Below, one piece after another: positions 1 through 64,000 of a DNA stretch of 64,000 nt. The DNA comes from Meiothermus ruber DSM 1279 (GTDB lineage Bacteria; Deinococcota; Deinococci; Deinococcales; Thermaceae). The notes beneath the pieces were generated by a model. The model was not told the DNA's origin and searched no databases. It worked only from the letters and a program-made list of their open reading frames with translations. Numbering within the stretch: position 1 is the first letter of the stretch; the number at the start of each line of letters is the position of its first letter. Position numbers and translations under genes: made by a program. The stretch lies in assembly GCF_000024425.1 (NCBI RefSeq), contig NC_013946.1, positions 1,736,001 through 1,800,000 of the forward strand, written 5' to 3'.

Positions 1-224
1 CCCCGCCCAAACCCAGCCCGGCCCTCCTAGAGCGGGCCCTGGAGCATTTTGGCTTGCAGCCCCACGAAGCCCTGTACATCGGGGACTCGGAGGGCGATTT
101 ACAAGCAGCGCAGGCCATCGGCCTACCGGTGTGGTTTTTGGCCACGCCGCACAACCCGGCCCTCCGACCCCGCTTCGAGTATCCTGCGGAGTTGTTGCGC
201 TCGCTTATGCAAGATTGGAGGTAA
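1..224 (+). CDS. HAD-family phosphatase, C-terminal part
   Basis: Only the last 73 codons are present; the frame is open from base 3 to the TAA at 222-224. The peptide carries the third HAD motif region (KPSPALLERAL, then YIGDSEGDLQAAQAIGLPVW). The lysine and the GDSxxD acidic pair are the residues that hold phosphate and magnesium in haloacid-dehalogenase-type hydrolases such as phosphoglycolate phosphatases. The substrate cannot be told from this fragment. The ribosome site of the next gene (GGAGGT at 217-222) overlaps the end of this gene, so the two are probably co-transcribed. Confidence 0.85.
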   Translation, partial: PPKPSPALLERALEHFGLQPHEALYIGDSEGDLQAAQAIGLPVWFLATPHNPALRPRFEYPAELLRSLMQDWR

Positions 225-233
225 AATTCAGCT

Positions 234-764
234 ATGCGCGTGTGGTGGGCCTTGGTGTTTGTGGCGGTGGGACTGGTGTTTTTTAGCCCCAAAGCCTCGC
301 CCGGCACCCTACAAAAGGCCGACTGGATTGTGGTGTTGGGGGCCGCGCAGTACAACGGCGAGCCCTCGGTGATTTTCCGCAACCGCCTCGAGGCTGCCCT
401 GCGCCTCTACCAGCAAGGGTACGCCCCCCGCATCGCCGTTACCGGGGGCCGCGCCCCTGGCGACCGCTACAGCGAAGGCGGGGTAGGTTGTTCATATCTG
501 GAAGCCAAGGGGGTTCCGCCCGCAGCCCTCTACTGCGAGCAACAAAGCCGACGCACCGTTGAAAACCTCACCAACATTGCCCCTGTGGTCGGCAAGTCCC
601 GGCTCATCATCGTCACCGACGAACCGCATCTGCCCCGCGCCCTGATCCTGGCCGAACAGCTCGGCCTTCAGGCCACAGGGTTTGCCGTACACGGAAACTT
701 TAAGGAGTCCTACCGGTATCGAGAAAGCCTGCTGGCCCTGCTGGCCCGGCTGGGGGTGCGCTAA
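234..764 (+). CDS. YdcF-like (DUF218) membrane-anchored protein
   Basis: A 176-aa protein with one N-terminal membrane segment (residues about 4-19) followed by a DUF218/YdcF domain. It shows the usual family blocks: VVLGAAQYNGEPS, RNRLEAALRLYQQG, AVTGGRAPGDRYSEG, then SRRTVENLTN and IIVTDEPHLPRAL. Some family members act on envelope intermediates (SanA/ElyC type) or bind S-adenosylmethionine (YdcF), but the reaction is not known for most. The ATG at 234 is preceded by GGAGGT at 217-222, 11 nt upstream. It sits 9 nt after the HAD phosphatase gene and probably shares its transcript. Family assignment is firm; function is open. Confidence 0.85.
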   Translation: MRVWWALVFVAVGLVFFSPKASPGTLQKADWIVVLGAAQYNGEPSVIFRNRLEAALRLYQQGYAPRIAVTGGRAPGDRYSEGGVGCSYLEAKGVPPAALYCEQQSRRTVENLTNIAPVVGKSRLIIVTDEPHLPRALILAEQLGLQATGFAVHGNFKESYRYRESLLALLARLGVR

Positions 765-780
765 CACCCCGGTCGGGCGC

Positions 781-1275
781 TTAGCGTTTGAAGCGATCCA
801 GCGAGGCCAGGTAACCCTCGAGCAGGGCGCGAAACTGGCTCACAAACAGGTCGCGCTCGTTGCGCACCTGTTCGATGTCGTTTTTGATGCGCTTCATCTG
901 CTCAATTAGCTCTTGCAGCGCGGCCTGTCGCTCGGACTCGGTCTCCCGCCGGATGAGCTCAGCCTCGCGCTCAGCCTGGGCCTTGATCTCGCGGGCGATG
1001 CGCTCAGCCGCCACCACCGCCCGCTTGAGCTCGGCCTCGCCCTCTTTGGCCTTGGCTAGCTGGGCCTCGAGCTCGCGGATATGGCTGCGCAAGCGCTCGT
1101 TTTCTTCGATGAGGGCGGTCTGGACGTCGGCCACCCGGCCCAGGTACTCCCGCACCTCGGCCACCAAATAGCCGCGCAAGCCCTGGCGAAACTCCTGGTA
1201 GCGGATGTCCAGAGGGGTCAGGTCGCTGCGCTCACCGCGTTCGATGCGAAACTCACCGGTTATACGATCTTCCAC
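781..1275 (-). CDS. divIVA: DivIVA-domain coiled-coil protein
   Basis: A 164-aa protein. Residues about 19-50 ([23 protein letters not shown]) match the N-terminal DivIVA membrane-binding segment, and the rest is a long charged coiled coil rich in Glu, Arg and Ala. DivIVA/GpsB proteins bind curved membrane at poles and septa and recruit partners for division and wall growth. The start is GTG at 1275. No Shine-Dalgarno is visible, but TAGTCT at 1282-1287 (minus strand) lies 6 nt before the start, so the mRNA may be leaderless. It is convergent with the YdcF-like gene and divergent from the inositol operon. Confidence 0.85.
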
Positions 1276-1281
1276 GGCCTT

Positions 1282-1287
1282 AGACTA
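1282..1287 (-). promoter_or_regulatory. Candidate leaderless -10 box of divIVA
   Basis: TAGTCT on the minus strand ends 6 nt before the GTG start at 1275, placing the expected transcription start on or next to the start codon. No clear -35 box was seen. Confidence 0.35.
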
Positions 1288-1340
1288 CTACACCCACCAG
1301 GCTCCGGGCATTTTCACAAGGTACGGGCTGGCCCCTGGAT

Positions 1341-1406
1341 TTTCGCAATCGAAACTTCATATTTCGTTTATCTTTCGTTATGTAATCAGAATCTTGACAA
1401 ACGAAA
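1341..1406 (+). promoter_or_regulatory. Candidate DeoR-type operator repeats of the inositol operon
   Basis: This stretch holds TTTCG-CAAT-CGAAA (1341-1354), two direct copies of TTTCGTT starting 11 bp apart (1362-1368 and 1373-1379), and the inverted copy AACGAAA (1400-1406). The last copy lies in the spacer of the promoter at 1394-1422. Repeated TTTC-type half-sites one helical turn apart are typical of DeoR-family regulators, and a DeoR-family gene closes the same operon at 12180. The repeats are seen; the link to that regulator is inferred. Confidence 0.6.
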
Positions 1407-1422
1407 GTTCGGAGCATACAAT
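1394..1422 (+). promoter_or_regulatory. Strong housekeeping promoter of the inositol operon
   Basis: TTGACA at 1394-1399, a spacer of exactly 17 nt, then TACAAT at 1417-1422: a near-perfect sigma-70/sigma-A type promoter. The expected transcript starts near 1430 and has a leader of about 75 nt before the binding-protein gene at 1507. Confidence 0.85.
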
Positions 1423-1506
1423 GCCCTCGACCTCAGAGTTAACGGTCACGGCCAAGAAAGGGGCTTCAGCGGTGCTGCCTCGATTTTTGGCAGGGAGGTG
1501 TCTGGC

Positions 1507-2421
1507 ATGAAAAAGGTGTGGTTGGCAGCTTTGTTGGTTTTGGGGATGGGCCTGGCGCTGGCCCAGCAGGTGCGGATCGTGGTGATCTCCCACGGCCAGG
1601 CTTCGGATCCTTTCTGGTCGGTGGTGAAGAACGGGGTGGAGGCCGCCGCCAAGGAAACCGGAGCCCGGGTAGAGTACCGGGCACCCGAGACCTTCGATAT
1701 GGTGCGCATGGCCCAGCTCATTGACGCGGCGGTGGCCTCGAGGCCCAACGGCATCGTGGTCTCGATTCCCGACGGCAAGGCCCTTGAGCGCTCCATCCGG
1801 GCGGCGGTGCGGGCCGGCATCCCAGTGATCTCGATGAACTCCGGCTCCGATGTGGCCGAAAGCCTGGGGGTGCTGGTACACGTGGGCCAGACCGAGTACG
1901 AAGCCGGGTTGGGCGCCGGTAAGCGCATGAAGGCCGCCGGGGTCAAGAACGCCATCTGCATTAACCAGGAAGTGGGCAACGTGGCCCTCGACCTGCGCTG
2001 CAAGGGTTTCTTTGACGGGCTGGGCATTAAGGCCAACGTGATTCCGGTCAAGATTGGCGACCCCACCGGCATCCGCAATGCGGTAGCGGCGGCTTTGCAA
2101 AGAGACCCCAGCATTGACGGGGTGCTGACCCTGGGCCCCACGGCCGCCGAGCCGGTGCTGCAAGCCCTGGAGGGCAAAAAAGTCACCTTCGGCACCTTCG
2201 ACCTTTCGCCGGCGGTACTGACCGCGCTCAGCCAGAAAAAGATGGCCTTTGCCATCGACCAGCAGCAGTGGCTCCAGGGCTACCTGCCCATCATCATCCT
2301 TAACAACTACATCAAGTATGGGCTCCTGCCAGCCAACCCGGTCATCCTGACCGGCCCCGGCTTCGTCACCCCGGAAAACGCGGCCCAGGTGATTGACCTT
2401 TCCAAGAAGGGCATCCGCTAA
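1507..2421 (+). CDS. Sugar/inositol ABC transporter substrate-binding protein
   Basis: A 304-aa periplasmic binding protein of the ribose/galactose type (PBP1-like, Peripla_BP_4). The N-terminus [20 protein letters not shown] is a clear signal peptide with cleavage expected after ALA. The mature part has the fold landmarks [39 protein letters not shown] and [17 protein letters not shown]. The ATG at 1507 follows GGGAGGTG at about 1492-1499. It is the first gene of the inositol operon and is followed by its permease and ATPase, so myo-inositol or an isomer is the likely ligand. The ligand is inferred from context only; ribose-type sugars are the alternative. Confidence 0.88.
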
Positions 2422-2494
2422 GCGCTTGAAGACGGGCTTGGCTTGGGGGCTCCCTGGGGGGTATATGGGGGAGCCCCCGCGCTCTGGAGGAAAT

Positions 2495-3529
2495 ATGACA
2501 GTGCAGTCGCGCGACGAACGGTTGCAGCCCATTGGCCTCTGGCAACGGCTGCTGTTGCGGCCCGAGCTGGGTTCGATTGCCGGGTTGATTGTGGTCTTCA
2601 CTTTTTTCGCCGTCATGGCTGGCAACAGCGGCTTTCTGACCTGGGCCGGAACCCGCAATTACCTCGAGGTCGCCGCCCAGCTCGGCATCCTGGCCTCGGC
2701 GGTGGCCTTGCTGATGATCGCCGGGGAGTTCGACCTCTCGGTGAGCTCAATGATCGGGGTGGCGGCCATCAGCATGGCCCTGCTGGCCCACCCCGACTAC
2801 GGCAACCTACCCCTGGGGCTGGCCATCCTGCTCACCCTGGGCCTGGCCCTTTCGGTGGGCTACCTCAACGGCTACCTGGTGCTGCGCACGGGCCTGCCCA
2901 GCTTTATCGTGACCCTGGCCATGATGTTCATCCTGGCCGGGGCCAACATCGGTTTTACCAAACTCATCACCAAGCTCACCATCGTCTCGGGCCTGAACGA
3001 GAAAATCGCCCAGGACCCCATCGCCCACCTGTTCACCGGCACGCTGTTGGGCCTGCCGGCGGCGGTCTGGTGGTGGCTGGGGGTGATGGGGGTGCTCAGC
3101 TTCGTACTGCTACGAACCCCTTTTGGCAACTGGATTTTTGGGGCCGGCGGCGACGCCAACGCCGCCCGCAACGTGGGCGTGCCGGTGCACCGGGTCAAGA
3201 TCACCCTCTTCATGCTGACCGCGGGCGCTGCCACCCTGCTGGCCACCATTCAGGTGATGGGACTGGGTTCGGCCAATGTGCTGCAGGGCCAGGGGAAGGA
3301 GCTCGAGGCCATCGCCGCAGCGGTGATTGGCGGCTGTCTGCTCACCGGGGGGTATGGCTCGGTGATCGGGGCCGGCATCGGGGCTTTGATTCTGGCCATC
3401 GTGCAGCAAGGCATCATCTACACCAACATTGACCTGGACTGGTTCAAGGTGATGGTGGGGGGGATGATTCTGGGCGCGGTCATTCTCAACAACCATCTGC
3501 GCAAGCTCTCCATGCAGGTGCGGAGGTAG
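2495..3529 (+). CDS. Sugar/inositol ABC transporter permease
   Basis: A 344-aa polytopic membrane protein of the RbsC/BPD_transp_2 family, with roughly ten hydrophobic segments. Typical blocks are [16 protein letters not shown] near residue 85 and [20 protein letters not shown] near residue 270, the conserved permease loop that contacts the ATPase. The start at 2495 ([12 protein letters not shown]) is chosen because GGAGG lies at 2486-2490. A longer frame begins at 2393 inside the preceding gene but has no ribosome site. It ends 2 nt before the ATPase gene. Confidence 0.88.
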
Positions 3530-3531
3530 AC

Positions 3532-4374
3532 ATGACCCCCCTCATCGAACTGCGCAAGGTGAGCAAGTACTTTGGGCCGGTGGTCTCGCTCAAAGACATC
3601 GACATGAAGGTCTACGCCGGGGAGGTGCACTGCCTGTTGGGCGACAACGGCGCGGGCAAGAGCACCCTGATTAAGACCCTTTCCGGGGTACACCAGCCCT
3701 CGGAGGGGCAGATCTTCATGGAAGGGCAGCCGGTGGTCTTCAAGTCGCCCCGCGATGCTTTGGACAGGGGCATTGCCACGGTTTATCAAGACCTGGCCAT
3801 GCTGCCCTTGATGAGCATCAGTCGGAACTTCTTTTTAGGCCGGGAGCCCCGGCGGAAGGTGGGGCCTTTCAGCATCTACGACGCGGCCTTTGCCGCCCGT
3901 GTGGCCCGCGAGGAGATGAAGAAGATCGGGATTGACATCCGCGACCCCGACCAGCCGGTGGGCACCCTGTCGGGCGGGGAGCGGCAGTCGGTGGCCATTG
4001 CCCGGGCCGTCTACTTTGGTGCCAAGGTGCTGATTCTGGACGAGCCCACCTCGGCCCTGGGGGTCAAGGAGTCGGCGGTGGTGCTCAAGTACATCGTGCA
4101 GGCCAAGCTGCGCGGCCTGGGGGTCATTTTCATCACCCACAACGTGCACCATGCCTGGGCGGTGGGCGACACCTTCACCGTGCTCAACCGGGGCAAGAGC
4201 TACGGCACCTTTGGCAAAAACCAGGTGACCCGGGAGCAGCTTTTGCAGATGATGGCCGGCGGGGAGGAACTCGAGGCCCTGGCGGTGGAGCTGGATTTGA
4301 TTGCCCGAAAAGACCCCAGCGCCGCCGCTGCCGCCGAGCACCAGGCCGCAGAGGAGCTGCACAAACCCAACTAG
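3532..4374 (+). CDS. Sugar/inositol ABC transporter ATP-binding protein
   Basis: A 280-aa protein with a single nucleotide-binding domain: Walker [10 protein letters not shown] (near residue 38), Q-loop TVYQDL, signature LSGGERQ (near residue 148), Walker B VLILDEP, and switch histidine in FITHN. Many sugar importers of this class (RbsA, XylG, MglA) carry two fused ATPase domains. This one is a half-size FrcA-like form and should work as a homodimer. The C-terminus is a short Ala/Glu-rich tail. It completes the importer started at 1507. Confidence 0.88.
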
Positions 4375-4422
4375 AACCTGGGTTGCCGCCCGCACCAGAT
4401 ATAGAAGTGAGGTTTAGAAGGC

Positions 4423-5433
4423 GTGAAACGACTTAACGTAGCCATGATTGGGGCCGGGCGGATGGGCCAGGCCCATGCCCGGGTGCTGGCGGGCCTCTGG
4501 CACTGCCGGGTGGTCTGGGTGGTGGATCCGGCGGAGGCTCGAGCCAGCGCAGTAGCCGCCGAGCTGGGGGCCCAGGCCAGCAGCCATCTGGAGGAGGCTT
4601 TGCAGGATGCCTCGGTGGATGCGGTGATCATCACCACGCCCACCCCCACCCACGCGCAGGTGGTGGAAGCCGCCGCCAGGGCCGGAAAAGCGATATTCGT
4701 GGAGAAGCCCATCGCCGAGAGCCTCGAGGCTGGAAAACGCGTAGTGCAGGCTATCGAAAAGCACGGCGTCCCCTGCCAGGTGGGCTTCCAGCGCCGCTAC
4801 GACCCGGCCTACCAGCGGGCCAGGGCCATGATCGAGCAGGGGGCTTTGGGCCGGCTGGAGGGCATCCGGCTGGTGGGGCGCGACCCCCACCCACCCAGCC
4901 TGGAGTTTCTCAAGACCAGCGGGGGCCTGCTGGTGGATATGGGCATCCACGACCTGGACTCGGCCCGGTTTTTGCTTGGTGAGGTGCTCGAGGTCGCGGC
5001 CATCGGGGGTGCATTGGCCGAGCCAGGTTTGCGGGAATATGGCCTCTTCGACACCGCCGTGGCGACCCTGCGCTTTGAGAATGGGGCGGTGGGGACGCTC
5101 GAGGTGGCCCTGCGCACCGCCTACGGCTACGACATCCGCTGCGAGGTGCTGGGGGAAAAGGGCCGCATCCACATCGAGTACGACCGAAAACCCCAGCTCA
5201 CCCTCTACGACGCGCAAGGGGGCCATTTTGACCGCCCGCGCAACTTCGAGCAACGGTTCGCCGAGGCCTACCGGGCCGAGCTGGAAGCCTTCGCCCAGAA
5301 CCTACAGGCCGGCCAGCCCCTGAAGCCCGATGCCCGCGAGGCCTGGTACTCGCTGCGCCTGGCCCTGGCCGCCCAGCAAGCCCTCGAGACGGGGCAGGTG
5401 GTACAGGTGGCCGCCCTGGGTTCTCTGGAGTGA
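4423..5433 (+). CDS. iolG: Inositol 2-dehydrogenase-like oxidoreductase (Gfo/Idh/MocA)
   Basis: A 336-aa NAD-dependent dehydrogenase. The Rossmann motif GAGRMG sits near residue 11, the family EKP motif (VEKPIAE) near residue 95, GFQRRYDP near residue 122, and the active-site stretch DMGIHDLDSARF near residue 172. These fit IolG, which oxidises myo-inositol to 2-keto-myo-inositol (scyllo-inosose), the first step of inositol breakdown. The start is GTG at 4423 behind AGAAGG. A paralogue is at 10329, so this copy may instead take scyllo- or D-chiro-inositol. Confidence 0.82.
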   Translation: MKRLNVAMIGAGRMGQAHARVLAGLWHCRVVWVVDPAEARASAVAAELGAQASSHLEEALQDASVDAVIITTPTPTHAQVVEAAARAGKAIFVEKPIAESLEAGKRVVQAIEKHGVPCQVGFQRRYDPAYQRARAMIEQGALGRLEGIRLVGRDPHPPSLEFLKTSGGLLVDMGIHDLDSARFLLGEVLEVAAIGGALAEPGLREYGLFDTAVATLRFENGAVGTLEVALRTAYGYDIRCEVLGEKGRIHIEYDRKPQLTLYDAQGGHFDRPRNFEQRFAEAYRAELEAFAQNLQAGQPLKPDAREAWYSLRLALAAQQALETGQVVQVAALGSLE

Positions 5434-5585
5434 AGAATGCAGAACTCTGTCCAGCGCTTCCCAAAAGATGCGCAACAGCCCACAAAAGACCCGCTTTGTC
5501 CTATGAGTTATCCGCGCAGATCCCATGACAGAAAAACCAAAAGACACCCGATGTTTGGGACTAAAGCCCTAGAAGGAGGTAGCGA

Positions 5586-7460
5586 TTGAAATCCCTGCGT
5601 CTTACTGTAGCCCAGGCCCTGGTCAGGTTCCTCGCCGCGCAGCACACCGAGCGGGACGGCAAAGAACAGCGTCTGATCCGGGGGGTCTGGGCTATCTTCG
5701 GGCACGGCAACGTCTCCGGGCTGGGGCAGGCCCTGGAAGAGTACGGTGACCAGGTCGGCCTGCCCACCTACCACCCGCAAAACGAACAGGCCATGGTGCA
5801 CGCCGCCATTGCCTATGCCAAACACACCCGCCGGTTGAGCACCTTTGCCTGCACCGCCTCGGTGGGGCCGGGCTCCACCAATATGCTGACCGCAGCAGCC
5901 ACCGCCACCGTAAACCGCCTGCCGGTGTTGCTCCTGCCCTCCGATTACTTTGCCAACCGCCTGCCCGACCCGGTGTTGCAGCAGCTCGAGCACCCCACCG
6001 AGCACGACGTCAGCGTCAACGATGCTTTCCGGCCCCTGAGCCGCTTCTTCACCCGCATCACCCGGCCCTCCCAGCTCCTCTCCGCCCTGCCCGAGGCCAT
6101 GCGGGTGCTCACCGACCCCGCCGAGACCGGGGCCGTTACAGTTTGCCTGCCCGAGGATGTGCAGACCGAGGCCTACGACTGGCCCGCGTCCTTCTTTGCC
6201 CCCAGGGTCTGGCGCATCCGCCGCCCCGCCCCTGAGCCGGAGGTGGTGGCCCAGGCCGCCGCGCTGATCCGGCAGGCCCAGCGCCCGCTGATCGTGACCG
6301 GCGGGGGCACGCTCTACGCCGAGGCCCAGGAGGCGCTTGCGGCTTTTGCCCAGCGCTTTGGCATTCCGGTGGCCGAGTCGCAGGGCGGCAAAGGGGCCCT
6401 GCCCTGGAACCACCCCATGTGCGTGGGGCCGGTGGGCGCCAACGGCGGAACCGCGGCCAACCGCCTGGCCCGCGAGGCCGATCTGGTTATCGCCATTGGT
6501 ACGCGGCTGGGCGACTTTGTGACCGCTTCCAAAACCGCCTTCCAGCACCCGGAGGTCAGGTTCATCGGGGTGAATGTGCTGCCTTTCGATGCGGCGAAAC
6601 TTAGCGGCCTCGCGCTGGTGGCCGATGCCCGGCGGGCCCTCGAGGCTCTGGAGGCGGCCCTGGCCGGTTTTGCTGGCACCCAGGCCGCCTACCGCTCGGA
6701 GGTGGCCCAGCTCAAGCAGGAGTGGGACGCGCTGGTGCAGCACTACCGCACCCCCAAACCCGAGAAATCGCAGATGGCCCAGGCCGAGGTGATTGGCCTG
6801 GTCAACGAGGTGTTCGGCCCCCAGGCCACGGTCATCTGCGCGGCGGGGAGCCTGCCGGGCGACCTGCTCAAACTGTGGCGCTGTGAGGATTCCAAGGCGT
6901 ATCACCTCGAGTACGGCTTCTCCTGCATGGGCTACGAGATTCCCGCCGGGCTGGGGGTGGCCCTGGCCGAGCCGGGGCGCGAGGTGGTGGTCTTCGTGGG
7001 GGACGGCAGCTACCTGATGATGAACTCGGAGATCGTCACCGCGGTGGCCGAGGGGCTCGAGTTCACGGTCATTCTGGTGGACAACCGGGCCTTTGGTTCC
7101 ATCCGCGGCCTGCAGCTCTCGGTGGGCTCCCCCTCCTTCAACAACGAGCTGCGGCGGCGCGACGCCCGGACGGGCCGCACCGACGGGGCGGTGCTCGAGC
7201 TGGACTTTGCCGCCCACGCGCGGGCCATGGGGGCGCGGGTGTGGACCCCCCAGAACTACCAGGCGCTGCAAGAGGCCCTGCGGGAAGCCCGCAAAGCCCG
7301 GGGGGTGCGGGTCATCGTGGTGCCGGTGAGCCTGGAGGATCGGGTTCCCGGCTTTGAGGGCTGGTGGGACGTGCCGGTGGCTGAGGTCTCGAGCCAGCCC
7401 GAGGTGCAGAAGGCCCGCCAAACCTATGAGGCCCACCTGAAGAAACAACGTCACTTCTGA
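5586..7460 (+). CDS. iolD: 3D-(3,5/4)-trihydroxycyclohexane-1,2-dione acylhydrolase
   Basis: A 624-aa thiamine-diphosphate enzyme with the three domains of the acetolactate-synthase superfamily. It hydrolytically opens the trihydroxycyclohexanedione ring to 5-deoxyglucuronate. Visible marks are an N-terminal stretch typical of IolD (VRFLAAQHTERDG), the catalytic glutamate region HPQNEQAMVHAAIAYAK near residue 65, and the ThDP/Mg motif GDGSYLMMNSEIVTA near residue 475. The start is TTG at 5586, fixed by a near-perfect ribosome site AAGGAGGT at 5573-5580. About 150 nt separate it from iolG; I see no terminator there. Confidence 0.93.
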   Translation: MKSLRLTVAQALVRFLAAQHTERDGKEQRLIRGVWAIFGHGNVSGLGQALEEYGDQVGLPTYHPQNEQAMVHAAIAYAKHTRRLSTFACTASVGPGSTNMLTAAATATVNRLPVLLLPSDYFANRLPDPVLQQLEHPTEHDVSVNDAFRPLSRFFTRITRPSQLLSALPEAMRVLTDPAETGAVTVCLPEDVQTEAYDWPASFFAPRVWRIRRPAPEPEVVAQAAALIRQAQRPLIVTGGGTLYAEAQEALAAFAQRFGIPVAESQGGKGALPWNHPMCVGPVGANGGTAANRLAREADLVIAIGTRLGDFVTASKTAFQHPEVRFIGVNVLPFDAAKLSGLALVADARRALEALEAALAGFAGTQAAYRSEVAQLKQEWDALVQHYRTPKPEKSQMAQAEVIGLVNEVFGPQATVICAAGSLPGDLLKLWRCEDSKAYHLEYGFSCMGYEIPAGLGVALAEPGREVVVFVGDGSYLMMNSEIVTAVAEGLEFTVILVDNRAFGSIRGLQLSVGSPSFNNELRRRDARTGRTDGAVLELDFAAHARAMGARVWTPQNYQALQEALREARKARGVRVIVVPVSLEDRVPGFEGWWDVPVAEVSSQPEVQKARQTYEAHLKKQRHF

Positions 7461-7472
7461 AAGGAACCTGCC

Positions 7473-8399
7473 ATGGCGATCCGTTTTGGCAACGCCCCCT
7501 GTAGCTGGGGCACCATCGAAGGCTGGGGACAGGGCATCGGCTACAGCCAGATGCTCGACGAACTCAAGGCCAGCGGCTACCACGGCACCGAGCTGGGCGA
7601 CTGGGGCTACATGCCCACCGAGCCCGCCCGGCTTCGTCAGGAACTCAGCTCGCGCGGCCTGAGCATGCTGGGGGCCTACGAAGGGGTCTACCTGCTCGAG
7701 CCCGGCGAACACGCCGCCGGTGAGGCCCGCGTGCTGCGCACCGCCCGCCTGCTGCAAAGCGTGGCCGATCTCAACCAGGGCTGGTCGCCCTTGGTGGTGC
7801 TGGCCGATGAACACAGCCGCGACCCGGTGCGCTTTCAGCACGCCGGAAGAATCCGACCCGAGCAAAGCCTGAGCGCCCAGCAGTGGAAGGTTTTTGCCGC
7901 AGGGGCCAACCGCATCGCTCGAGCCGTCCACGATGAAACCGGGCTGCGCACGGTCTTTCACCACCACTGCGCGGGCTACGTAGAGACCCCCTGGGAGATC
8001 GAGGCCCTGCTCGAGCACACCGACGAACGGGTGCTGGGGCTGGTCTTCGACACCGGGCACTACCTGTACGGCACGGGCCTGAATGAGCCGGAACGGGTGC
8101 TGGAGGGCCTCGAGCGCTTCAAGGATCGGCTCTGGTACGTGCACTACAAAGACTGCCAGCCCCAAATTGCCAGCCGGGCCCGCCGCGAGGGCTGGAGCTA
8201 CAAGGAGGCCATCGGCCAGGGGGTGTTCTGTGAGCTGGGCCAGGGCCAGATTGATTTTGGCGCGGTGACCCGGAAGCTACAAGAGCTGGGCTACGCTGGC
8301 TGGATTACCGTGGAGCAGGACGTGCTGCCCGGCATGGGCCAGCCCAAAGAGAGCGCCCAGCGCAACCGCGAGTATCTGCGGAGGGTGACCGGGCTGTGA
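7473..8399 (+). CDS. iolE: Inosose (2-keto-myo-inositol) dehydratase
   Basis: A 308-aa TIM-barrel protein of the xylose-isomerase-like family. The N-terminus (FGNAPCSWGTIEGW) and the stretch TVFHHHCAGYVETPWEIEALL are characteristic of IolE, which dehydrates scyllo-inosose to the trihydroxycyclohexanedione used by IolD. Metal-binding acids and histidines are in VFDTGHYLYG and VHYKDCQ. The ATG at 7473 follows AAAGGAA. Its TGA overlaps the GTG of iolC, indicating translational coupling. Confidence 0.92.
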   Translation: MAIRFGNAPCSWGTIEGWGQGIGYSQMLDELKASGYHGTELGDWGYMPTEPARLRQELSSRGLSMLGAYEGVYLLEPGEHAAGEARVLRTARLLQSVADLNQGWSPLVVLADEHSRDPVRFQHAGRIRPEQSLSAQQWKVFAAGANRIARAVHDETGLRTVFHHHCAGYVETPWEIEALLEHTDERVLGLVFDTGHYLYGTGLNEPERVLEGLERFKDRLWYVHYKDCQPQIASRARREGWSYKEAIGQGVFCELGQGQIDFGAVTRKLQELGYAGWITVEQDVLPGMGQPKESAQRNREYLRRVTGL

Positions 8400-9409
8400 G
8401 GGCGCTCGAGTTCGACCTGATCACCATGGGGCGCTCGTCCATTGACCTCTACTCCACCGACATCGGCGCAGCGTTCCCCGATATCACCGCCTTTGGGGCC
8501 TACATCGGCGGAAGCCCCCTGAACATCGCGGTGGGGGCGCGGCGGCTGGGCCTCAAAACCGCCCTCCTCACCGCGGTGGGGCCCGATAAGGTGGGGGAGT
8601 TCATCCTGGAGCGCCTCAGGCGCGAAGGGGTGGAGACCCGCTTCATCCCTCAGAAACCCGGCACCCGCAGCAGCGCGGTGGTGCTGGGCATCCAGCCGCC
8701 CGACCGCTTCCCCATCACCTTTTACCGGGAGAACGCCGCCGATATCCAGCTCGGCATTGACGACGTGCTCGCCACCCCCATCGCCGCTTCCAGGGCCGTC
8801 CAGCTCTCGGGGGCGGCCCTGGCCAAGGAGCCCAGCCGCAGCGCCACCTTCTTCGCCGCTGAAGAGGCCAAAGCCGCCGGGGTCACGGTCTTTCTCGACC
8901 TGGACTTCCGGGCCGACCAGTGGCACGACCCCCGCGCCTACGGGGTGCAGGTGCGGGCGCTACTACCTCTGGTGGATGTGGCCATCGGCACCGAGGAGGA
9001 GGTCAACGCGGCCATGCTGCGCCGCCCCGAGGATCTCATCATCCGCGACTCGCAGATTACCGCCCCGGAGATCCGCGGGAACCTGGAGGCCAACCTTCAC
9101 GCGCTGCTGACTAAAGGCCCAGGGGCCCTGGTGGTCAAGCGGGGGGCCCGGGGCTCGGAGGTCTGGCTACCGGACGGCAACGTGATACAGGCACCGGGCT
9201 TTCCGGTCGAGGTACTGAGCGTGCTGGGAGCGGGCGACGCCTTCGCGGCAGGCTTCATCTACGGGCGTTTGCAGGGCTGGGACTGGTACCGCAGCGCCCG
9301 CATGGGCAACGCTTGCGGGGCCATCGTGGTCACGCGCATCGGCTGTGCCGACTTTACCCCTTACCTGGAGGAAGTTCTGGAGTTCATCGAGGCGCGCGGG
9401 GGGTTTTAG
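8396..9409 (+). CDS. iolC: 5-dehydro-2-deoxygluconokinase
   Basis: A 337-aa PfkB/ribokinase-family kinase. N-terminal TMGRSSIDLYS and GGSPLNIAVGARRLG are the IolC forms of PfkB signature 1. The C-terminal signature VLSVLGAGDAFAAGFIYG near residue 280 contains the catalytic Asp and anion hole. It phosphorylates 2-deoxy-5-keto-gluconate at C6, after IolB. The GTG start overlaps the iolE stop by 4 nt. Many IolC proteins carry a C-terminal aldolase-like domain (DUF2090); this one ends at kinase length, so the next step (IolJ) must be encoded elsewhere. Confidence 0.92.
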   Translation: MRALEFDLITMGRSSIDLYSTDIGAAFPDITAFGAYIGGSPLNIAVGARRLGLKTALLTAVGPDKVGEFILERLRREGVETRFIPQKPGTRSSAVVLGIQPPDRFPITFYRENAADIQLGIDDVLATPIAASRAVQLSGAALAKEPSRSATFFAAEEAKAAGVTVFLDLDFRADQWHDPRAYGVQVRALLPLVDVAIGTEEEVNAAMLRRPEDLIIRDSQITAPEIRGNLEANLHALLTKGPGALVVKRGARGSEVWLPDGNVIQAPGFPVEVLSVLGAGDAFAAGFIYGRLQGWDWYRSARMGNACGAIVVTRIGCADFTPYLEEVLEFIEARGGF

Positions 9410-9461
9410 TGCTCCGGCGACCTGTGGGGGTTGCCGCGGGCGCTTCTCTAAATAGAGCCGC

Positions 9462-9491
9462 TTGCTGACAGACTGCGCTTAGTCCTATGAC
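9462..9491 (+). promoter_or_regulatory. Possible internal promoter of the inositol operon
   Basis: TTGCTG (9462-9467), an 18-nt spacer, and TATGAC (9486-9491) lie in the only sizeable gap (97 nt) between iolC and the next gene. The octamer TCCTATGA recurs in the gap before iolD (near 5500), but there no -35 box is evident. Weak evidence. Confidence 0.3.
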
Positions 9492-9506
9492 TTGGAGGAA
9501 GCATCA

Positions 9507-10313
9507 ATGCAAATAGGGGTCTGCACTTGGACGTTTGGGCCGCTTGGCCTGGAGCAGGTAGCCTCGAGGCTCCAGCGCCTGGGGTTTGATGGGGTCGAAC
9601 TTTTGGGCGAGCTGCCGCTAAATCCCAGTGAGGTACGCGCCATTTTGCAATCACACGGGCTCAGGCTCTTTTCCCTCACCCCAGCCAACGTTGATCTGGC
9701 CCATCCCGACCCGGCCAGGCGGCTCGAGGCCCTGGACTACTACCACCGGCTGCTCGACTTTGCCGCAGAGGCGGGCGGCCCGCTGGTCTCCTGCCACGGG
9801 GCGGTGGGGCGCTTTGCCCCACTGGCAACGCAAAGCCAGGAATGGGCCTGGCTGGTAGAGGGCGTGGGTCAAATCTGTTCGCACGCCAGGGCCCTGGGGC
9901 TCACGGTGGTCTTCGAGGTGCTCAACCGCTACGAAACCCACCTGGTACACACCGCCCAGGAAGCCCTGGCGCTGTTGTCGCAGGTGGGCCAGCCCAACCT
10001 CAAGGTGCTGCTGGATACCTACCACATGAACATCGAAGAGGCCAGCCTGCCCGCGGCCATCCGCCAGGCCGGCCCCCACCTGGGCCTCTTCCACCTGGCC
10101 GACTCCAACCGCCGGGGGATTGGGGAAGGGCATACCGACTTCGCAGAGATCTGGGCCGCGCTGCAGGAGGTGGGCTATACCGGCCCGCTCATCCTGGAGG
10201 CCACCGCCCCCGGCCCCAACCCCTTCACCCCGGTTAAGGGGGCAGGGTATCTCGAAACTTTGGAAGCCGATCTGAGCAAGAGCCTGCGCCGGCTACGGGC
10301 CAGGGCGCAGTAA
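9507..10313 (+). CDS. TIM-barrel sugar isomerase/epimerase (IolI/tagatose-epimerase-like)
   Basis: A 268-aa xylose-isomerase-like TIM-barrel protein. The blocks FEVLNRYETHLVHTAQEAL, VLLDTYHMNIEE and FHLADSNRRGIGEG resemble the D-tagatose/D-psicose 3-epimerase branch, where the Glu, Asp, His and second Glu bind a divalent metal and move protons. In this operon it most likely interconverts inosose isomers (the role of IolI in Bacillus) or feeds an epimeric inositol into the pathway. The ATG at 9507 is preferred over an in-frame TTG at 9492 because GGAGGA is at 9494-9499, directly ahead. The exact substrate is not determinable. Confidence 0.8.
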   Translation: MQIGVCTWTFGPLGLEQVASRLQRLGFDGVELLGELPLNPSEVRAILQSHGLRLFSLTPANVDLAHPDPARRLEALDYYHRLLDFAAEAGGPLVSCHGAVGRFAPLATQSQEWAWLVEGVGQICSHARALGLTVVFEVLNRYETHLVHTAQEALALLSQVGQPNLKVLLDTYHMNIEEASLPAAIRQAGPHLGLFHLADSNRRGIGEGHTDFAEIWAALQEVGYTGPLILEATAPGPNPFTPVKGAGYLETLEADLSKSLRRLRARAQ

Positions 10314-10328
10314 AGGAGGAAGAGCGAT

Positions 10329-11333
10329 ATGTCTAAATCGTTTGGTGTAGCGTTGCTGGGTGCAGGAAGGATGGGTATGGAGCACGCCCGTACCCTGCTG
10401 GGCATTGCCGAGGCCCGGGTGCTGGCGGTGGCCGACCCCAACCTGCAAGCCGCCGAGGCCGCCCGGCTTCTGTTACGCGCCGAGAAGATCTACCCCAACC
10501 CCGAGGAAGCCATCCACCACCCCGGCGTGGAGGCAGTGGTGATCGTCACGCCCACCGATACCCACGCCCGCTACATCGAGCTTGCGGCCCTGACCGGCAA
10601 GGCCATCTTCTGCGAGAAGCCGGTGGCCAAGGAGCTGGGGGAAACCCGGCGGGTTCTGGAGGTGGTGGAGCAGAAGGGCGTACCTTTCCAGATTGGCTTC
10701 CAGCGCCGCTACGACCCCCCTTACGCCCAGGCCAAAAGCAAGATTGAGGCCGGCGAGATTGGGCCGGTCGAGCAGTTTATCGCGGTGATGCGCGACCCCG
10801 CCCCGGCCCCCCTGGAGTACCTGCGCACCTCGGGCGGGCTGTTTGTGGACATGGCTATTCACGACATAGACTGCGCCCGGTTTCTGGTGGGCGAGGTGGA
10901 GGAGGTGCAGGCCTGGGGCACGGTGCGGGTGGATCCCCGGATTGGCGAGATTGGCGATGTGGACACCACCAACCTGAGCCTGCGCTTCGCCAACGGGGCG
11001 CTGGGGGTAATCCAGAACTCCCGCCGTGCGGTCTACGGCTACGACGTGCGCACCGAGGTTTTCGGGGCCAGGGGCAAGCTGGTGATGGACGCCACCCCCA
11101 AAACCCCCTTGTGGCAGTACGGCAGTGGCATCAACGCCGACCACTACCACTTCTTTATGGATCGCTTCAAGGAGGCCTACCGGCTGGAGCTCGAGGCCTT
11201 CTTCCGCTCGCTGAGCCAGGGGGTGGCCCCCACGCCCGGCCCCCAGGATGCCCTCGAGTCCCTGCGCATCGCGGTTGCAGCCACCAAGAGCCTGCGGGAG
11301 GGCCGGGTGGTGCGCCTTTCGGAGGTGGTATGA
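10329..11333 (+). CDS. iolG: Second inositol dehydrogenase-like oxidoreductase (Gfo/Idh/MocA)
   Basis: A 334-aa paralogue of the protein at 4423, with GAGRMG, CEKPVAKELGE, GFQRRYDPPYAQAK and DMAIHDIDCARF in the same places. The stretch NRRAVYGYDVRTEVFGA-like (NSRRAVYGYDVR) resembles myo-inositol 2-dehydrogenases well. Two copies in one operon suggest that two inositol stereoisomers (for example myo and scyllo, as with IolG/IolX/IolW in Bacillus) are oxidised. GGAGGA precedes the ATG, and the stop overlaps the iolB start. Confidence 0.82.
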   Translation: MSKSFGVALLGAGRMGMEHARTLLGIAEARVLAVADPNLQAAEAARLLLRAEKIYPNPEEAIHHPGVEAVVIVTPTDTHARYIELAALTGKAIFCEKPVAKELGETRRVLEVVEQKGVPFQIGFQRRYDPPYAQAKSKIEAGEIGPVEQFIAVMRDPAPAPLEYLRTSGGLFVDMAIHDIDCARFLVGEVEEVQAWGTVRVDPRIGEIGDVDTTNLSLRFANGALGVIQNSRRAVYGYDVRTEVFGARGKLVMDATPKTPLWQYGSGINADHYHFFMDRFKEAYRLELEAFFRSLSQGVAPTPGPQDALESLRIAVAATKSLREGRVVRLSEVV

Positions 11334-12160
11334 GCAGGCATCACTTCAGACCTGTGGTGGGCCCCACCCTGCTCGAGGTCACCCCGGCCACGGCGGGCTG
11401 GCGCTACCTGTCGTTTGGGGTCTGGGCGCTACAGGAAGGAGAGACCCGCACAGGACAGACCGGGGGCCTCGAGGTGGCCCTGGTGCCCCTATCCGGTGAG
11501 CTGGAAGTGCAGGTTGGCTCGGCGCTGTTCCAGCTAAAACGCCAGGATGTCTTCAGCGAGCTGCCCTCGGTGCTCTACCTGCCGCCGGCCAGCACCTACC
11601 AGGTGACAGCCCTGCAAGCAACCGAGCTGGCCTGGGGCGGGGCCCCCGCTGAGGGGCGTTACCCCCTGCGCCTGTTCCAGCCCCCCGAGATGCGGGTGGA
11701 GATGCGGGGTGGAGGCCACGCGCTGCGCCAGGTCTCGCACATCCTGGGGCCCCACCTACCCGCCGAACGGCTGATTCTCTACGAGGTCTACACCCCTTCG
11801 GGCTCCTGGTCGGGCTGGCCCCCCCACCGGCACGATGGGCAGATGGGCTCGCTGTACCTCGAGGAAACCTACTACTACAAGGTGAGCCCCAGGACTGGCT
11901 GGGCCATCCACCGCAACTACAGCCCCGAGGATGGCCTGGACGAGCTGCTGCTGGCCCGCGACGGCGAGCTGATCCTGGCCCCCAAAGGCTATCATCCGGT
12001 GGTGGCCCCTCCCGGCTCCAACGTTTACTACCTCAACTACATGGCCGGGGAGGCCCTGTGCGAACAGCGGGCCACCCCCCCGGTGGACGAACCCGAATGG
12101 GCCTGGATGCGGCAGGACTGGTCGGGCCAGCCCATCACACTACCCATCGGCCAAAAGTAA
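11330..12160 (+). CDS. iolB: 5-deoxyglucuronate isomerase
   Basis: A 276-aa bicupin of the IolB/KduI family, isomerising 5-deoxyglucuronate to 2-deoxy-5-keto-gluconate between IolD and IolC. The second cupin shows the metal-site pattern SWPPHRHD-like (WSGWPPHRHD) followed by YLEETYYYKV and, later, GYHPVVAPPGSNVYYLNYMAG, all hallmarks of IolB. The ATG at 11330 overlaps the preceding TGA (ATGA). The same frame is open further upstream, but those starts lie inside iolG. Confidence 0.93.
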   Translation: MSRHHFRPVVGPTLLEVTPATAGWRYLSFGVWALQEGETRTGQTGGLEVALVPLSGELEVQVGSALFQLKRQDVFSELPSVLYLPPASTYQVTALQATELAWGGAPAEGRYPLRLFQPPEMRVEMRGGGHALRQVSHILGPHLPAERLILYEVYTPSGSWSGWPPHRHDGQMGSLYLEETYYYKVSPRTGWAIHRNYSPEDGLDELLLARDGELILAPKGYHPVVAPPGSNVYYLNYMAGEALCEQRATPPVDEPEWAWMRQDWSGQPITLPIGQK

Positions 12161-12179
12161 GCGTATGTTGGGAGGTGGT

Positions 12180-12974
12180 ATGCGCAGCGAGGAACGCCGT
12201 AGCAAAATCATCGAGCTGCTGGAACAAAAAGGCTCGGTGCTGGTCGAGGATCTGGCGGCCCTGTTTGAGGTCAGCCAGGTCACCATCCGCAAAGACTTGA
12301 GTGAGCTCGAGGCCCGCGGTCTTTTGCACCGCACCCATGGGGGGGCCACCTACACCCACAAGAGCCTGTTCAACCCTTCCTTCAGGGAAAAAATCCACCT
12401 CCAGCAGGCCGAGAAACAGGCCATTGCCAAAGCTGCGCTCGAGCTGATCGAGGAGGGCGACACCCTGATTCTGGACGCCGGCAGCACCACCTTGGCCCTG
12501 GTGCGCCTGATGAAGCGGGCTTTTCGTTCCTTATACATCATCACCAACTCGGTGCCCATCGCCTCCGAGCTCTCCGAGACCCGCTGGGAGCTGCTTTTGA
12601 CCGGTGGACTGGTGCGCCACCACAGCATGGCCCTGATTGGCCCGGCGGCGGTGCGCACCCTCGAGGTCTACCACGCCGACAAAGCCTTCATGTGCGCCAC
12701 CGGGGTTTCTCTCCAGACCGGCTACACCACCCCCAACCCCTACGAGGCCCAGACCAAACAGGCCATGCTCCGCGCCGCCGATACCCGCTACGCCCTGGTG
12801 GACTCGAGCAAGCTGGGCCGGGCCACCCTGGCCAGCTTTGCGGCGCTGGACGAGATAGACCTGCTGATTAGCGACGAAGGTGCTCCCAAGGAGTTTTTAG
12901 CCCAGCTAGAGCAGCGCAACCTGCCCTACAAGCTGGCCCCGCTCCGGGCCGAAACCCACACCGCAGCGGTCTAG
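12180..12974 (+). CDS. DeoR-family transcriptional regulator of the inositol operon
   Basis: A 264-aa protein. Residues about 1-57 form the DeoR winged helix-turn-helix (SEERRSKIIELLEQKGSV, then FEVSQVTIRKDLSELEARG). The rest is the DeoR C-terminal sensor domain with the phospho-sugar binding motif ILDAGSTTLAL. It plays the role of IolR, which in Bacillus senses phosphorylated 2-deoxy-5-keto-gluconate, the product of IolC. The ATG at 12180 is preferred over 12165 because GGGAGGT is at 12170-12175. As the last operon gene it would regulate its own expression; likely sites are the repeats at 1341-1406. It ends head-on into yggS, sharing 4 nt. Confidence 0.88.
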   Translation: MRSEERRSKIIELLEQKGSVLVEDLAALFEVSQVTIRKDLSELEARGLLHRTHGGATYTHKSLFNPSFREKIHLQQAEKQAIAKAALELIEEGDTLILDAGSTTLALVRLMKRAFRSLYIITNSVPIASELSETRWELLLTGGLVRHHSMALIGPAAVRTLEVYHADKAFMCATGVSLQTGYTTPNPYEAQTKQAMLRAADTRYALVDSSKLGRATLASFAALDEIDLLISDEGAPKEFLAQLEQRNLPYKLAPLRAETHTAAV

Positions 12975-13615
12975 GTCGTCTGTTCGAAGATCGCCCGCCC
13001 CACCCGCACCAGCGTGGCCCCCTCCTCCACCGCCACCTCGAGGTCGCCCGACATCCCCATGCTGCGCTCGGGTAGCCCATAGCGGTCGGCCAGCCGGGAA
13101 AGCTGGGCAAAAATAGGCCGCACGGTCTCCGGGGTGTCGGTGTAGGGGGCCACGGTCATCAGGCCCTCCACCCGCAGCCCTTCCAGGGCCTGGATCTGGG
13201 CTATGGCCTGGGGCAGCTCTTCCTCCAGAAAGCCGTGCTTCTGCGGTTCGCGCCCCAGGTTGAGCTCCAGGAGCACCCGCTGCACCTTGCCCTGCTCGAG
13301 CGCCTTGCGGGCCACCGCCTCGGCCAGGCGCAGCGAGTCTATGGAATGGATTAGCTCAAAGCGCACCGCAAACTTGGCCTTGTTGCGCTGCAAGGGCCCG
13401 ATAAAGTGCCACTCGGCCTCGAGTTCACCCATCTTGGGCAGGGCCTCCTGAATGCGCGACTCCCCCAGGGGGAAGTGGCCGTAGCGCAGTACCTGCTCGC
13501 GAATTTCTGCAACGGTGTGTTCTTTAGTCACCGCTACCAGCCGGACACCTTTCGGGTCACGACCCACACGGCCACAGGCTTTTTCAATACGCTCCAAGAC
13601 ACCGGGAAGACTCAT
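12971..13615 (-). CDS. yggS: PLP homeostasis protein, YggS/PROSC family
   Basis: A 214-aa alanine-racemase-N-terminal-fold protein that binds pyridoxal phosphate without known enzymatic activity and balances vitamin B6 and amino acids. Marks are VRLVAVTKEHTVAEI (PLP lysine), GESRIQEALPKM, WHFIGPLQRNKAK, and the C-terminal phosphate site MGMSGDLEVAVEEGATLVRVG. The start at 13615 (MSLPGVLERIEKAC) fits the family. A longer in-frame reading to 13660 adds residues without similarity. Its stop codon overlaps the DeoR gene stop within the 4 bases CTAG. Confidence 0.92.
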   Translation of the reverse strand: MSLPGVLERIEKACGRVGRDPKGVRLVAVTKEHTVAEIREQVLRYGHFPLGESRIQEALPKMGELEAEWHFIGPLQRNKAKFAVRFELIHSIDSLRLAEAVARKALEQGKVQRVLLELNLGREPQKHGFLEEELPQAIAQIQALEGLRVEGLMTVAPYTDTPETVRPIFAQLSRLADRYGLPERSMGMSGDLEVAVEEGATLVRVGRAIFEQTT

Positions 13616-13684
13616 AGTGGCTACTTCATTAGAGATTGGCAGAGCCTTTGATGGCCCCAAAAGCCCAGTGGCAAACGGGCCGCC

Positions 13685-14506
13685 TCAGATGGCCGCCAGA
13701 ATCCCCCGCACAAACCGGCGGAACAGCGCCCCGCTCCGGGCCGCGGTAGCCAGCACCTCCTGCTCGGTGGCGTGGTGGTCGCGCTCGGGCACGGCCATGT
13801 CGGTAATGGTGGAGAGGCCCAGCACCCGGGCCCCCAGGTGGCGCAAGGCAATCACCTCCGGCACGGTGGACATCCCGATGGCGTCGGCTCCCAGGGTGCG
13901 CAGCAGCTTGAGTTCGGCCCGGCTGGCAAACTGCGGCCCCGGCCACCAGACGTACACGCCCTCGCGCAGGTGGAAGTCCTGGGCTCGAGCCACCTTATGG
14001 GCCAGCGCCCGCAGCTCCGGGTCGTAGGCGTCGAAGGTCACCGGGAAGCGCGGCCCCAGGCGCTCGTCGTTGGGGCCGGTGAGGGGTGAGAGGGGCGCGT
14101 AGTTGATGTAGTCGTTGTGCAGCATCAGCTCCCCCGCGTGCCAGTTGGGGTTGAGCCCCCCGGCCGCCGAGGTGATGAAAAAGGTCTTTGCCCCCAAAAA
14201 GTAGCCCACCCGCACGGGAAACGCGACCTGCGCTGCGGTGTAGCCCTCGTAGCAGTGCACCCGGCCTTTGTAGGCCAGTACGTTTTTGCCCTCGAGCCGC
14301 CCCAGAATCAGCTTCCCCTCGTGCCCCGGCGCGGTGGACTGGGGAAAGTTGGGCAGCTCTGCATACGGAAAACTCGCCACCACCTCGATCTCGTCGCCCA
14401 GCGGCCCCAGCCCCGAACCCAGCACAATGCCCACCTCGGGCACGAAATCGGTCTGGGCGCGAATGTGATTGATGGTCTCTTGAATCTGGTCGTAGGTCGA
14501 ACGCAT
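13685..14506 (-). CDS. punA: Purine nucleoside phosphorylase (trimeric class)
   Basis: A 273-aa PNP/UDP-family phosphorylase that splits purine (deoxy)ribonucleosides with phosphate for salvage. GIVLGSGLGPLGDEI (phosphate site), GHEGKLILGRLEG, GRVHCYEGY, FITSAAGGLNPNW (base-site region) and GADAIGMSTVPEVIAL are the class I motifs. The start MRSTYDQIQ at 14506 has GGGGG just upstream. TAGATT at 14515-14520 could also give a near-leaderless mRNA. It is the last gene of the serS-rpoB-rpoC side of the minus strand, but a hairpin separates it from rpoC. Confidence 0.92.
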   Translation of the reverse strand: MRSTYDQIQETINHIRAQTDFVPEVGIVLGSGLGPLGDEIEVVASFPYAELPNFPQSTAPGHEGKLILGRLEGKNVLAYKGRVHCYEGYTAAQVAFPVRVGYFLGAKTFFITSAAGGLNPNWHAGELMLHNDYINYAPLSPLTGPNDERLGPRFPVTFDAYDPELRALAHKVARAQDFHLREGVYVWWPGPQFASRAELKLLRTLGADAIGMSTVPEVIALRHLGARVLGLSTITDMAVPERDHHATEQEVLATAARSGALFRRFVRGILAAI

Positions 14507-14562
14507 ACCCCCACAATCTACCGCAAACACCGCCCCGGGAGTAGAAGCGTTGCCCGTATAGA

Positions 14563-14597
14563 CCACGGGCTGTAGACCTGTGGCCTACAGCCCGTGG
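14563..14597 (-). terminator. Perfect 13-bp hairpin after rpoC
   Basis: CCACGGGCTGTAG (14563-14575) and CTACAGCCCGTGG (14585-14597) form a perfect 13-bp stem with a 9-nt loop, 14 nt past the rpoC stop. No U-run follows on the minus strand, so it may be a pause/processing hairpin or a weak terminator. Confidence 0.6.
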
Positions 14598-14611
14598 ATC
14601 CAACAACGGCT

Positions 14612-19192
<4,581 letters not shown>

Positions 19193-19269
19193 TGCTCACT
19201 CCGTGCACTGCCTCTTTTCAGATCTAGGCCCGTTGCAGTGGGTACCCCTTCTCAGGTTCAGGCCTGGCC

Positions 19270-22644
<3,375 letters not shown>

Positions 22645-22672
22645 CAAAACACCTCTTAACCCATGGGCTCTG

Positions 22673-22766
22673 GCTGCACGCAGGCGGTGCAGCTACGGCT
22701 TGCTTGGGGTCGCTGGGGGTTTTCGTAAGCTAACAGGGTTCTTCCGCAGGCGAATACTCCCTGCGG
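22673..22766 (-). promoter_or_regulatory. Structured 5' leader of rpoB: two hairpins
   Basis: Two hairpins lie in the rpoB leader. One is GCTGCAC/GTGCAGC (22673-22693, 7-bp stem, 7-nt loop), 28 nt before the start. The other is CCGCAGG/CCTGCGG (22744-22766, 7-bp stem, 9-nt loop). They match no riboswitch I recognise. The rest of the 22645-22945 gap contains promoter candidates (next entries) and no open frame. Confidence 0.45.
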
Positions 22767-22828
22767 CGGCTGGCTCTTACGCTGTTTGTGGGTCACACTC
22801 GAGGTGCAGGCCACAAAACACAAACGTT

Positions 22829-22858
22829 AGTGTAGCACAACTACACGTAAAGGCACAA
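22829..22858 (-). promoter_or_regulatory. Candidate rpoB promoter P1 with overlapping palindrome
   Basis: On the minus strand: TTGTGC (22853-22858), 18 nt, TACACT (22829-22834). An inverted repeat GTGTAG-CACAA-CTACAC (22830-22846) covers the -10 box and half the spacer, and could be an operator. Confidence 0.45.
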
Positions 22859-22892
22859 TACACGCACCCCACCATTCGGCTCTATAGCCAGG

Positions 22893-22901
22893 ATTGTAAC
22901 A
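22893..22901 (-). promoter_or_regulatory. Candidate rpoB promoter P2, extended -10
   Basis: TGTTACAAT on the minus strand is an extended -10 element (TGn-TACAAT) without a good -35 box. It sits 250 nt before rpoB. The same TGTTACA core occurs before gcvT and mglB. Confidence 0.4.
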
Positions 22902-22945
22902 CAGCATGAGGTGTTTGAGGAGAACCGCCCCGCAGATTGACCTGC

Positions 22946-24536
<1,591 letters not shown>

Positions 24537-24588
24537 GCGTGCCATTCTAACGTCCACAAGGCTGGAGGGTACAGCTCGAGGGCTGGGC

Positions 24589-24617
24589 TTGACATCACAG
24601 GGTTGTCTATCTAGACT
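24589..24617 (+). promoter_or_regulatory. Promoter of the SAM-riboswitch metYX transcript
   Basis: TTGACA (24589-24594), exactly 17 nt, TAGACT (24612-24617). The transcript would start about 30 nt before the first riboswitch helix. Confidence 0.8.
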
Positions 24618-24657
24618 CACATCTATCCGCGCTGGGGCGCGGCCACAATCAATCAAG

Positions 24658-24836
24658 TTCTTTTATCCAGAGCGATGGAGGGATCGGCCCTGCGAAGTCG
24701 CAGCAACCCACAAAAAGCCTCTGCTCATCACCAGATGGCTTTTTGCAAGGTGCTAATTCCGGCCCGACTGCTGAACGTTGTAGGCACACGATGTTCAAGG
24801 CTAGGCATAGCCTGGCAGTTGGGAAAGATAAGAGAA
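24658..24836 (+). promoter_or_regulatory. SAM-I (S-box) riboswitch aptamer
   Basis: The classic S-box features are all present in order. Helix P1 forms from TTCTTTTATC (24658-24667) and GATAAGAGAA (24827-24836), ten pairs with one G-U. The conserved core CAGAGCGATGGAGGGATCGG (from 24668) follows, then CCCTGCGAAGTCGCAGCAACC-type P2/J (24688-24708), and AAGGTGCTAATTCC (24748 onward). This RNA binds S-adenosylmethionine and turns methionine/cysteine genes off when SAM is plentiful. It precedes metY-metX, the expected target. Confidence 0.95.
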
Positions 24837-24877
24837 GGGAGCGCACACAAAGTGGCGCAGCGGGATGTCGAAGCCGT

Positions 24878-24904
24878 ACCCCCTTCCAGTCATAAAAGAA
24901 CGTC

Positions 24905-24918
<14 letters not shown>
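24878..24918 (+). terminator. Terminator of the SAM riboswitch
   Basis: ACCCCCTTCCAG (24878-24889) pairs with CTGGTAGGGGGT (24904-24915), 11 of 12 positions, with a 14-nt loop, and runs into TTTT (24915-24918). This is the expected off-state hairpin about 40 nt after the aptamer, though the U-run is short. Confidence 0.7.
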
Positions 24919-26317
<1,399 letters not shown>

Positions 26318-26355
26318 CCGCCCTGGCGCTTTGCGGTGTAGCGAGGGCGAATAAA

Positions 26356-27495
26356 ATGAGCGATCTGCTTATTCAAGAGGCCTGGGGCGACCATGAAGCC
26401 CTGCTGATTAAACCGCCCAAAAGCCGGGGCCGGGTACCACCGCCGGTGCCGGCCCAGGCCCTGGTGGCCGGCGGCTTTCGCCTCGAGTACGGCGGTGTGC
26501 TGCCCGAGCTGCGCATGCGCTACGAGACCTACGGCCAGCTCAACTTCGAGCGCAGCAACGCGGTGCTGGTCTTCCACGCCTGGACGGGCTCGGCGCACCT
26601 GGCCGGTACCTACACCCAGGAAACCCTGCGCAGCCTGCCCAAATTGGACCAGGCCTTCGGGCCGGATGGCTGGTGGGATGAGCTGGCCGGGCCGGGCCGC
26701 ATGCTGGATACCGAGAAGTACTTTGTCATCTGCGCCAACCACATCGGCAGTTGCTACGGCTCGACCGGCCCGCTCTCGCAGAATCCCGAGACCGGGCGCC
26801 CGTATGGCCCGGAGTTTCCCAAGCTCACCGTGCGCGACCTGGCTCGAGCCCAGGCCAAACTACTGGACTTCCTGGGCATCGAAAAGGTGACCCTGCTGGG
26901 CGGCAGCCTGGGGGGCATGGTGGCGCTGGAGTTCGCCCTGCTCTATCCAGACCGTGTGAACAAACTGGTAGTGTTGGCCGCACCGCCGGTGCACAGCCCC
27001 TGGGCCCGGGCCTTCAACCGGCTTTCGCGCGAGGCGGTGCTGGCCGACCCCGGCTACCAGGGCGGCTATTACACCGAGCAACCCCTGGGGCTCCAGCTCG
27101 GCCGGGCCATTGCCATGCTCTCCTTTCGCTCCCCCGACTCCTTCCGCCTGCGCTGGCAGCAGCACCCCGAGCGGGGGGAAAGCTATGTGCTTTACCAGGG
27201 TGAAAAATTTGCCAAGCGCTTCGATGCCAACGCCTACCTCACCCTCTCAGAGGCCATGGACACCCACGATGTGGGGCGCGGGCGCGGGGGCCTCGAGGCA
27301 GCGCTGCGCCAGCTAAGGCGCATCCCCAGCCTGTTTGTTGGGATCAACACAGATGTGCTCTATACCGCCCAGGAAGTTCGCGAGATGGCTGCTCTGAGCG
27401 GTGGCATCTACCGTGAAATTCACAGCCCGCACGGACACGATGCCTTTCTAATCGAAACCGACCAGGTCGAGCGCATTCTGGGCGACTTCCTGTAG
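26356..27495 (+). CDS. metX: Homoserine O-acetyltransferase
   Basis: A 379-aa alpha/beta-hydrolase-fold acyltransferase. The nucleophile elbow GGSLGGM is near residue 182, the catalytic Asp lies in the GINTDVLYT region, and His in HSPHGHDAFLIE near the C-terminus. Also typical are YETYGQLN, VFHAWTGSAHLAG and CANHIGSCYGSTGP. It makes O-acetylhomoserine for MetY. Some MetX-family enzymes prefer succinyl-CoA; sequence alone does not settle this. It lies 38 nt after metY with only a weak ribosome site. Confidence 0.94.
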   Translation: MSDLLIQEAWGDHEALLIKPPKSRGRVPPPVPAQALVAGGFRLEYGGVLPELRMRYETYGQLNFERSNAVLVFHAWTGSAHLAGTYTQETLRSLPKLDQAFGPDGWWDELAGPGRMLDTEKYFVICANHIGSCYGSTGPLSQNPETGRPYGPEFPKLTVRDLARAQAKLLDFLGIEKVTLLGGSLGGMVALEFALLYPDRVNKLVVLAAPPVHSPWARAFNRLSREAVLADPGYQGGYYTEQPLGLQLGRAIAMLSFRSPDSFRLRWQQHPERGESYVLYQGEKFAKRFDANAYLTLSEAMDTHDVGRGRGGLEAALRQLRRIPSLFVGINTDVLYTAQEVREMAALSGGIYREIHSPHGHDAFLIETDQVERILGDFL

Positions 27496-27577
27496 CACCG
27501 CGTTTTCCGGCCTCACGCCAGCCCACAAGGAATACGCTTCATACCTGTACCACCGGACGCAGGCAAAGGTAAAGATC

Positions 27578-27617
27578 GGTGGTATCGTTTGGCCTTGTCA
27601 GAGTGAGCGATACCACC
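27578..27617. repeat. Perfect 10-bp inverted repeat between metX and gcvP
   Basis: GGTGGTATCG (27578-27587) and CGATACCACC (27608-27617) frame a 20-nt loop in the 233-nt gap where metX and gcvP converge. Neither side has a U-run, so it may be a bidirectional transcript end or mRNA 3' protecting stem. The rest of the gap shows no gene. Confidence 0.6.
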
Positions 27618-27728
27618 AAAACACGCATCAAAGATCACTGGTCGGGGCAACCCACCCCAAGCAATAGCGGATTGTTCGGGCCTGCCCTAGCCAGCGTAAA
27701 AACCCCGTGCTGGAGATTGCCGGGCTAC

Positions 27729-30578
27729 TCAGGACGCGTATTCCTCCACCGGCGGACAGGAACAAACGATGTTGCGATCGCCGTAGACATTATCCACCCG
27801 GTTCACCGGGCTCCAGTACTTATCCATGGCCGACTGACCGGCAGGGAAGCAGCCCTGGGCCCGGGTGTATTTGCGGTTCCAGTTCTCATCGGCCAGATCC
27901 AGCACGGTGTGGGGGGCGTGGCGCAGGGGGCTTTCCTCGGCGGTGAGTTCGCCCCGCTCGATCTGGGCGATTTCCTGGCGGATGGCGATCATGGCGTTGA
28001 TAAAGCGATCGAGTTCGTGCTTCGACTCCGACTCGGTCGGCTCGACCATCAGGGTTCCGGCCACCGGAAAGCTCATGGTGGGGGCATGAAAGCCAAAGTC
28101 AATCAGGCGCTTGGCAATGTCTTCGGCGGTGATGTCGCAGCGGGCCTTGAAGGCCCGGGGGTCGAGGATGCACTCGTGGGCCACCCGGCCTTTTTCGTTT
28201 TTGTAGAGCACCGGAAAGTAGGGCTCGAGCCGGCTGGCAATGTAGTTGGCGTTCAGGATGGCCACCTCGGTGGCCCGCTTGAGCCCCTCGCTGCCCATCA
28301 TCCAGATGTAGGCGAACGATATGGGCAGAATTGAGGCGGAGCCGTAGGGGGCCGCCGCCACCGGCCCCACCGGAGCCGTCCCACCGTCGAGCACGGGGTG
28401 CCCCGGCAGGAAAGGGGCCAGGTGGGCCTTGACCGCGATGGGGCCCATCCCCGGCCCGCCCCCACCGTGAGGAATGGCGAAGGTCTTGTGCAGGTTGAGG
28501 TGCGAAACATCGGCCCCGTAGTGGCCAGGTTTGGCCAGCCCCACCTGGGCGTTGAGGTTGGCCCCGTCCAGGTAGACCTGCCCTCCGTAGCGGTGCACGA
28601 TTTCGCACAGCTCGCGTATCTTCTCCTCAAACACCCCGTGGGTAGAGGGGTAGGTAACCATCACCGCCGCCAGTCTGTCGGCGTGCTGCTTTGCTTTGGC
28701 CTCGAGGTCGTTCAGATCCACGTAGCCCTGCGCATCGCAGGCCACCACCACCACCTCCATCCCGGCCATATGGGCCGAGGCCGGGTTGGTGCCGTGGGCC
28801 GAGGAAGGAATCAAACAGACGTTGCGGTGCCCCTCACCCCTCGAGCGGTGGTAGGCCCGGATAGCCAGCAGCCCGGCATACTCGCCCTGGGCCCCGGAGT
28901 TGGGCTGGAGCGATACCGCGTCGTAGCCGGTGATTTCACACAGCCAGCGGCTCAGGGTTTCGAAGAGCTCGTGGTAGCCCTGGGCCTGCTCGGCGGGTGC
29001 AAAGGGGTGCAAATTGGCGAACTCGGGCCAGCTAATGGGAATCATCTCGGCCGCGGCGTTGAGCTTCATGGTGCAGGAGCCCAGGGGAATCATGGCGCGG
29101 TCGAGCGCCAGGTCGCGGTCGGCCAGGCGGCGCATGTAGCGCATCAACTCGGTTTCGGAGTGGTAGCGGTTGAAGACCGGGTGGGTCAGGTAGGGGCTGG
29201 TGCGCTGCAAGGCAGCCGGTAGGTGATTTTCGGGGACAAAGTCCTGGTACCGGAAGTCGCCCCCAAAGGCCTGCCAGACCGCCTCGATGACCTCGGGGGT
29301 GGTGGTCTCGTCGAGGGCGATGCCGATGTGGGCCTCGTCCACTTTGCGCAGGTTGATGCGGCGGCGGCGGGCCTCGGCCAAAATTTCCTCTACCCGGCCC
29401 TCGGCCCGGATGGTCAGGGTATCGAAGAAGTGGGCATTGACCCGCTCAAAACCCAGGCGCTTCAGGCCCGCGGCCAGCACCGCGGTTTTGTCGTGCACGC
29501 TCTGGGCAATCTCGCGCAGGCCTTCGGGCCCGTGGTAGACCGCGTACATCGAGGCAATCACCGCCAGCAACACCTGCGCGGTGCAGATGTTGGAGGTGGC
29601 CTTTTCGCGGCGGATGTGCTGCTCGCGGGTCTGGAGGGTCAGGCGGTAGGCCCGGTTGCCCCTCGAGTCGATCGAAACCCCCACCAGTCGCCCGGGCAGG
29701 GCCCGCTTGAGGGCGTCCCTGATCGCCATGTAGCCGGCGTGGGGCCCGCCGTAGCCCATGGGAACCCCAAAGCGCTGGGCCGAGCCCACCGCGATATCGG
29801 CCCCCAGCTCGCCGGGCGGGGTGAGCAGGGTCAGGGCCAACAGATCGGCGGCCACCACTGCCAGCCCGCCAGCCGCCTTAACCCGCTCGATGGGGCCACG
29901 CAGGTCGCGGATCTGGCCGAGGGTATCGGGGTACTGAAAGATAGCCCCAAACAGCCCCTCCGGGTTCAGGTCGGTCTCGGGGTCGCCCACCACCAGCTGC
30001 CAGCCCAGGGGTTCGGCCCGGGTCTGCAAAACCGCCAGCGTCTGGGGGTGCACGTTCCTGTCCACAAAAAAGGCCGTGCGCGGGGCTTTGCAACTTCGCT
30101 GGGCCACCGCCATGGCCTCGGCCGCCGCCGTGGCTTCGTCCAGGAGGGAGGCGTTGGCGATGTCCAGGCCGGTGAGGTCGGCCACCATGGTCTGGAAGTT
30201 GAGCAAGGCCTCGAGGCGGCCCTGGCTAATCTCGGGCTGGTAGGGGGTGTAGGCGGTGTACCAGGCCGGGTTTTCCAGCAGGTTGCGCTGGATCACCGGG
30301 GGCAGAATAGTGCCGTAGTAGCCCTGCCCGATGAGCGAGGTAAACACCTGGTTCTTGCTGGCGATGGCCCGCATGCGCGCCAGCATCTCGGTCTCGCTCA
30401 GGCCAGGGCCAATGTTGAGCGGCTCGGCCTCGCGGATGGAGGCCGGCACGGTCTGTTGGATGAGTTCCTCCAGCGAGGAAACCCCCACGGCTTGCAGCAT
30501 CTGCTCGATGTCCGCAGGGGTGGGGCCAATGTGGCGGCGCGAGAAATCGGTGGAACGGGGTTTGCGTTCAGGGGTCAT
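27729..30578 (-). CDS. gcvP: Glycine dehydrogenase (decarboxylating), P-protein
   Basis: A 949-aa fused alpha-beta type P-protein, which decarboxylates glycine on PLP and passes the aminomethyl group to lipoylated GcvH. The PLP lysine is in [18 protein letters not shown] near residue 700. The N-terminal half starts [19 protein letters not shown], as is typical. The start at 30578 ([12 protein letters not shown]) follows GGAGGAG. A longer frame runs through the riboswitch and is not real. Its mRNA leader carries the tandem glycine riboswitch at 30601-30739. Confidence 0.96.
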
Positions 30579-30600
30579 GCGGTCTCCTCCACTGACCCCA

Positions 30601-30739
30601 TCTGTCCTTTTGCCTGAGAGTGTTATCCCGTCGGCGGGCGCTTGGCGCCTCTCTCCAGATTTCACTGCTGTGGTCCTTTTGCCTGAGAGTTTCCGGGGTG
30701 GTTGCTCCTTCGGCGTGGGGCTGGCCCATCTCTCCCATC
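30601..30739 (-). promoter_or_regulatory. Tandem glycine riboswitch upstream of gcvP
   Basis: Two glycine aptamers in series on the minus strand. Aptamer 1 (30671-30739) runs from GGGAGAG through CGCCGAAGGAGCAA to ACTCTCAGGCAAAAGGACC. Aptamer 2 (30601-30659) runs from GGAGAGAGG through CCGCCGACGGGATAA to ACTCTCAGGCAAAAGGAC. About 11 nt link them. Aptamer 2 ends 22 nt before the gcvP start, leaving no room for a separate terminator, so control of translation (or an on-switch freeing the GGAGGAG) is likely. Glycine would induce its own breakdown. Confidence 0.95.
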
Positions 30740-30765
30740 AGCAGCGCGCTGCTTGTACCAAAGCC

Positions 30766-30792
30766 ATGATAGCCCAAACCTGCACAGGTCAA
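30766..30792 (-). promoter_or_regulatory. Candidate promoter of the riboswitch-gcvP transcript
   Basis: Minus strand: TTGACC (30787-30792), a short 15-nt spacer, TATCAT (30766-30771). The spacer holds the palindrome ACCTG-CA-CAGGT (30778-30789), a possible operator. It would start the transcript just before aptamer 1. Confidence 0.45.
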
Positions 30793-30824
30793 AAAGTGAC
30801 ACTTGTACAGTTTTGTTTCGAGGT

Positions 30825-31205
30825 CTACTGGCTTTCTGCCACGGCCTGGTACTCCACCGCCGATAAGAGCCCGTTCAGATCCGCCGGGTTCACCCGCATT
30901 TTGAACAGCCAGCCCTCGCCGTAGGGCGACTGGTTGATGAGCTCGGGCTTATCGGACAAAGCGCTGTTGACCTCGAGGATCTCCCCGGCCACCGGGGCGT
31001 AGATGTCGGAGGCGGTCTTGACCGACTCCACCACCGCCACCGCCGAACCAGCCTCCACGGCCTTACCCACCTGCGGCAAGTCCACAAACACCACATCCCC
31101 CAGGGCGTCCTGGGCGAAGTCGGTGATGCCCACCACGGCCACGTCGCCCTCGAGGCGAACCCATTCGTGCGATTTGGTGTACTTGAGCTCGGAAGGATAA
31201 TTCAT
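30825..31205 (-). CDS. gcvH: Glycine cleavage system H protein
   Basis: A 126-aa lipoyl carrier. The lipoylation site is the lysine in [17 protein letters not shown] near residue 64, and the N-terminus [20 protein letters not shown] is typical. It shuttles the aminomethyl group from GcvP to GcvT. ATG at 31205 with GAGGTGAG just upstream. It lies 52 nt after gcvT and 246 nt before gcvP, with the riboswitch between. Confidence 0.97.
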
Positions 31206-31257
31206 CGTCTCACCTCGGCTGTCAGTTTATTGCCTGAAAGGCCCCTACGCGCAACAC

Positions 31258-32313
31258 CTAGCGCTTCACGAAAGGCGTCTCGACCACAGCGGCCGGCGCG
31301 GCCCGGCCGCGAATCTCCACCTCCAGTGCGGTGCCCACCCCGGCCCAGTCGGACTGCACATAGGCCAGCCCAATGCCCTTTTTGAGCACGGGGGAGTGGG
31401 TTCCTGAGGTAAGGATGCCGACCTCCTTGCCCCCTCCCAGCACCCGGTAGCCCTCGCGCGGAATCCCCCCCTCGACCAGCAGCCCCACCAGCCGGCGCTC
31501 GCAGGCCGCGTCCAGCATGGCCTGTTTACCGAAAAACTCCTTCTGGCCCTTGACCACCCAGTCGAAAGGGGTGCATAGGGGGTTGGTGGTGTCGGTGAGT
31601 TCGTGGCCGTACAGGGGAAAGCCGGCCTCGAGCCTCAAGGTATCGCGCGCCCCCAGACCACAAGGGGTCACCCCAGCCTCCAGGAGGGCCGCCCAGACCG
31701 CCGGGGCTTCGTCGGGGGCCACGAACACCTCGTAGCCGTCCTCGCCGGTGTAGCCGGTGCGGGCAAAGCGCACCCACTTGCCTGCCAGCTTGCCCATGAA
31801 GGTGTCGTTCTTCTTGCGCGAGACCAGGTCGGTGTCGCAGAGCTTTTGCAGCACTGCCACCGCCTGGGGGCCCTGCACCGCAATCAGGGCAAAAAAATCG
31901 GAGGCGTCCTCGAGCCTCACCTCAAAGCCTTCCGCCAGGCGCTGAAGATGTTCCCAGTCCTTCTCGATGTTGGCGGCGTTCACCACCATCAGGTATTCCT
32001 CTTCGCCGGTGCGGTACAGGTAAATGTCGTCCACCACGCCCCCTTGCGCATTGGGCAGCATGGAGTAGTGGGCCCGGCCCACTTTAAGCTTAGTCACATC
32101 GTTCAGGGTGGCGTACTGCAAAAACTCGAGGGCCCCCGGCCCTTTTATCCAGAACTCACCCATATGGCTCACATCAAACATCCCCACCAACCCCCGAACG
32201 GCCAGGTGTTCGGAGGTGATGGAGGTGTACTGGATGGGCATCTCGTAACCGGCAAAAGGCACCATCCTGGCTCCCAGGGCCAGATGGGCTTGGTGAAGTG
32301 GTGTGGTTTTCAT
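31258..32313 (-). CDS. gcvT: Aminomethyltransferase, glycine cleavage T protein
   Basis: A 351-aa T-protein: MKTTPLHQAHLALGARMVPF at the start, VSHMGEFWIKGPGALEFLQ, ARTGYTGEDGYEVFV (folate-site Asp and Glu region) and GARDTLRLEAGFPLYGHEL. It moves the one-carbon unit from aminomethyl-GcvH to tetrahydrofolate and releases ammonia. First gene of gcvT-gcvH-gcvP. I find no glycine aptamer in front of it; an extended -10 TGTTACAAC (32353-32361) lies 40 nt upstream. Confidence 0.96.
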   Translation of the reverse strand: MKTTPLHQAHLALGARMVPFAGYEMPIQYTSITSEHLAVRGLVGMFDVSHMGEFWIKGPGALEFLQYATLNDVTKLKVGRAHYSMLPNAQGGVVDDIYLYRTGEEEYLMVVNAANIEKDWEHLQRLAEGFEVRLEDASDFFALIAVQGPQAVAVLQKLCDTDLVSRKKNDTFMGKLAGKWVRFARTGYTGEDGYEVFVAPDEAPAVWAALLEAGVTPCGLGARDTLRLEAGFPLYGHELTDTTNPLCTPFDWVVKGQKEFFGKQAMLDAACERRLVGLLVEGGIPREGYRVLGGGKEVGILTSGTHSPVLKKGIGLAYVQSDWAGVGTALEVEIRGRAAPAAVVETPFVKR

Positions 32314-32352
32314 GCCGCTTCAGCATACCAACCCAGGGGCCCAGGCCCGAAG

Positions 32353-32361
32353 GTTGTAACA
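32353..32361 (-). promoter_or_regulatory. Candidate extended -10 promoter of gcvT
   Basis: TGTTACAAC on the minus strand, a TGn-TACAAC extended -10 element without a clear -35 box. Confidence 0.35.
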
Positions 32362-32373
32362 CGCACTACGGCA

Positions 32374-32405
32374 GCATCGTTACTTTTTAGAAAGCCCAAC
32401 GATGC
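32374..32405 (-). terminator. Hairpin after mglA
   Basis: GCATCGTT (32374-32381) pairs with AACGATGC (32398-32405). Inside, CTTT (32383-32386) pairs with AAAG (32391-32394). It lies 50 nt beyond the mglA stop and before the gcvT promoter. No U-run follows. Confidence 0.45.
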
Positions 32406-32454
32406 GCACAACCAATACCGTGAACGGTTGGGCGGTACGTCAACCTGGCGTAAG

Positions 32455-33045
32455 CTAGCCAGCCGACGCCACGCGGGCCAGCACCTGACGGCTCACAGCC
32501 TTCAGGGTCTCGAACACCCCAACGCCATTGGTAGCGATGGCCTCAAAGATGGGCAGCCGCATCTCGGGGTCAATCACCGCCTGGATCATCTCCACCGGTA
32601 AGGCATCGGGGGCATCGCGCTTGTTGGCCTGTAGCACAAGGGGGATGTCCTCTACCTTTATGCCGTACTCAGCCAGGTTTTCGCGCAGGTTGCGCATGGA
32701 TTCTGCATTGGCCCGCAGGCGGTTGGGGGCCGAGTCGGCCACAAAGACAATCCCGTCCACGCCCCGCAAAATGAGCTTGCGGCTGGCGTTGTAAAACACC
32801 TGCCCCGGCACGGTGTACAGGTGAAAGCGGGTTTTGAAGCCCTTAACCTCGCCCAGATCCACGGGTAAAAAGTCGAAGAACAGGGTGCGTTCATCCTCGG
32901 TGGCCAGCGAGACCATCTCACCTTTGCGGTTTTGCGGCACCTGCTGGAAAACCCATTTGAGGTTGGTGGTCTTACCGGACATACCGGGGCCGTAGTAGAC
33001 GATCTTGAAGTTGATCTCCCGGGCGGCAAAGTTGATCGTGCTCAT
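32455..33045 (-). CDS. mglA: MglA Ras-like polarity GTPase
   Basis: A 196-aa small GTPase almost identical in pattern to T. thermophilus MglA. P-loop GPGMSGKTT is near residue 19, switch region [11 protein letters not shown], a PM3 motif reading TVPGQ in place of DxxG (a mark of the MglA family), and the base-recognition motif NKRD near residue 144. It sets cell polarity and type IV pilus/twitching direction in the GTP state. It starts 2 nt after the mglB stop, so the switch and its GAP are made together. Confidence 0.95.
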
Positions 33046-33047
33046 AG

Positions 33048-33539
33048 TTAGTTACCAAATAGTTCGTCCAGAAGGGCGCTGGCCCCAGCGTGGTACTCGC
33101 GATCAATCCCCAAGGTGCCCGGTTCTACCAGGGCCTCTTTGGTGATGACCTCGAGCGACTGTACGGCCCGTTTACCAAATAGCTTGACCCGCCCCACCGG
33201 GGCCGTGTTGTCGAAGATAATCACCAGCAGGGCCAGATCCCCCACTTCTTCAGCGTACAGGCCGTAGGTGGCCCCTTGGTGCAGAAGTTCGTTAAAGCGA
33301 GGCTCGCCGAGCATTTTAGCCAAAGCCTGGGTAGCTGCCGCGTTACCAGCAATCAAAGTAGCCAGCGAGTCCAGGGCCGGGGGCCGGGGCGCCCACAGGG
33401 CCTCTTTGTGTGCCAGCACAAAGCCCTTGCGGTCAAGCAAAAGCACGTAACGGGCCCCCGTCTCGCGAAGGAGCTCCTCGAGGACGTGCGAGGCCTTTTC
33501 ATAGGCCCCCCCGAAGAGCGCGATTGCAGGCTCAACCAT
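33048..33539 (-). CDS. mglB: MglB, Roadblock/LC7 GTPase-activating partner of MglA
   Basis: A 163-aa Roadblock/LC7-domain protein. [20 protein letters not shown] and [25 protein letters not shown] match T. thermophilus MglB, which stimulates GTP hydrolysis by MglA as a homodimer and marks the opposite pole. The start is ATG at 33539 ([11 protein letters not shown]). The frame is open further upstream, but the extra residues have no likeness to the family. TGTTACACT (33549-33557) is an extended -10 box 9 nt before the start and suggests a nearly leaderless mRNA. Confidence 0.94.
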
Positions 33540-33548
33540 ACCAGGCCC

Positions 33549-33557
33549 AGTGTAACA
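33549..33557 (-). promoter_or_regulatory. Extended -10 promoter of mglBA
   Basis: TGTTACACT on the minus strand (TGn-TACACT), ending 9 nt before the mglB ATG. No ribosome site between. Confidence 0.45.
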
Positions 33558-33704
33558 CGCACCCGTTACCCACCCCTGTGACGAATTACGCTGGGTGGTT
33601 TTGTGCGCAAAGATCGCCGCGAGCAGCTCTCCGGTCTCAGCTGAGCAAAAGCAGTGTGCATCAGAGCAGACTGAATCGGCCCCGCGCAGCTTATCTTGGC
33701 GTTT

Positions 33705-34628
33705 ATGCAACGCTTCTTCGGGGTAATCTGGCCTTGTCTGGTGCTGCTCGGCCCCCTGGCCCTGGCCCAGAATCCCGCCACCATCGACGAACTCACGCGC
33801 CAGCGCTTTGGCGGTGGCCTGCTCAGCATCGAGCGGGTTTTAGAGCGCAACTCGAGCTTTACCCGCTACCTGGTGCGCTACCCCTCGGATGGGCTTCAGA
33901 TGTACGGCTTTATGAACGTGCCCAACCAGGAGGGCCGTTTCCCGGTGGTGGTCGTGATTCACGGGTATGTCAACCCCGCCACCTACCAAACCCTGACCTA
34001 CACCACCCGCTACGCCGATGCCCTGGCCCGGGCTGGGTTCGTCACCCTTCACCCCAACCTCCGGGGGCATGGTCTGTCCCAGGGACGCCCCGAGCAAAGC
34101 CCCTGGCGCCTGCAGTACGCGAAGGAAATCCTCGATTTGGTGGCTATAATTCGGGCCCAGGCCGGTAGCGGGCCCCTGACCAAAGCCCGCCCAAGCATCG
34201 GCCTGATGGGGCACAGCATGGGGGGTGGCATCGCCCAGCGGGTGGCGGTGGTCGACCCCAGCATTCGCGCCCTGTTGCTCTATGGCACCATGCACGGCAA
34301 CGACCTAAAAAATGCCCAGCAGATCTGCAATGTCTTTACCAATGGCCTGCGCGGTTGCCAGGAAGCCCGCAACCCTCCCCCAAACCTAGCCCAGGTGTCA
34401 CCGATTAACTATTATGGCCGTTTGCGGGCCAGGGTGCAGGTACACCACGGCACCCAGGATCCCCAGACCCCCTATGCCTGGGCCCAGGAAATTTGCGCGG
34501 CTTTGCGAAAAAACAGGGTTGAGCACGAGTGTTTCAGTTATCCCGGGGCCGGCCATACCTTCCGTGGGCAGGATTACAGCCGGCTGATACAGCGAGCCGT
34601 GGCTTTCTTTCGCAGCGCGCTTAACTGA
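33705..34628 (+). CDS. Secreted alpha/beta hydrolase
   Basis: A 307-aa protein with a signal peptide (MQRFFGVIWPCLVLLGPLAL, cleavage expected after ALA). The hydrolase core has the oxyanion-loop HGYVNP near residue 88, nucleophile elbow GHSMGGG near residue 173, an acid candidate in HGTQDPQTPYA, and His in YPGAGHTFRG. The fold resembles dienelactone hydrolases and acylaminoacyl peptidases; the substrate is unknown. The paired cysteines near the C-terminal half (ICNVFTNGLRGC) could form a disulfide outside the cell. The ATG at 33705 follows TATCTT at 33692-33697, a possible leaderless start. Confidence 0.82.
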   Translation: MQRFFGVIWPCLVLLGPLALAQNPATIDELTRQRFGGGLLSIERVLERNSSFTRYLVRYPSDGLQMYGFMNVPNQEGRFPVVVVIHGYVNPATYQTLTYTTRYADALARAGFVTLHPNLRGHGLSQGRPEQSPWRLQYAKEILDLVAIIRAQAGSGPLTKARPSIGLMGHSMGGGIAQRVAVVDPSIRALLLYGTMHGNDLKNAQQICNVFTNGLRGCQEARNPPPNLAQVSPINYYGRLRARVQVHHGTQDPQTPYAWAQEICAALRKNRVEHECFSYPGAGHTFRGQDYSRLIQRAVAFFRSALN

Positions 34629-34649
34629 AGGGCCCGGCCAGGCTCGAGG

Positions 34650-35804
34650 ATGGGAGACCCAGCTTTGCAACACCTTTATCTGCACGTACCGTTCTGCCCC
34701 ACCATCTGCCCGTACTGCGACTTTCATGTGGTTCGCCGCTATGGGGACGTGGTAGAGGCCTATCTAAAGCGACTGGCCCAGGAGGCCCGGGGGCTTTTTG
34801 AGCAACACCCCGGCCCGCTTACCACGCTCTACCTGGGCGGGGGCACCCCCAGCTTCCTGCGCAGCCACGAGCTGGAGGCCCTTTTTCGCGCCCTGCCCTG
34901 GAACATAGAGGCTGCTGAGGTCACCCTCGAGGCCAACCCTGGCACCCTCAACCCAGAACGGCTTCGCCTGCTACGCGAGCTAGGGGTCAACCGCATCTCG
35001 CTGGGGGTACAGAGCTTCCAGGACAGCGTGCTCAAAACCCTGGGCCGGGCCCACGGCCGCATCGGGGCCCTGCGGGCTGTGGAGATGAGCCTCGAGGCTG
35101 GCTTCCGTACCTCTATCGACCTGATTCTGGGCCTACCCGGTCAGGATGCCGAGGCCGACCTGGCCCAGGCCGCGGCCTTGGGGGTGGAACACGTTTCGGC
35201 CTATACGCTACAGGTTGAGCCCGGCACACCGTTTGCGCTCAAGGGATTGGCGCCCGACCCAGACGCCGAAGCCCAGGCCTTTGAGCTGGCCCAGCATCTG
35301 CTGGGCAGGGCCGGCCTGACCCGGTACGAGGTATCCAACTTTGCCCGCCCGGGAGGAGAAAGCCGGCACAACCTAGCCTACTGGCGCAACGCGTTCTGGG
35401 GTGGGCTGGGGCCAGGCGCTACCGGGCAGCTTGCCGGACTCGAGCCGCATATTTTCGCAGTGCGCTACACCAACCCCCCTCTACCGCGCTGGCTACAGGG
35501 GGAAGAACCTTCGCTGGAACCGATTAGCAGGCTCGAGCACGTCAAGGAGTCTCTCATGCTGGGCCTACGGCTGGCCCAGGGGGTTGACCTGGAATTGCTC
35601 GAGCAGCGCAGTGGGCTCGAGGTATGGCCGGCCCTGGAGCCCGCCGTTCAGCAGTTAAGCAGCCAGGGTTGGCTGGTCGTAGAGCAAAAACGCATCCGCG
35701 CCACCGACCTCAACACCCTGCACCCCATCATTTTGCAGCTCTGGGACAGCCTGGAGGCACGAAACCCCGCGCCGCTTGCGCCCCGCCGGCTACCGGGGTA
35801 TTAG
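34650..35804 (+). CDS. hemW: HemW-like radical SAM heme chaperone
   Basis: A 384-aa radical SAM protein. CPTICPYC near residue 16 is the CX3CX2C site for the 4Fe-4S cluster, followed by YLGGGTPS, LEANPGTL, GVNRISLGVQSFQ, DLILGLPGQ and the HemW-type NLAYWRN. Proteins of this group were long called oxygen-independent coproporphyrinogen oxidase, but HemW lacks the extra cysteine and acts in heme handling. The start at 34650 is ATG with a weak GAGG upstream. Its end overlaps the convergent kinase gene by 15 nt. Confidence 0.88.
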   Translation: MGDPALQHLYLHVPFCPTICPYCDFHVVRRYGDVVEAYLKRLAQEARGLFEQHPGPLTTLYLGGGTPSFLRSHELEALFRALPWNIEAAEVTLEANPGTLNPERLRLLRELGVNRISLGVQSFQDSVLKTLGRAHGRIGALRAVEMSLEAGFRTSIDLILGLPGQDAEADLAQAAALGVEHVSAYTLQVEPGTPFALKGLAPDPDAEAQAFELAQHLLGRAGLTRYEVSNFARPGGESRHNLAYWRNAFWGGLGPGATGQLAGLEPHIFAVRYTNPPLPRWLQGEEPSLEPISRLEHVKESLMLGLRLAQGVDLELLEQRSGLEVWPALEPAVQQLSSQGWLVVEQKRIRATDLNTLHPIILQLWDSLEARNPAPLAPRRLPGY

Positions 35805-36611
35805 CGAAGCGTGCATGGCCTCAAAATCGCGCAGGGCCTCGAGGGCGTTCTGGTAACGCTCAGCGACATCCTTGCAGATGAGGCGGCTCAGGAAACCCTG
35901 CAACTCGGCGGTCACGGTCAGGCCGGTCTCGGGGGCAGCCACCAGCGGCGGCGGAGGTAGCTTGAGGTGGGCGTTCATCACCTCGACCGGCTCCCCCACG
36001 AACGGTAGCTCACCGGCAATAGCCCAGTACAGCAGGATACCCGCCGAGTACATGTCCGAAGCCGGGGTGGGTGAGCGTCCACGGATCTGCTCCGGGGCGA
36101 TATAGGCAATGGTGCCTAGGCGAACCTTTTGGCTAAAGCGCTCCCCCAATGGGCCAGAGAGGTCGAAATCCACCAGGCGGGCCTCACCGGTGCCGTCCAC
36201 CACAAGGTTGTCCGGCTTAACATCGCGGTGTACTAAATTCTGGCCGTGCATATGCGCCAGGGCCTCGAGGAGGTGCTTGAAAACCCCTAGTATCCGGGCC
36301 GGGTTATCCCTACGCCACTCCGACAGGCGGATGCCCGGGGCAAAGGCCAGGAGCACCGCGGGGTGCTCTCCACCGTCGTGGGGCACGCTTAGACGGGCCA
36401 GAACAGGGTTGATGTGCGGGTGCTTGAGCTGCTGACCCACCTTCCACTCCCGGTCGGCCCGCCCCTCAAATCCCCGCGGGAAAACCTTGAGCGCATAGGG
36501 GGTGCCGTGAACATCGAAGGCCAGGTAGACCGTGGCCAGCGCCCCACGGGCAATGGGTCGGATGACCTTGTAGCGGCCTTCCAAGGTGATGCCGGCTAAC
36601 CCCACAACCAT
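35790..36611 (-). CDS. Hanks-type serine/threonine protein kinase
   Basis: A 273-aa soluble kinase with a single kinase domain and no membrane or sensor part. Seen: glycine-loop region IARGALATVY, ATP lysine in YALKVFPRG, catalytic loop HRDVKPDNLVV, metal-binding segment VDFDLSGPLG where most kinases have DFG, TIAYIAPEQIRGR and SDMYSAGILLYWAIAG. The DFD variant keeps the metal-binding aspartate, so activity is expected. The start at 36611 (MVVGLAGITLEGRYKV) is chosen because the preceding 119 codons of the open frame lie antisense to the patatin gene and do not look like protein. It ends inside the hemW stop region. Confidence 0.87.
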   Translation of the reverse strand: MVVGLAGITLEGRYKVIRPIARGALATVYLAFDVHGTPYALKVFPRGFEGRADREWKVGQQLKHPHINPVLARLSVPHDGGEHPAVLLAFAPGIRLSEWRRDNPARILGVFKHLLEALAHMHGQNLVHRDVKPDNLVVDGTGEARLVDFDLSGPLGERFSQKVRLGTIAYIAPEQIRGRSPTPASDMYSAGILLYWAIAGELPFVGEPVEVMNAHLKLPPPPLVAAPETGLTVTAELQGFLSRLICKDVAERYQNALEALRDFEAMHASLIPR

Positions 36612-36634
36612 CACTATACCGATTCTGGCCGGTA

Positions 36635-36664
36635 TTGGGGGTTCATAGCACCGATCGGTAAAAT
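36635..36664 (+). promoter_or_regulatory. Leaderless promoter of the patatin-like gene
   Basis: TTGGGG (36635-36640), 18 nt, TAAAAT (36659-36664), then the GTG start 8 nt later at 36673. No ribosome site is present. Confidence 0.5.
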
Positions 36665-36672
36665 GTTCCAAG

Positions 36673-37416
36673 GTGCGAGGTTTGGTCTTGTCAGGTGGTG
36701 GTGCCAGGGGGCTGGCCCATATCGGGGTGCTGGAGGTGCTCGAGGCCCAGGGTTTCCAGGCCGAGGTGATCGCAGGTACCAGCATGGGGGCTGTGGTTGG
36801 CGCCCTGTACGCCTCCGGCAAAAAACCCCGTGAAATACTGGAAATTGCCCGCTCCACCCCCTGGTTGCGCTTGCTGGATCTGGTACCCCGGCCCGGGCTG
36901 ATCTCCCAGCGCGGCCTTAGGGACTTCCTGGCTAAACACCTGCCCCCCCGGTTCGAGCAGCTCTGCAAAAAACTGGTCGTTACCGCCGTCGACCTCGAGG
37001 CCGGTAAACTAGCCTACTTTGCAGAGGGCGACCTGCCGGGGGCGGTGCTGGCCTCGGCGGCCTACCCCGGCCTGGTTGCGCCGGTGCAATTCGAGGGCCG
37101 AACCTATGTGGATGGTGGGGTGCTCGACAACCTGCCGGTTGACGCAGCTCGCTTTATGCGGGCCCGGTATGTACTGGCGGTCGACGTCACCCCCGAGATA
37201 GGCCTGCCGGGGATTCCGCGCTCTGCAATAGGGCAGGTTCGCCGGGCCATCGATATCATGCAAAACCACCTTACCGCTGCCCGCCGCTCGCTTTATCCAC
37301 CCGAACTCTATATCCGCCCCGAGCTGCCCGGGGTGGGTATTGAGCAGTTTGGGCGCCTCGAGGAGATCGTCGAGGCCGGTCGCAAAGCCGCTGCACAGGC
37401 CCGGCTCAGGATCTAG
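36673..37416 (+). CDS. Patatin-like phospholipase (RssA type)
   Basis: A 247-aa patatin-domain esterase. The oxyanion segment LSGGGARGLAHIGVLE is at residues 5-20, nucleophile motif GTSMG near residue 37, and the dyad aspartate is in VDGGVLDNLPVD near residue 155. The protein should hydrolyse acyl esters of phospholipids or similar lipids in the cytoplasm; the physiological substrate is unknown. Start GTG at 36673 follows a leaderless promoter. Confidence 0.9.
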   Translation: MRGLVLSGGGARGLAHIGVLEVLEAQGFQAEVIAGTSMGAVVGALYASGKKPREILEIARSTPWLRLLDLVPRPGLISQRGLRDFLAKHLPPRFEQLCKKLVVTAVDLEAGKLAYFAEGDLPGAVLASAAYPGLVAPVQFEGRTYVDGGVLDNLPVDAARFMRARYVLAVDVTPEIGLPGIPRSAIGQVRRAIDIMQNHLTAARRSLYPPELYIRPELPGVGIEQFGRLEEIVEAGRKAAAQARLRI

Positions 37417-37515
37417 CGCCCGGCCATGGACGGCACTGTGGCTTCGCGGCAAAGCCCGGTCGGGTGTACGTTATGCTATGGCCGGGCCTAGGCCACGGAC
37501 GAAAGGGATCTTGTG

Positions 37516-38298
37516 ATGCAGAAGTTTCTGGACTACCTCTTCAAAGAATGGTTTCGACAGGTGGGCGAGGCCTTGCTGCTGGCCTTCCTGGTGACCACGT
37601 TTTTGTTTACCACGGTGGGCGTGGTGGGCAGCTCGATGAACCCCACCTTGCTCAACGGCGAGCGGGTGTTTGTACCCAAATACGAGACCTGGCTGGTGCG
37701 TTTTGGCCTGATGCAGTGGCGGCGGGGCGAGGTGGCGATTGTCAAACCGCCCGAGGGCACCCCCAACGCGGTGGCTCAGTTTCCGGTGCTGGGCTTCCAG
37801 TTCCGGGCTTTTTTTATCAAGCGCATCATCGGCCTGCCGGGCGATGAGGTGAGCCTGCGGGAAGGGGTGGTATACGTTAACGGCCAGCCCATCAATGAAA
37901 TCCACATCACCGCCTCCCTTACGCCCTACCCCGATAGCTACCCTGTGGTGTGCTACCAAAACGAGCGGCTGACCGCCCTGGTAACCCAGCAACAGGTGCG
38001 CTTCACCCCGGATACGTTGCCTGAGTACCTCAAACCCACCCTCGAGATGCTCACCCCCCCCAGCCCGGAGGATTTAGCCAAAAGCCGCTCCGGCGAGCAC
38101 TGCTTTACCGGTTCGCTCAAGCTCAAGCCGGGCTACTACTTTGTAATGGGCGATAACCGCACCTTTGGGGGCTCCGAGGATTCGCGCACCTTTGGCCCTG
38201 TGCCCGCCAGCGCCATTGCCGGCCGGGCCAATGCCGTGTGGTGGCCGCTGAATCGTATTCGTGGCCTGGATATTCCCGAGGGCTTCAAGGGCTTATAG
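37516..38298 (+). CDS. lepB: Signal peptidase I
   Basis: A 260-aa membrane protease. One N-terminal membrane helix (residues about 18-36), then GSSMNPTL with nucleophile Ser40, the general-base Lys in FFIKRIIGLPGDEV, and MGDNRTFGGSEDSRTFGPVP (box D/E). It removes signal peptides of secreted proteins. There is an insertion of about 60 residues between the Lys and box D/E regions containing two cysteines. The start ATG at 37516 follows AAAGGGA; an adjacent GTG at 37513 would add one residue. A strong terminator follows. Confidence 0.94.
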   Translation: MQKFLDYLFKEWFRQVGEALLLAFLVTTFLFTTVGVVGSSMNPTLLNGERVFVPKYETWLVRFGLMQWRRGEVAIVKPPEGTPNAVAQFPVLGFQFRAFFIKRIIGLPGDEVSLREGVVYVNGQPINEIHITASLTPYPDSYPVVCYQNERLTALVTQQQVRFTPDTLPEYLKPTLEMLTPPSPEDLAKSRSGEHCFTGSLKLKPGYYFVMGDNRTFGGSEDSRTFGPVPASAIAGRANAVWWPLNRIRGLDIPEGFKGL

Positions 38299-38318
38299 CC
38301 CCCTGGCCGTCGCTTCCG

Positions 38319-38345
38319 CCCCCGGCTGGCCGGGGGTTTTGTTTT
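38319..38345 (+). terminator. Rho-independent terminator of lepB
   Basis: CCCCCGG (38319-38325) and CCGGGGG (38330-38336) with loop CTGG, followed by TTTTGTTTT. 20 nt after the lepB stop. Confidence 0.9.
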
Positions 38346-38493
38346 GCTCGAGTGGGCTCGCAAGACAGCCGGGCGCGCACATCCTGTGCAGCCCCAAAAC
38401 CGCCGGTTAAGATGTCCAGCGCCCCTGGCCAAGGGCTTTCGGATGGGGCTGCTCTCATACCAGATTCACCGTGCGGCGCTAGATTCCGTAGGA

Positions 38494-39045
38494 ATGGAGC
38501 GAATGCACGGCACCACTATTGTGGCAGTTCGTCGAGACGGTGTCACCGCAATCGCAGGCGACGGGCAGGTCACCCTGGGTCAGACCATCATGAAAACCAG
38601 CGCGGTTAAGGTTCGCCGCCTCGAGCAGGGTGATGGCATTTTGGTTGGCTTTGCTGGCGCCGTGGCCGATGCACTGACGCTTTTGGAGAAGTTTGAGGGG
38701 GCTTTATCGGGCGCCAAAGGCAACCTGCCTCGAGCGGCCATCGAGACGGCCAAGCTCTGGCGCACCGACCGGGTGCTGCGGAGCCTCGAGGCCATGCTGG
38801 TACTCGCCGATCGCGACCACCTGTTGCTGCTTTCCGGGAATGGTGAGGTGCTGAACCCCGATGAGCCGGTGATCGCGGTGGGATCCGGCGGCCCCTATGC
38901 CCTGGCCGCCGCCAAAGCCCTGTTGCGGTACTCGAGCCTCTCAGCCCCCCAGATCGCCGAACAGGCCATCCGGATTGCCGGGGAGATCGACCTGTATACC
39001 AGTGGGCAGGCCACCTCGGTGCTGAGCGTGGGGGGTGGGTCATGA
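38494..39045 (+). CDS. hslV: HslV protease subunit (ClpQ)
   Basis: A 183-aa proteasome-beta-type peptidase. The N-terminus MERMHGTTIVAVRRDG contains the catalytic Thr7, exposed after removal of the first six residues, a form like MEQFHGTT in many HslV proteins. GDGQVTLGQTIMK, GFAGAVADALTLLEKFE and GSGGPYALAAAKALL follow. It forms two hexameric rings capped by HslU. ATG at 38494 is preferred for family fit; 38503 is the alternative and 38443 is in-frame but unsupported. Its end overlaps hslU. Confidence 0.93.
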   Translation: MERMHGTTIVAVRRDGVTAIAGDGQVTLGQTIMKTSAVKVRRLEQGDGILVGFAGAVADALTLLEKFEGALSGAKGNLPRAAIETAKLWRTDRVLRSLEAMLVLADRDHLLLLSGNGEVLNPDEPVIAVGSGGPYALAAAKALLRYSSLSAPQIAEQAIRIAGEIDLYTSGQATSVLSVGGGS

Positions 39046-40295
39046 ACCTGACGCCCGCGGAGATCGTGCGCGAGCTGGATAAACACATCGTCGGCCAGGC
39101 CGCCGCTAAGCGCGCGGTGGCGGTGGCGCTGCGCAACCGCATACGCCGCAAGAAGCTGCCGCCTGAGCTGGCTCGAGAGGTCATGCCCAAAAATATCCTG
39201 ATGATTGGCCCCACCGGGGTGGGCAAGACCGAAATTGCCCGACGGCTGGCCCGGCTGGCGGGCGCCCCCTTCCTGAAGGTAGAGGCCACGAAATTTACCG
39301 AAGTGGGCTATGTGGGCCGCGATGTGGACTCGATTGTACGCGATCTGGCCGAGGCCGCCTACCAGCTCGTGATGCAGGAGATGAAGGCCAAAGTGGAAGG
39401 GCGCGCCCAGAACCTGGCTGAGGAGGAGGTGGCCTCCATTCTGCGCGTCTCACCCCTGGAGTTGCGCACCGGTCGCTACAATGACCAGCTCATCGAGATC
39501 GAGGTGGCCGAAGAGGCCCGCCTACCCATGATGGGGATGTTCGGCGGGGAGCAGATGCAAAGCCTGCAAGACATGCTCAAAGGGCTGATGCCCCAGCGCA
39601 AAGTCCGGCGCAAAGTGCGCGTAAAAGAGGCCCTGGAGATCCTTAAAAACCAGGAGGCCGAGCGCCTGGTGGATAAAGAAGAGGCCACCCAGGAGGCCCT
39701 GCGCCGCGCCCAGGAAGAGGGCATCGTCTTTATCGATGAGGTGGATAAAATCGCCAGGGGTAAAGGGGCTGTGGGCGGCCCGGATGTTTCCGGTGAGGGC
39801 GTGCAGCGGGACTTGCTACCCATCGTGGAGGGTACGGTGGTCTCGACCCGCCTGGGGCCGGTCTCAACCGACCACGTGCTGTTTATCGCTGCCGGAGCCT
39901 TCCACGTTTCCAAACCCTCCGATCTGATTCCTGAGTTGCAGGGCCGCTTTCCCATCCGGGTTGAGCTCGAGCCCCTCGGGCCAGCAGAGTTCGAGCGCAT
40001 TCTGCGAGAGCCGGAAAACTCGCTCATCAAACAGTACCAGGCCTTGCTGGCCGCCGACGAGACCGAGCTTCATTTCACCCCCGAAGCCATCCAGGCGGTG
40101 GCCCGGTTTGCTCACCAAGCTAACCAAGAGTTGGAGGATATTGGCGCCAGGCGACTCGCTACGGTGCTGGAACGCGTTCTGGAAGAGGTTTCGTTCCAAA
40201 CCAGCCTGGGGCGGGTCGAGGTTACCAAAGAATATGTGGAAGCACGGCTCAAAGATGTACTGGCCTCTCACGATCTTTCCCGCTATATCCTGTGA
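39042..40295 (+). CDS. hslU: HslU unfoldase ATPase (ClpY)
   Basis: A 417-aa AAA+ protein: Walker A GPTGVGKTEIARRLA near residue 53, GYVGRDVDSIVRDLAE pore-loop region, Walker B IVFIDEVDKIA near residue 228, sensor 1 in VLFIAAGAFH, sensor 2 GARRLATVLE, and the C-terminal tail LSRYIL that docks into HslV. The intermediate domain is somewhat short. The ATG overlaps the hslV TGA (ATGA), giving coupled translation. Confidence 0.95.
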   Translation: MNLTPAEIVRELDKHIVGQAAAKRAVAVALRNRIRRKKLPPELAREVMPKNILMIGPTGVGKTEIARRLARLAGAPFLKVEATKFTEVGYVGRDVDSIVRDLAEAAYQLVMQEMKAKVEGRAQNLAEEEVASILRVSPLELRTGRYNDQLIEIEVAEEARLPMMGMFGGEQMQSLQDMLKGLMPQRKVRRKVRVKEALEILKNQEAERLVDKEEATQEALRRAQEEGIVFIDEVDKIARGKGAVGGPDVSGEGVQRDLLPIVEGTVVSTRLGPVSTDHVLFIAAGAFHVSKPSDLIPELQGRFPIRVELEPLGPAEFERILREPENSLIKQYQALLAADETELHFTPEAIQAVARFAHQANQELEDIGARRLATVLERVLEEVSFQTSLGRVEVTKEYVEARLKDVLASHDLSRYIL

Positions 40296-40378
40296 AGGTT
40301 GGGCCTCGTATGAAACCTCAATCAGCCCTACCCCTGGGTCAAGTGCAAACACCCATAGTACCATTTAGGAGGAAGATG

Positions 40379-41443
40379 ATGCGTTTTTGGTTCTTTGTGC
40401 TGGCGCTATCGGTAGGAACCGCTGTGGCGCAGCAAAACCCTACCCAGCCCGCACCCAAGCCGCAGACTCAGGCCAACCTATGCCTCCTGCTCTATGAGGC
40501 GGGGCGCCCCGAAGCCGCCCTACCGGCCTGCGAGCGCGCTGTTAAGGACGCACCCAGCGCAGAAAACCTCTACCTGTTGGCCCGTGTGCAGTCCGATCTG
40601 AACCGCTTTACTGCGGCCATCGAAAACCTGCGCCGCTCAATCACCCTTAACAGCAGCTATATCCAGTCTTACGTGGCGCTGGCCCAGGTGTATGTACGCC
40701 AGTACCTCCTATCGGAGAACCGCGAGGCCAGCAAGGGCTTGCTGGATCAGGCCCTGAGCGTACTGCGCGAAGCCGAGCGGGTCAACGCCAAGTACGCCCC
40801 CATCTACGCAACCCGCGGCACGGTGTTGGCTTACCAGAACAAGCTCGACCAGGCTGTGGAATCCATCAACCGCTCACTGGCCCTGAAGGACGAACCGGTT
40901 GTTCGGGCTTTGCTGGCCGATATCTACATTCGGCAAGGCAAGTGGGATGAGGCCCTCAAACACTACGACGAGGCGGTCAAGGCGGCCCCCAAAAACCCCA
41001 GCCTGCGCATCAAATACGGCAGCCTGTTGCTGCTCAGGGGCAATGTGGATTTAGCCATTGAGCACCTCGACCAGGCCGTAATCCTGAGCCCCGGCAACGC
41101 CGAGGCCTGGCTGCGCCGGGGTGACGCTTACTACGAGAAGAAGGACTGGCAGCAGGCCGGGGTCTCCTACCAGCAGACCGTGGCCCTCTCGCCGGTTCGC
41201 TATCCGGATGCCTATATTGGCCTGGGCCAGGTGCTGATCGAGCTCAAGGATTACCAAAAGGCCCGGTTCAACTTCACCAAGGCTGTTGCCCTGGAGCAGA
41301 ACAACCCGGTTTACCGCTACTGGCTGTGTCGCGCCAACGAACTGCTGGGAGACAAGGCCGGCGCAAAAGAGCAGTGCGAGCAAGCCCTCAAGCTGCGGCC
41401 CGACCTCAAAGAAGCCCAGGAAGTACTTAATCGCTTAAAGTAA
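40379..41443 (+). CDS. Secreted/periplasmic TPR-repeat protein
   Basis: A 354-aa protein with a signal peptide (MRFWFFVLALSVGTAVAQ) and a Pro/Gln linker, then about eight tetratricopeptide repeats through residues 40-350 (for example AEAWLRRGDAYYEKKDWQQA and PDAYIGLGQVLIELKDYQKA). TPR arrays bind other proteins; the partner is unknown. The ATG at 40379 follows AGGAGGA at 40367-40373; ATG 40376 is directly adjacent. Confidence 0.82.
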   Translation: MRFWFFVLALSVGTAVAQQNPTQPAPKPQTQANLCLLLYEAGRPEAALPACERAVKDAPSAENLYLLARVQSDLNRFTAAIENLRRSITLNSSYIQSYVALAQVYVRQYLLSENREASKGLLDQALSVLREAERVNAKYAPIYATRGTVLAYQNKLDQAVESINRSLALKDEPVVRALLADIYIRQGKWDEALKHYDEAVKAAPKNPSLRIKYGSLLLLRGNVDLAIEHLDQAVILSPGNAEAWLRRGDAYYEKKDWQQAGVSYQQTVALSPVRYPDAYIGLGQVLIELKDYQKARFNFTKAVALEQNNPVYRYWLCRANELLGDKAGAKEQCEQALKLRPDLKEAQEVLNRLK

Positions 41444-41508
41444 GGCATCCGGGCCCGAAGGTAGAGGGACGTCGAGTGGATAGTTGTATGTTTTTTACAT
41501 TCTCATAA

Positions 41509-41542
41509 TGCTATTTTCGTTAATAGCAAAATATTGTAGATT
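41509..41542 (+). promoter_or_regulatory. AT-rich control region of nurA-herA with palindrome
   Basis: TGCTATT (41509-41515) and AATAGCA (41522-41528) form a perfect 7-bp inverted repeat with 6-nt centre. TAGATT (41537-41542) follows, 6 nt before the nurA ATG, as a leaderless -10 box. The stretch is strikingly AT-rich for this genome. The palindrome is in operator position. Confidence 0.5.
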
Positions 41543-41548
41543 GGGTTT

Positions 41549-42493
41549 ATGGCCTGGAAGCTGGAAGCCTGGAACCCTGAGTACGCGCTGCCCGAACGCA
41601 TAGAGAGTGAGGATGAGGCCGGCGGCCTCGAGGACATCAAAATCCATTACGAGGGTGACTGGGTAGCCCATACACCCCCCAGGGTCGCCCCCCAGAACTG
41701 GCCGGTTGTGTATCTGGTGGATGGCCGCCAGCGCATAGACGCCCAGATCGCCGATGCCAAAGGGCGGCGGGCCTTGCTGGCGACGGTGATCGCCGGGGCC
41801 TTGCTGCGGGATGGAGCCGGCATTCGCCCGGTGGGAGACCCAATCAAACGCCACATCCTGCTGCACAGCAGCGACCTCGAGGAGCCCCTACCCCCCGGCC
41901 TCAGGCATTATGAACCCATCCAAACCACAAAGTCCGACCCCGCCAGCCTGCGCAGCAAGGTAACGGAGGTGATGCGCCACCTGGAGGCCAGTCTGGTGAA
42001 TACGCTCGAGGGTGGCCTGGTAATTGTGGATGGGCAGATCTACCCCGGCGCACAGGACTACAACACACCTGGGCGGCTGCTGGGCTACACCAAGACCCAG
42101 GCCGCAACCTATTTGGGGCCCGACCAGCAAGCCTTGCTGTATGACCTGCAGCCCTACCAGCGCACCCCCATTTTTCAGATTCCCGGTTATGCCCTGAGGC
42201 GCCCGCTGGATGTGTTCTCGTGGTATGTGCGCCTGCCTCTGGAACCCAACGCCACCTTCTACAGCGGCGCAGCCCTACTGCGCATCGAGACCCCCAGCGA
42301 GGAGCCCAGCGAAGCGGTTCGACTGGCCGATCTTTCGGTCAGTCTTTTTTGCACCCTGGCCTCCTCGCCCGCCAAAGACCCGCGCGCGCCCCAGAACCTG
42401 ATTCCTGTGGGGGGGCTCGAGCAGTGGCTGGGGCGGCACCTGGGGCCGGCTGAGGTGGTTCGGCGTAGAATCGTGCAGGCGCTATTTGCTTAG
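41549..42493 (+). CDS. nurA: NurA-domain nuclease
   Basis: A 314-aa protein with a NurA-like fold: acidic motif I in VVYLVDGRQRID near residue 55, a second acidic block in GGLVIVDGQIYPG near residue 160, and TKTQAATYL. NurA nucleases resect DNA ends together with the HerA translocase in archaea and in Deinococcus. Here the next gene (42509) encodes a HerA-type ATPase 15 nt downstream, so they probably form one complex. No ribosome site precedes the ATG; a -10 box ends 6 nt before it. Family call rests on weakly conserved motifs plus context. Confidence 0.72.
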   Translation: MAWKLEAWNPEYALPERIESEDEAGGLEDIKIHYEGDWVAHTPPRVAPQNWPVVYLVDGRQRIDAQIADAKGRRALLATVIAGALLRDGAGIRPVGDPIKRHILLHSSDLEEPLPPGLRHYEPIQTTKSDPASLRSKVTEVMRHLEASLVNTLEGGLVIVDGQIYPGAQDYNTPGRLLGYTKTQAATYLGPDQQALLYDLQPYQRTPIFQIPGYALRRPLDVFSWYVRLPLEPNATFYSGAALLRIETPSEEPSEAVRLADLSVSLFCTLASSPAKDPRAPQNLIPVGGLEQWLGRHLGPAEVVRRRIVQALFA

Positions 42494-42508
42494 AGTCGGG
42501 AGGAAGCT

Positions 42509-44266
42509 GTGAAACCGGTAGGCATGGTATTGGGTAGCCGCGAAGCAAAGGCCTTGGATTTCTGGGTTGCAGTCGAGGAGGGGCAGTACCTGCGCCTCGA
42601 CGACCTGGTCTATGTCGAGTTTCTTCACCCCGACCCAAGCAAAGGCAAGGTGCGCTACTACGGCATGGTGGATGAGGTGATCAAGCTCTACGAGGGGGCC
42701 CCGTTCGACACCGATGTGTTCCTGGCCCGGCGCGACCTGCTGCCGGTGAGCCTCTCCTATGTCGCACACGTGCAGGTCACCCGGATCATGCCGGAGGAAT
42801 ACCTACCCCCCAACCCTGGCGCGCCGGTCTATCCGGCGCAGGACGCTTCGCTGGAGCTGGCCCTGTACTACGACCGGATGCAAGAGCAAAAACTCCCGGT
42901 GGGCCTCCTGAAAAACGGCGAGGTGGCCTACATCAACTTCGAATTTCTCAACGGCTTCAAAGGCGGGCACGTCAATATATCGGGGGTCTCGGGGGTGGCG
43001 GCCAAAACCAGCTACGCCACCTTTTTGCTGCACAGCATCTTTCAATCGTCTGCCAACCGGCAAAAAGCCAACACCAAGGCCCTTATCTTCAACGTCAAGG
43101 GGGAAGACCTCTTCTACCTCGACAAGGACAACAGCGGGCTGAACAACGAGGCCAGAGCCGCCTACCAAAAGCTGGGCCTGCCTGCCCAGGCCTTCCAGAG
43201 CGTGGCCTTCCTGGCCCCGCCCCGCAAAACCCCTGGCGATATTCTGGCCGATGTGGGCCGCCCCGATGCCAGCGCTTACTACTGGGACTTGGTGCAGTTC
43301 TGCCGCGAGGGCCTGCTCCCATTCCTGTTCACCGATCGAGGGGCCATGAGCAACCTGGGCTTTCTGATTGACCAGGTAACTGAGCGCCTGCGCCGCCTGG
43401 TGGGCGATGAGAACGATAAGCAAGGGCAGCGGGGCCCCCATATTTTGGTAGACGACTGGTCGGATGAGCTTTCGACCAGCGAGGCCCATGTGCCATTTGA
43501 TGAGCTGGGCCGGCAAAAGATCGTCACCTTTGCCCAGTTGGTGCGCTACATCGAGTTCAAGCTCTTGGGGCCCGAGTCTGCCGACGACGAAGACAAGCAG
43601 AAGGGCGACCCGCGCTGGACAGCCCGGCAGGCTCGAGGCACGCTCGAGGCTTTTGTGCGGCGTTTGCGTGCTTCCATTGGCAACGTCGAGCACCTCGTCC
43701 GAGGGGATAAACCCGGCAAAAGGCCCAACCCCCTGGGCAGCCAGGCCCAGGTAAGCGTGGTGGACATTCACCAGCTCTCGGCGCAGGCACAGATGTTTGT
43801 GGTTGGCTCCATTTTGCGCGAGGTGTTTGGCCGCAAAGAGAAAGGTGATTATGCGGGCCGGGTGTTTGTGGTGCTGGATGAGCTCAACAAGTACGCCCCC
43901 CGCGACGGCGAAAGCCCCATCAAAGACATTCTGCTGGACATTGCCGAGCGCGGGCGCAGCCTGGGCGTGATTCTGATTGGCGCGCAACAAACCGCCTCCG
44001 AGGTGGAGAGCCGCATTGTCGGCAACGCCGCTATCCGGGTGGTAGGCCGGCTCGATGCCGCCGAGGCTGAGCGGCCCGAGTACCGCTACCTGCCCCCATC
44101 CTTCCGCCAGAGGGCAGTAATTTTACCGCAAGGAACCATGATTCTGCACCAACCCGAGGTGCCGGTGCCACTGGCTCTTACCTTTCCGCTGCCGGCCTGG
44201 GCCATGAAAAAAGATGAGGTGCTGGAGGATGTCTCGGCAGAAACATTATCCCGGCTGATAGACTGA
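42509..44266 (+). CDS. herA: HerA-type hexameric ATPase with deviant P-loop
   Basis: A 585-aa ATPase. Residues about 1-90 form a HAS-like barrel, followed by a RecA-like core. The P-loop position reads [17 protein letters not shown], lacking the normal GK[ST] glycine. Walker B is [17 protein letters not shown], and [16 protein letters not shown] then [12 protein letters not shown] match the HerA/FtsK sensor region. HerA pumps DNA through a ring for the NurA nuclease. The GTG start follows GGGAGGA. Whether the altered P-loop still binds ATP cannot be read from sequence, but conservation of the rest argues for it. Confidence 0.8.
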
Positions 44267-44324
44267 TTATGGCTATAGCAGCCATACGGGCCGGCCTGGC
44301 GCTGGCACAAAAGAAGCTCCGTTT

Positions 44325-44933
44325 GTGGATAAGAGCAACCTACAAGCTGTACTGGGCATGTATGCGCAGGGGTATTTTCCTCTGGGGATAGAGCACGGCA
44401 TCGGCTGGTTCGACCAGCGGGCCTATGGCACGCCCTACCGCGCCCTGATGCCACTCGACGAGCGCTTTCACATTCCCCGCAGTTTAAGGCGGGTCTTAAA
44501 CAGCAGACGTTTTGAAGTGCGCATCGACCACGATTTCGAAGGGGTTCTGGAGGGCTGTGCCACCCGGGGTTGGACGTATTCCAGCGAAACCTGGCTCACC
44601 CCTGAGGTGGCTGAGTTGTATAGAAGCCTTCATCGCTATGGCTTTGCCCACAGTTTCGAGACCTGGTGTGGCAACCAGCTCGCAGGCGGCATTCTGGGCA
44701 TTGCGCTGGGGGCTGCCTTCATCGGTGACAGCATGTTTTACAGCATTCCCAACGCTTCCAAGGTGGCTATGGTGCGCTTGGTCGAGCACCTGCGCGCTCG
44801 AGGTTTTGAGATTTTTGATGTGCAGGTGCAAAACCCCCACCTGGCCCGATTCGGCGCCATCGAGGTAGACCCCCTCGAGTTTCGCCAGCGGCTATGGCGG
44901 GCCATCCAGAAACCGGCCCGGTTTGTGGACTAG
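44325..44933 (+). CDS. aat: Leucyl/phenylalanyl-tRNA-protein transferase
   Basis: A 202-aa Aat. [18 protein letters not shown] (in place of WWxP RG), [51 protein letters not shown] and [15 protein letters not shown] are the family blocks. It adds Leu or Phe to N-terminal Lys/Arg, marking proteins for Clp degradation by the N-end rule. GTG at 44325 is taken as start; no good ribosome site is visible and an internal ATG (MYAQGYF) is possible. Confidence 0.9.
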
Positions 44934-44965
44934 AACGGATGGCATCGCTTGGACTATGCAAGCAC

Positions 44966-44996
44966 AAAAAAACGGATGGCCTTCAGGAGCCATCCG
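44966..44996 (-). terminator. Rho-independent terminator of gltA
   Basis: On the minus strand CGGATGGC pairs with GCCATCCG (44973-44996, 8-nt loop), followed by seven U (the A-run at 44966-44972). 18 nt past the gltA stop. On the plus strand it may also end the aat transcript. Confidence 0.92.
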
Positions 44997-45014
44997 CTGC
45001 ACATAGCAAGAACC

Positions 45015-46157
45015 TTAGCGTTTCGACAGGGGTTTGTAGGGAAGGTCTAGCTTCCCGGTGTAGTGGGAGTCGGGGCGCAGCAAGCGGTTATCTAGCTTGG
45101 TGTACTCGAGGATGTGCGCACACCAGCCCGAGATGCGGGCCACCGCGAAGATGGGCGTAAAGAACTCGAGGGGGTAGCCCAGGTCGGAGTACACCACCCC
45201 CGAGTAGAAGTCCACGTTGGGGTAGATGCCCTTGGGGTTGTAGATGGCCCCTGCCTGGCGCTCGAGCTCCTTCAAGATGGCGTACTCTTTGCTGTACCCT
45301 TGCTTGGCGGCCACCGCCCCCGCGTACTTGTCGAGCACCCCAGCCCGGGGGTCGTAGGACTTGTAGACCCGATGGCCCATGCCCATCACGCGGCCCTTCT
45401 TGGCCTGCAGATCGGCCAGCCAGGCCGAGACGTTTTCGGGGGCGCCAATCTCGGCGATCATCTTCATCACCGCTTCGTTGGCGCCGCCGTGCCGGGGGCC
45501 CTTGAGCGCCCCCACCGCGGCAACGATGGAGCTGTAGATGTCGGCCTGGGTGGAGTAGGTGGCAATGGCGGTAAAGGTGGAGGCGTTGAAACCGTGCTCG
45601 GCCTGCAAAATCAGGGCCACGTCCATCAGCTTGGTCTCTTCCTTGCTGGGCACCTTGCCAGTGGACATGTAAAGGAAGTTGGCCGCATGGGACAGGCCTT
45701 TGCGGGGGGCCAGAATTTTTTGCCCCTCGCGGTGACGCTTGGTAGCGGCCACGATGGTAGCAAACTTGGCGATCAGAGAAAGAGACTTCTCGTACAGCGC
45801 CTCGGGGGAGACGTCGCTCTCGGTGGGGTCTACCATGCCCAGCTCGCTCACCGCGGTGCGCAGCATGGACATGGGGTGGGCGTCGCGGGGGAACTGTTTG
45901 ATTTGTTTGATAATCGAGGCCGGTAAGGCCCGCAGCGAGGCCAGCCTGGCGCTGAAGGCCTTGAGCTCGGCCTTGTTGGGTAGGTGGCCGTGCAGCAGTA
46001 GGTAGGTTACTTCCTCAAAGGTGGAGTACTCGGCGAGATCCTGGATTTTATAGCCAGCGTAGTAGAGGCGACCCTGGTCGCCGTCGATGAAGCACAGGCT
46101 ACTTTCGGTAAAGATGACATCTTCCAGACCTCGAGCAATCGCAACAGTTGCACTCAT
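45015..46157 (-). CDS. gltA: Citrate synthase
   Basis: A 380-aa type-II-short citrate synthase of the small homodimeric form. Catalytic histidines are in [11 protein letters not shown] and [14 protein letters not shown], and the Asp in [24 protein letters not shown] is the family signature. It condenses oxaloacetate with acetyl-CoA; some short forms also act on propionyl-CoA (2-methylcitrate synthase), which cannot be excluded. The ATG at 46157 follows AAGGAGCG. A palindrome GACCGCGGTC (46178-46187) and a TACAAT box (46203-46208) lie in its leader. Confidence 0.94.
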
Positions 46158-46202
46158 AATCGCTCCTTGGGTGCCCTGACCGCGGTCGGGGCTAGCCTGT
46201 GT

Positions 46203-46208
46203 ATTGTA
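46203..46208 (-). promoter_or_regulatory. Candidate -10 box of gltA
   Basis: TACAAT on the minus strand, 45 nt before the gltA start and inside the last codons' region after the E1-like gene. No good -35 box. The palindrome GACCGCGGTC at 46178-46187 follows in the leader. Confidence 0.35.
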
Positions 46209-46216
46209 TCGCGTTC

Positions 46217-47017
46217 TTACACGGAAATTCCGCACCAAAGCTCATAATCTTGCAGTGTAGATACACTAGGTTGCTCACCACACACCGGGCAGTCCGGGCG
46301 ACGGGGGAAGCCCACCCGATGGAAGCGGGCCTGTAAACCATCGTAGAGCAGCAGCGTTCCGGACAGCACCTCCCCAAGGCCCAGCAGCACTTTTATCGCC
46401 TCGGTGGCCATCAAGCTACCAATCACGCCGGGAAGTACGCCAAACACCCCGGCCTCGGCGCAGCTAGGAACGGTACCAGGCCTGGGTGGCTGGGGGAACA
46501 GGCAGCGGTAACAGGGGCCCCCTTGGTGGTGAAACACCGAAAGCTGACCCTCAAACTGGTGGATGGCCCCATACACCAGCGGTTTATCTAGCAAGACACA
46601 GGCATCGTTGAGCAGGTAGCGGGTTGGAAAATTGTCGGTGCAGTCGATTACCAGATCGTAGGGGTGCAGCAGCCTAAGGGCGTTTTCGGAGGTAATCCGC
46701 TCGGCGTGGGCTTCGATCTGGATATGGGGGTTGAGGCTTTCCAGGCGGCTTTTGGCTATCTCGGCCTTGCGCTGCCCCACCGATGGGGTATCGAACAGCA
46801 CCTGCCGCTGGAGGTTGGAAACGTCCACCCGATCCATCTCCACCAGGCCCAGCCGGCCCACCCCCGCTGCGGCCAGGTACATTAGAACCGGCGAGCCCAG
46901 TCCGCCGGCCCCCACCACCAGCACCGCGCTTTGTTTGAGCCGGGCCTGGCCGGCCCCCCCCACGCCCGGCAGCACAATGTGGCGGGCGTAACGGTCTAGC
47001 TCCTCTTTGCTCCACAT
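46217..47017 (-). CDS. E1-like sulfur-carrier adenylyltransferase (MoeB/ThiF/TtuC)
   Basis: A 266-aa E1-like enzyme. ATP-site [19 protein letters not shown] near residue 33, [39 protein letters not shown], one CYRC and one CPVC pair binding zinc, and [20 protein letters not shown]. Such enzymes adenylate the C-terminal Gly-Gly of ubiquitin-like sulfur carriers. T. thermophilus TtuC serves TtuB (tRNA 2-thiolation and protein tagging), MoaD and ThiS. The start ATG at 47017 follows TATAGT by 6 nt (leaderless). Its neighbour is a JAMM protease. Confidence 0.9.
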
Positions 47018-47023
47018 ACCAGC

Positions 47024-47029
47024 ACTATA
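47024..47029 (-). promoter_or_regulatory. Leaderless -10 box of the E1-like gene
   Basis: TATAGT on the minus strand, 6 nt before the ATG at 47017. Confidence 0.45.
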
Positions 47030-47093
47030 GCCAACCCGGTTATTTAAGACCCAGGCTGTATCCACAAAGCGGTTTAGCCCGAGCCGGGGCCGC

Positions 47094-47483
47094 TCATCCC
47101 TCGAGCCAGACCGGAACCTCCTCCGTTTGTGGCAGGCAAAAAGCCCGGAAGTCTCCGGTTCGCATATCGAAGATTACGTAGGGAACCCGCCAGTAAGCCT
47201 GCGCACGATCCGCCTCGCTGGGCAGCGCCGGGCCGCTGGGGTGGGAGTGCACGATGGCGAGAAGCTCGAGGCCCCTTTGCTCGATGCGCCGAACGGCTTC
47301 GATGAGGGCCTGGGGGTCGGCCTCGTAGCGCTCGCGGGGGCGCGGGTGAACGTTGGGCAGCGGCCAAAACTCCACCACCCGCCCCGCCCGGCCCACCCAG
47401 AGGCCCACGCCCTCCCGGGGCAGGGCGGCCCGCAGATAGAAGCGGGTCTGCTCGAGGCAGGCCGGGGGCAGCCTTAGAATCAT
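47094..47483 (-). CDS. JAMM/MPN+ zinc metalloprotease (M67 family)
   Basis: A 129-aa JAMM-domain protein. The full motif is present: a glutamate in REGVGLWVG near residue 25, then HSHPSGPALPSEAD (HxH-x7-S-x2-D) near residue 82. Stand-alone bacterial JAMM proteins cleave isopeptide or peptide bonds after the Gly-Gly of ubiquitin-like proteins, or mature sulfur carriers (CysO/Mec+ type). The E1-like gene lies 76 nt downstream on the same strand. The ATG overlaps the DUF2461 stop (4 nt), so these are translated together. Confidence 0.88.
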   Translation of the reverse strand: MILRLPPACLEQTRFYLRAALPREGVGLWVGRAGRVVEFWPLPNVHPRPRERYEADPQALIEAVRRIEQRGLELLAIVHSHPSGPALPSEADRAQAYWRVPYVIFDMRTGDFRAFCLPQTEEVPVWLEG

Positions 47484-48169
47484 GGCTCTTCCTCTTGCGG
47501 TAATAGCAAGACCTCGCTCAAAAACTGGTTGAGCGGCAGCAGTTCAAGAAACACCTTTTCTACGGCTGGGAGGAGTGCGTCGGAGGTAACCACCTCTTCG
47601 GCAAGGGGGTACGAAACCGTAAAGCTCCGCTGCTTGAGGTCTTCGATGAGGGGGTGGTCGGCGCGGTAGCCCCTGGGTGGGCGGGTGAGCTTGCCCTCCC
47701 CGTCGAGCTCGAGCCGCCCGCGCAGCCGCAGCCAGCGGGGATCCTGGCGGGCAATGGCGGCCCGGATGCGCCGCAGGTTTTCCGGCTCAGGCATCCAGAT
47801 ACCGGCGCCCAGGAAGCAGTTGTCGGGCTCGAGGTGAATGTAAAAGCCCGGCATATGCACATCCCGGCCCCGACGATGGCGAAACTGGGCCGCCGCATGG
47901 GTTTTGTAGGGGGCCTTGTTGGCGCTGAAGCGGGTATCGCGCTGGATGCGAAAGAGGCTCTGGGGGCCTGCCAGGTAATCGGGGCTGATTTTTTCCAGGT
48001 GCGGGGCGAAGTCGGCGATAAAGCGCAGGAACGGCTGCCGCACCAGGGCCTCGTAGCGGGGCTTGTTGGCCTGAAACCATTCGCGCCGGTTGTTATAGCG
48101 CAGCTCGATCAGAAAATGAAAAAGTTCGGGGGAAAAATACGCTTGCTTTTGGGTCAACACAGCCGCCAT
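47480..48169 (-). CDS. DUF2461 family protein
   Basis: A 229-aa member of the DUF2461/TIGR02453 family: FHFLIELRYNNRREWFQANK, PYKTHAAAQFRH, GFYIHLEPDNCFLGAGIW and PRGYRADHPLIEDLK are the usual blocks. No reaction is established for the family. The start ATG at 48169 gives the normal family N-terminus; an in-frame TTG at 48202 would add 11 residues. It overlaps the JAMM gene by 4 nt. Confidence 0.85.
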   Translation of the reverse strand: MAAVLTQKQAYFSPELFHFLIELRYNNRREWFQANKPRYEALVRQPFLRFIADFAPHLEKISPDYLAGPQSLFRIQRDTRFSANKAPYKTHAAAQFRHRRGRDVHMPGFYIHLEPDNCFLGAGIWMPEPENLRRIRAAIARQDPRWLRLRGRLELDGEGKLTRPPRGYRADHPLIEDLKQRSFTVSYPLAEEVVTSDALLPAVEKVFLELLPLNQFLSEVLLLPQEEEP

Positions 48170-48262
48170 ATTAGCCACCGTAGCCAGGGTGGGGTCTGGC
48201 AATTGTTGGGGAGGCTCGAGTTAAGCGTTCCCTCCCCAAAACCGGTATCCCCAGCACCGCGC

Positions 48263-48769
48263 TCAGTTGAGCTGGGCCAGGGCGGCCTGGAGCTGCTCCG
48301 GGCTCATATAGCCCCGCACCTCCCCCACCAGCCTGCCTCTGGAGTCATAGAAAAAGTTGGAGGGATAGCCGTTCACCCTGAGCGACCGGGAAACCGTCCG
48401 AAGCGCGTCCTGGTAGACCACCGCGCTGGAAAAGCCCCGGGTATCGTGGAACTGGCGCACCAACTGCACCGGCTCACCATCGTTGACAAAGGCGAATTGC
48501 ACATCGGGCCGCTGGCGGGCCATCTCTTCGAACTCGGGGAGCTGCCGCTGGCAGTAGGTACACCAGGTCGCCCAGACCGTGAGCACAATGGGCTTTCCAC
48601 TGCGCAAAACCGCGCTGCTACCGTCCAGGCGAACCAGCTGGGCCTGGGGCAGATCGCCCGCCCGCTGGGGGGGAGCCGCAAACAGCGCCAGGGCAACCAA
48701 ACCAACGGCAATCAGACCGACAATGCCCAGCTGCAAAGCCGGGGAAAGTTTTTTAGGAGCCGCTTCCAT
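48263..48769 (-). CDS. TlpA/ResA-like membrane-anchored thioredoxin
   Basis: A 168-aa protein with an N-terminal membrane helix (LGIVGLIAVGLVALALFA, residues about 14-31) and an outward-facing thioredoxin domain. The redox site is WATWCTYC, followed by the cis-proline loop NGYPSNFFYD. Such proteins reduce disulfides in apocytochrome c or other exported proteins. The start at 48769 (MEAAPKKLSPA) lies 8 nt behind an extended -10 box, so the mRNA is probably leaderless. Confidence 0.88.
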   Translation of the reverse strand: MEAAPKKLSPALQLGIVGLIAVGLVALALFAAPPQRAGDLPQAQLVRLDGSSAVLRSGKPIVLTVWATWCTYCQRQLPEFEEMARQRPDVQFAFVNDGEPVQLVRQFHDTRGFSSAVVYQDALRTVSRSLRVNGYPSNFFYDSRGRLVGEVRGYMSPEQLQAALAQLN

Positions 48770-48777
48770 CGAATTCA

Positions 48778-48786
48778 AGTTTAGCA
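48778..48786 (-). promoter_or_regulatory. Leaderless extended -10 promoter of the thioredoxin gene
   Basis: TGCTAAACT on the minus strand (TGn plus TAAACT), 8 nt before the ATG at 48769. Confidence 0.45.
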
Positions 48787-48920
48787 GGGCCTGCCCGTCC
48801 GGGGTGTGCAGGGTCACAGTGCCCAGCAGAGGATACCGCCTCACCCTGAAACCCCGCCGGGCCACTCCTAAACCGATGCCGCTATGTTGCAGCCTCGAGG
48901 GGGATTCGTGGAGCTGGGCG

Positions 48921-48926
48921 TATACT
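48921..48926 (+). promoter_or_regulatory. Leaderless -10 box of the MFS gene
   Basis: TATACT, 6 nt before the GTG start at 48933; no ribosome site between. Confidence 0.5.
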
Positions 48927-48932
48927 GCCTTT

Positions 48933-50210
48933 GTGTCCGCTCATTCCTCCGCACAATCCAGTGACGGCTTGGCCCCCATTCCCGCACAGGTACGCAAGAA
49001 CACCTGGTTGCTGGCCATCACCCAGGCCATCAACGGCGCAGGCATCCAGCTAGTGCCCACCTTTGGCGCCATCCAGGTGGTGATGCTGCTGGGCAATGCC
49101 GCATTTGCAGGCTTAGCCACCAGTCTTTTATCACTGGCCAGGGTCATGACGGCCTTTTACGTTGGGCGCATGACCGACCGACGGGGGAGAAAAGCGGGGC
49201 TGTACCTAGGTTTGTGGCTGGCCCTGGTGGGGGCCTTGCTGATCGGTACCGCCACCCTGCTGGGGTCGTTTGCCTTGTTCTGCGCAGGTGCTTTAGTTTT
49301 TGGCAGCGGGGTGGGGGCGGTGCAGCAGATGCGGGTGGCGGCCGCCGATATGTACCCCCCCAGCCGCCGGGCCGAGGGGCTGAGCCTGGTAGCCATGGGC
49401 TCTTTGTTTGGGGCCGGCCTCTCTCCATTGCTGGTCTGGGTGGCCGAGCACCTGGGGCTGGCCCTGGGCATCAACGAGATTGCCCTGGCCTGGCTAATGC
49501 TGCCACTGTTGATTCTGCCAAGCTTCCTGCTGGTAGCCGGCATCCAGCCCGACCCCAAGCAGATGGCCCTCGAGCTCGCCCGGTACTACCCGGCCTGGGC
49601 CTTGCAGGGCGCGGCCTCGGCCTCGGAGGGCCTCGAGCAAAAAGACCTGGCGCGCGTGCGGTTGGCGGCCATTCTCACGGCGGTCACGGTGCAGGGGCAG
49701 ATGGTGATGATGATGGCCATGACGGCCCTGGCCCTCAAGGCCCTGGATTGCAGCCTTTCGCAGATCTCCTTTTCGGTAGCCCTGCACGTGATGGGCATGT
49801 TTGCCCTGTCCTGGCCCATAGGCCGCCTGACCGACCGGCTGGGCCGCAAGCCGGTGATCATGGCGGGGCTGGCGGTGGCAGGGCTGGGGGCCCTCCTGGT
49901 GGGGCTGGGTGAGGGCTACTGGGTGATCACCGCCGGCACTTTTCTGGTGGGGCTGGGCTGGTCGGGGGCCTTTCTGAGCGCCAACACCATGCTGACCGAC
50001 GTGACACCCCCCACCCGGCGCGGCCAGGCCATTGGGATGCTCGACCTGTGGTCCAACGCCGCCGGCATGAGCCTGCCCATCCTGGGCGGGCTGATTGTGG
50101 AAGGGTTCAACCTCCACATGCTGGGCTTCTTTGGCGCGCTCTTGATGCTGGTTCCGCTTTACAATTTGTCCCGGGTGCGGGAGCACCAGCCCGGCGACTA
50201 CCGCCCCTAA
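48933..50210 (+). CDS. Major facilitator superfamily transporter
   Basis: A 425-aa protein with about 12 membrane helices. The cytoplasmic loop motif A appears in both halves: GRMTDRRGRKAGLY after helix 2 and GRLTDRLGRKPVIM after helix 8. This is the pattern of drug or metabolite exporters (DHA1-like); no substrate can be inferred. The GTG at 48933 is chosen because a -10 box ends 6 nt before it and the residues after it (VSAHSSAQSSDGLAPIPAQ) are a plausible cytoplasmic N-terminus. The frame is open upstream but crosses the divergent thioredoxin gene. Confidence 0.84.
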   Translation: MSAHSSAQSSDGLAPIPAQVRKNTWLLAITQAINGAGIQLVPTFGAIQVVMLLGNAAFAGLATSLLSLARVMTAFYVGRMTDRRGRKAGLYLGLWLALVGALLIGTATLLGSFALFCAGALVFGSGVGAVQQMRVAAADMYPPSRRAEGLSLVAMGSLFGAGLSPLLVWVAEHLGLALGINEIALAWLMLPLLILPSFLLVAGIQPDPKQMALELARYYPAWALQGAASASEGLEQKDLARVRLAAILTAVTVQGQMVMMMAMTALALKALDCSLSQISFSVALHVMGMFALSWPIGRLTDRLGRKPVIMAGLAVAGLGALLVGLGEGYWVITAGTFLVGLGWSGAFLSANTMLTDVTPPTRRGQAIGMLDLWSNAAGMSLPILGGLIVEGFNLHMLGFFGALLMLVPLYNLSRVREHQPGDYRP

Positions 50211-50224
50211 CCCACCTTTGAAGC

Positions 50225-52531
50225 ATGTCGTTGCCCAAGGCCTTACTGCCCTACACCTCCTACGCTGAATGGCTGCGCGACCTCGAGGGCTACGCCGGAC
50301 AGCTCGCCTTTGTGCGGTTGCTGCCCGCCGAGCCACCGCAAAAAGCGGCCTACAACGGGGTTTTCTCGGGGGTACTGGCCGCGCTCGAGCTGCAACCCTT
50401 TAGCTTTCAGGCCGAGGCTTTTGCCGTCATTGAGCAGGGCCAGCACCTGGTGATGGCCACCTCCACCGCCTCGGGGAAGAGCCTGGTGTTTCAGGCCCCG
50501 GTGCTCAAAGCCGTGCTCGAGGGCCAGACCGCCCTGCTGCTCTACCCCACCAAGGCCCTGGCCCACGACCAGTTGGGACGGTTGCGGCAGATGGGGCGGG
50601 TGCTCGAGGTCGCCGACCGAATCTATGCCTACGACGGCGATACCCCCGACTCGCAGCGCAAAAAAGCCCGGGAGCAGGGGCGCGCCCTCCTCACCAACCC
50701 CGATATGCTGCACTTTGGCCTGCTCCCGCGTCACGGCGAGTGGGCGGCGTTTCTTGCCCGGCTACGCTACATCGTGCTGGACGAGCTTCACGCCTACCGG
50801 GGGGTGTTTGGCTCTCACACCGCCCTGATTCTGCAACGGCTTTTGCGGCTGGCCTGGCACTACGGGGCCAGGCCGCAGGTCATCGCGGCCAGCGCCACCA
50901 TCGCCAACCCCGCCGAACACGCCCAGGGCCTGACCGGCCTCGAGTTCGTGCAAATCACCGCCAGCCCCCGGGGGGCCGAGCGCGAGTTTGCGGTCTGGGT
51001 GCCCAAGGCCCTGGATAAAGAGGGCAAAAACCGCCGCAGCCCCAACCTCGAGGCCGCCCTGCTGGCCCGCCACGCCGCCGAGCAGGGGCTGCGCACCCTG
51101 ATCTTCACCAACGCCCGCCGCACCGCTGAGCTGGTCGCCCGCTACGCCGCCGACGATCGGGTGCGCCCCTACCGGGCCGGCTATACCGCAGCGGATCGTC
51201 GAAAGCTGGAACAGGCCCTGCAGGAAGGCACGGTTCGGGTGCTGGTGAGCACCAGCGCCCTCGAGCTGGGGGTGGATATCGGGGGATTGGAGGTGGTGGT
51301 GCTGCTGGGCTATCCGGGCTCGGTGAGTTCGTTCTGGCAGCGGGCCGGTCGGGCTGGGCGCGGGCAGCAGCGCGCGTTGGTGCTCTGGATTCCCCGCGAA
51401 GACCCCATGGATGCCTACTTCGAGCAACACCCCGAGCTGCTCCTGACCGGCGCCCCGGAGTCGGCCATCGCCGACCCCGATAACCCCACGCTCTTCCCCC
51501 TGCACGCCCACTGCGCCGCGCGGGAGCTGCCCATCGCCTTACCTGTGGAAGCCAGCACCCAGCCCCTCGACCCCTTTTACAAGCCCTGGCACAACATCCA
51601 GCCCCCCCTGATCGAAAAGCACCGGCGGCTTTTCTCCACCGTGCGCAACCCCCACCAGGCCCTAATCCTGCGCGGCTTTGGCAAAACCTTTAGCCTGCGC
51701 GACAACACCGGGAAGCTCTTGGGTACCCTGGACGAGCGCCAGGCCTACTGGGAGGCCCATCCGGGCGCGGTCTACCTGCACCAGGGCGAGGGTTATCTGG
51801 TGCGCAACCTCGACCTCGAGCGGCGGGAAATTGTGCTGCTGCCGGGCCTTGAGGACTACTACACCCAGCCCCGGGCCGAGACCGAGATCGAGGTGCTGCA
51901 AGGCGAGGAAATGCTCGAGGGGGTCTGGGTGGGGTCGGTGCTGCTGCGCGAGCGGGTGACCGGGTACGTCAAAAAGCGCTTCGTCAGCGAGGTGGTGCTG
52001 GAAGAGGTCGCGCTCCTGATGCCGGAACTCACCTTCCAGACCGAAGCCGTCTGGTTCCACCCCTGCCTGGGCCTGGCGGTGTTGCCGACGGTGGAAGCGG
52101 GCAACCCGGTGGAGCCGCGCTGGCCCGAGCGTGGCTTCCTGACCGAGGCCCTGGTGCCCTCGGCCATCCACGCCCTCGAGCACACCCTGATCGGCCTTCT
52201 GCCCCTCTTCGTGCTGGCCGAACGGCAGGACATCGGGGGGGTCTCGTACCCCTTTTACCCCCGGCCCCTGCCCTCGGGCAGCGGCCCCACCATCTTCATC
52301 TACGACGGCTACCCCGGCGGCGTGGGGTATGCTCGAGCGGCCGCGCGGCAGTTTCCCCGGTGGGTGGCCGCGGCCCGCGACCTGCTTCAGCGCTGCCCTT
52401 GCGAAGCGGGCTGTCCGCGCTGCATCCTGTCACCCAAGTGCGGCAACGGCAACCAGTTCCTGGACAAGCAGGCCGCGCTATTGCTGGCAGAATGGCTCAG
52501 TACACGTTACCGCAACAGAAAGCCCAACTGA
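50225..52531 (+). CDS. DEAD/DEAH-box helicase, MrfA/YprA-like with DUF1998
   Basis: A 768-aa SF2 helicase. Q-like FQAEAFAVIEQG, Walker A TSTASGKSLVFQ near residue 82, YPTKALAHDQ, DELH box VLDELHAYRGVFGSH near residue 185, SATIANP, then the C-terminal helicase domain (STSALELGVDIGGLE, QRAGRAGRG). The end is a DUF1998 metal domain with four cysteines (CPCEAGCPRCILSPKC). Bacillus MrfA of this family repairs mitomycin-C DNA damage with the exonuclease MrfB. No mrfB-like gene is adjacent; instead a nucleotidyltransferase overlaps its stop (TGATG). Confidence 0.9.
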   Translation: MSLPKALLPYTSYAEWLRDLEGYAGQLAFVRLLPAEPPQKAAYNGVFSGVLAALELQPFSFQAEAFAVIEQGQHLVMATSTASGKSLVFQAPVLKAVLEGQTALLLYPTKALAHDQLGRLRQMGRVLEVADRIYAYDGDTPDSQRKKAREQGRALLTNPDMLHFGLLPRHGEWAAFLARLRYIVLDELHAYRGVFGSHTALILQRLLRLAWHYGARPQVIAASATIANPAEHAQGLTGLEFVQITASPRGAEREFAVWVPKALDKEGKNRRSPNLEAALLARHAAEQGLRTLIFTNARRTAELVARYAADDRVRPYRAGYTAADRRKLEQALQEGTVRVLVSTSALELGVDIGGLEVVVLLGYPGSVSSFWQRAGRAGRGQQRALVLWIPREDPMDAYFEQHPELLLTGAPESAIADPDNPTLFPLHAHCAARELPIALPVEASTQPLDPFYKPWHNIQPPLIEKHRRLFSTVRNPHQALILRGFGKTFSLRDNTGKLLGTLDERQAYWEAHPGAVYLHQGEGYLVRNLDLERREIVLLPGLEDYYTQPRAETEIEVLQGEEMLEGVWVGSVLLRERVTGYVKKRFVSEVVLEEVALLMPELTFQTEAVWFHPCLGLAVLPTVEAGNPVEPRWPERGFLTEALVPSAIHALEHTLIGLLPLFVLAERQDIGGVSYPFYPRPLPSGSGPTIFIYDGYPGGVGYARAAARQFPRWVAAARDLLQRCPCEAGCPRCILSPKCGNGNQFLDKQAALLLAEWLSTRYRNRKPN

Positions 52532-53190
52532 TGGAAGACCTGATCGCTCAAATTGTAGACTCGCTCAAGTCCGACCCCAAGGTGGTGGGGGTGTTGCTGA
52601 CCGGCTCGCGCGCTCGAGGCGACGCCTCCCCTTTTGCCGATATTGACTTTTGGGTGCTTCTGAGTGGGGTCACGGAACGTGGCTTTCGAAGTTATGAACA
52701 AGACGGCCACCTGGTGGAGATACACTTTCGCAACCTGGTACAGGCCCGCGACAAGATGCGCCGCCACCCTATGGAGTTGTATAGCCACCTGGACGGCAGA
52801 ATCCTCCATGACCCTGAGGGCAAGCTGGCCGCGCTGCGGCTCGAGGCCCAGCAGCTATTCGAAGCCTACGAGGTACCCGAAGCCGAACGCAAAGCCCTGG
52901 CCCACTGGCTGGAAACAGCCCGCCGCAAACTCCAGAGTGCTTTACAGGAGCAGGCCCGGCTCAAAATGGGGTATTTTTCCAGCATCCAGAGCCAGAAAAT
53001 TTTGGAGGGCCTGTGGGCTGCCAATAACAAGCCCGTGCCCCCTGCCGGGGCGGTTTTCACCCACCTTACCCGGCTGGAAACCCCCCTGCCTCATTTCGAG
53101 CTGATCGAGGGCCTGTTTGCAGGCGATCCGCTCAAGCGCTGCAAAACTGCCCTAACCCTCATTGACTGGATTCTGCCGCGCATAAACTGA
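52531..53190 (+). CDS. Pol-beta-fold nucleotidyltransferase-like protein
   Basis: A 219-aa protein. The motif GSRARGDASPFADIDFWVLL (residues about 24-43) is the minimal nucleotidyltransferase signature GSxxxG...DxD, followed by a helical C-terminal part. Related proteins include aminoglycoside nucleotidyltransferases and MNT/HEPN antitoxins. Without a HEPN partner next door a toxin-antitoxin role is doubtful. The ATG overlaps the helicase TGA, so translation is coupled and the two products may work together. Confidence 0.78.
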   Translation: MEDLIAQIVDSLKSDPKVVGVLLTGSRARGDASPFADIDFWVLLSGVTERGFRSYEQDGHLVEIHFRNLVQARDKMRRHPMELYSHLDGRILHDPEGKLAALRLEAQQLFEAYEVPEAERKALAHWLETARRKLQSALQEQARLKMGYFSSIQSQKILEGLWAANNKPVPPAGAVFTHLTRLETPLPHFELIEGLFAGDPLKRCKTALTLIDWILPRIN

Positions 53191-53196
53191 AAGCTT

Positions 53197-54510
53197 GTGG
53201 GCCTTCCTTCACTCAGTGACGTAATCGCGGCCATCGCCACCCCACCCGGCAAGGGGGCGGTGGGCATCATACGGGTCTCGGGCGAGGGTGCTTTGGAGCT
53301 GGTCTCGAGGCTGTGGAAAGGTAAAAACCCCAGCAAGCTGGCCGGGGGCCGCTTTACCCACGGCCAGATCTGCGACCCACACACCGGGGAGGTGCTGGAC
53401 GAGGCGCTCTTGCTGGTGTTTCGCCAACCCCATTCCTACACCGGCCAGGATAGCGCGGAGCTTCATACCCACGGCTCACCGGCGGTATTGCGACGGGTTT
53501 TGCAGGCCCTGTTTGAGCTGGGGGCCCGCCCCGCCCAGCCCGGCGAGTTCACGCTGCGCGCTTATCTGAACGGAAAGATGGATCTGGCCCAGGCCGAGTC
53601 GGTGCTGAGCCTGATCGAGGCCGAGTCGGACGCGGCCCGGCGGCAGGCCTTGCGCGGCTTGAGCGCGGGTCTATCGCAAAAAATCAGTTATCTTTCGGAG
53701 CAACTTTTTGACCTGCTGGCCCATATCCAGGCCTGGCTCGACTACCCCGAGGAAGGGGTGGAGCCGGCCCAGATTCAGGCCGGTCTCGAGCCGGTTTTGC
53801 AGGAGATAACCCACCTGCTGGCCACCGCCCCCGCCGGGCGCATCGCCCAGAAAGGGGCCCGCATCGCCCTGGTGGGTGCGCCCAACGCGGGCAAGTCCAG
53901 CCTGCTCAACGCCCTGCTGGGCTACGAGCGGGCCATCGTCACCCCCATCCCCGGCACCACCCGCGACTACCTCGAGGCCCCCCTGGAGATCGCCGGGGTG
54001 CCCATCGTGGCGGTGGACACCGCTGGGGTGCGGGAAACCGACGACGTAATCGAGAAAAGCGGGGTGGAGCGGGCCCTGGCCATTGCCCAGGAGGCCGACC
54101 TGGTGCTCTACCTGGCCGACCAGAGCCAGCCCCGCCCCACCCCGCCCCCGCTGCCCTGGGAGCGTACCCTGAAGGTCGCCACCAAAGCCGACCTGGCCCC
54201 GGCCTGGAGCGACGCGGCCTACCTGAGGGTCTCGAGCCAGACCGGTCTGGGCCTGCCAGAGCTGCGCCAGCAGATTCACCACCGGCTCCTGGGCCAGGCC
54301 CCCGAGGGGGAGCTTTGGGTCAGCAACGAGCGCCACGTGGAGGCCCTGCGCCGCGCCCAGGGGCACCTCCAAGAAGCCCTGCAAGCCCCCGAAGACCTGG
54401 CCGCCCTCTCCATTGAGCAGGCCCTGGAGGCCCTGGCCGAAATCCTCGGTAAAGACGTTTCGGAAGAGGTGATCGACCGGGTCTTCCGCAACTTCTGCGT
54501 AGGGAAGTAG
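53197..54510 (+). CDS. mnmE: tRNA modification GTPase MnmE
   Basis: A 437-aa MnmE. The N-terminal folate-binding domain (DVIAAIATPPGKGAVGIIRV, HGSPAVLRRVL) is followed by a helical domain and an inserted G domain with GAPNAGKSSLLN, TTRDYLEAPLEI, DTAGVRETDD and TKAD. The C-terminus NFCVGK keeps the conserved cysteine. With MnmG it places the aminomethyl group on U34 of tRNAs. The start is GTG at 53197, 6 nt after the nucleotidyltransferase gene. The later-step gene mnmD lies at 56776. Confidence 0.95.
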   Translation: MGLPSLSDVIAAIATPPGKGAVGIIRVSGEGALELVSRLWKGKNPSKLAGGRFTHGQICDPHTGEVLDEALLLVFRQPHSYTGQDSAELHTHGSPAVLRRVLQALFELGARPAQPGEFTLRAYLNGKMDLAQAESVLSLIEAESDAARRQALRGLSAGLSQKISYLSEQLFDLLAHIQAWLDYPEEGVEPAQIQAGLEPVLQEITHLLATAPAGRIAQKGARIALVGAPNAGKSSLLNALLGYERAIVTPIPGTTRDYLEAPLEIAGVPIVAVDTAGVRETDDVIEKSGVERALAIAQEADLVLYLADQSQPRPTPPPLPWERTLKVATKADLAPAWSDAAYLRVSSQTGLGLPELRQQIHHRLLGQAPEGELWVSNERHVEALRRAQGHLQEALQAPEDLAALSIEQALEALAEILGKDVSEEVIDRVFRNFCVGK

Positions 54511-54561
54511 CCCTCGAGCCTGGCGGGTGCCCGACACCTTGTACCCGAGGGCAGGCCCGCA

Positions 54562-54567
54562 TAAACT
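54562..54567 (+). promoter_or_regulatory. Leaderless -10 box
   Basis: TAAACT, 7 nt before the ATG at 54575. Same hexamer as at 48778-48783. Confidence 0.4.
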
Positions 54568-54574
54568 TGCCCCC

Positions 54575-55090
54575 ATGGAAGCGCCTGCTGTCGTCTCGAA
54601 GCGCAGCGTGCAAACCTACCTGATGGCGCTGGGGCTGATGGTGATGGGCCTGGCGCTGGCGGCTTTGTGTCTGGCGGCCTGGCTCCAGGGGGTGGAGCCG
54701 CGCTGGTCGGTGATTTTGTTTGGGCTGCTGGGGGTCTACATGGTGCTGCTGGGGATCGACGAGGGCTGGTTGAGCGGGCTCGAGGTCACCCCCACCCACC
54801 TGCGCATCCGGAGTTTTGGCCGCTGGGAAGAGCATCCACTACCCCGCATCGAAGCGGTGGATGGCCTGCGCGACCTGCTGGGCGGGGGGTTGCAGCTCGT
54901 GCTCATCGCCGCCGAAGGCCAGGCCATCCGTGTACCCCTGCGGCGCTACGCCAATGCCGGCCCCCTGGCCCAAGCCCTGCTGGACGCACTCTGGCTCCAC
55001 AACAAAGACCTCATCCTCATGCCCCGGCTCGCGCGGCGGCTGGGCCAGCCCCCCTTCGGGGTGTTCGCCACAAAAAAGTCCCGGCGCTAA
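54575..55090 (+). CDS. Small membrane protein with PH-like domain
   Basis: A 171-aa protein with two membrane helices (residues about 13-32 and 42-60) followed by a beta-rich domain (LEVTPTHLRIRSFGRWEEH, LPRIEAVDGLRDLLG) of the kind seen in bacterial PH-like/YdbS-type membrane proteins. I do not recognise a specific family. The start at 54575 follows a -10 box directly. It lies between mnmE and the antiporter, each apparently with its own promoter. Confidence 0.65.
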   Translation: MEAPAVVSKRSVQTYLMALGLMVMGLALAALCLAAWLQGVEPRWSVILFGLLGVYMVLLGIDEGWLSGLEVTPTHLRIRSFGRWEEHPLPRIEAVDGLRDLLGGGLQLVLIAAEGQAIRVPLRRYANAGPLAQALLDALWLHNKDLILMPRLARRLGQPPFGVFATKKSRR

Positions 55091-55183
55091 AACCAAAACA
55101 AAGGATCAAGGGGCCATCTGTCCTCAATAAAAATCATCCCCGAAGTGTATGGAGCTTGTTTCTTCCCGAAGACGATCGTCCCC

Positions 55184-55189
55184 TATTAT
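55184..55189 (+). promoter_or_regulatory. Leaderless -10 box of the antiporter gene
   Basis: TATTAT, 6 nt before the ATG at 55196. Confidence 0.45.
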
Positions 55190-55195
55190 TGAGAC

Positions 55196-56772
55196 ATGGA
55201 GCTGGCATGGGTTGGAGCCGCCTATGGGTTGGGCTTGCTTGCAAGCCGTCTTGGACTGCCACCGCTGGTAGGCTACCTCGGGGCGGGCTTCACGCTGTGG
55301 GGTCTGGGCTACCAAAACAGCCCCTTACTGGAACAGATCGCCGATGTGGGCGTATTGCTGCTGCTTTTCACAGTCGGTCTGAAGCTCCGTTTTGCCAGTC
55401 TGGTGCGCCTGGAGGTGCTGGGCGTAGGGGGCCTTCACCTGGTGCTTTTCGGCCTGCTTCTGGGCCTGATTGGGCTTCTGTTGGGAATGGGCCCCAATGC
55501 CGCGCTCTTTTTAGGGATTGGACTGGCCTTCTCCAGCACGGTGCTGGCCGTGAAGCTGCTCGACGACCGCCGGGAGCTTTCCACCTTTCACGGGCGGGTG
55601 GCGGTTGGGATTCTGGTCTTGCAAGACCTGGTCGCGGTGGGCCTGCTGGCCTACGCGGGGGTCAAGAACCCCACGCCCTGGGCGCTGCTGCTGCTGGCCC
55701 TGCCCTTGCTGCGACCTTTGGTGGGTTGGATCCTGGAAAAAAGCGGCCACGATGAGCTCCTGTTGCTCTACGGCCTGGGCCTGGCCCTGGGGGGGCCAAC
55801 CTGGCCCAAAATCTGGGGGTATCGCCCGAGCTGGGTGCTTTGCTGATAGGGGCGGCCCTGGCCGGTCATCCGCAAACCTCGGAGTTGTCGCGCACCCTGT
55901 GGGGCCTGAAAGAGGCCTTCCTGGTGGCTTTTTTCCTGCAAATTGGGCTGATGGGTCTGCCCTCCCTCTCGGCACTCCCCCTGGCCCTGGTGTTTATACT
56001 CCTGCTCCCCCTCAAAGCCGCCCTCTTTTTTGTGTTGTTTGTCCTCTTCGGCCTGCGGGCCCGCACCGCTTTCGTGACCAGCGTGTCCCTGGGTAGCTAT
56101 AGCGAGTTTGCCCTGATCACCAGCGTGGCCGCCGTGGAGGCCGGCCTCTTACCGGAGTCCTGGGGTCAGTTGGTGGGCTTGGTGGTGGCGATCTCGCTGG
56201 CCCTGGCGGCCCCGCTCAACCGTTCGGTGCACACCCTGTTTCAGCGCTACGAGCGGTTCTTACTGCGCTTCGAGCGTAAAGGTTTGCACGCCGACGACGA
56301 ACCCACCAGCCTGGGCGGGGCCGAGTGGCTGGTGGTGGGCATGGGCCGCACGGGTGGGGCGGCTTACAAGATGCTGACCGGGCAGGGCTACCGGGTGCTG
56401 GGGCTCGACGCCGACGAGAGCAAGCTCGAGTTCCACCGGGCCAAAAACCGCCAGGTGCGCTATGGCGACGCCGAAGACCCCGAGCTATGGGAACGGATCG
56501 ATCTGGACGGGTTGCGCGGAGTGCTGCTGACCCTACCCGACCTCGAGGCCAAGCTTCGGGCCGCCCAGGGGCTCAAGCAGCGGGGCTTTTCGGGGGTCAT
56601 CGCCGCAACCAGCTATCACCGCGAAGAGGATCCACTCCTGCAAGAAGCCGGGGCCACCCTCATCTCCCGGCCCTTTGCCGAGGCCGGGGAGCGCCTGGCC
56701 GAACGGGCTCTGGGTATCAACCTGGTCGAAGAGGCAGAAGACCCCAAACCCACCGAGACTGCGGCCAGCTAA
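55196..56772 (+). pseudogene. Kef-type cation/proton antiporter split by a -1 frameshift at G7
   Basis: Two frames together encode one CPA2/Kef-type antiporter with a C-terminal TrkA-N (RCK) domain. Frame 1 (55196-55846) gives the first helices up to LLLLYGLGLALGG, then shifts into unrelated residues and stops at TGA 55844-55846. Frame 2 continues the family sequence from ANLAQNLGVSPELGALLIGA through to a TrkA-N domain (AEWLVVGMGRTGGAAY) and ends at 56772. The break is at seven G (55789-55795); eight would keep the frame. It may be a real mutation, phase-variable, slippage-expressed or a sequencing error. The downstream half has no good start codon, so it is unlikely to be translated alone. 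Confidence 0.85.
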
Positions 56773-56775
56773 GGG

Positions 56776-57453
56776 CTAGGCTTCGGGGCGTTCGGCCACT
56801 GTCCAGGCCTTTTTTCCTATGCCTGGCACCTTGCGCACTGTGAAGCCGGCTGCGGCCAGCGTGCGGCGAAAGCCCCCCGCTACCGAGTAGGTGGCCAGCC
56901 GCGCACCCCCTCGAGCGGCCGCAAATAGCTTGCTCAGAACACCAGGCTGCCAGGGCTCGGGGTTGACCTTGGGGCTGAAGGGGTCGAGGTAGACTGCAGT
57001 GGCCCAGCCGTTGGGGAAAAGGGCCTGTGTCACGTCTTCAAAACGCACCTCGAGCCGCCCCCAAGCCCCCTCCTGGCACAAAGACCCGCCGGGCGCTGCC
57101 GGCCAGCCCTCGAGGATACGGGCCCACACCTTCCGCGCCGCGACCGAAAGCGGCATCTCCACCGATGCCAGCACCTCCCTCGAGACCGGAAAAGCCTCGT
57201 AGCTTAGGTATTCTAGACACACCCCGCGCTGCAGGCAGTTCTCCAGCGTCGCCCGAAAATTAACCCCAAGCCCAAAGCCCACCTCGAGCACCCTTGGCGA
57301 CGGGTGCTGGTGGGTCTGGGTCAGCTTGAGGTACAGCTCGTTGGCCTGCATCCAGGCCCCGTAACGGGAACTGTACGATTCACCAAACGCTGGATGTACC
57401 AGGGTGAGCGAGCCATCCTCGGTGCGCAGGGGCTCGAAGGGTTCAGCTTTCAA
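56776..57453 (-). CDS. mnmD: tRNA 5-methylaminomethyl-2-thiouridine methyltransferase
   Basis: A 225-aa SAM-dependent methyltransferase of the DUF752/MnmC-N family: DGSLTLVHPAFGESYSSRYG, LEVGFGLGVNFRATLE (SAM-binding glycine motif) and VYLDPFSPKVNPEPW. It lacks the FAD oxidase half of MnmC, so it is the stand-alone MnmD type, which methylates nm5s2U34 of tRNA. It acts after MnmE/MnmG. The start is TTG at 57453 with AGGTG ahead, inside the end of the decarboxylase gene (11-nt overlap). Confidence 0.9.
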   Translation of the reverse strand: MKAEPFEPLRTEDGSLTLVHPAFGESYSSRYGAWMQANELYLKLTQTHQHPSPRVLEVGFGLGVNFRATLENCLQRGVCLEYLSYEAFPVSREVLASVEMPLSVAARKVWARILEGWPAAPGGSLCQEGAWGRLEVRFEDVTQALFPNGWATAVYLDPFSPKVNPEPWQPGVLSKLFAAARGGARLATYSVAGGFRRTLAAAGFTVRKVPGIGKKAWTVAERPEA

Positions 57454-58867
57454 TTTGCACCTTCTGGGCTTCCTGCTGCATCAGGGCCCACAGCGACTCC
57501 ACATGACGGCGTTCGGTGGACTCAGCTCCAATCGAGACCCGTACCATCCAGCGCCCTTTGAGCAGAGCCGGGGTCAGGAAGGCCCGGCCAGAACGGTTGA
57601 TGCGGGCCACCCAGTCCTGGGTGTGCCGATCCACCTGCGCTGGGCTCAGGCCGGCAGGGTTGTAGCGCAGGCACAGGGTCTGAAGCGGCACCGGCGCCAG
57701 CAGCTCCCAGCCGGGGGTCTGGCGAACCTGGGCCTCGAGCCAGCGGGCATTGGCTATATCACGCCTTAGCCGGGCTTGCAGGCCCTCGACCCCTTGGTCG
57801 AGCAGGGTGAACCAGATCTTCAGGGCCCGGAAGCGCCGCCCCAACGGGATTCCCCAGTCTTTGTAGTTTTTTACCTGACCATCGGCTGTCGAGTGCAGGT
57901 AGGAGGGGTTGGTGGACATGGCCCGGATCAGATGCTCGGGCGCACGCACGTAGTAGAGCGAGCAGTCGAAAGCCACCCCCAGCCACTTGTGGGGGTTGAT
58001 GGCGATGGAGTCGGCGTGCTCGATGCCGTCCCACAGGCCCCGGCACTCCGGCAGAATCATGGCCGCACCGGCCATGGCTGCATCCACGTGCAGCCAGAGA
58101 CCATACTTCCGGCACAGTTCGGCAATGGCCCGCACCGGATCGATGGCGGTGGTGTTGGTCGTACCCACCGCCGCCACCACCGCGCAGGGCCTGCGGCCCT
58201 CGGCCAGGTCGCGCTCTATGGCGGCCTCGAGCAGGTCTGCACGCATGGCATGGTCTTCGTCGGTCTCGATAAGGCGCAGGTTCTCGCGCCCAAAACCGGC
58301 CAGCAAAGCCGCCTTGGGCACCGAGCTGTGGGCCTGGTCGGAGACGTACACGGTAAGAGGCCGGGCCTCGGCCTGCAGCCCACCCCGATCCTGGGACTGA
58401 TCCGTCGCCCACTCCCGGGCGGTCAGCAGCGCAACCAGCGTACCGGTGGAGGCGGTATCCTGAATGACCCCTTGAAAGCAATCGGGCAGGCCAAACATCT
58501 GGCGCAGCCAGTCGGTCATAACCTCCTCAACCTCGGTCAGGGCCGGGCTGGCCTGCCAGGTGATGCCGGTCTGGCCCAGTCCGGTAGCCACCAGATCGGC
58601 CAGCACCGAAGAGAGCGGCGCGTTGGAGGGAAACCAGGCATAAAAATTGGGACTTTGCCAATGGGTCAGACCCGGGAATAAGGCCCTGAGCCCCTCCTGC
58701 ACCCCTGCCAGTCCCACGGCCTGTGCGGGCGGTGAAGCCGGAAACAGGGCTTTGATGCTTCCGGGTGAAGCTTGCGACATTACCGGCAGGGCCTCGAGGC
58801 TTGCGCGATACTCAGCGATGAAATCAATCAATTGGTACCCCAGGCGTCTGAACTCTTCGGGTGTCAT
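57443..58867 (-). CDS. PLP-dependent group II decarboxylase (aromatic amino acid type)
   Basis: A 474-aa fold-type I enzyme. N-terminus MTPEEFRRLGYQLIDFIAEY, HWQSPNFYAWFPSN, DTASTGTLVALLTARE, WLHVDAAMAGAAM (Asp that contacts PLP) and the PLP lysine in INPHKWLGVAFDCS near residue 290. These are the marks of DOPA/aromatic-L-amino-acid decarboxylases (tryptophan, tyrosine or phenylalanine to amines). The start at 58867 lies 8 nt behind TAGATT, so leaderless. It is co-transcribed with mnmD, which need not imply shared function. Confidence 0.88.
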   Translation of the reverse strand: MTPEEFRRLGYQLIDFIAEYRASLEALPVMSQASPGSIKALFPASPPAQAVGLAGVQEGLRALFPGLTHWQSPNFYAWFPSNAPLSSVLADLVATGLGQTGITWQASPALTEVEEVMTDWLRQMFGLPDCFQGVIQDTASTGTLVALLTAREWATDQSQDRGGLQAEARPLTVYVSDQAHSSVPKAALLAGFGRENLRLIETDEDHAMRADLLEAAIERDLAEGRRPCAVVAAVGTTNTTAIDPVRAIAELCRKYGLWLHVDAAMAGAAMILPECRGLWDGIEHADSIAINPHKWLGVAFDCSLYYVRAPEHLIRAMSTNPSYLHSTADGQVKNYKDWGIPLGRRFRALKIWFTLLDQGVEGLQARLRRDIANARWLEAQVRQTPGWELLAPVPLQTLCLRYNPAGLSPAQVDRHTQDWVARINRSGRAFLTPALLKGRWMVRVSIGAESTERRHVESLWALMQQEAQKVQIES

Positions 58868-58875
58868 ACAGCTTA

Positions 58876-58881
58876 AATCTA
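58876..58881 (-). promoter_or_regulatory. Leaderless -10 box of the decarboxylase gene
   Basis: TAGATT on the minus strand, 8 nt before the ATG at 58867. Confidence 0.4.
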
Positions 58882-59039
58882 ACCCAATGCGACAAAACCA
58901 GCCCCACAATATGGAAGCCCGCCTCCACTTCGCTCAACCCACCCACCCCGCGGTTGGTAAAGCCTGGCTCAAGGTGAATCCCAAGATTCCTTTAGCCATG
59001 GCTCAAAACTAGCCCTATACGGCCACCTAGCCTGAAAAC

Positions 59040-60665
59040 ATGGCACCATTCCGACTGCTCATTCTGCTTCTAACCCTGCTGGTCGCGCCTGCGCAGGCCC
59101 GACCCCCCACAGTGGAGGTGATTGTGGAGCTTGATGGGCCAGCGCTGCCCAAAGGGCAGGCTAAAGCAGAGTTAATGCGCCTGCTGAAGACCCATTTGGG
59201 GCAGGCCGAAGGGCGGCTGCGCATCAAAGCCAGCAAAGGCTTCTGGGCCAGCCAAAGTCTTCTGGTGCGCCTGCCCGCATCGGAGGTCAAACGCCTGGCC
59301 CAGGTACCCGGCGTGCGGCGGGTTTACCCCAACCGCACCGTCCAGCTCGGCCAGCCGGTCGCCAGGGCGCTCTCCGACACGGTTGGCGGTGGCAGCAGCT
59401 GGGCCCTGGCCCACATCGGCGCACCCAGCCTGTGGGCTGCGGGAATGCGAGGCCAGGGCATCCGCATCGGCCATCTGGACACCGGCGTCGATGCCGCACA
59501 CCCCGATTTACGAGGCAAAATCGTGGCTTTTGCCGAAGTGAGCGCCGATGGCGTAGCCCGCGTCGCCGAACCCTACGATTCCTCTTTGCATGGCACCTAT
59601 ACAGCCGGCCTGCTGGTGGGTAACCACGTGGGCGTCGCCCCAGAGGCGCGCCTGGTTTCGGCGCTGGTGCTGCCGGGCGGCTACGGCACACTGGCCCAGG
59701 TACTGGGCGGCCTGGACTGGGTGCTCGAACAGAACGTGCATATCGTTTCGATGTCGCTGGGCCTCGAGGGTACCCAGAACGAGTTCGTACCTGTGATCGA
59801 GCGCATGAGGCAGATGGGCGTGCTACCGGTGTTCGCCATTGGCAACTCCGGTGGGGCCCCGGCCACCCCTGGCAACATGCCGGGGGTACTGGGCATCGGT
59901 GCTATAGACTCCGCCAATCGGGTGGCCGGCTTCAGCAGCCGCGGTGAGGTGCGCTGGGGTACCCCCTACAACACCGTGGTGCAAAAACCCGATCTGGTCG
60001 CACCAGGGGTGGACGTGCGCTCGAGCATCCCCGGTGGGCGGTACATGTCCATGAGCGGCACCTCGGTGAGCACCGCCATTGCTGCCGGCGGTGCGGCTTT
60101 GTTGATGTCCGGGGGCTTCAAGGCCGAGCAGGTACGGCAGGCTTTGCTCAACTCGGCGCTACCCCTATCGGCCACCGGTAGTGGGAAGGGTGCGATTCGG
60201 CTGGGCGATGCCCTGGCCGCACTGAAACCCGCGCCGCCGGATAGCCCTCCGGCAGCAAAACCACCCACCCCCCTCAAAACCGCCCTGTTGGTAATCGAAA
60301 CCCCCGAGACTGCGGCGATCCAAAAAGCCCTGGAGGCGCTGGAGCTTAGCAGCACGGTGGTGCAGGCCAGCCCCGACAAGCGGCCCGGGGCTGGAGAAAT
60401 TGCGCAATACCCGCTGGTTGTCTGGGTGCTACCACCCGACTGGAGCCAGCGCTGGCCGGAGGCCCAGCGTAAGATGCTGCGGGCCTACGTGGAGCAGGGC
60501 GGCCGCCTGGTGCTTATAGCCAGCTATCCCGGCCAACAACCCCTGGCGGAGTCCAGTACCTTTGGCAAGGGCCGGGCCAGCTTTGTAAGCGGCGACCTGG
60601 ACAGCCTGAGCCTCGAGCAGCGCACCCAGGCCCTGCGGGGTGTAATCCAGCAGATTCTGCGCTGA
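59040..60665 (+). CDS. Secreted subtilisin-like serine protease (S8)
   Basis: A 541-aa subtilase. Signal peptide at residues 1-20 (cleavage after AQA), an inhibitor-I9-like propeptide to about residue 100, then the S8 domain with Asp147 (HLDTGVD), His184 (SLHGTYTAG), oxyanion Asn269 (IGNSGG) and Ser342 (SGTSVSTA). A proline-rich linker near residue 400 leads to a C-terminal domain of about 130 residues that looks like a GATase/ThuA-like sensor fold but is unassigned. It should mature outside the cytoplasm. No ribosome site is evident at the ATG. Confidence 0.9.
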   Translation: MAPFRLLILLLTLLVAPAQARPPTVEVIVELDGPALPKGQAKAELMRLLKTHLGQAEGRLRIKASKGFWASQSLLVRLPASEVKRLAQVPGVRRVYPNRTVQLGQPVARALSDTVGGGSSWALAHIGAPSLWAAGMRGQGIRIGHLDTGVDAAHPDLRGKIVAFAEVSADGVARVAEPYDSSLHGTYTAGLLVGNHVGVAPEARLVSALVLPGGYGTLAQVLGGLDWVLEQNVHIVSMSLGLEGTQNEFVPVIERMRQMGVLPVFAIGNSGGAPATPGNMPGVLGIGAIDSANRVAGFSSRGEVRWGTPYNTVVQKPDLVAPGVDVRSSIPGGRYMSMSGTSVSTAIAAGGAALLMSGGFKAEQVRQALLNSALPLSATGSGKGAIRLGDALAALKPAPPDSPPAAKPPTPLKTALLVIETPETAAIQKALEALELSSTVVQASPDKRPGAGEIAQYPLVVWVLPPDWSQRWPEAQRKMLRAYVEQGGRLVLIASYPGQQPLAESSTFGKGRASFVSGDLDSLSLEQRTQALRGVIQQILR

Positions 60666-60808
60666 GCCCTGGCATGGCGCCCCCCACCAGGCCTCGGCAC
60701 TCCACTTCAAGGCTTGCTTTTCTATACGTTCTTTCTTTCACGATATATCGCTTGTGAACAAAATCTGCATTTGCCGCACGCACCCTGGGCTTTTGGCCTC
60801 CTGGGCGT

Positions 60809-60814
60809 TAGCAT
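60809..60814 (+). promoter_or_regulatory. Leaderless -10 box of the racemase operon
   Basis: TAGCAT, 6 nt before the ATG at 60821. No -35 box seen. Confidence 0.35.
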
Positions 60815-60820
60815 ACGGGC

Positions 60821-61933
60821 ATGAAAATTGAAGCCGCTGAACTCCGTCTCATCTCCCTACCGCTCAAGTTTCGCTTCGAAACCTCCTTTGGGGTGCAGAC
60901 CCAGCGCCACATCATCGTGCTCACCCTGTATGGCGAGGGCCTCGAGGGTTACGCCGAGACCGTGATGGAGTACACCCCCCACTACCGGGAGGAGACCATC
61001 CCAGGGGCCTGGGCGCTTTTGCAGGAGCTTTTGATTCCCAAGGTGCTGGGCAAAGACTTTGCCAACCCCGAGCAGCTCTGGGGTGAGATAGCCGGCTTCA
61101 GGGGCAACAAGATGACCAAGGCCGCCCTCGAGATGGCCTTCTGGGATCTGTGGTGCAAAAGCCTGGGGCAGCCCCTCTGGAAGGTGCTGGGTGGGGTGCG
61201 CACGGAGATTCCGGTGGGCATCAGCCTGGGCATCGAGCCCAGCCTCGAGGCCACCCTCGAGAAGGTGGGCCAGGGGCTGGCCCAGGGCTACAAGCGCATC
61301 AAACTGAAAATAAAGCCCGGCTGGGACGTCAAGCTGGCCCTGGCGGTGCGCGAGGCCTACCCCGAGGCCAACCTCACCGTGGACGCCAACTCGGCCTACA
61401 GCCTCAACGATATCGCCACCTTCAAGGCCCTGGATGCCGCCCGGCTCGACTACATCGAACAGCCCCTGGCCTTCGACGATATCCTCGACCACGCCAAGCT
61501 ACAGGCGGCCATCTCCACCTCCATCTGCCTGGACGAGTCCATCACCTCGCCCGAGGATGCCCGCAAAGCCCTGGAGATCGGGGCCGGGCGGGTGATTAAC
61601 CTCAAGCCGGGGCGGGTGGGGGGCATTCTGGCCAGCCGCAAAATCCACGACATCACCCAGAGCTACGGCCTGCCGGTCTGGATGGGCGGGATGCTGGAGG
61701 CCGGCATTGGCCGGGCCGCCAACATTCACGTGGCCACCCTGCCCATGTTCATCAAGCCCGGCGATACCAGCAGCGCCAGCCGCTACTGGCAGGAGGACAT
61801 CATCGAAGAGCCGCTCGAGGCCACCGGCGGCCTGATGCCCGTGCCGCAGGGGCCCGGCCTGGGCGTGACCCTCAAGCGCGACTTGATTCAAAGCCTCACC
61901 GAGAAGTCGGCCTATATCGGCAAAAGCATCTGA
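60821..61933 (+). CDS. N-acylamino acid racemase / o-succinylbenzoate synthase family enolase
   Basis: A 370-aa enolase-superfamily protein of the muconate-lactonizing subgroup. Catalytic lysines in KLKIKPGW (KxK) and NLKPGRVGG; metal ligands in VDANSAY, YIEQPL and CLDESI. The sequence fits the NSAR/OSBS family, whose members racemise N-succinylamino acids, make o-succinylbenzoate, or both. The next gene is a COG3375 acetyltransferase, the known partner in converting D- to L-amino acids through N-succinyl intermediates. Thermus makes menaquinone by the futalosine route, so the racemase role is favoured. Confidence 0.88.
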   Translation: MKIEAAELRLISLPLKFRFETSFGVQTQRHIIVLTLYGEGLEGYAETVMEYTPHYREETIPGAWALLQELLIPKVLGKDFANPEQLWGEIAGFRGNKMTKAALEMAFWDLWCKSLGQPLWKVLGGVRTEIPVGISLGIEPSLEATLEKVGQGLAQGYKRIKLKIKPGWDVKLALAVREAYPEANLTVDANSAYSLNDIATFKALDAARLDYIEQPLAFDDILDHAKLQAAISTSICLDESITSPEDARKALEIGAGRVINLKPGRVGGILASRKIHDITQSYGLPVWMGGMLEAGIGRAANIHVATLPMFIKPGDTSSASRYWQEDIIEEPLEATGGLMPVPQGPGLGVTLKRDLIQSLTEKSAYIGKSI

Positions 61934-61941
61934 GTGCGCCT

Positions 61942-62781
61942 ATGCAAGTGGTGATTCGTGAACTGCACGAACCCGAGGAAATCATGCAGATTCCCCGGCT
62001 CGAGCAGGCCATCTGGAACGACCCCAACGACACCATCCGCAGCGGCACGCTGATGGCCCTGGTGCACGAGGGGGCCTTGCTGGCGGGGGCCTATCTCCAG
62101 GAGCCCAACGCCCCCGAACGGCTGGTGGGCTTTATCTTTGGCTTTCCCACTAACCGCCCCACCGACCACCACTCGCACATGGCCGGGGTTTTGCCGGAGT
62201 TCCAGGGCAGCCAGATTGGGCTGCTGCTAAAGCGCTACCAGCGCGACTGGGCCCTCAGCAAAGGCTACGAGCGGGTGGTCTGGACCTTCGACCCGCTGCG
62301 GGGGCTCAACGCCCATTTCAACCTGCGCAAACTGGGGGCCACCTTCCACCGCTACATCCCCAACTGCTACGGGCCCATGGGCGGTATCAACGCCGGGGCC
62401 CCTTCCGACCGGGCCTATGCGGTGTGGGAGCTGCGCACCCCAAGGGTGTTTCAGCGGATGTATGCCCCCGCACCCACCCCGGAGGTAGCGGGGCTTCCAC
62501 TCGCCAACCGCCTCGAGCAGCAGGTGCCCGTGGAGGCCTACCTGGGCCTGAGCGACCCAAGAATCCTGGTGCAGATTCCCGAAGACTGGGGCCATATTTT
62601 GCAAACCGACCCCGCGCTGGCCCTGGCGTGGCGGATGCACAGCCGCGAGGTATTCGGGCATTACTTTGCCCGGGGCTACCGCGCCGTAGACTTTGTGCGC
62701 GGCCCCAACCGCTACCTGCTGGAGCGGGTGGCCGGCAACCACCCGCCCAGCCCATCCTTTGGAGGCAACCCTGAACCTTAA
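61942..62781 (+). CDS. COG3375-type GNAT acyltransferase
   Basis: A 279-aa protein whose first 150 residues form a GNAT fold (VGFIFGFPT, HMAGVLPEFQGSQIGLLLKR, GYERVVWTFDPLRGLNAHFN). In Geobacillus a homologue next to N-succinylamino acid racemase transfers a succinyl group to D-amino acids. It starts 8 nt after the racemase gene and overlaps the next gene, so all three are one unit. The acyl donor (succinyl- or acetyl-CoA) is inferred from that parallel. Confidence 0.8.
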   Translation: MQVVIRELHEPEEIMQIPRLEQAIWNDPNDTIRSGTLMALVHEGALLAGAYLQEPNAPERLVGFIFGFPTNRPTDHHSHMAGVLPEFQGSQIGLLLKRYQRDWALSKGYERVVWTFDPLRGLNAHFNLRKLGATFHRYIPNCYGPMGGINAGAPSDRAYAVWELRTPRVFQRMYAPAPTPEVAGLPLANRLEQQVPVEAYLGLSDPRILVQIPEDWGHILQTDPALALAWRMHSREVFGHYFARGYRAVDFVRGPNRYLLERVAGNHPPSPSFGGNPEP

Positions 62782-63880
62782 ACCCGAAATCTGGACGGCC
62801 GACGTGGTGTACGCGGGTTTTGGCACCCCCATGCTCGAGGGCGGCCTGGTGGTGGTGGGCGGCCACGTGACCGCCGTGGGCCCCCTATCCGAGCTACGAC
62901 AAAGCCACCCAGACGCGCCGCTTGTGCACAAAGGCAAGGCCCTCACGCCCCCGGTGGTCAACGCCCACACCCACCTGGACTTATCCACGGTGCCCTACTT
63001 TCGCGGAACCTACCCCAACTTTATCCAGCACGTGATTGAGCATGGCCCATGGCGCACCGTGGAGGCGGCCGCACGGGGCCTGGGTGAGCTTCAGGCGCTG
63101 GGGGTGGGTGGCTTTGGGGATATCGCCTACAAGCCAGAGGTTGTGGAGTGGCTGGTAGCGCACAGTTCCCTACCCGGGGTGGTGTATCTGGAAGTGATCA
63201 ACCGCAACCCCGATCAGGCCGATTCGGTAGCGCGCAAAATAGCCGTGCAGTTGTCGAGCTGGCGCCAGCGCAACAGCCTCATCCGGGTGGGCATCTCACC
63301 CCACACGCCCTACAACGTGAGCGCCGGGCTGCTCAAGAAGCTGGTCGAGATCGCCAGGCTCGAGGGCTTTCCCATGCAGATGCACGTGGCCGAAAGCCTC
63401 GAGGAAACGGTTTTGATGACGCAGGGCGCTGGGGCACTACAGGAAATCCCCATGCGGTATGGTTTTCCTGCCTACCAGGAGGTTCCCGGCCTGACCCCTG
63501 TGCGCTACCTGGCCGAACTGGGGGTGCTGGGGCCGCACCTGACGATTGTGCACGGCGTGCAGGTGGACGAGGAAGAGGTGCAGATGCTGGCCCAGTCGGG
63601 CACCCGCATCGTCACCTGCCCGCGCAGCAACCAGGGACTGGCGTGCGGCCAGATGCCCTGGGAACTGTACCTGAAGCACCGCCTCGAGCCCGCCCTGGGT
63701 ACCGACTCGCGCAGCAGCAGCCCCGACCTGGACGTGCGCAACGAGGCCCTTTTCCTGTGGAACCAGGTGGATCCCAGGGTGCTGGTGCGGGCCGCCACCC
63801 GCAACGGCTACCGGGTGCTGGGGCTCGAGCCGCCTCGCATTACCCGCGGAACACCGGTTTCACAGGTACAATCCTGGTAG
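62771..63880 (+). CDS. Amidohydrolase-superfamily metalloenzyme
   Basis: About 369 aa. The metal-binding HxH is in NAHTHLDLSTVPY; further ligands are in MQMHVAESLEE and IVHGVQV, and the catalytic Asp in LGTDSRSSSPDLDV. The pattern is of the aminodeoxyfutalosine deaminase/chlorohydrolase group (ATZ/TRZ-like). In this operon it could remove an acyl or amino group from the racemase product, or act in the futalosine route. No ATG or GTG fits. CTG at 62771 has GGAGG 5 nt upstream (62761-62765), and TTG at 62759 has none. The N-terminal residues NLKPEIWTADVVYAGFG fit the family's small beta domain. Confidence 0.82.
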   Translation: MNLKPEIWTADVVYAGFGTPMLEGGLVVVGGHVTAVGPLSELRQSHPDAPLVHKGKALTPPVVNAHTHLDLSTVPYFRGTYPNFIQHVIEHGPWRTVEAAARGLGELQALGVGGFGDIAYKPEVVEWLVAHSSLPGVVYLEVINRNPDQADSVARKIAVQLSSWRQRNSLIRVGISPHTPYNVSAGLLKKLVEIARLEGFPMQMHVAESLEETVLMTQGAGALQEIPMRYGFPAYQEVPGLTPVRYLAELGVLGPHLTIVHGVQVDEEEVQMLAQSGTRIVTCPRSNQGLACGQMPWELYLKHRLEPALGTDSRSSSPDLDVRNEALFLWNQVDPRVLVRAATRNGYRVLGLEPPRITRGTPVSQVQSW

Positions 63881-63919
63881 TGGCCCCGCAGGGCCAGACC
63901 GCCCAACGCGCAGTGCACT

Positions 63920-64000
63920 ATGCAGATCGGTTCGCTCATCCTATACAGCGCCTTCGTCGGAGCACTCACCGGTGTATTCGCCGCCGGGTTCGTGTCCGTG
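63920..64000 (+). CDS. Start of a probable membrane protein (cut by the window edge)
   Basis: An ATG at 63920 opens 27 codons running off the end (MQIGSLILYSAFVGALTGVF and onward), a hydrophobic stretch typical of a first membrane helix. No ribosome site is visible before it. The call rests on hydrophobicity and position only. Confidence 0.4.
   Translation, partial: MQIGSLILYSAFVGALTGVFAAGFVSV

Follow-up and report, generated by a model that had tools for sequence, protein, structure and literature searches.

A one-base-short G tract splits a Kef-type antiporter gene in the Meiothermus ruber DSM 1279 genome record

Has Meiothermus ruber DSM 1279 lost an antiporter, does it switch or recode the gene at a run of G, or does its genome record simply lack one base? 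The question is raised by a gene in the window, that is, the whole stretch of 64,000 nucleotides that was analysed, which corresponds to bases 1,736,001–1,800,000 of the single 3,097,457-base contig. At 55196–56772 of this window (forward strand), the antiporter gene is split by a tract of exactly seven G at 55789–55795 (first G at C1:1791789 of the contig).

The two halves of the gene and their joined product

The upstream half is an ATG-initiated open reading frame of 216 amino acids (55196–55846, forward strand), delimited by the list of open reading frames, its translation, Pfam and the orthologues. About 200 of its residues are native and the following 16 are read in a shifted frame, which the sequence and its translation show to be closed by the tandem stops TGA-TAG at 55844–55849 (forward strand). 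This half carries a Na_H_Exchanger domain, at about 55232–55657 on the forward strand, that scores 65.7 bits against a Pfam cut-off of 26.2. The downstream half (55795–56772, forward strand), recognized from its translation, Pfam, the orthologues and dN/dS, is open from 55795 up to a stop at 56770–56772. It contains the remainder of the membrane domain, which scores 21.6 bits for Na_H_Exchanger in Pfam, below the cut-off of 26.2, and 39.1 bits in the genome search, as well as a C-terminal TrkA_N/RCK domain at about 56329–56667 on the forward strand (57.7 bits in Pfam, cut-off 23.8). Adding one G to the tract joins both halves into a 525-amino-acid CPA2/Kef-type protein with an RCK domain.

That the two halves correspond to one and the same intact orthologue in every one of the 17 other genus genomes is not due to chance. 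The frame break at the G7 tract is confirmed in the sequence, which as written encodes a truncated 216-amino-acid product and no complete antiporter. A preliminary description of the locus had proposed that seven G break a Kef-type antiporter that eight G would make complete. Our data bear out both statements: the seven G were verified, the open reading frames, Pfam matches and orthologues agree on the break, and the joined 525-amino-acid protein corresponds to the G8 form carried by the three nearest sisters.

The best solved-structure match of the joined protein is KefC (PDB 8bxg; phmmer E 2e-30, residues 3–496), and E. coli KefC and CPA2 antiporters likewise have an antiporter membrane domain and RCK in one chain. 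Unlike E. coli KefC, however, the M. ruber gene is split by a frame break, and its read-through protein scores far under the NCBIfam cut-offs for the KefC equivalog (156.7 vs 752), the KefB equivalog (131.8 vs 804) and the CPA2 subfamily (104.4 vs 238.3). Because of these scores, "Kef-type" is to be taken broadly, and we draw no conclusion as to the substrate or the regulation of the antiporter. A second PF00999 antiporter, at G000 C1:621228-622340, is intact, with an open frame of 432 amino acids, and is the sole other match to this family found in the genome.

Conservation of the gene, of the tract and of selection

Some antiporter match was obtained in 57 of the 61 genomes searched (M. ruber DSM 1279 included), and a full-length copy with an uninterrupted frame is present in all 17 other genomes of the genus. 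Our tract alignment comprised 29 orthologue loci, among them those of the 17 congeners: at the tract site, G8 is found in six of these and an in-frame G9 in one, whereas in the other ten no run exceeds five. The three nearest relatives (G013, G008 and G011, with protein identities of 97, 96 and 95%) all have G8 in frame, such that the tract length differs between species, being 7 in M. ruber DSM 1279 and 8 in these sisters. Given the ten congeners without a run above five, the tract appears to be a by-product of Leu-Gly-Gly-Ala codons rather than a retained feature. Elsewhere in the family, two genomes from a different genus have antiporter matches in two pieces, divided away from the tract site (G021 C36:5854-7343 and G029 C4:1834134-1835608), and the best antiporter match in G035 is just 49% identical. 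Judging from these matches, the gene may be broken or absent elsewhere in the family (G021, G029 and G035).

To the selection acting on the two halves, we applied NG86-type counts of dN/dS between the window gene and its three nearest sisters, with two sister–sister pairs as controls. The N half gave 0.037–0.054 for the window gene vs sisters and 0.019–0.032 for sister vs sister, and the C half gave 0.065–0.116 and 0.080–0.089, respectively. Changes present only in the window copy of the C half amount to 5 amino-acid and 15 synonymous substitutions. A decayed pseudogene does not fit these values, as dN/dS against the sisters reveals no relaxed selection and the C half contains no further stop. 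The preliminary description had read the downstream half as good coding sequence to the end of the RCK domain, with no other decay, and its open frame and sister-like dN/dS agree with that reading. Since both halves keep the purifying-selection signature of the intact sisters, the break must either be very young or be confined to the record. By its substitution pattern, the C half belonged until very recently to a functional protein under selection, or still does, and a very young pseudogene may be compatible with the lack of decay. A gene whose break is bypassed during expression would, however, show the same lack of decay.

Proposed recoding and switching at the tract

A bypass that the preliminary description did not consider is −1 ribosomal slippage, for which the register fits exactly. 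The upstream frame runs over the tract as CTG GGG GGG CCA, which places the slippery heptamer G_GGG_GGG at 55789–55795 (forward strand). If both glycine tRNAs slipped by −1, translation would resume with GCC at 55795 and yield exactly the G8 protein. This register is no evidence of programming, since it arises automatically for any G7 placed there. RNA structure downstream of the tract was not unusual in the three windows evaluated (z 0.80, 0.27 and −0.46), and no Shine-Dalgarno-like stimulator was seen by eye upstream of it. Moreover, the tract is unconserved, and none of the 17 other congeners has a two-frame arrangement, all of them reading the gene in one uninterrupted frame. A review mentions very low-level frameshifting on a seven-G run in a herpesvirus thymidine kinase gene (PMC5009743), a precedent from which trace rescue of the antiporter is conceivable. 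We nevertheless regard it as highly improbable that a real G7 is offset by ribosomal slippage yielding small amounts of full-length protein.

The preliminary description had instead drawn an analogy with dnaX of Thermus, whereby RNA-polymerase slippage at the G7 would add a G to part of the mRNA. T. thermophilus dnaX is an established case of transcriptional slippage (PMC1088944), M. ruber keeps the A9 run of that gene, and the dnaX run of Thermus and Meiothermus is also a homopolymer within coding sequence. The analogy fails on the nature of the two runs. The dnaX A9 run is kept in all 15 informative Meiothermus loci (L181 and 14 others of L174-L190; two further loci are truncated by the end of their contig, and another listed one does not qualify as dnaX by the cut-off), whereas the antiporter run consists of G and is unconserved, the long run expected for programmed slippage of the dnaX type being absent in 10 of the 17 congeners. 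In addition, the literature consulted on bacterial RNA-polymerase slippage mostly concerns A/T runs (PMC1088944, PMC6260861), and for the E. coli polymerase the minimum is a run of seven T or of eight A (PMC6260861). Slippage by RNA polymerase is, accordingly, the explanation to which we give the least credence. The comparison provides a reusable test, in that conservation throughout the genus separates a real slippery run, such as the A9 of dnaX, from an accidental one.

Phase variation, also raised in the preliminary description, would require G7 and G8 to interchange within the population and thereby turn the antiporter on and off. The length difference between M. ruber and its sisters and the location of the tract in a membrane-protein gene are consistent with such a switch, and T. 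thermophilus reportedly has an excess of G/C runs of 7–8 (PMC2831843). As in the phase-variable poly-G genes of other bacteria, the frame is set by the number of G; unlike in those genes, the tract is unconserved, no population mixture is known, and runs are not generally unstable. A phase-variable locus is expected to keep its tract in relatives, whereas 10 of 17 congeners have this one interrupted, and the gene is in frame in every one of the 17.

The stability of runs was assessed between 1.2 Mb of M. ruber (G000 C1:1200001-2400000) and 1.2 Mb of the sister G008 (C1:800001-2000000), of which 872 kb aligned. In the M. ruber segment, G/C runs number 271 at a length of exactly 7 and 65 at exactly 8, so a length of seven is ordinary. 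We compared clean runs of at least 7, meaning those without internal substitution, and excluded 245 runs with a substitution in the aligned block, 7 of these with a gap. Among the 121 clean runs, 106 are 7/7, 14 are 8/8 and a single one, the antiporter tract, is 7/8. Equality in the other 120 argues against phase variation, though 119 of the 121 are coding, so that frame selection also holds their length. Long G/C runs are moreover depleted in coding sequence relative to synonymous shuffles, both in M. ruber (60 vs 94.2 for runs of 8; 5 vs 47.0 for 9 or more) and in G008 (45 vs 83.2 and 2 vs 40.1), a depletion that fits hazards rather than switches. General hypermutability is likewise unsupported, since the MutS and MutL frames are open. 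On these grounds, tract switching seems to us even less probable than ribosomal slippage.

Leaky recoding and phase variation thus remain very unlikely even when taken together, and we give the same low weight to a "pseudo-pseudogene" in which a real G7 is offset by −1 slippage or tract switching that keeps a low, perhaps regulated, level of antiporter in this thermophile. Should the G7 be real and the protein still be made, the locus would exemplify frameshifting on a run of G in a thermophilic bacterium.

Possible consensus error or very recent mutation

The reading that we favor, with high confidence, is a one-base shortening that is non-programmed and a singleton, and that comprises either a consensus error or a very recent mutation. 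An ancestral G8 in an otherwise normal gene for an RCK-bearing CPA2 (Kef-type) cation/proton antiporter would have become the G7 of the M. ruber DSM 1279 record, either through an isolated consensus error in the finished genome of 2010 or through a very recent slipped-strand deletion in the sequenced strain. We infer that nothing restores the antiporter frame in the cell; against this stand the −1 register, which could restore the protein, and the fact that a bypassed gene would show no decay either. Where the preliminary description had offered "recent, reversible or an artefact", the first and last options stand and the second is left without support by the unconserved tract and its position as the sole length difference among 121 runs. 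In its overall interpretation, likewise, plain mutation and artefact survive, and phase variation and RNA-polymerase slippage are not supported.

Single-base homopolymer frameshifts in finished genomes, whether young pseudogenes or consensus errors, have the same features, namely one missing base, intact orthologues in near relatives, no other decay and occurrence as a singleton, and we found no respect in which the antiporter case differs from them. In the M. ruber literature consulted on the genome, transcriptome and proteome, frameshifts, phase variation and pseudogenes, we saw no mention of this antiporter gene.

Under a consensus error, the cell would have G8 and an intact antiporter, and the 2010 assembly would have dropped one G; we rate this at close to an even chance. 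The C half without decay is in line with it, and a survey expects singleton frame breaks in genes with homologues to be sequencing errors and not genuine indels (PMC3711429). According to the genome paper, 454 reads were a main source (27.4x), and the stated error rate of less than 1 in 100,000 leaves room for some errors, but 9.84x Sanger coverage and Illumina polishing were also used (PMC3035268). The same paper counts 38 pseudogenes (PMC3035268). For the strain, a 454 run (SRR017780, PMC4671558), a PacBio set (SRX260496, PMC4348652) and a second DSM 1279 record (CP005385, PMC7448439) are named in the literature. For comparison, a Newbler assembly of 454 reads has been reported to contain 3.65 indels per 100 kb against the M. 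ruber reference (PMC4671558). Our run comparison weighs against undercalling as a general fault, since the sister has the same length at all 14 other clean 8-base runs and at all 106 7-base runs. Systematic homopolymer undercalling in the assembly is rejected on the basis of the 120 of 121 clean runs of at least 7 that match the sister, and it is also contradicted by runs of at least 9, which are not fewer than in G008 (6 vs 3 in 1.2 Mb each). The run comparison counts, in short, against systematic undercalling and general instability, and not against one slip.

Further evidence on this point comes from a screen of M. ruber and G008 for genes intact in one of them but split in its counterpart. 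Hits reached 75% identity or more for 744 and 728 queries, and the screen yielded 23 candidates broken in M. ruber and 22 broken in G008. Requiring both pieces to have at least 45 amino acids and 78% identity left 7 and 6, respectively; two of the candidates failing this filter were read individually. On inspection, two of the seven in M. ruber are real genes with single-base breaks, the antiporter and a gene of 929 amino acids, and by eye the others resemble antisense frames, intergenic stretches or 5' extensions. In G008, none of the six can be put down cleanly to one single-base indel, and the three that were read resemble antisense frames by eye. The second gene (929 amino acids in G008) is split in M. 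ruber at G000 C1:2110195 (locus L078), again at a G run one base short. It encodes TPR repeats and a DUF2325-like end that scores under the cut-off, and it is full length in 15 of the 17 other congeners, including G008; none was found in G013, and G005 has a fragment. That M. ruber has two conserved genes with a G run one base short, and the sister none under the same screen, tilts the balance slightly toward a consensus error, although the numbers are small and the difference of 2 vs 0 is not significant.

The other form of the favored reading is a real, very recent replication-slippage deletion of one G in the sequenced strain, which would make the gene a young pseudogene. To this we assign a substantial probability, somewhat short of even. 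G runs are natural slippage sites, and the depletion of coding G/C runs of at least 8 against synonymous shuffles is as expected for hazards. The gene is also not universal in the family, given the two genomes that match in two pieces and the one whose match is at best 49% identical, and M. ruber has the second, intact PF00999 antiporter. Against a deletion, the gene is kept by all 17 congeners and shows no sign of relaxed selection, for which reason a mutation would have to be very young. Between the two forms we infer a slight preference for the consensus error. In either case, a single base is too little ground for recording the type strain as lacking the antiporter or for describing the gene as a switch.

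Two minor observations concern other runs. Apart from the tract, a G run flanked by identical sequence is of unequal length in M. ruber and the sister (6 vs 5, at C1:2018262) and lies in what by eye is a hairpin-like stretch. A/T runs of 6–7 are enriched relative to synonymous-codon shuffles in both M. ruber and G008 (1.2 Mb each).
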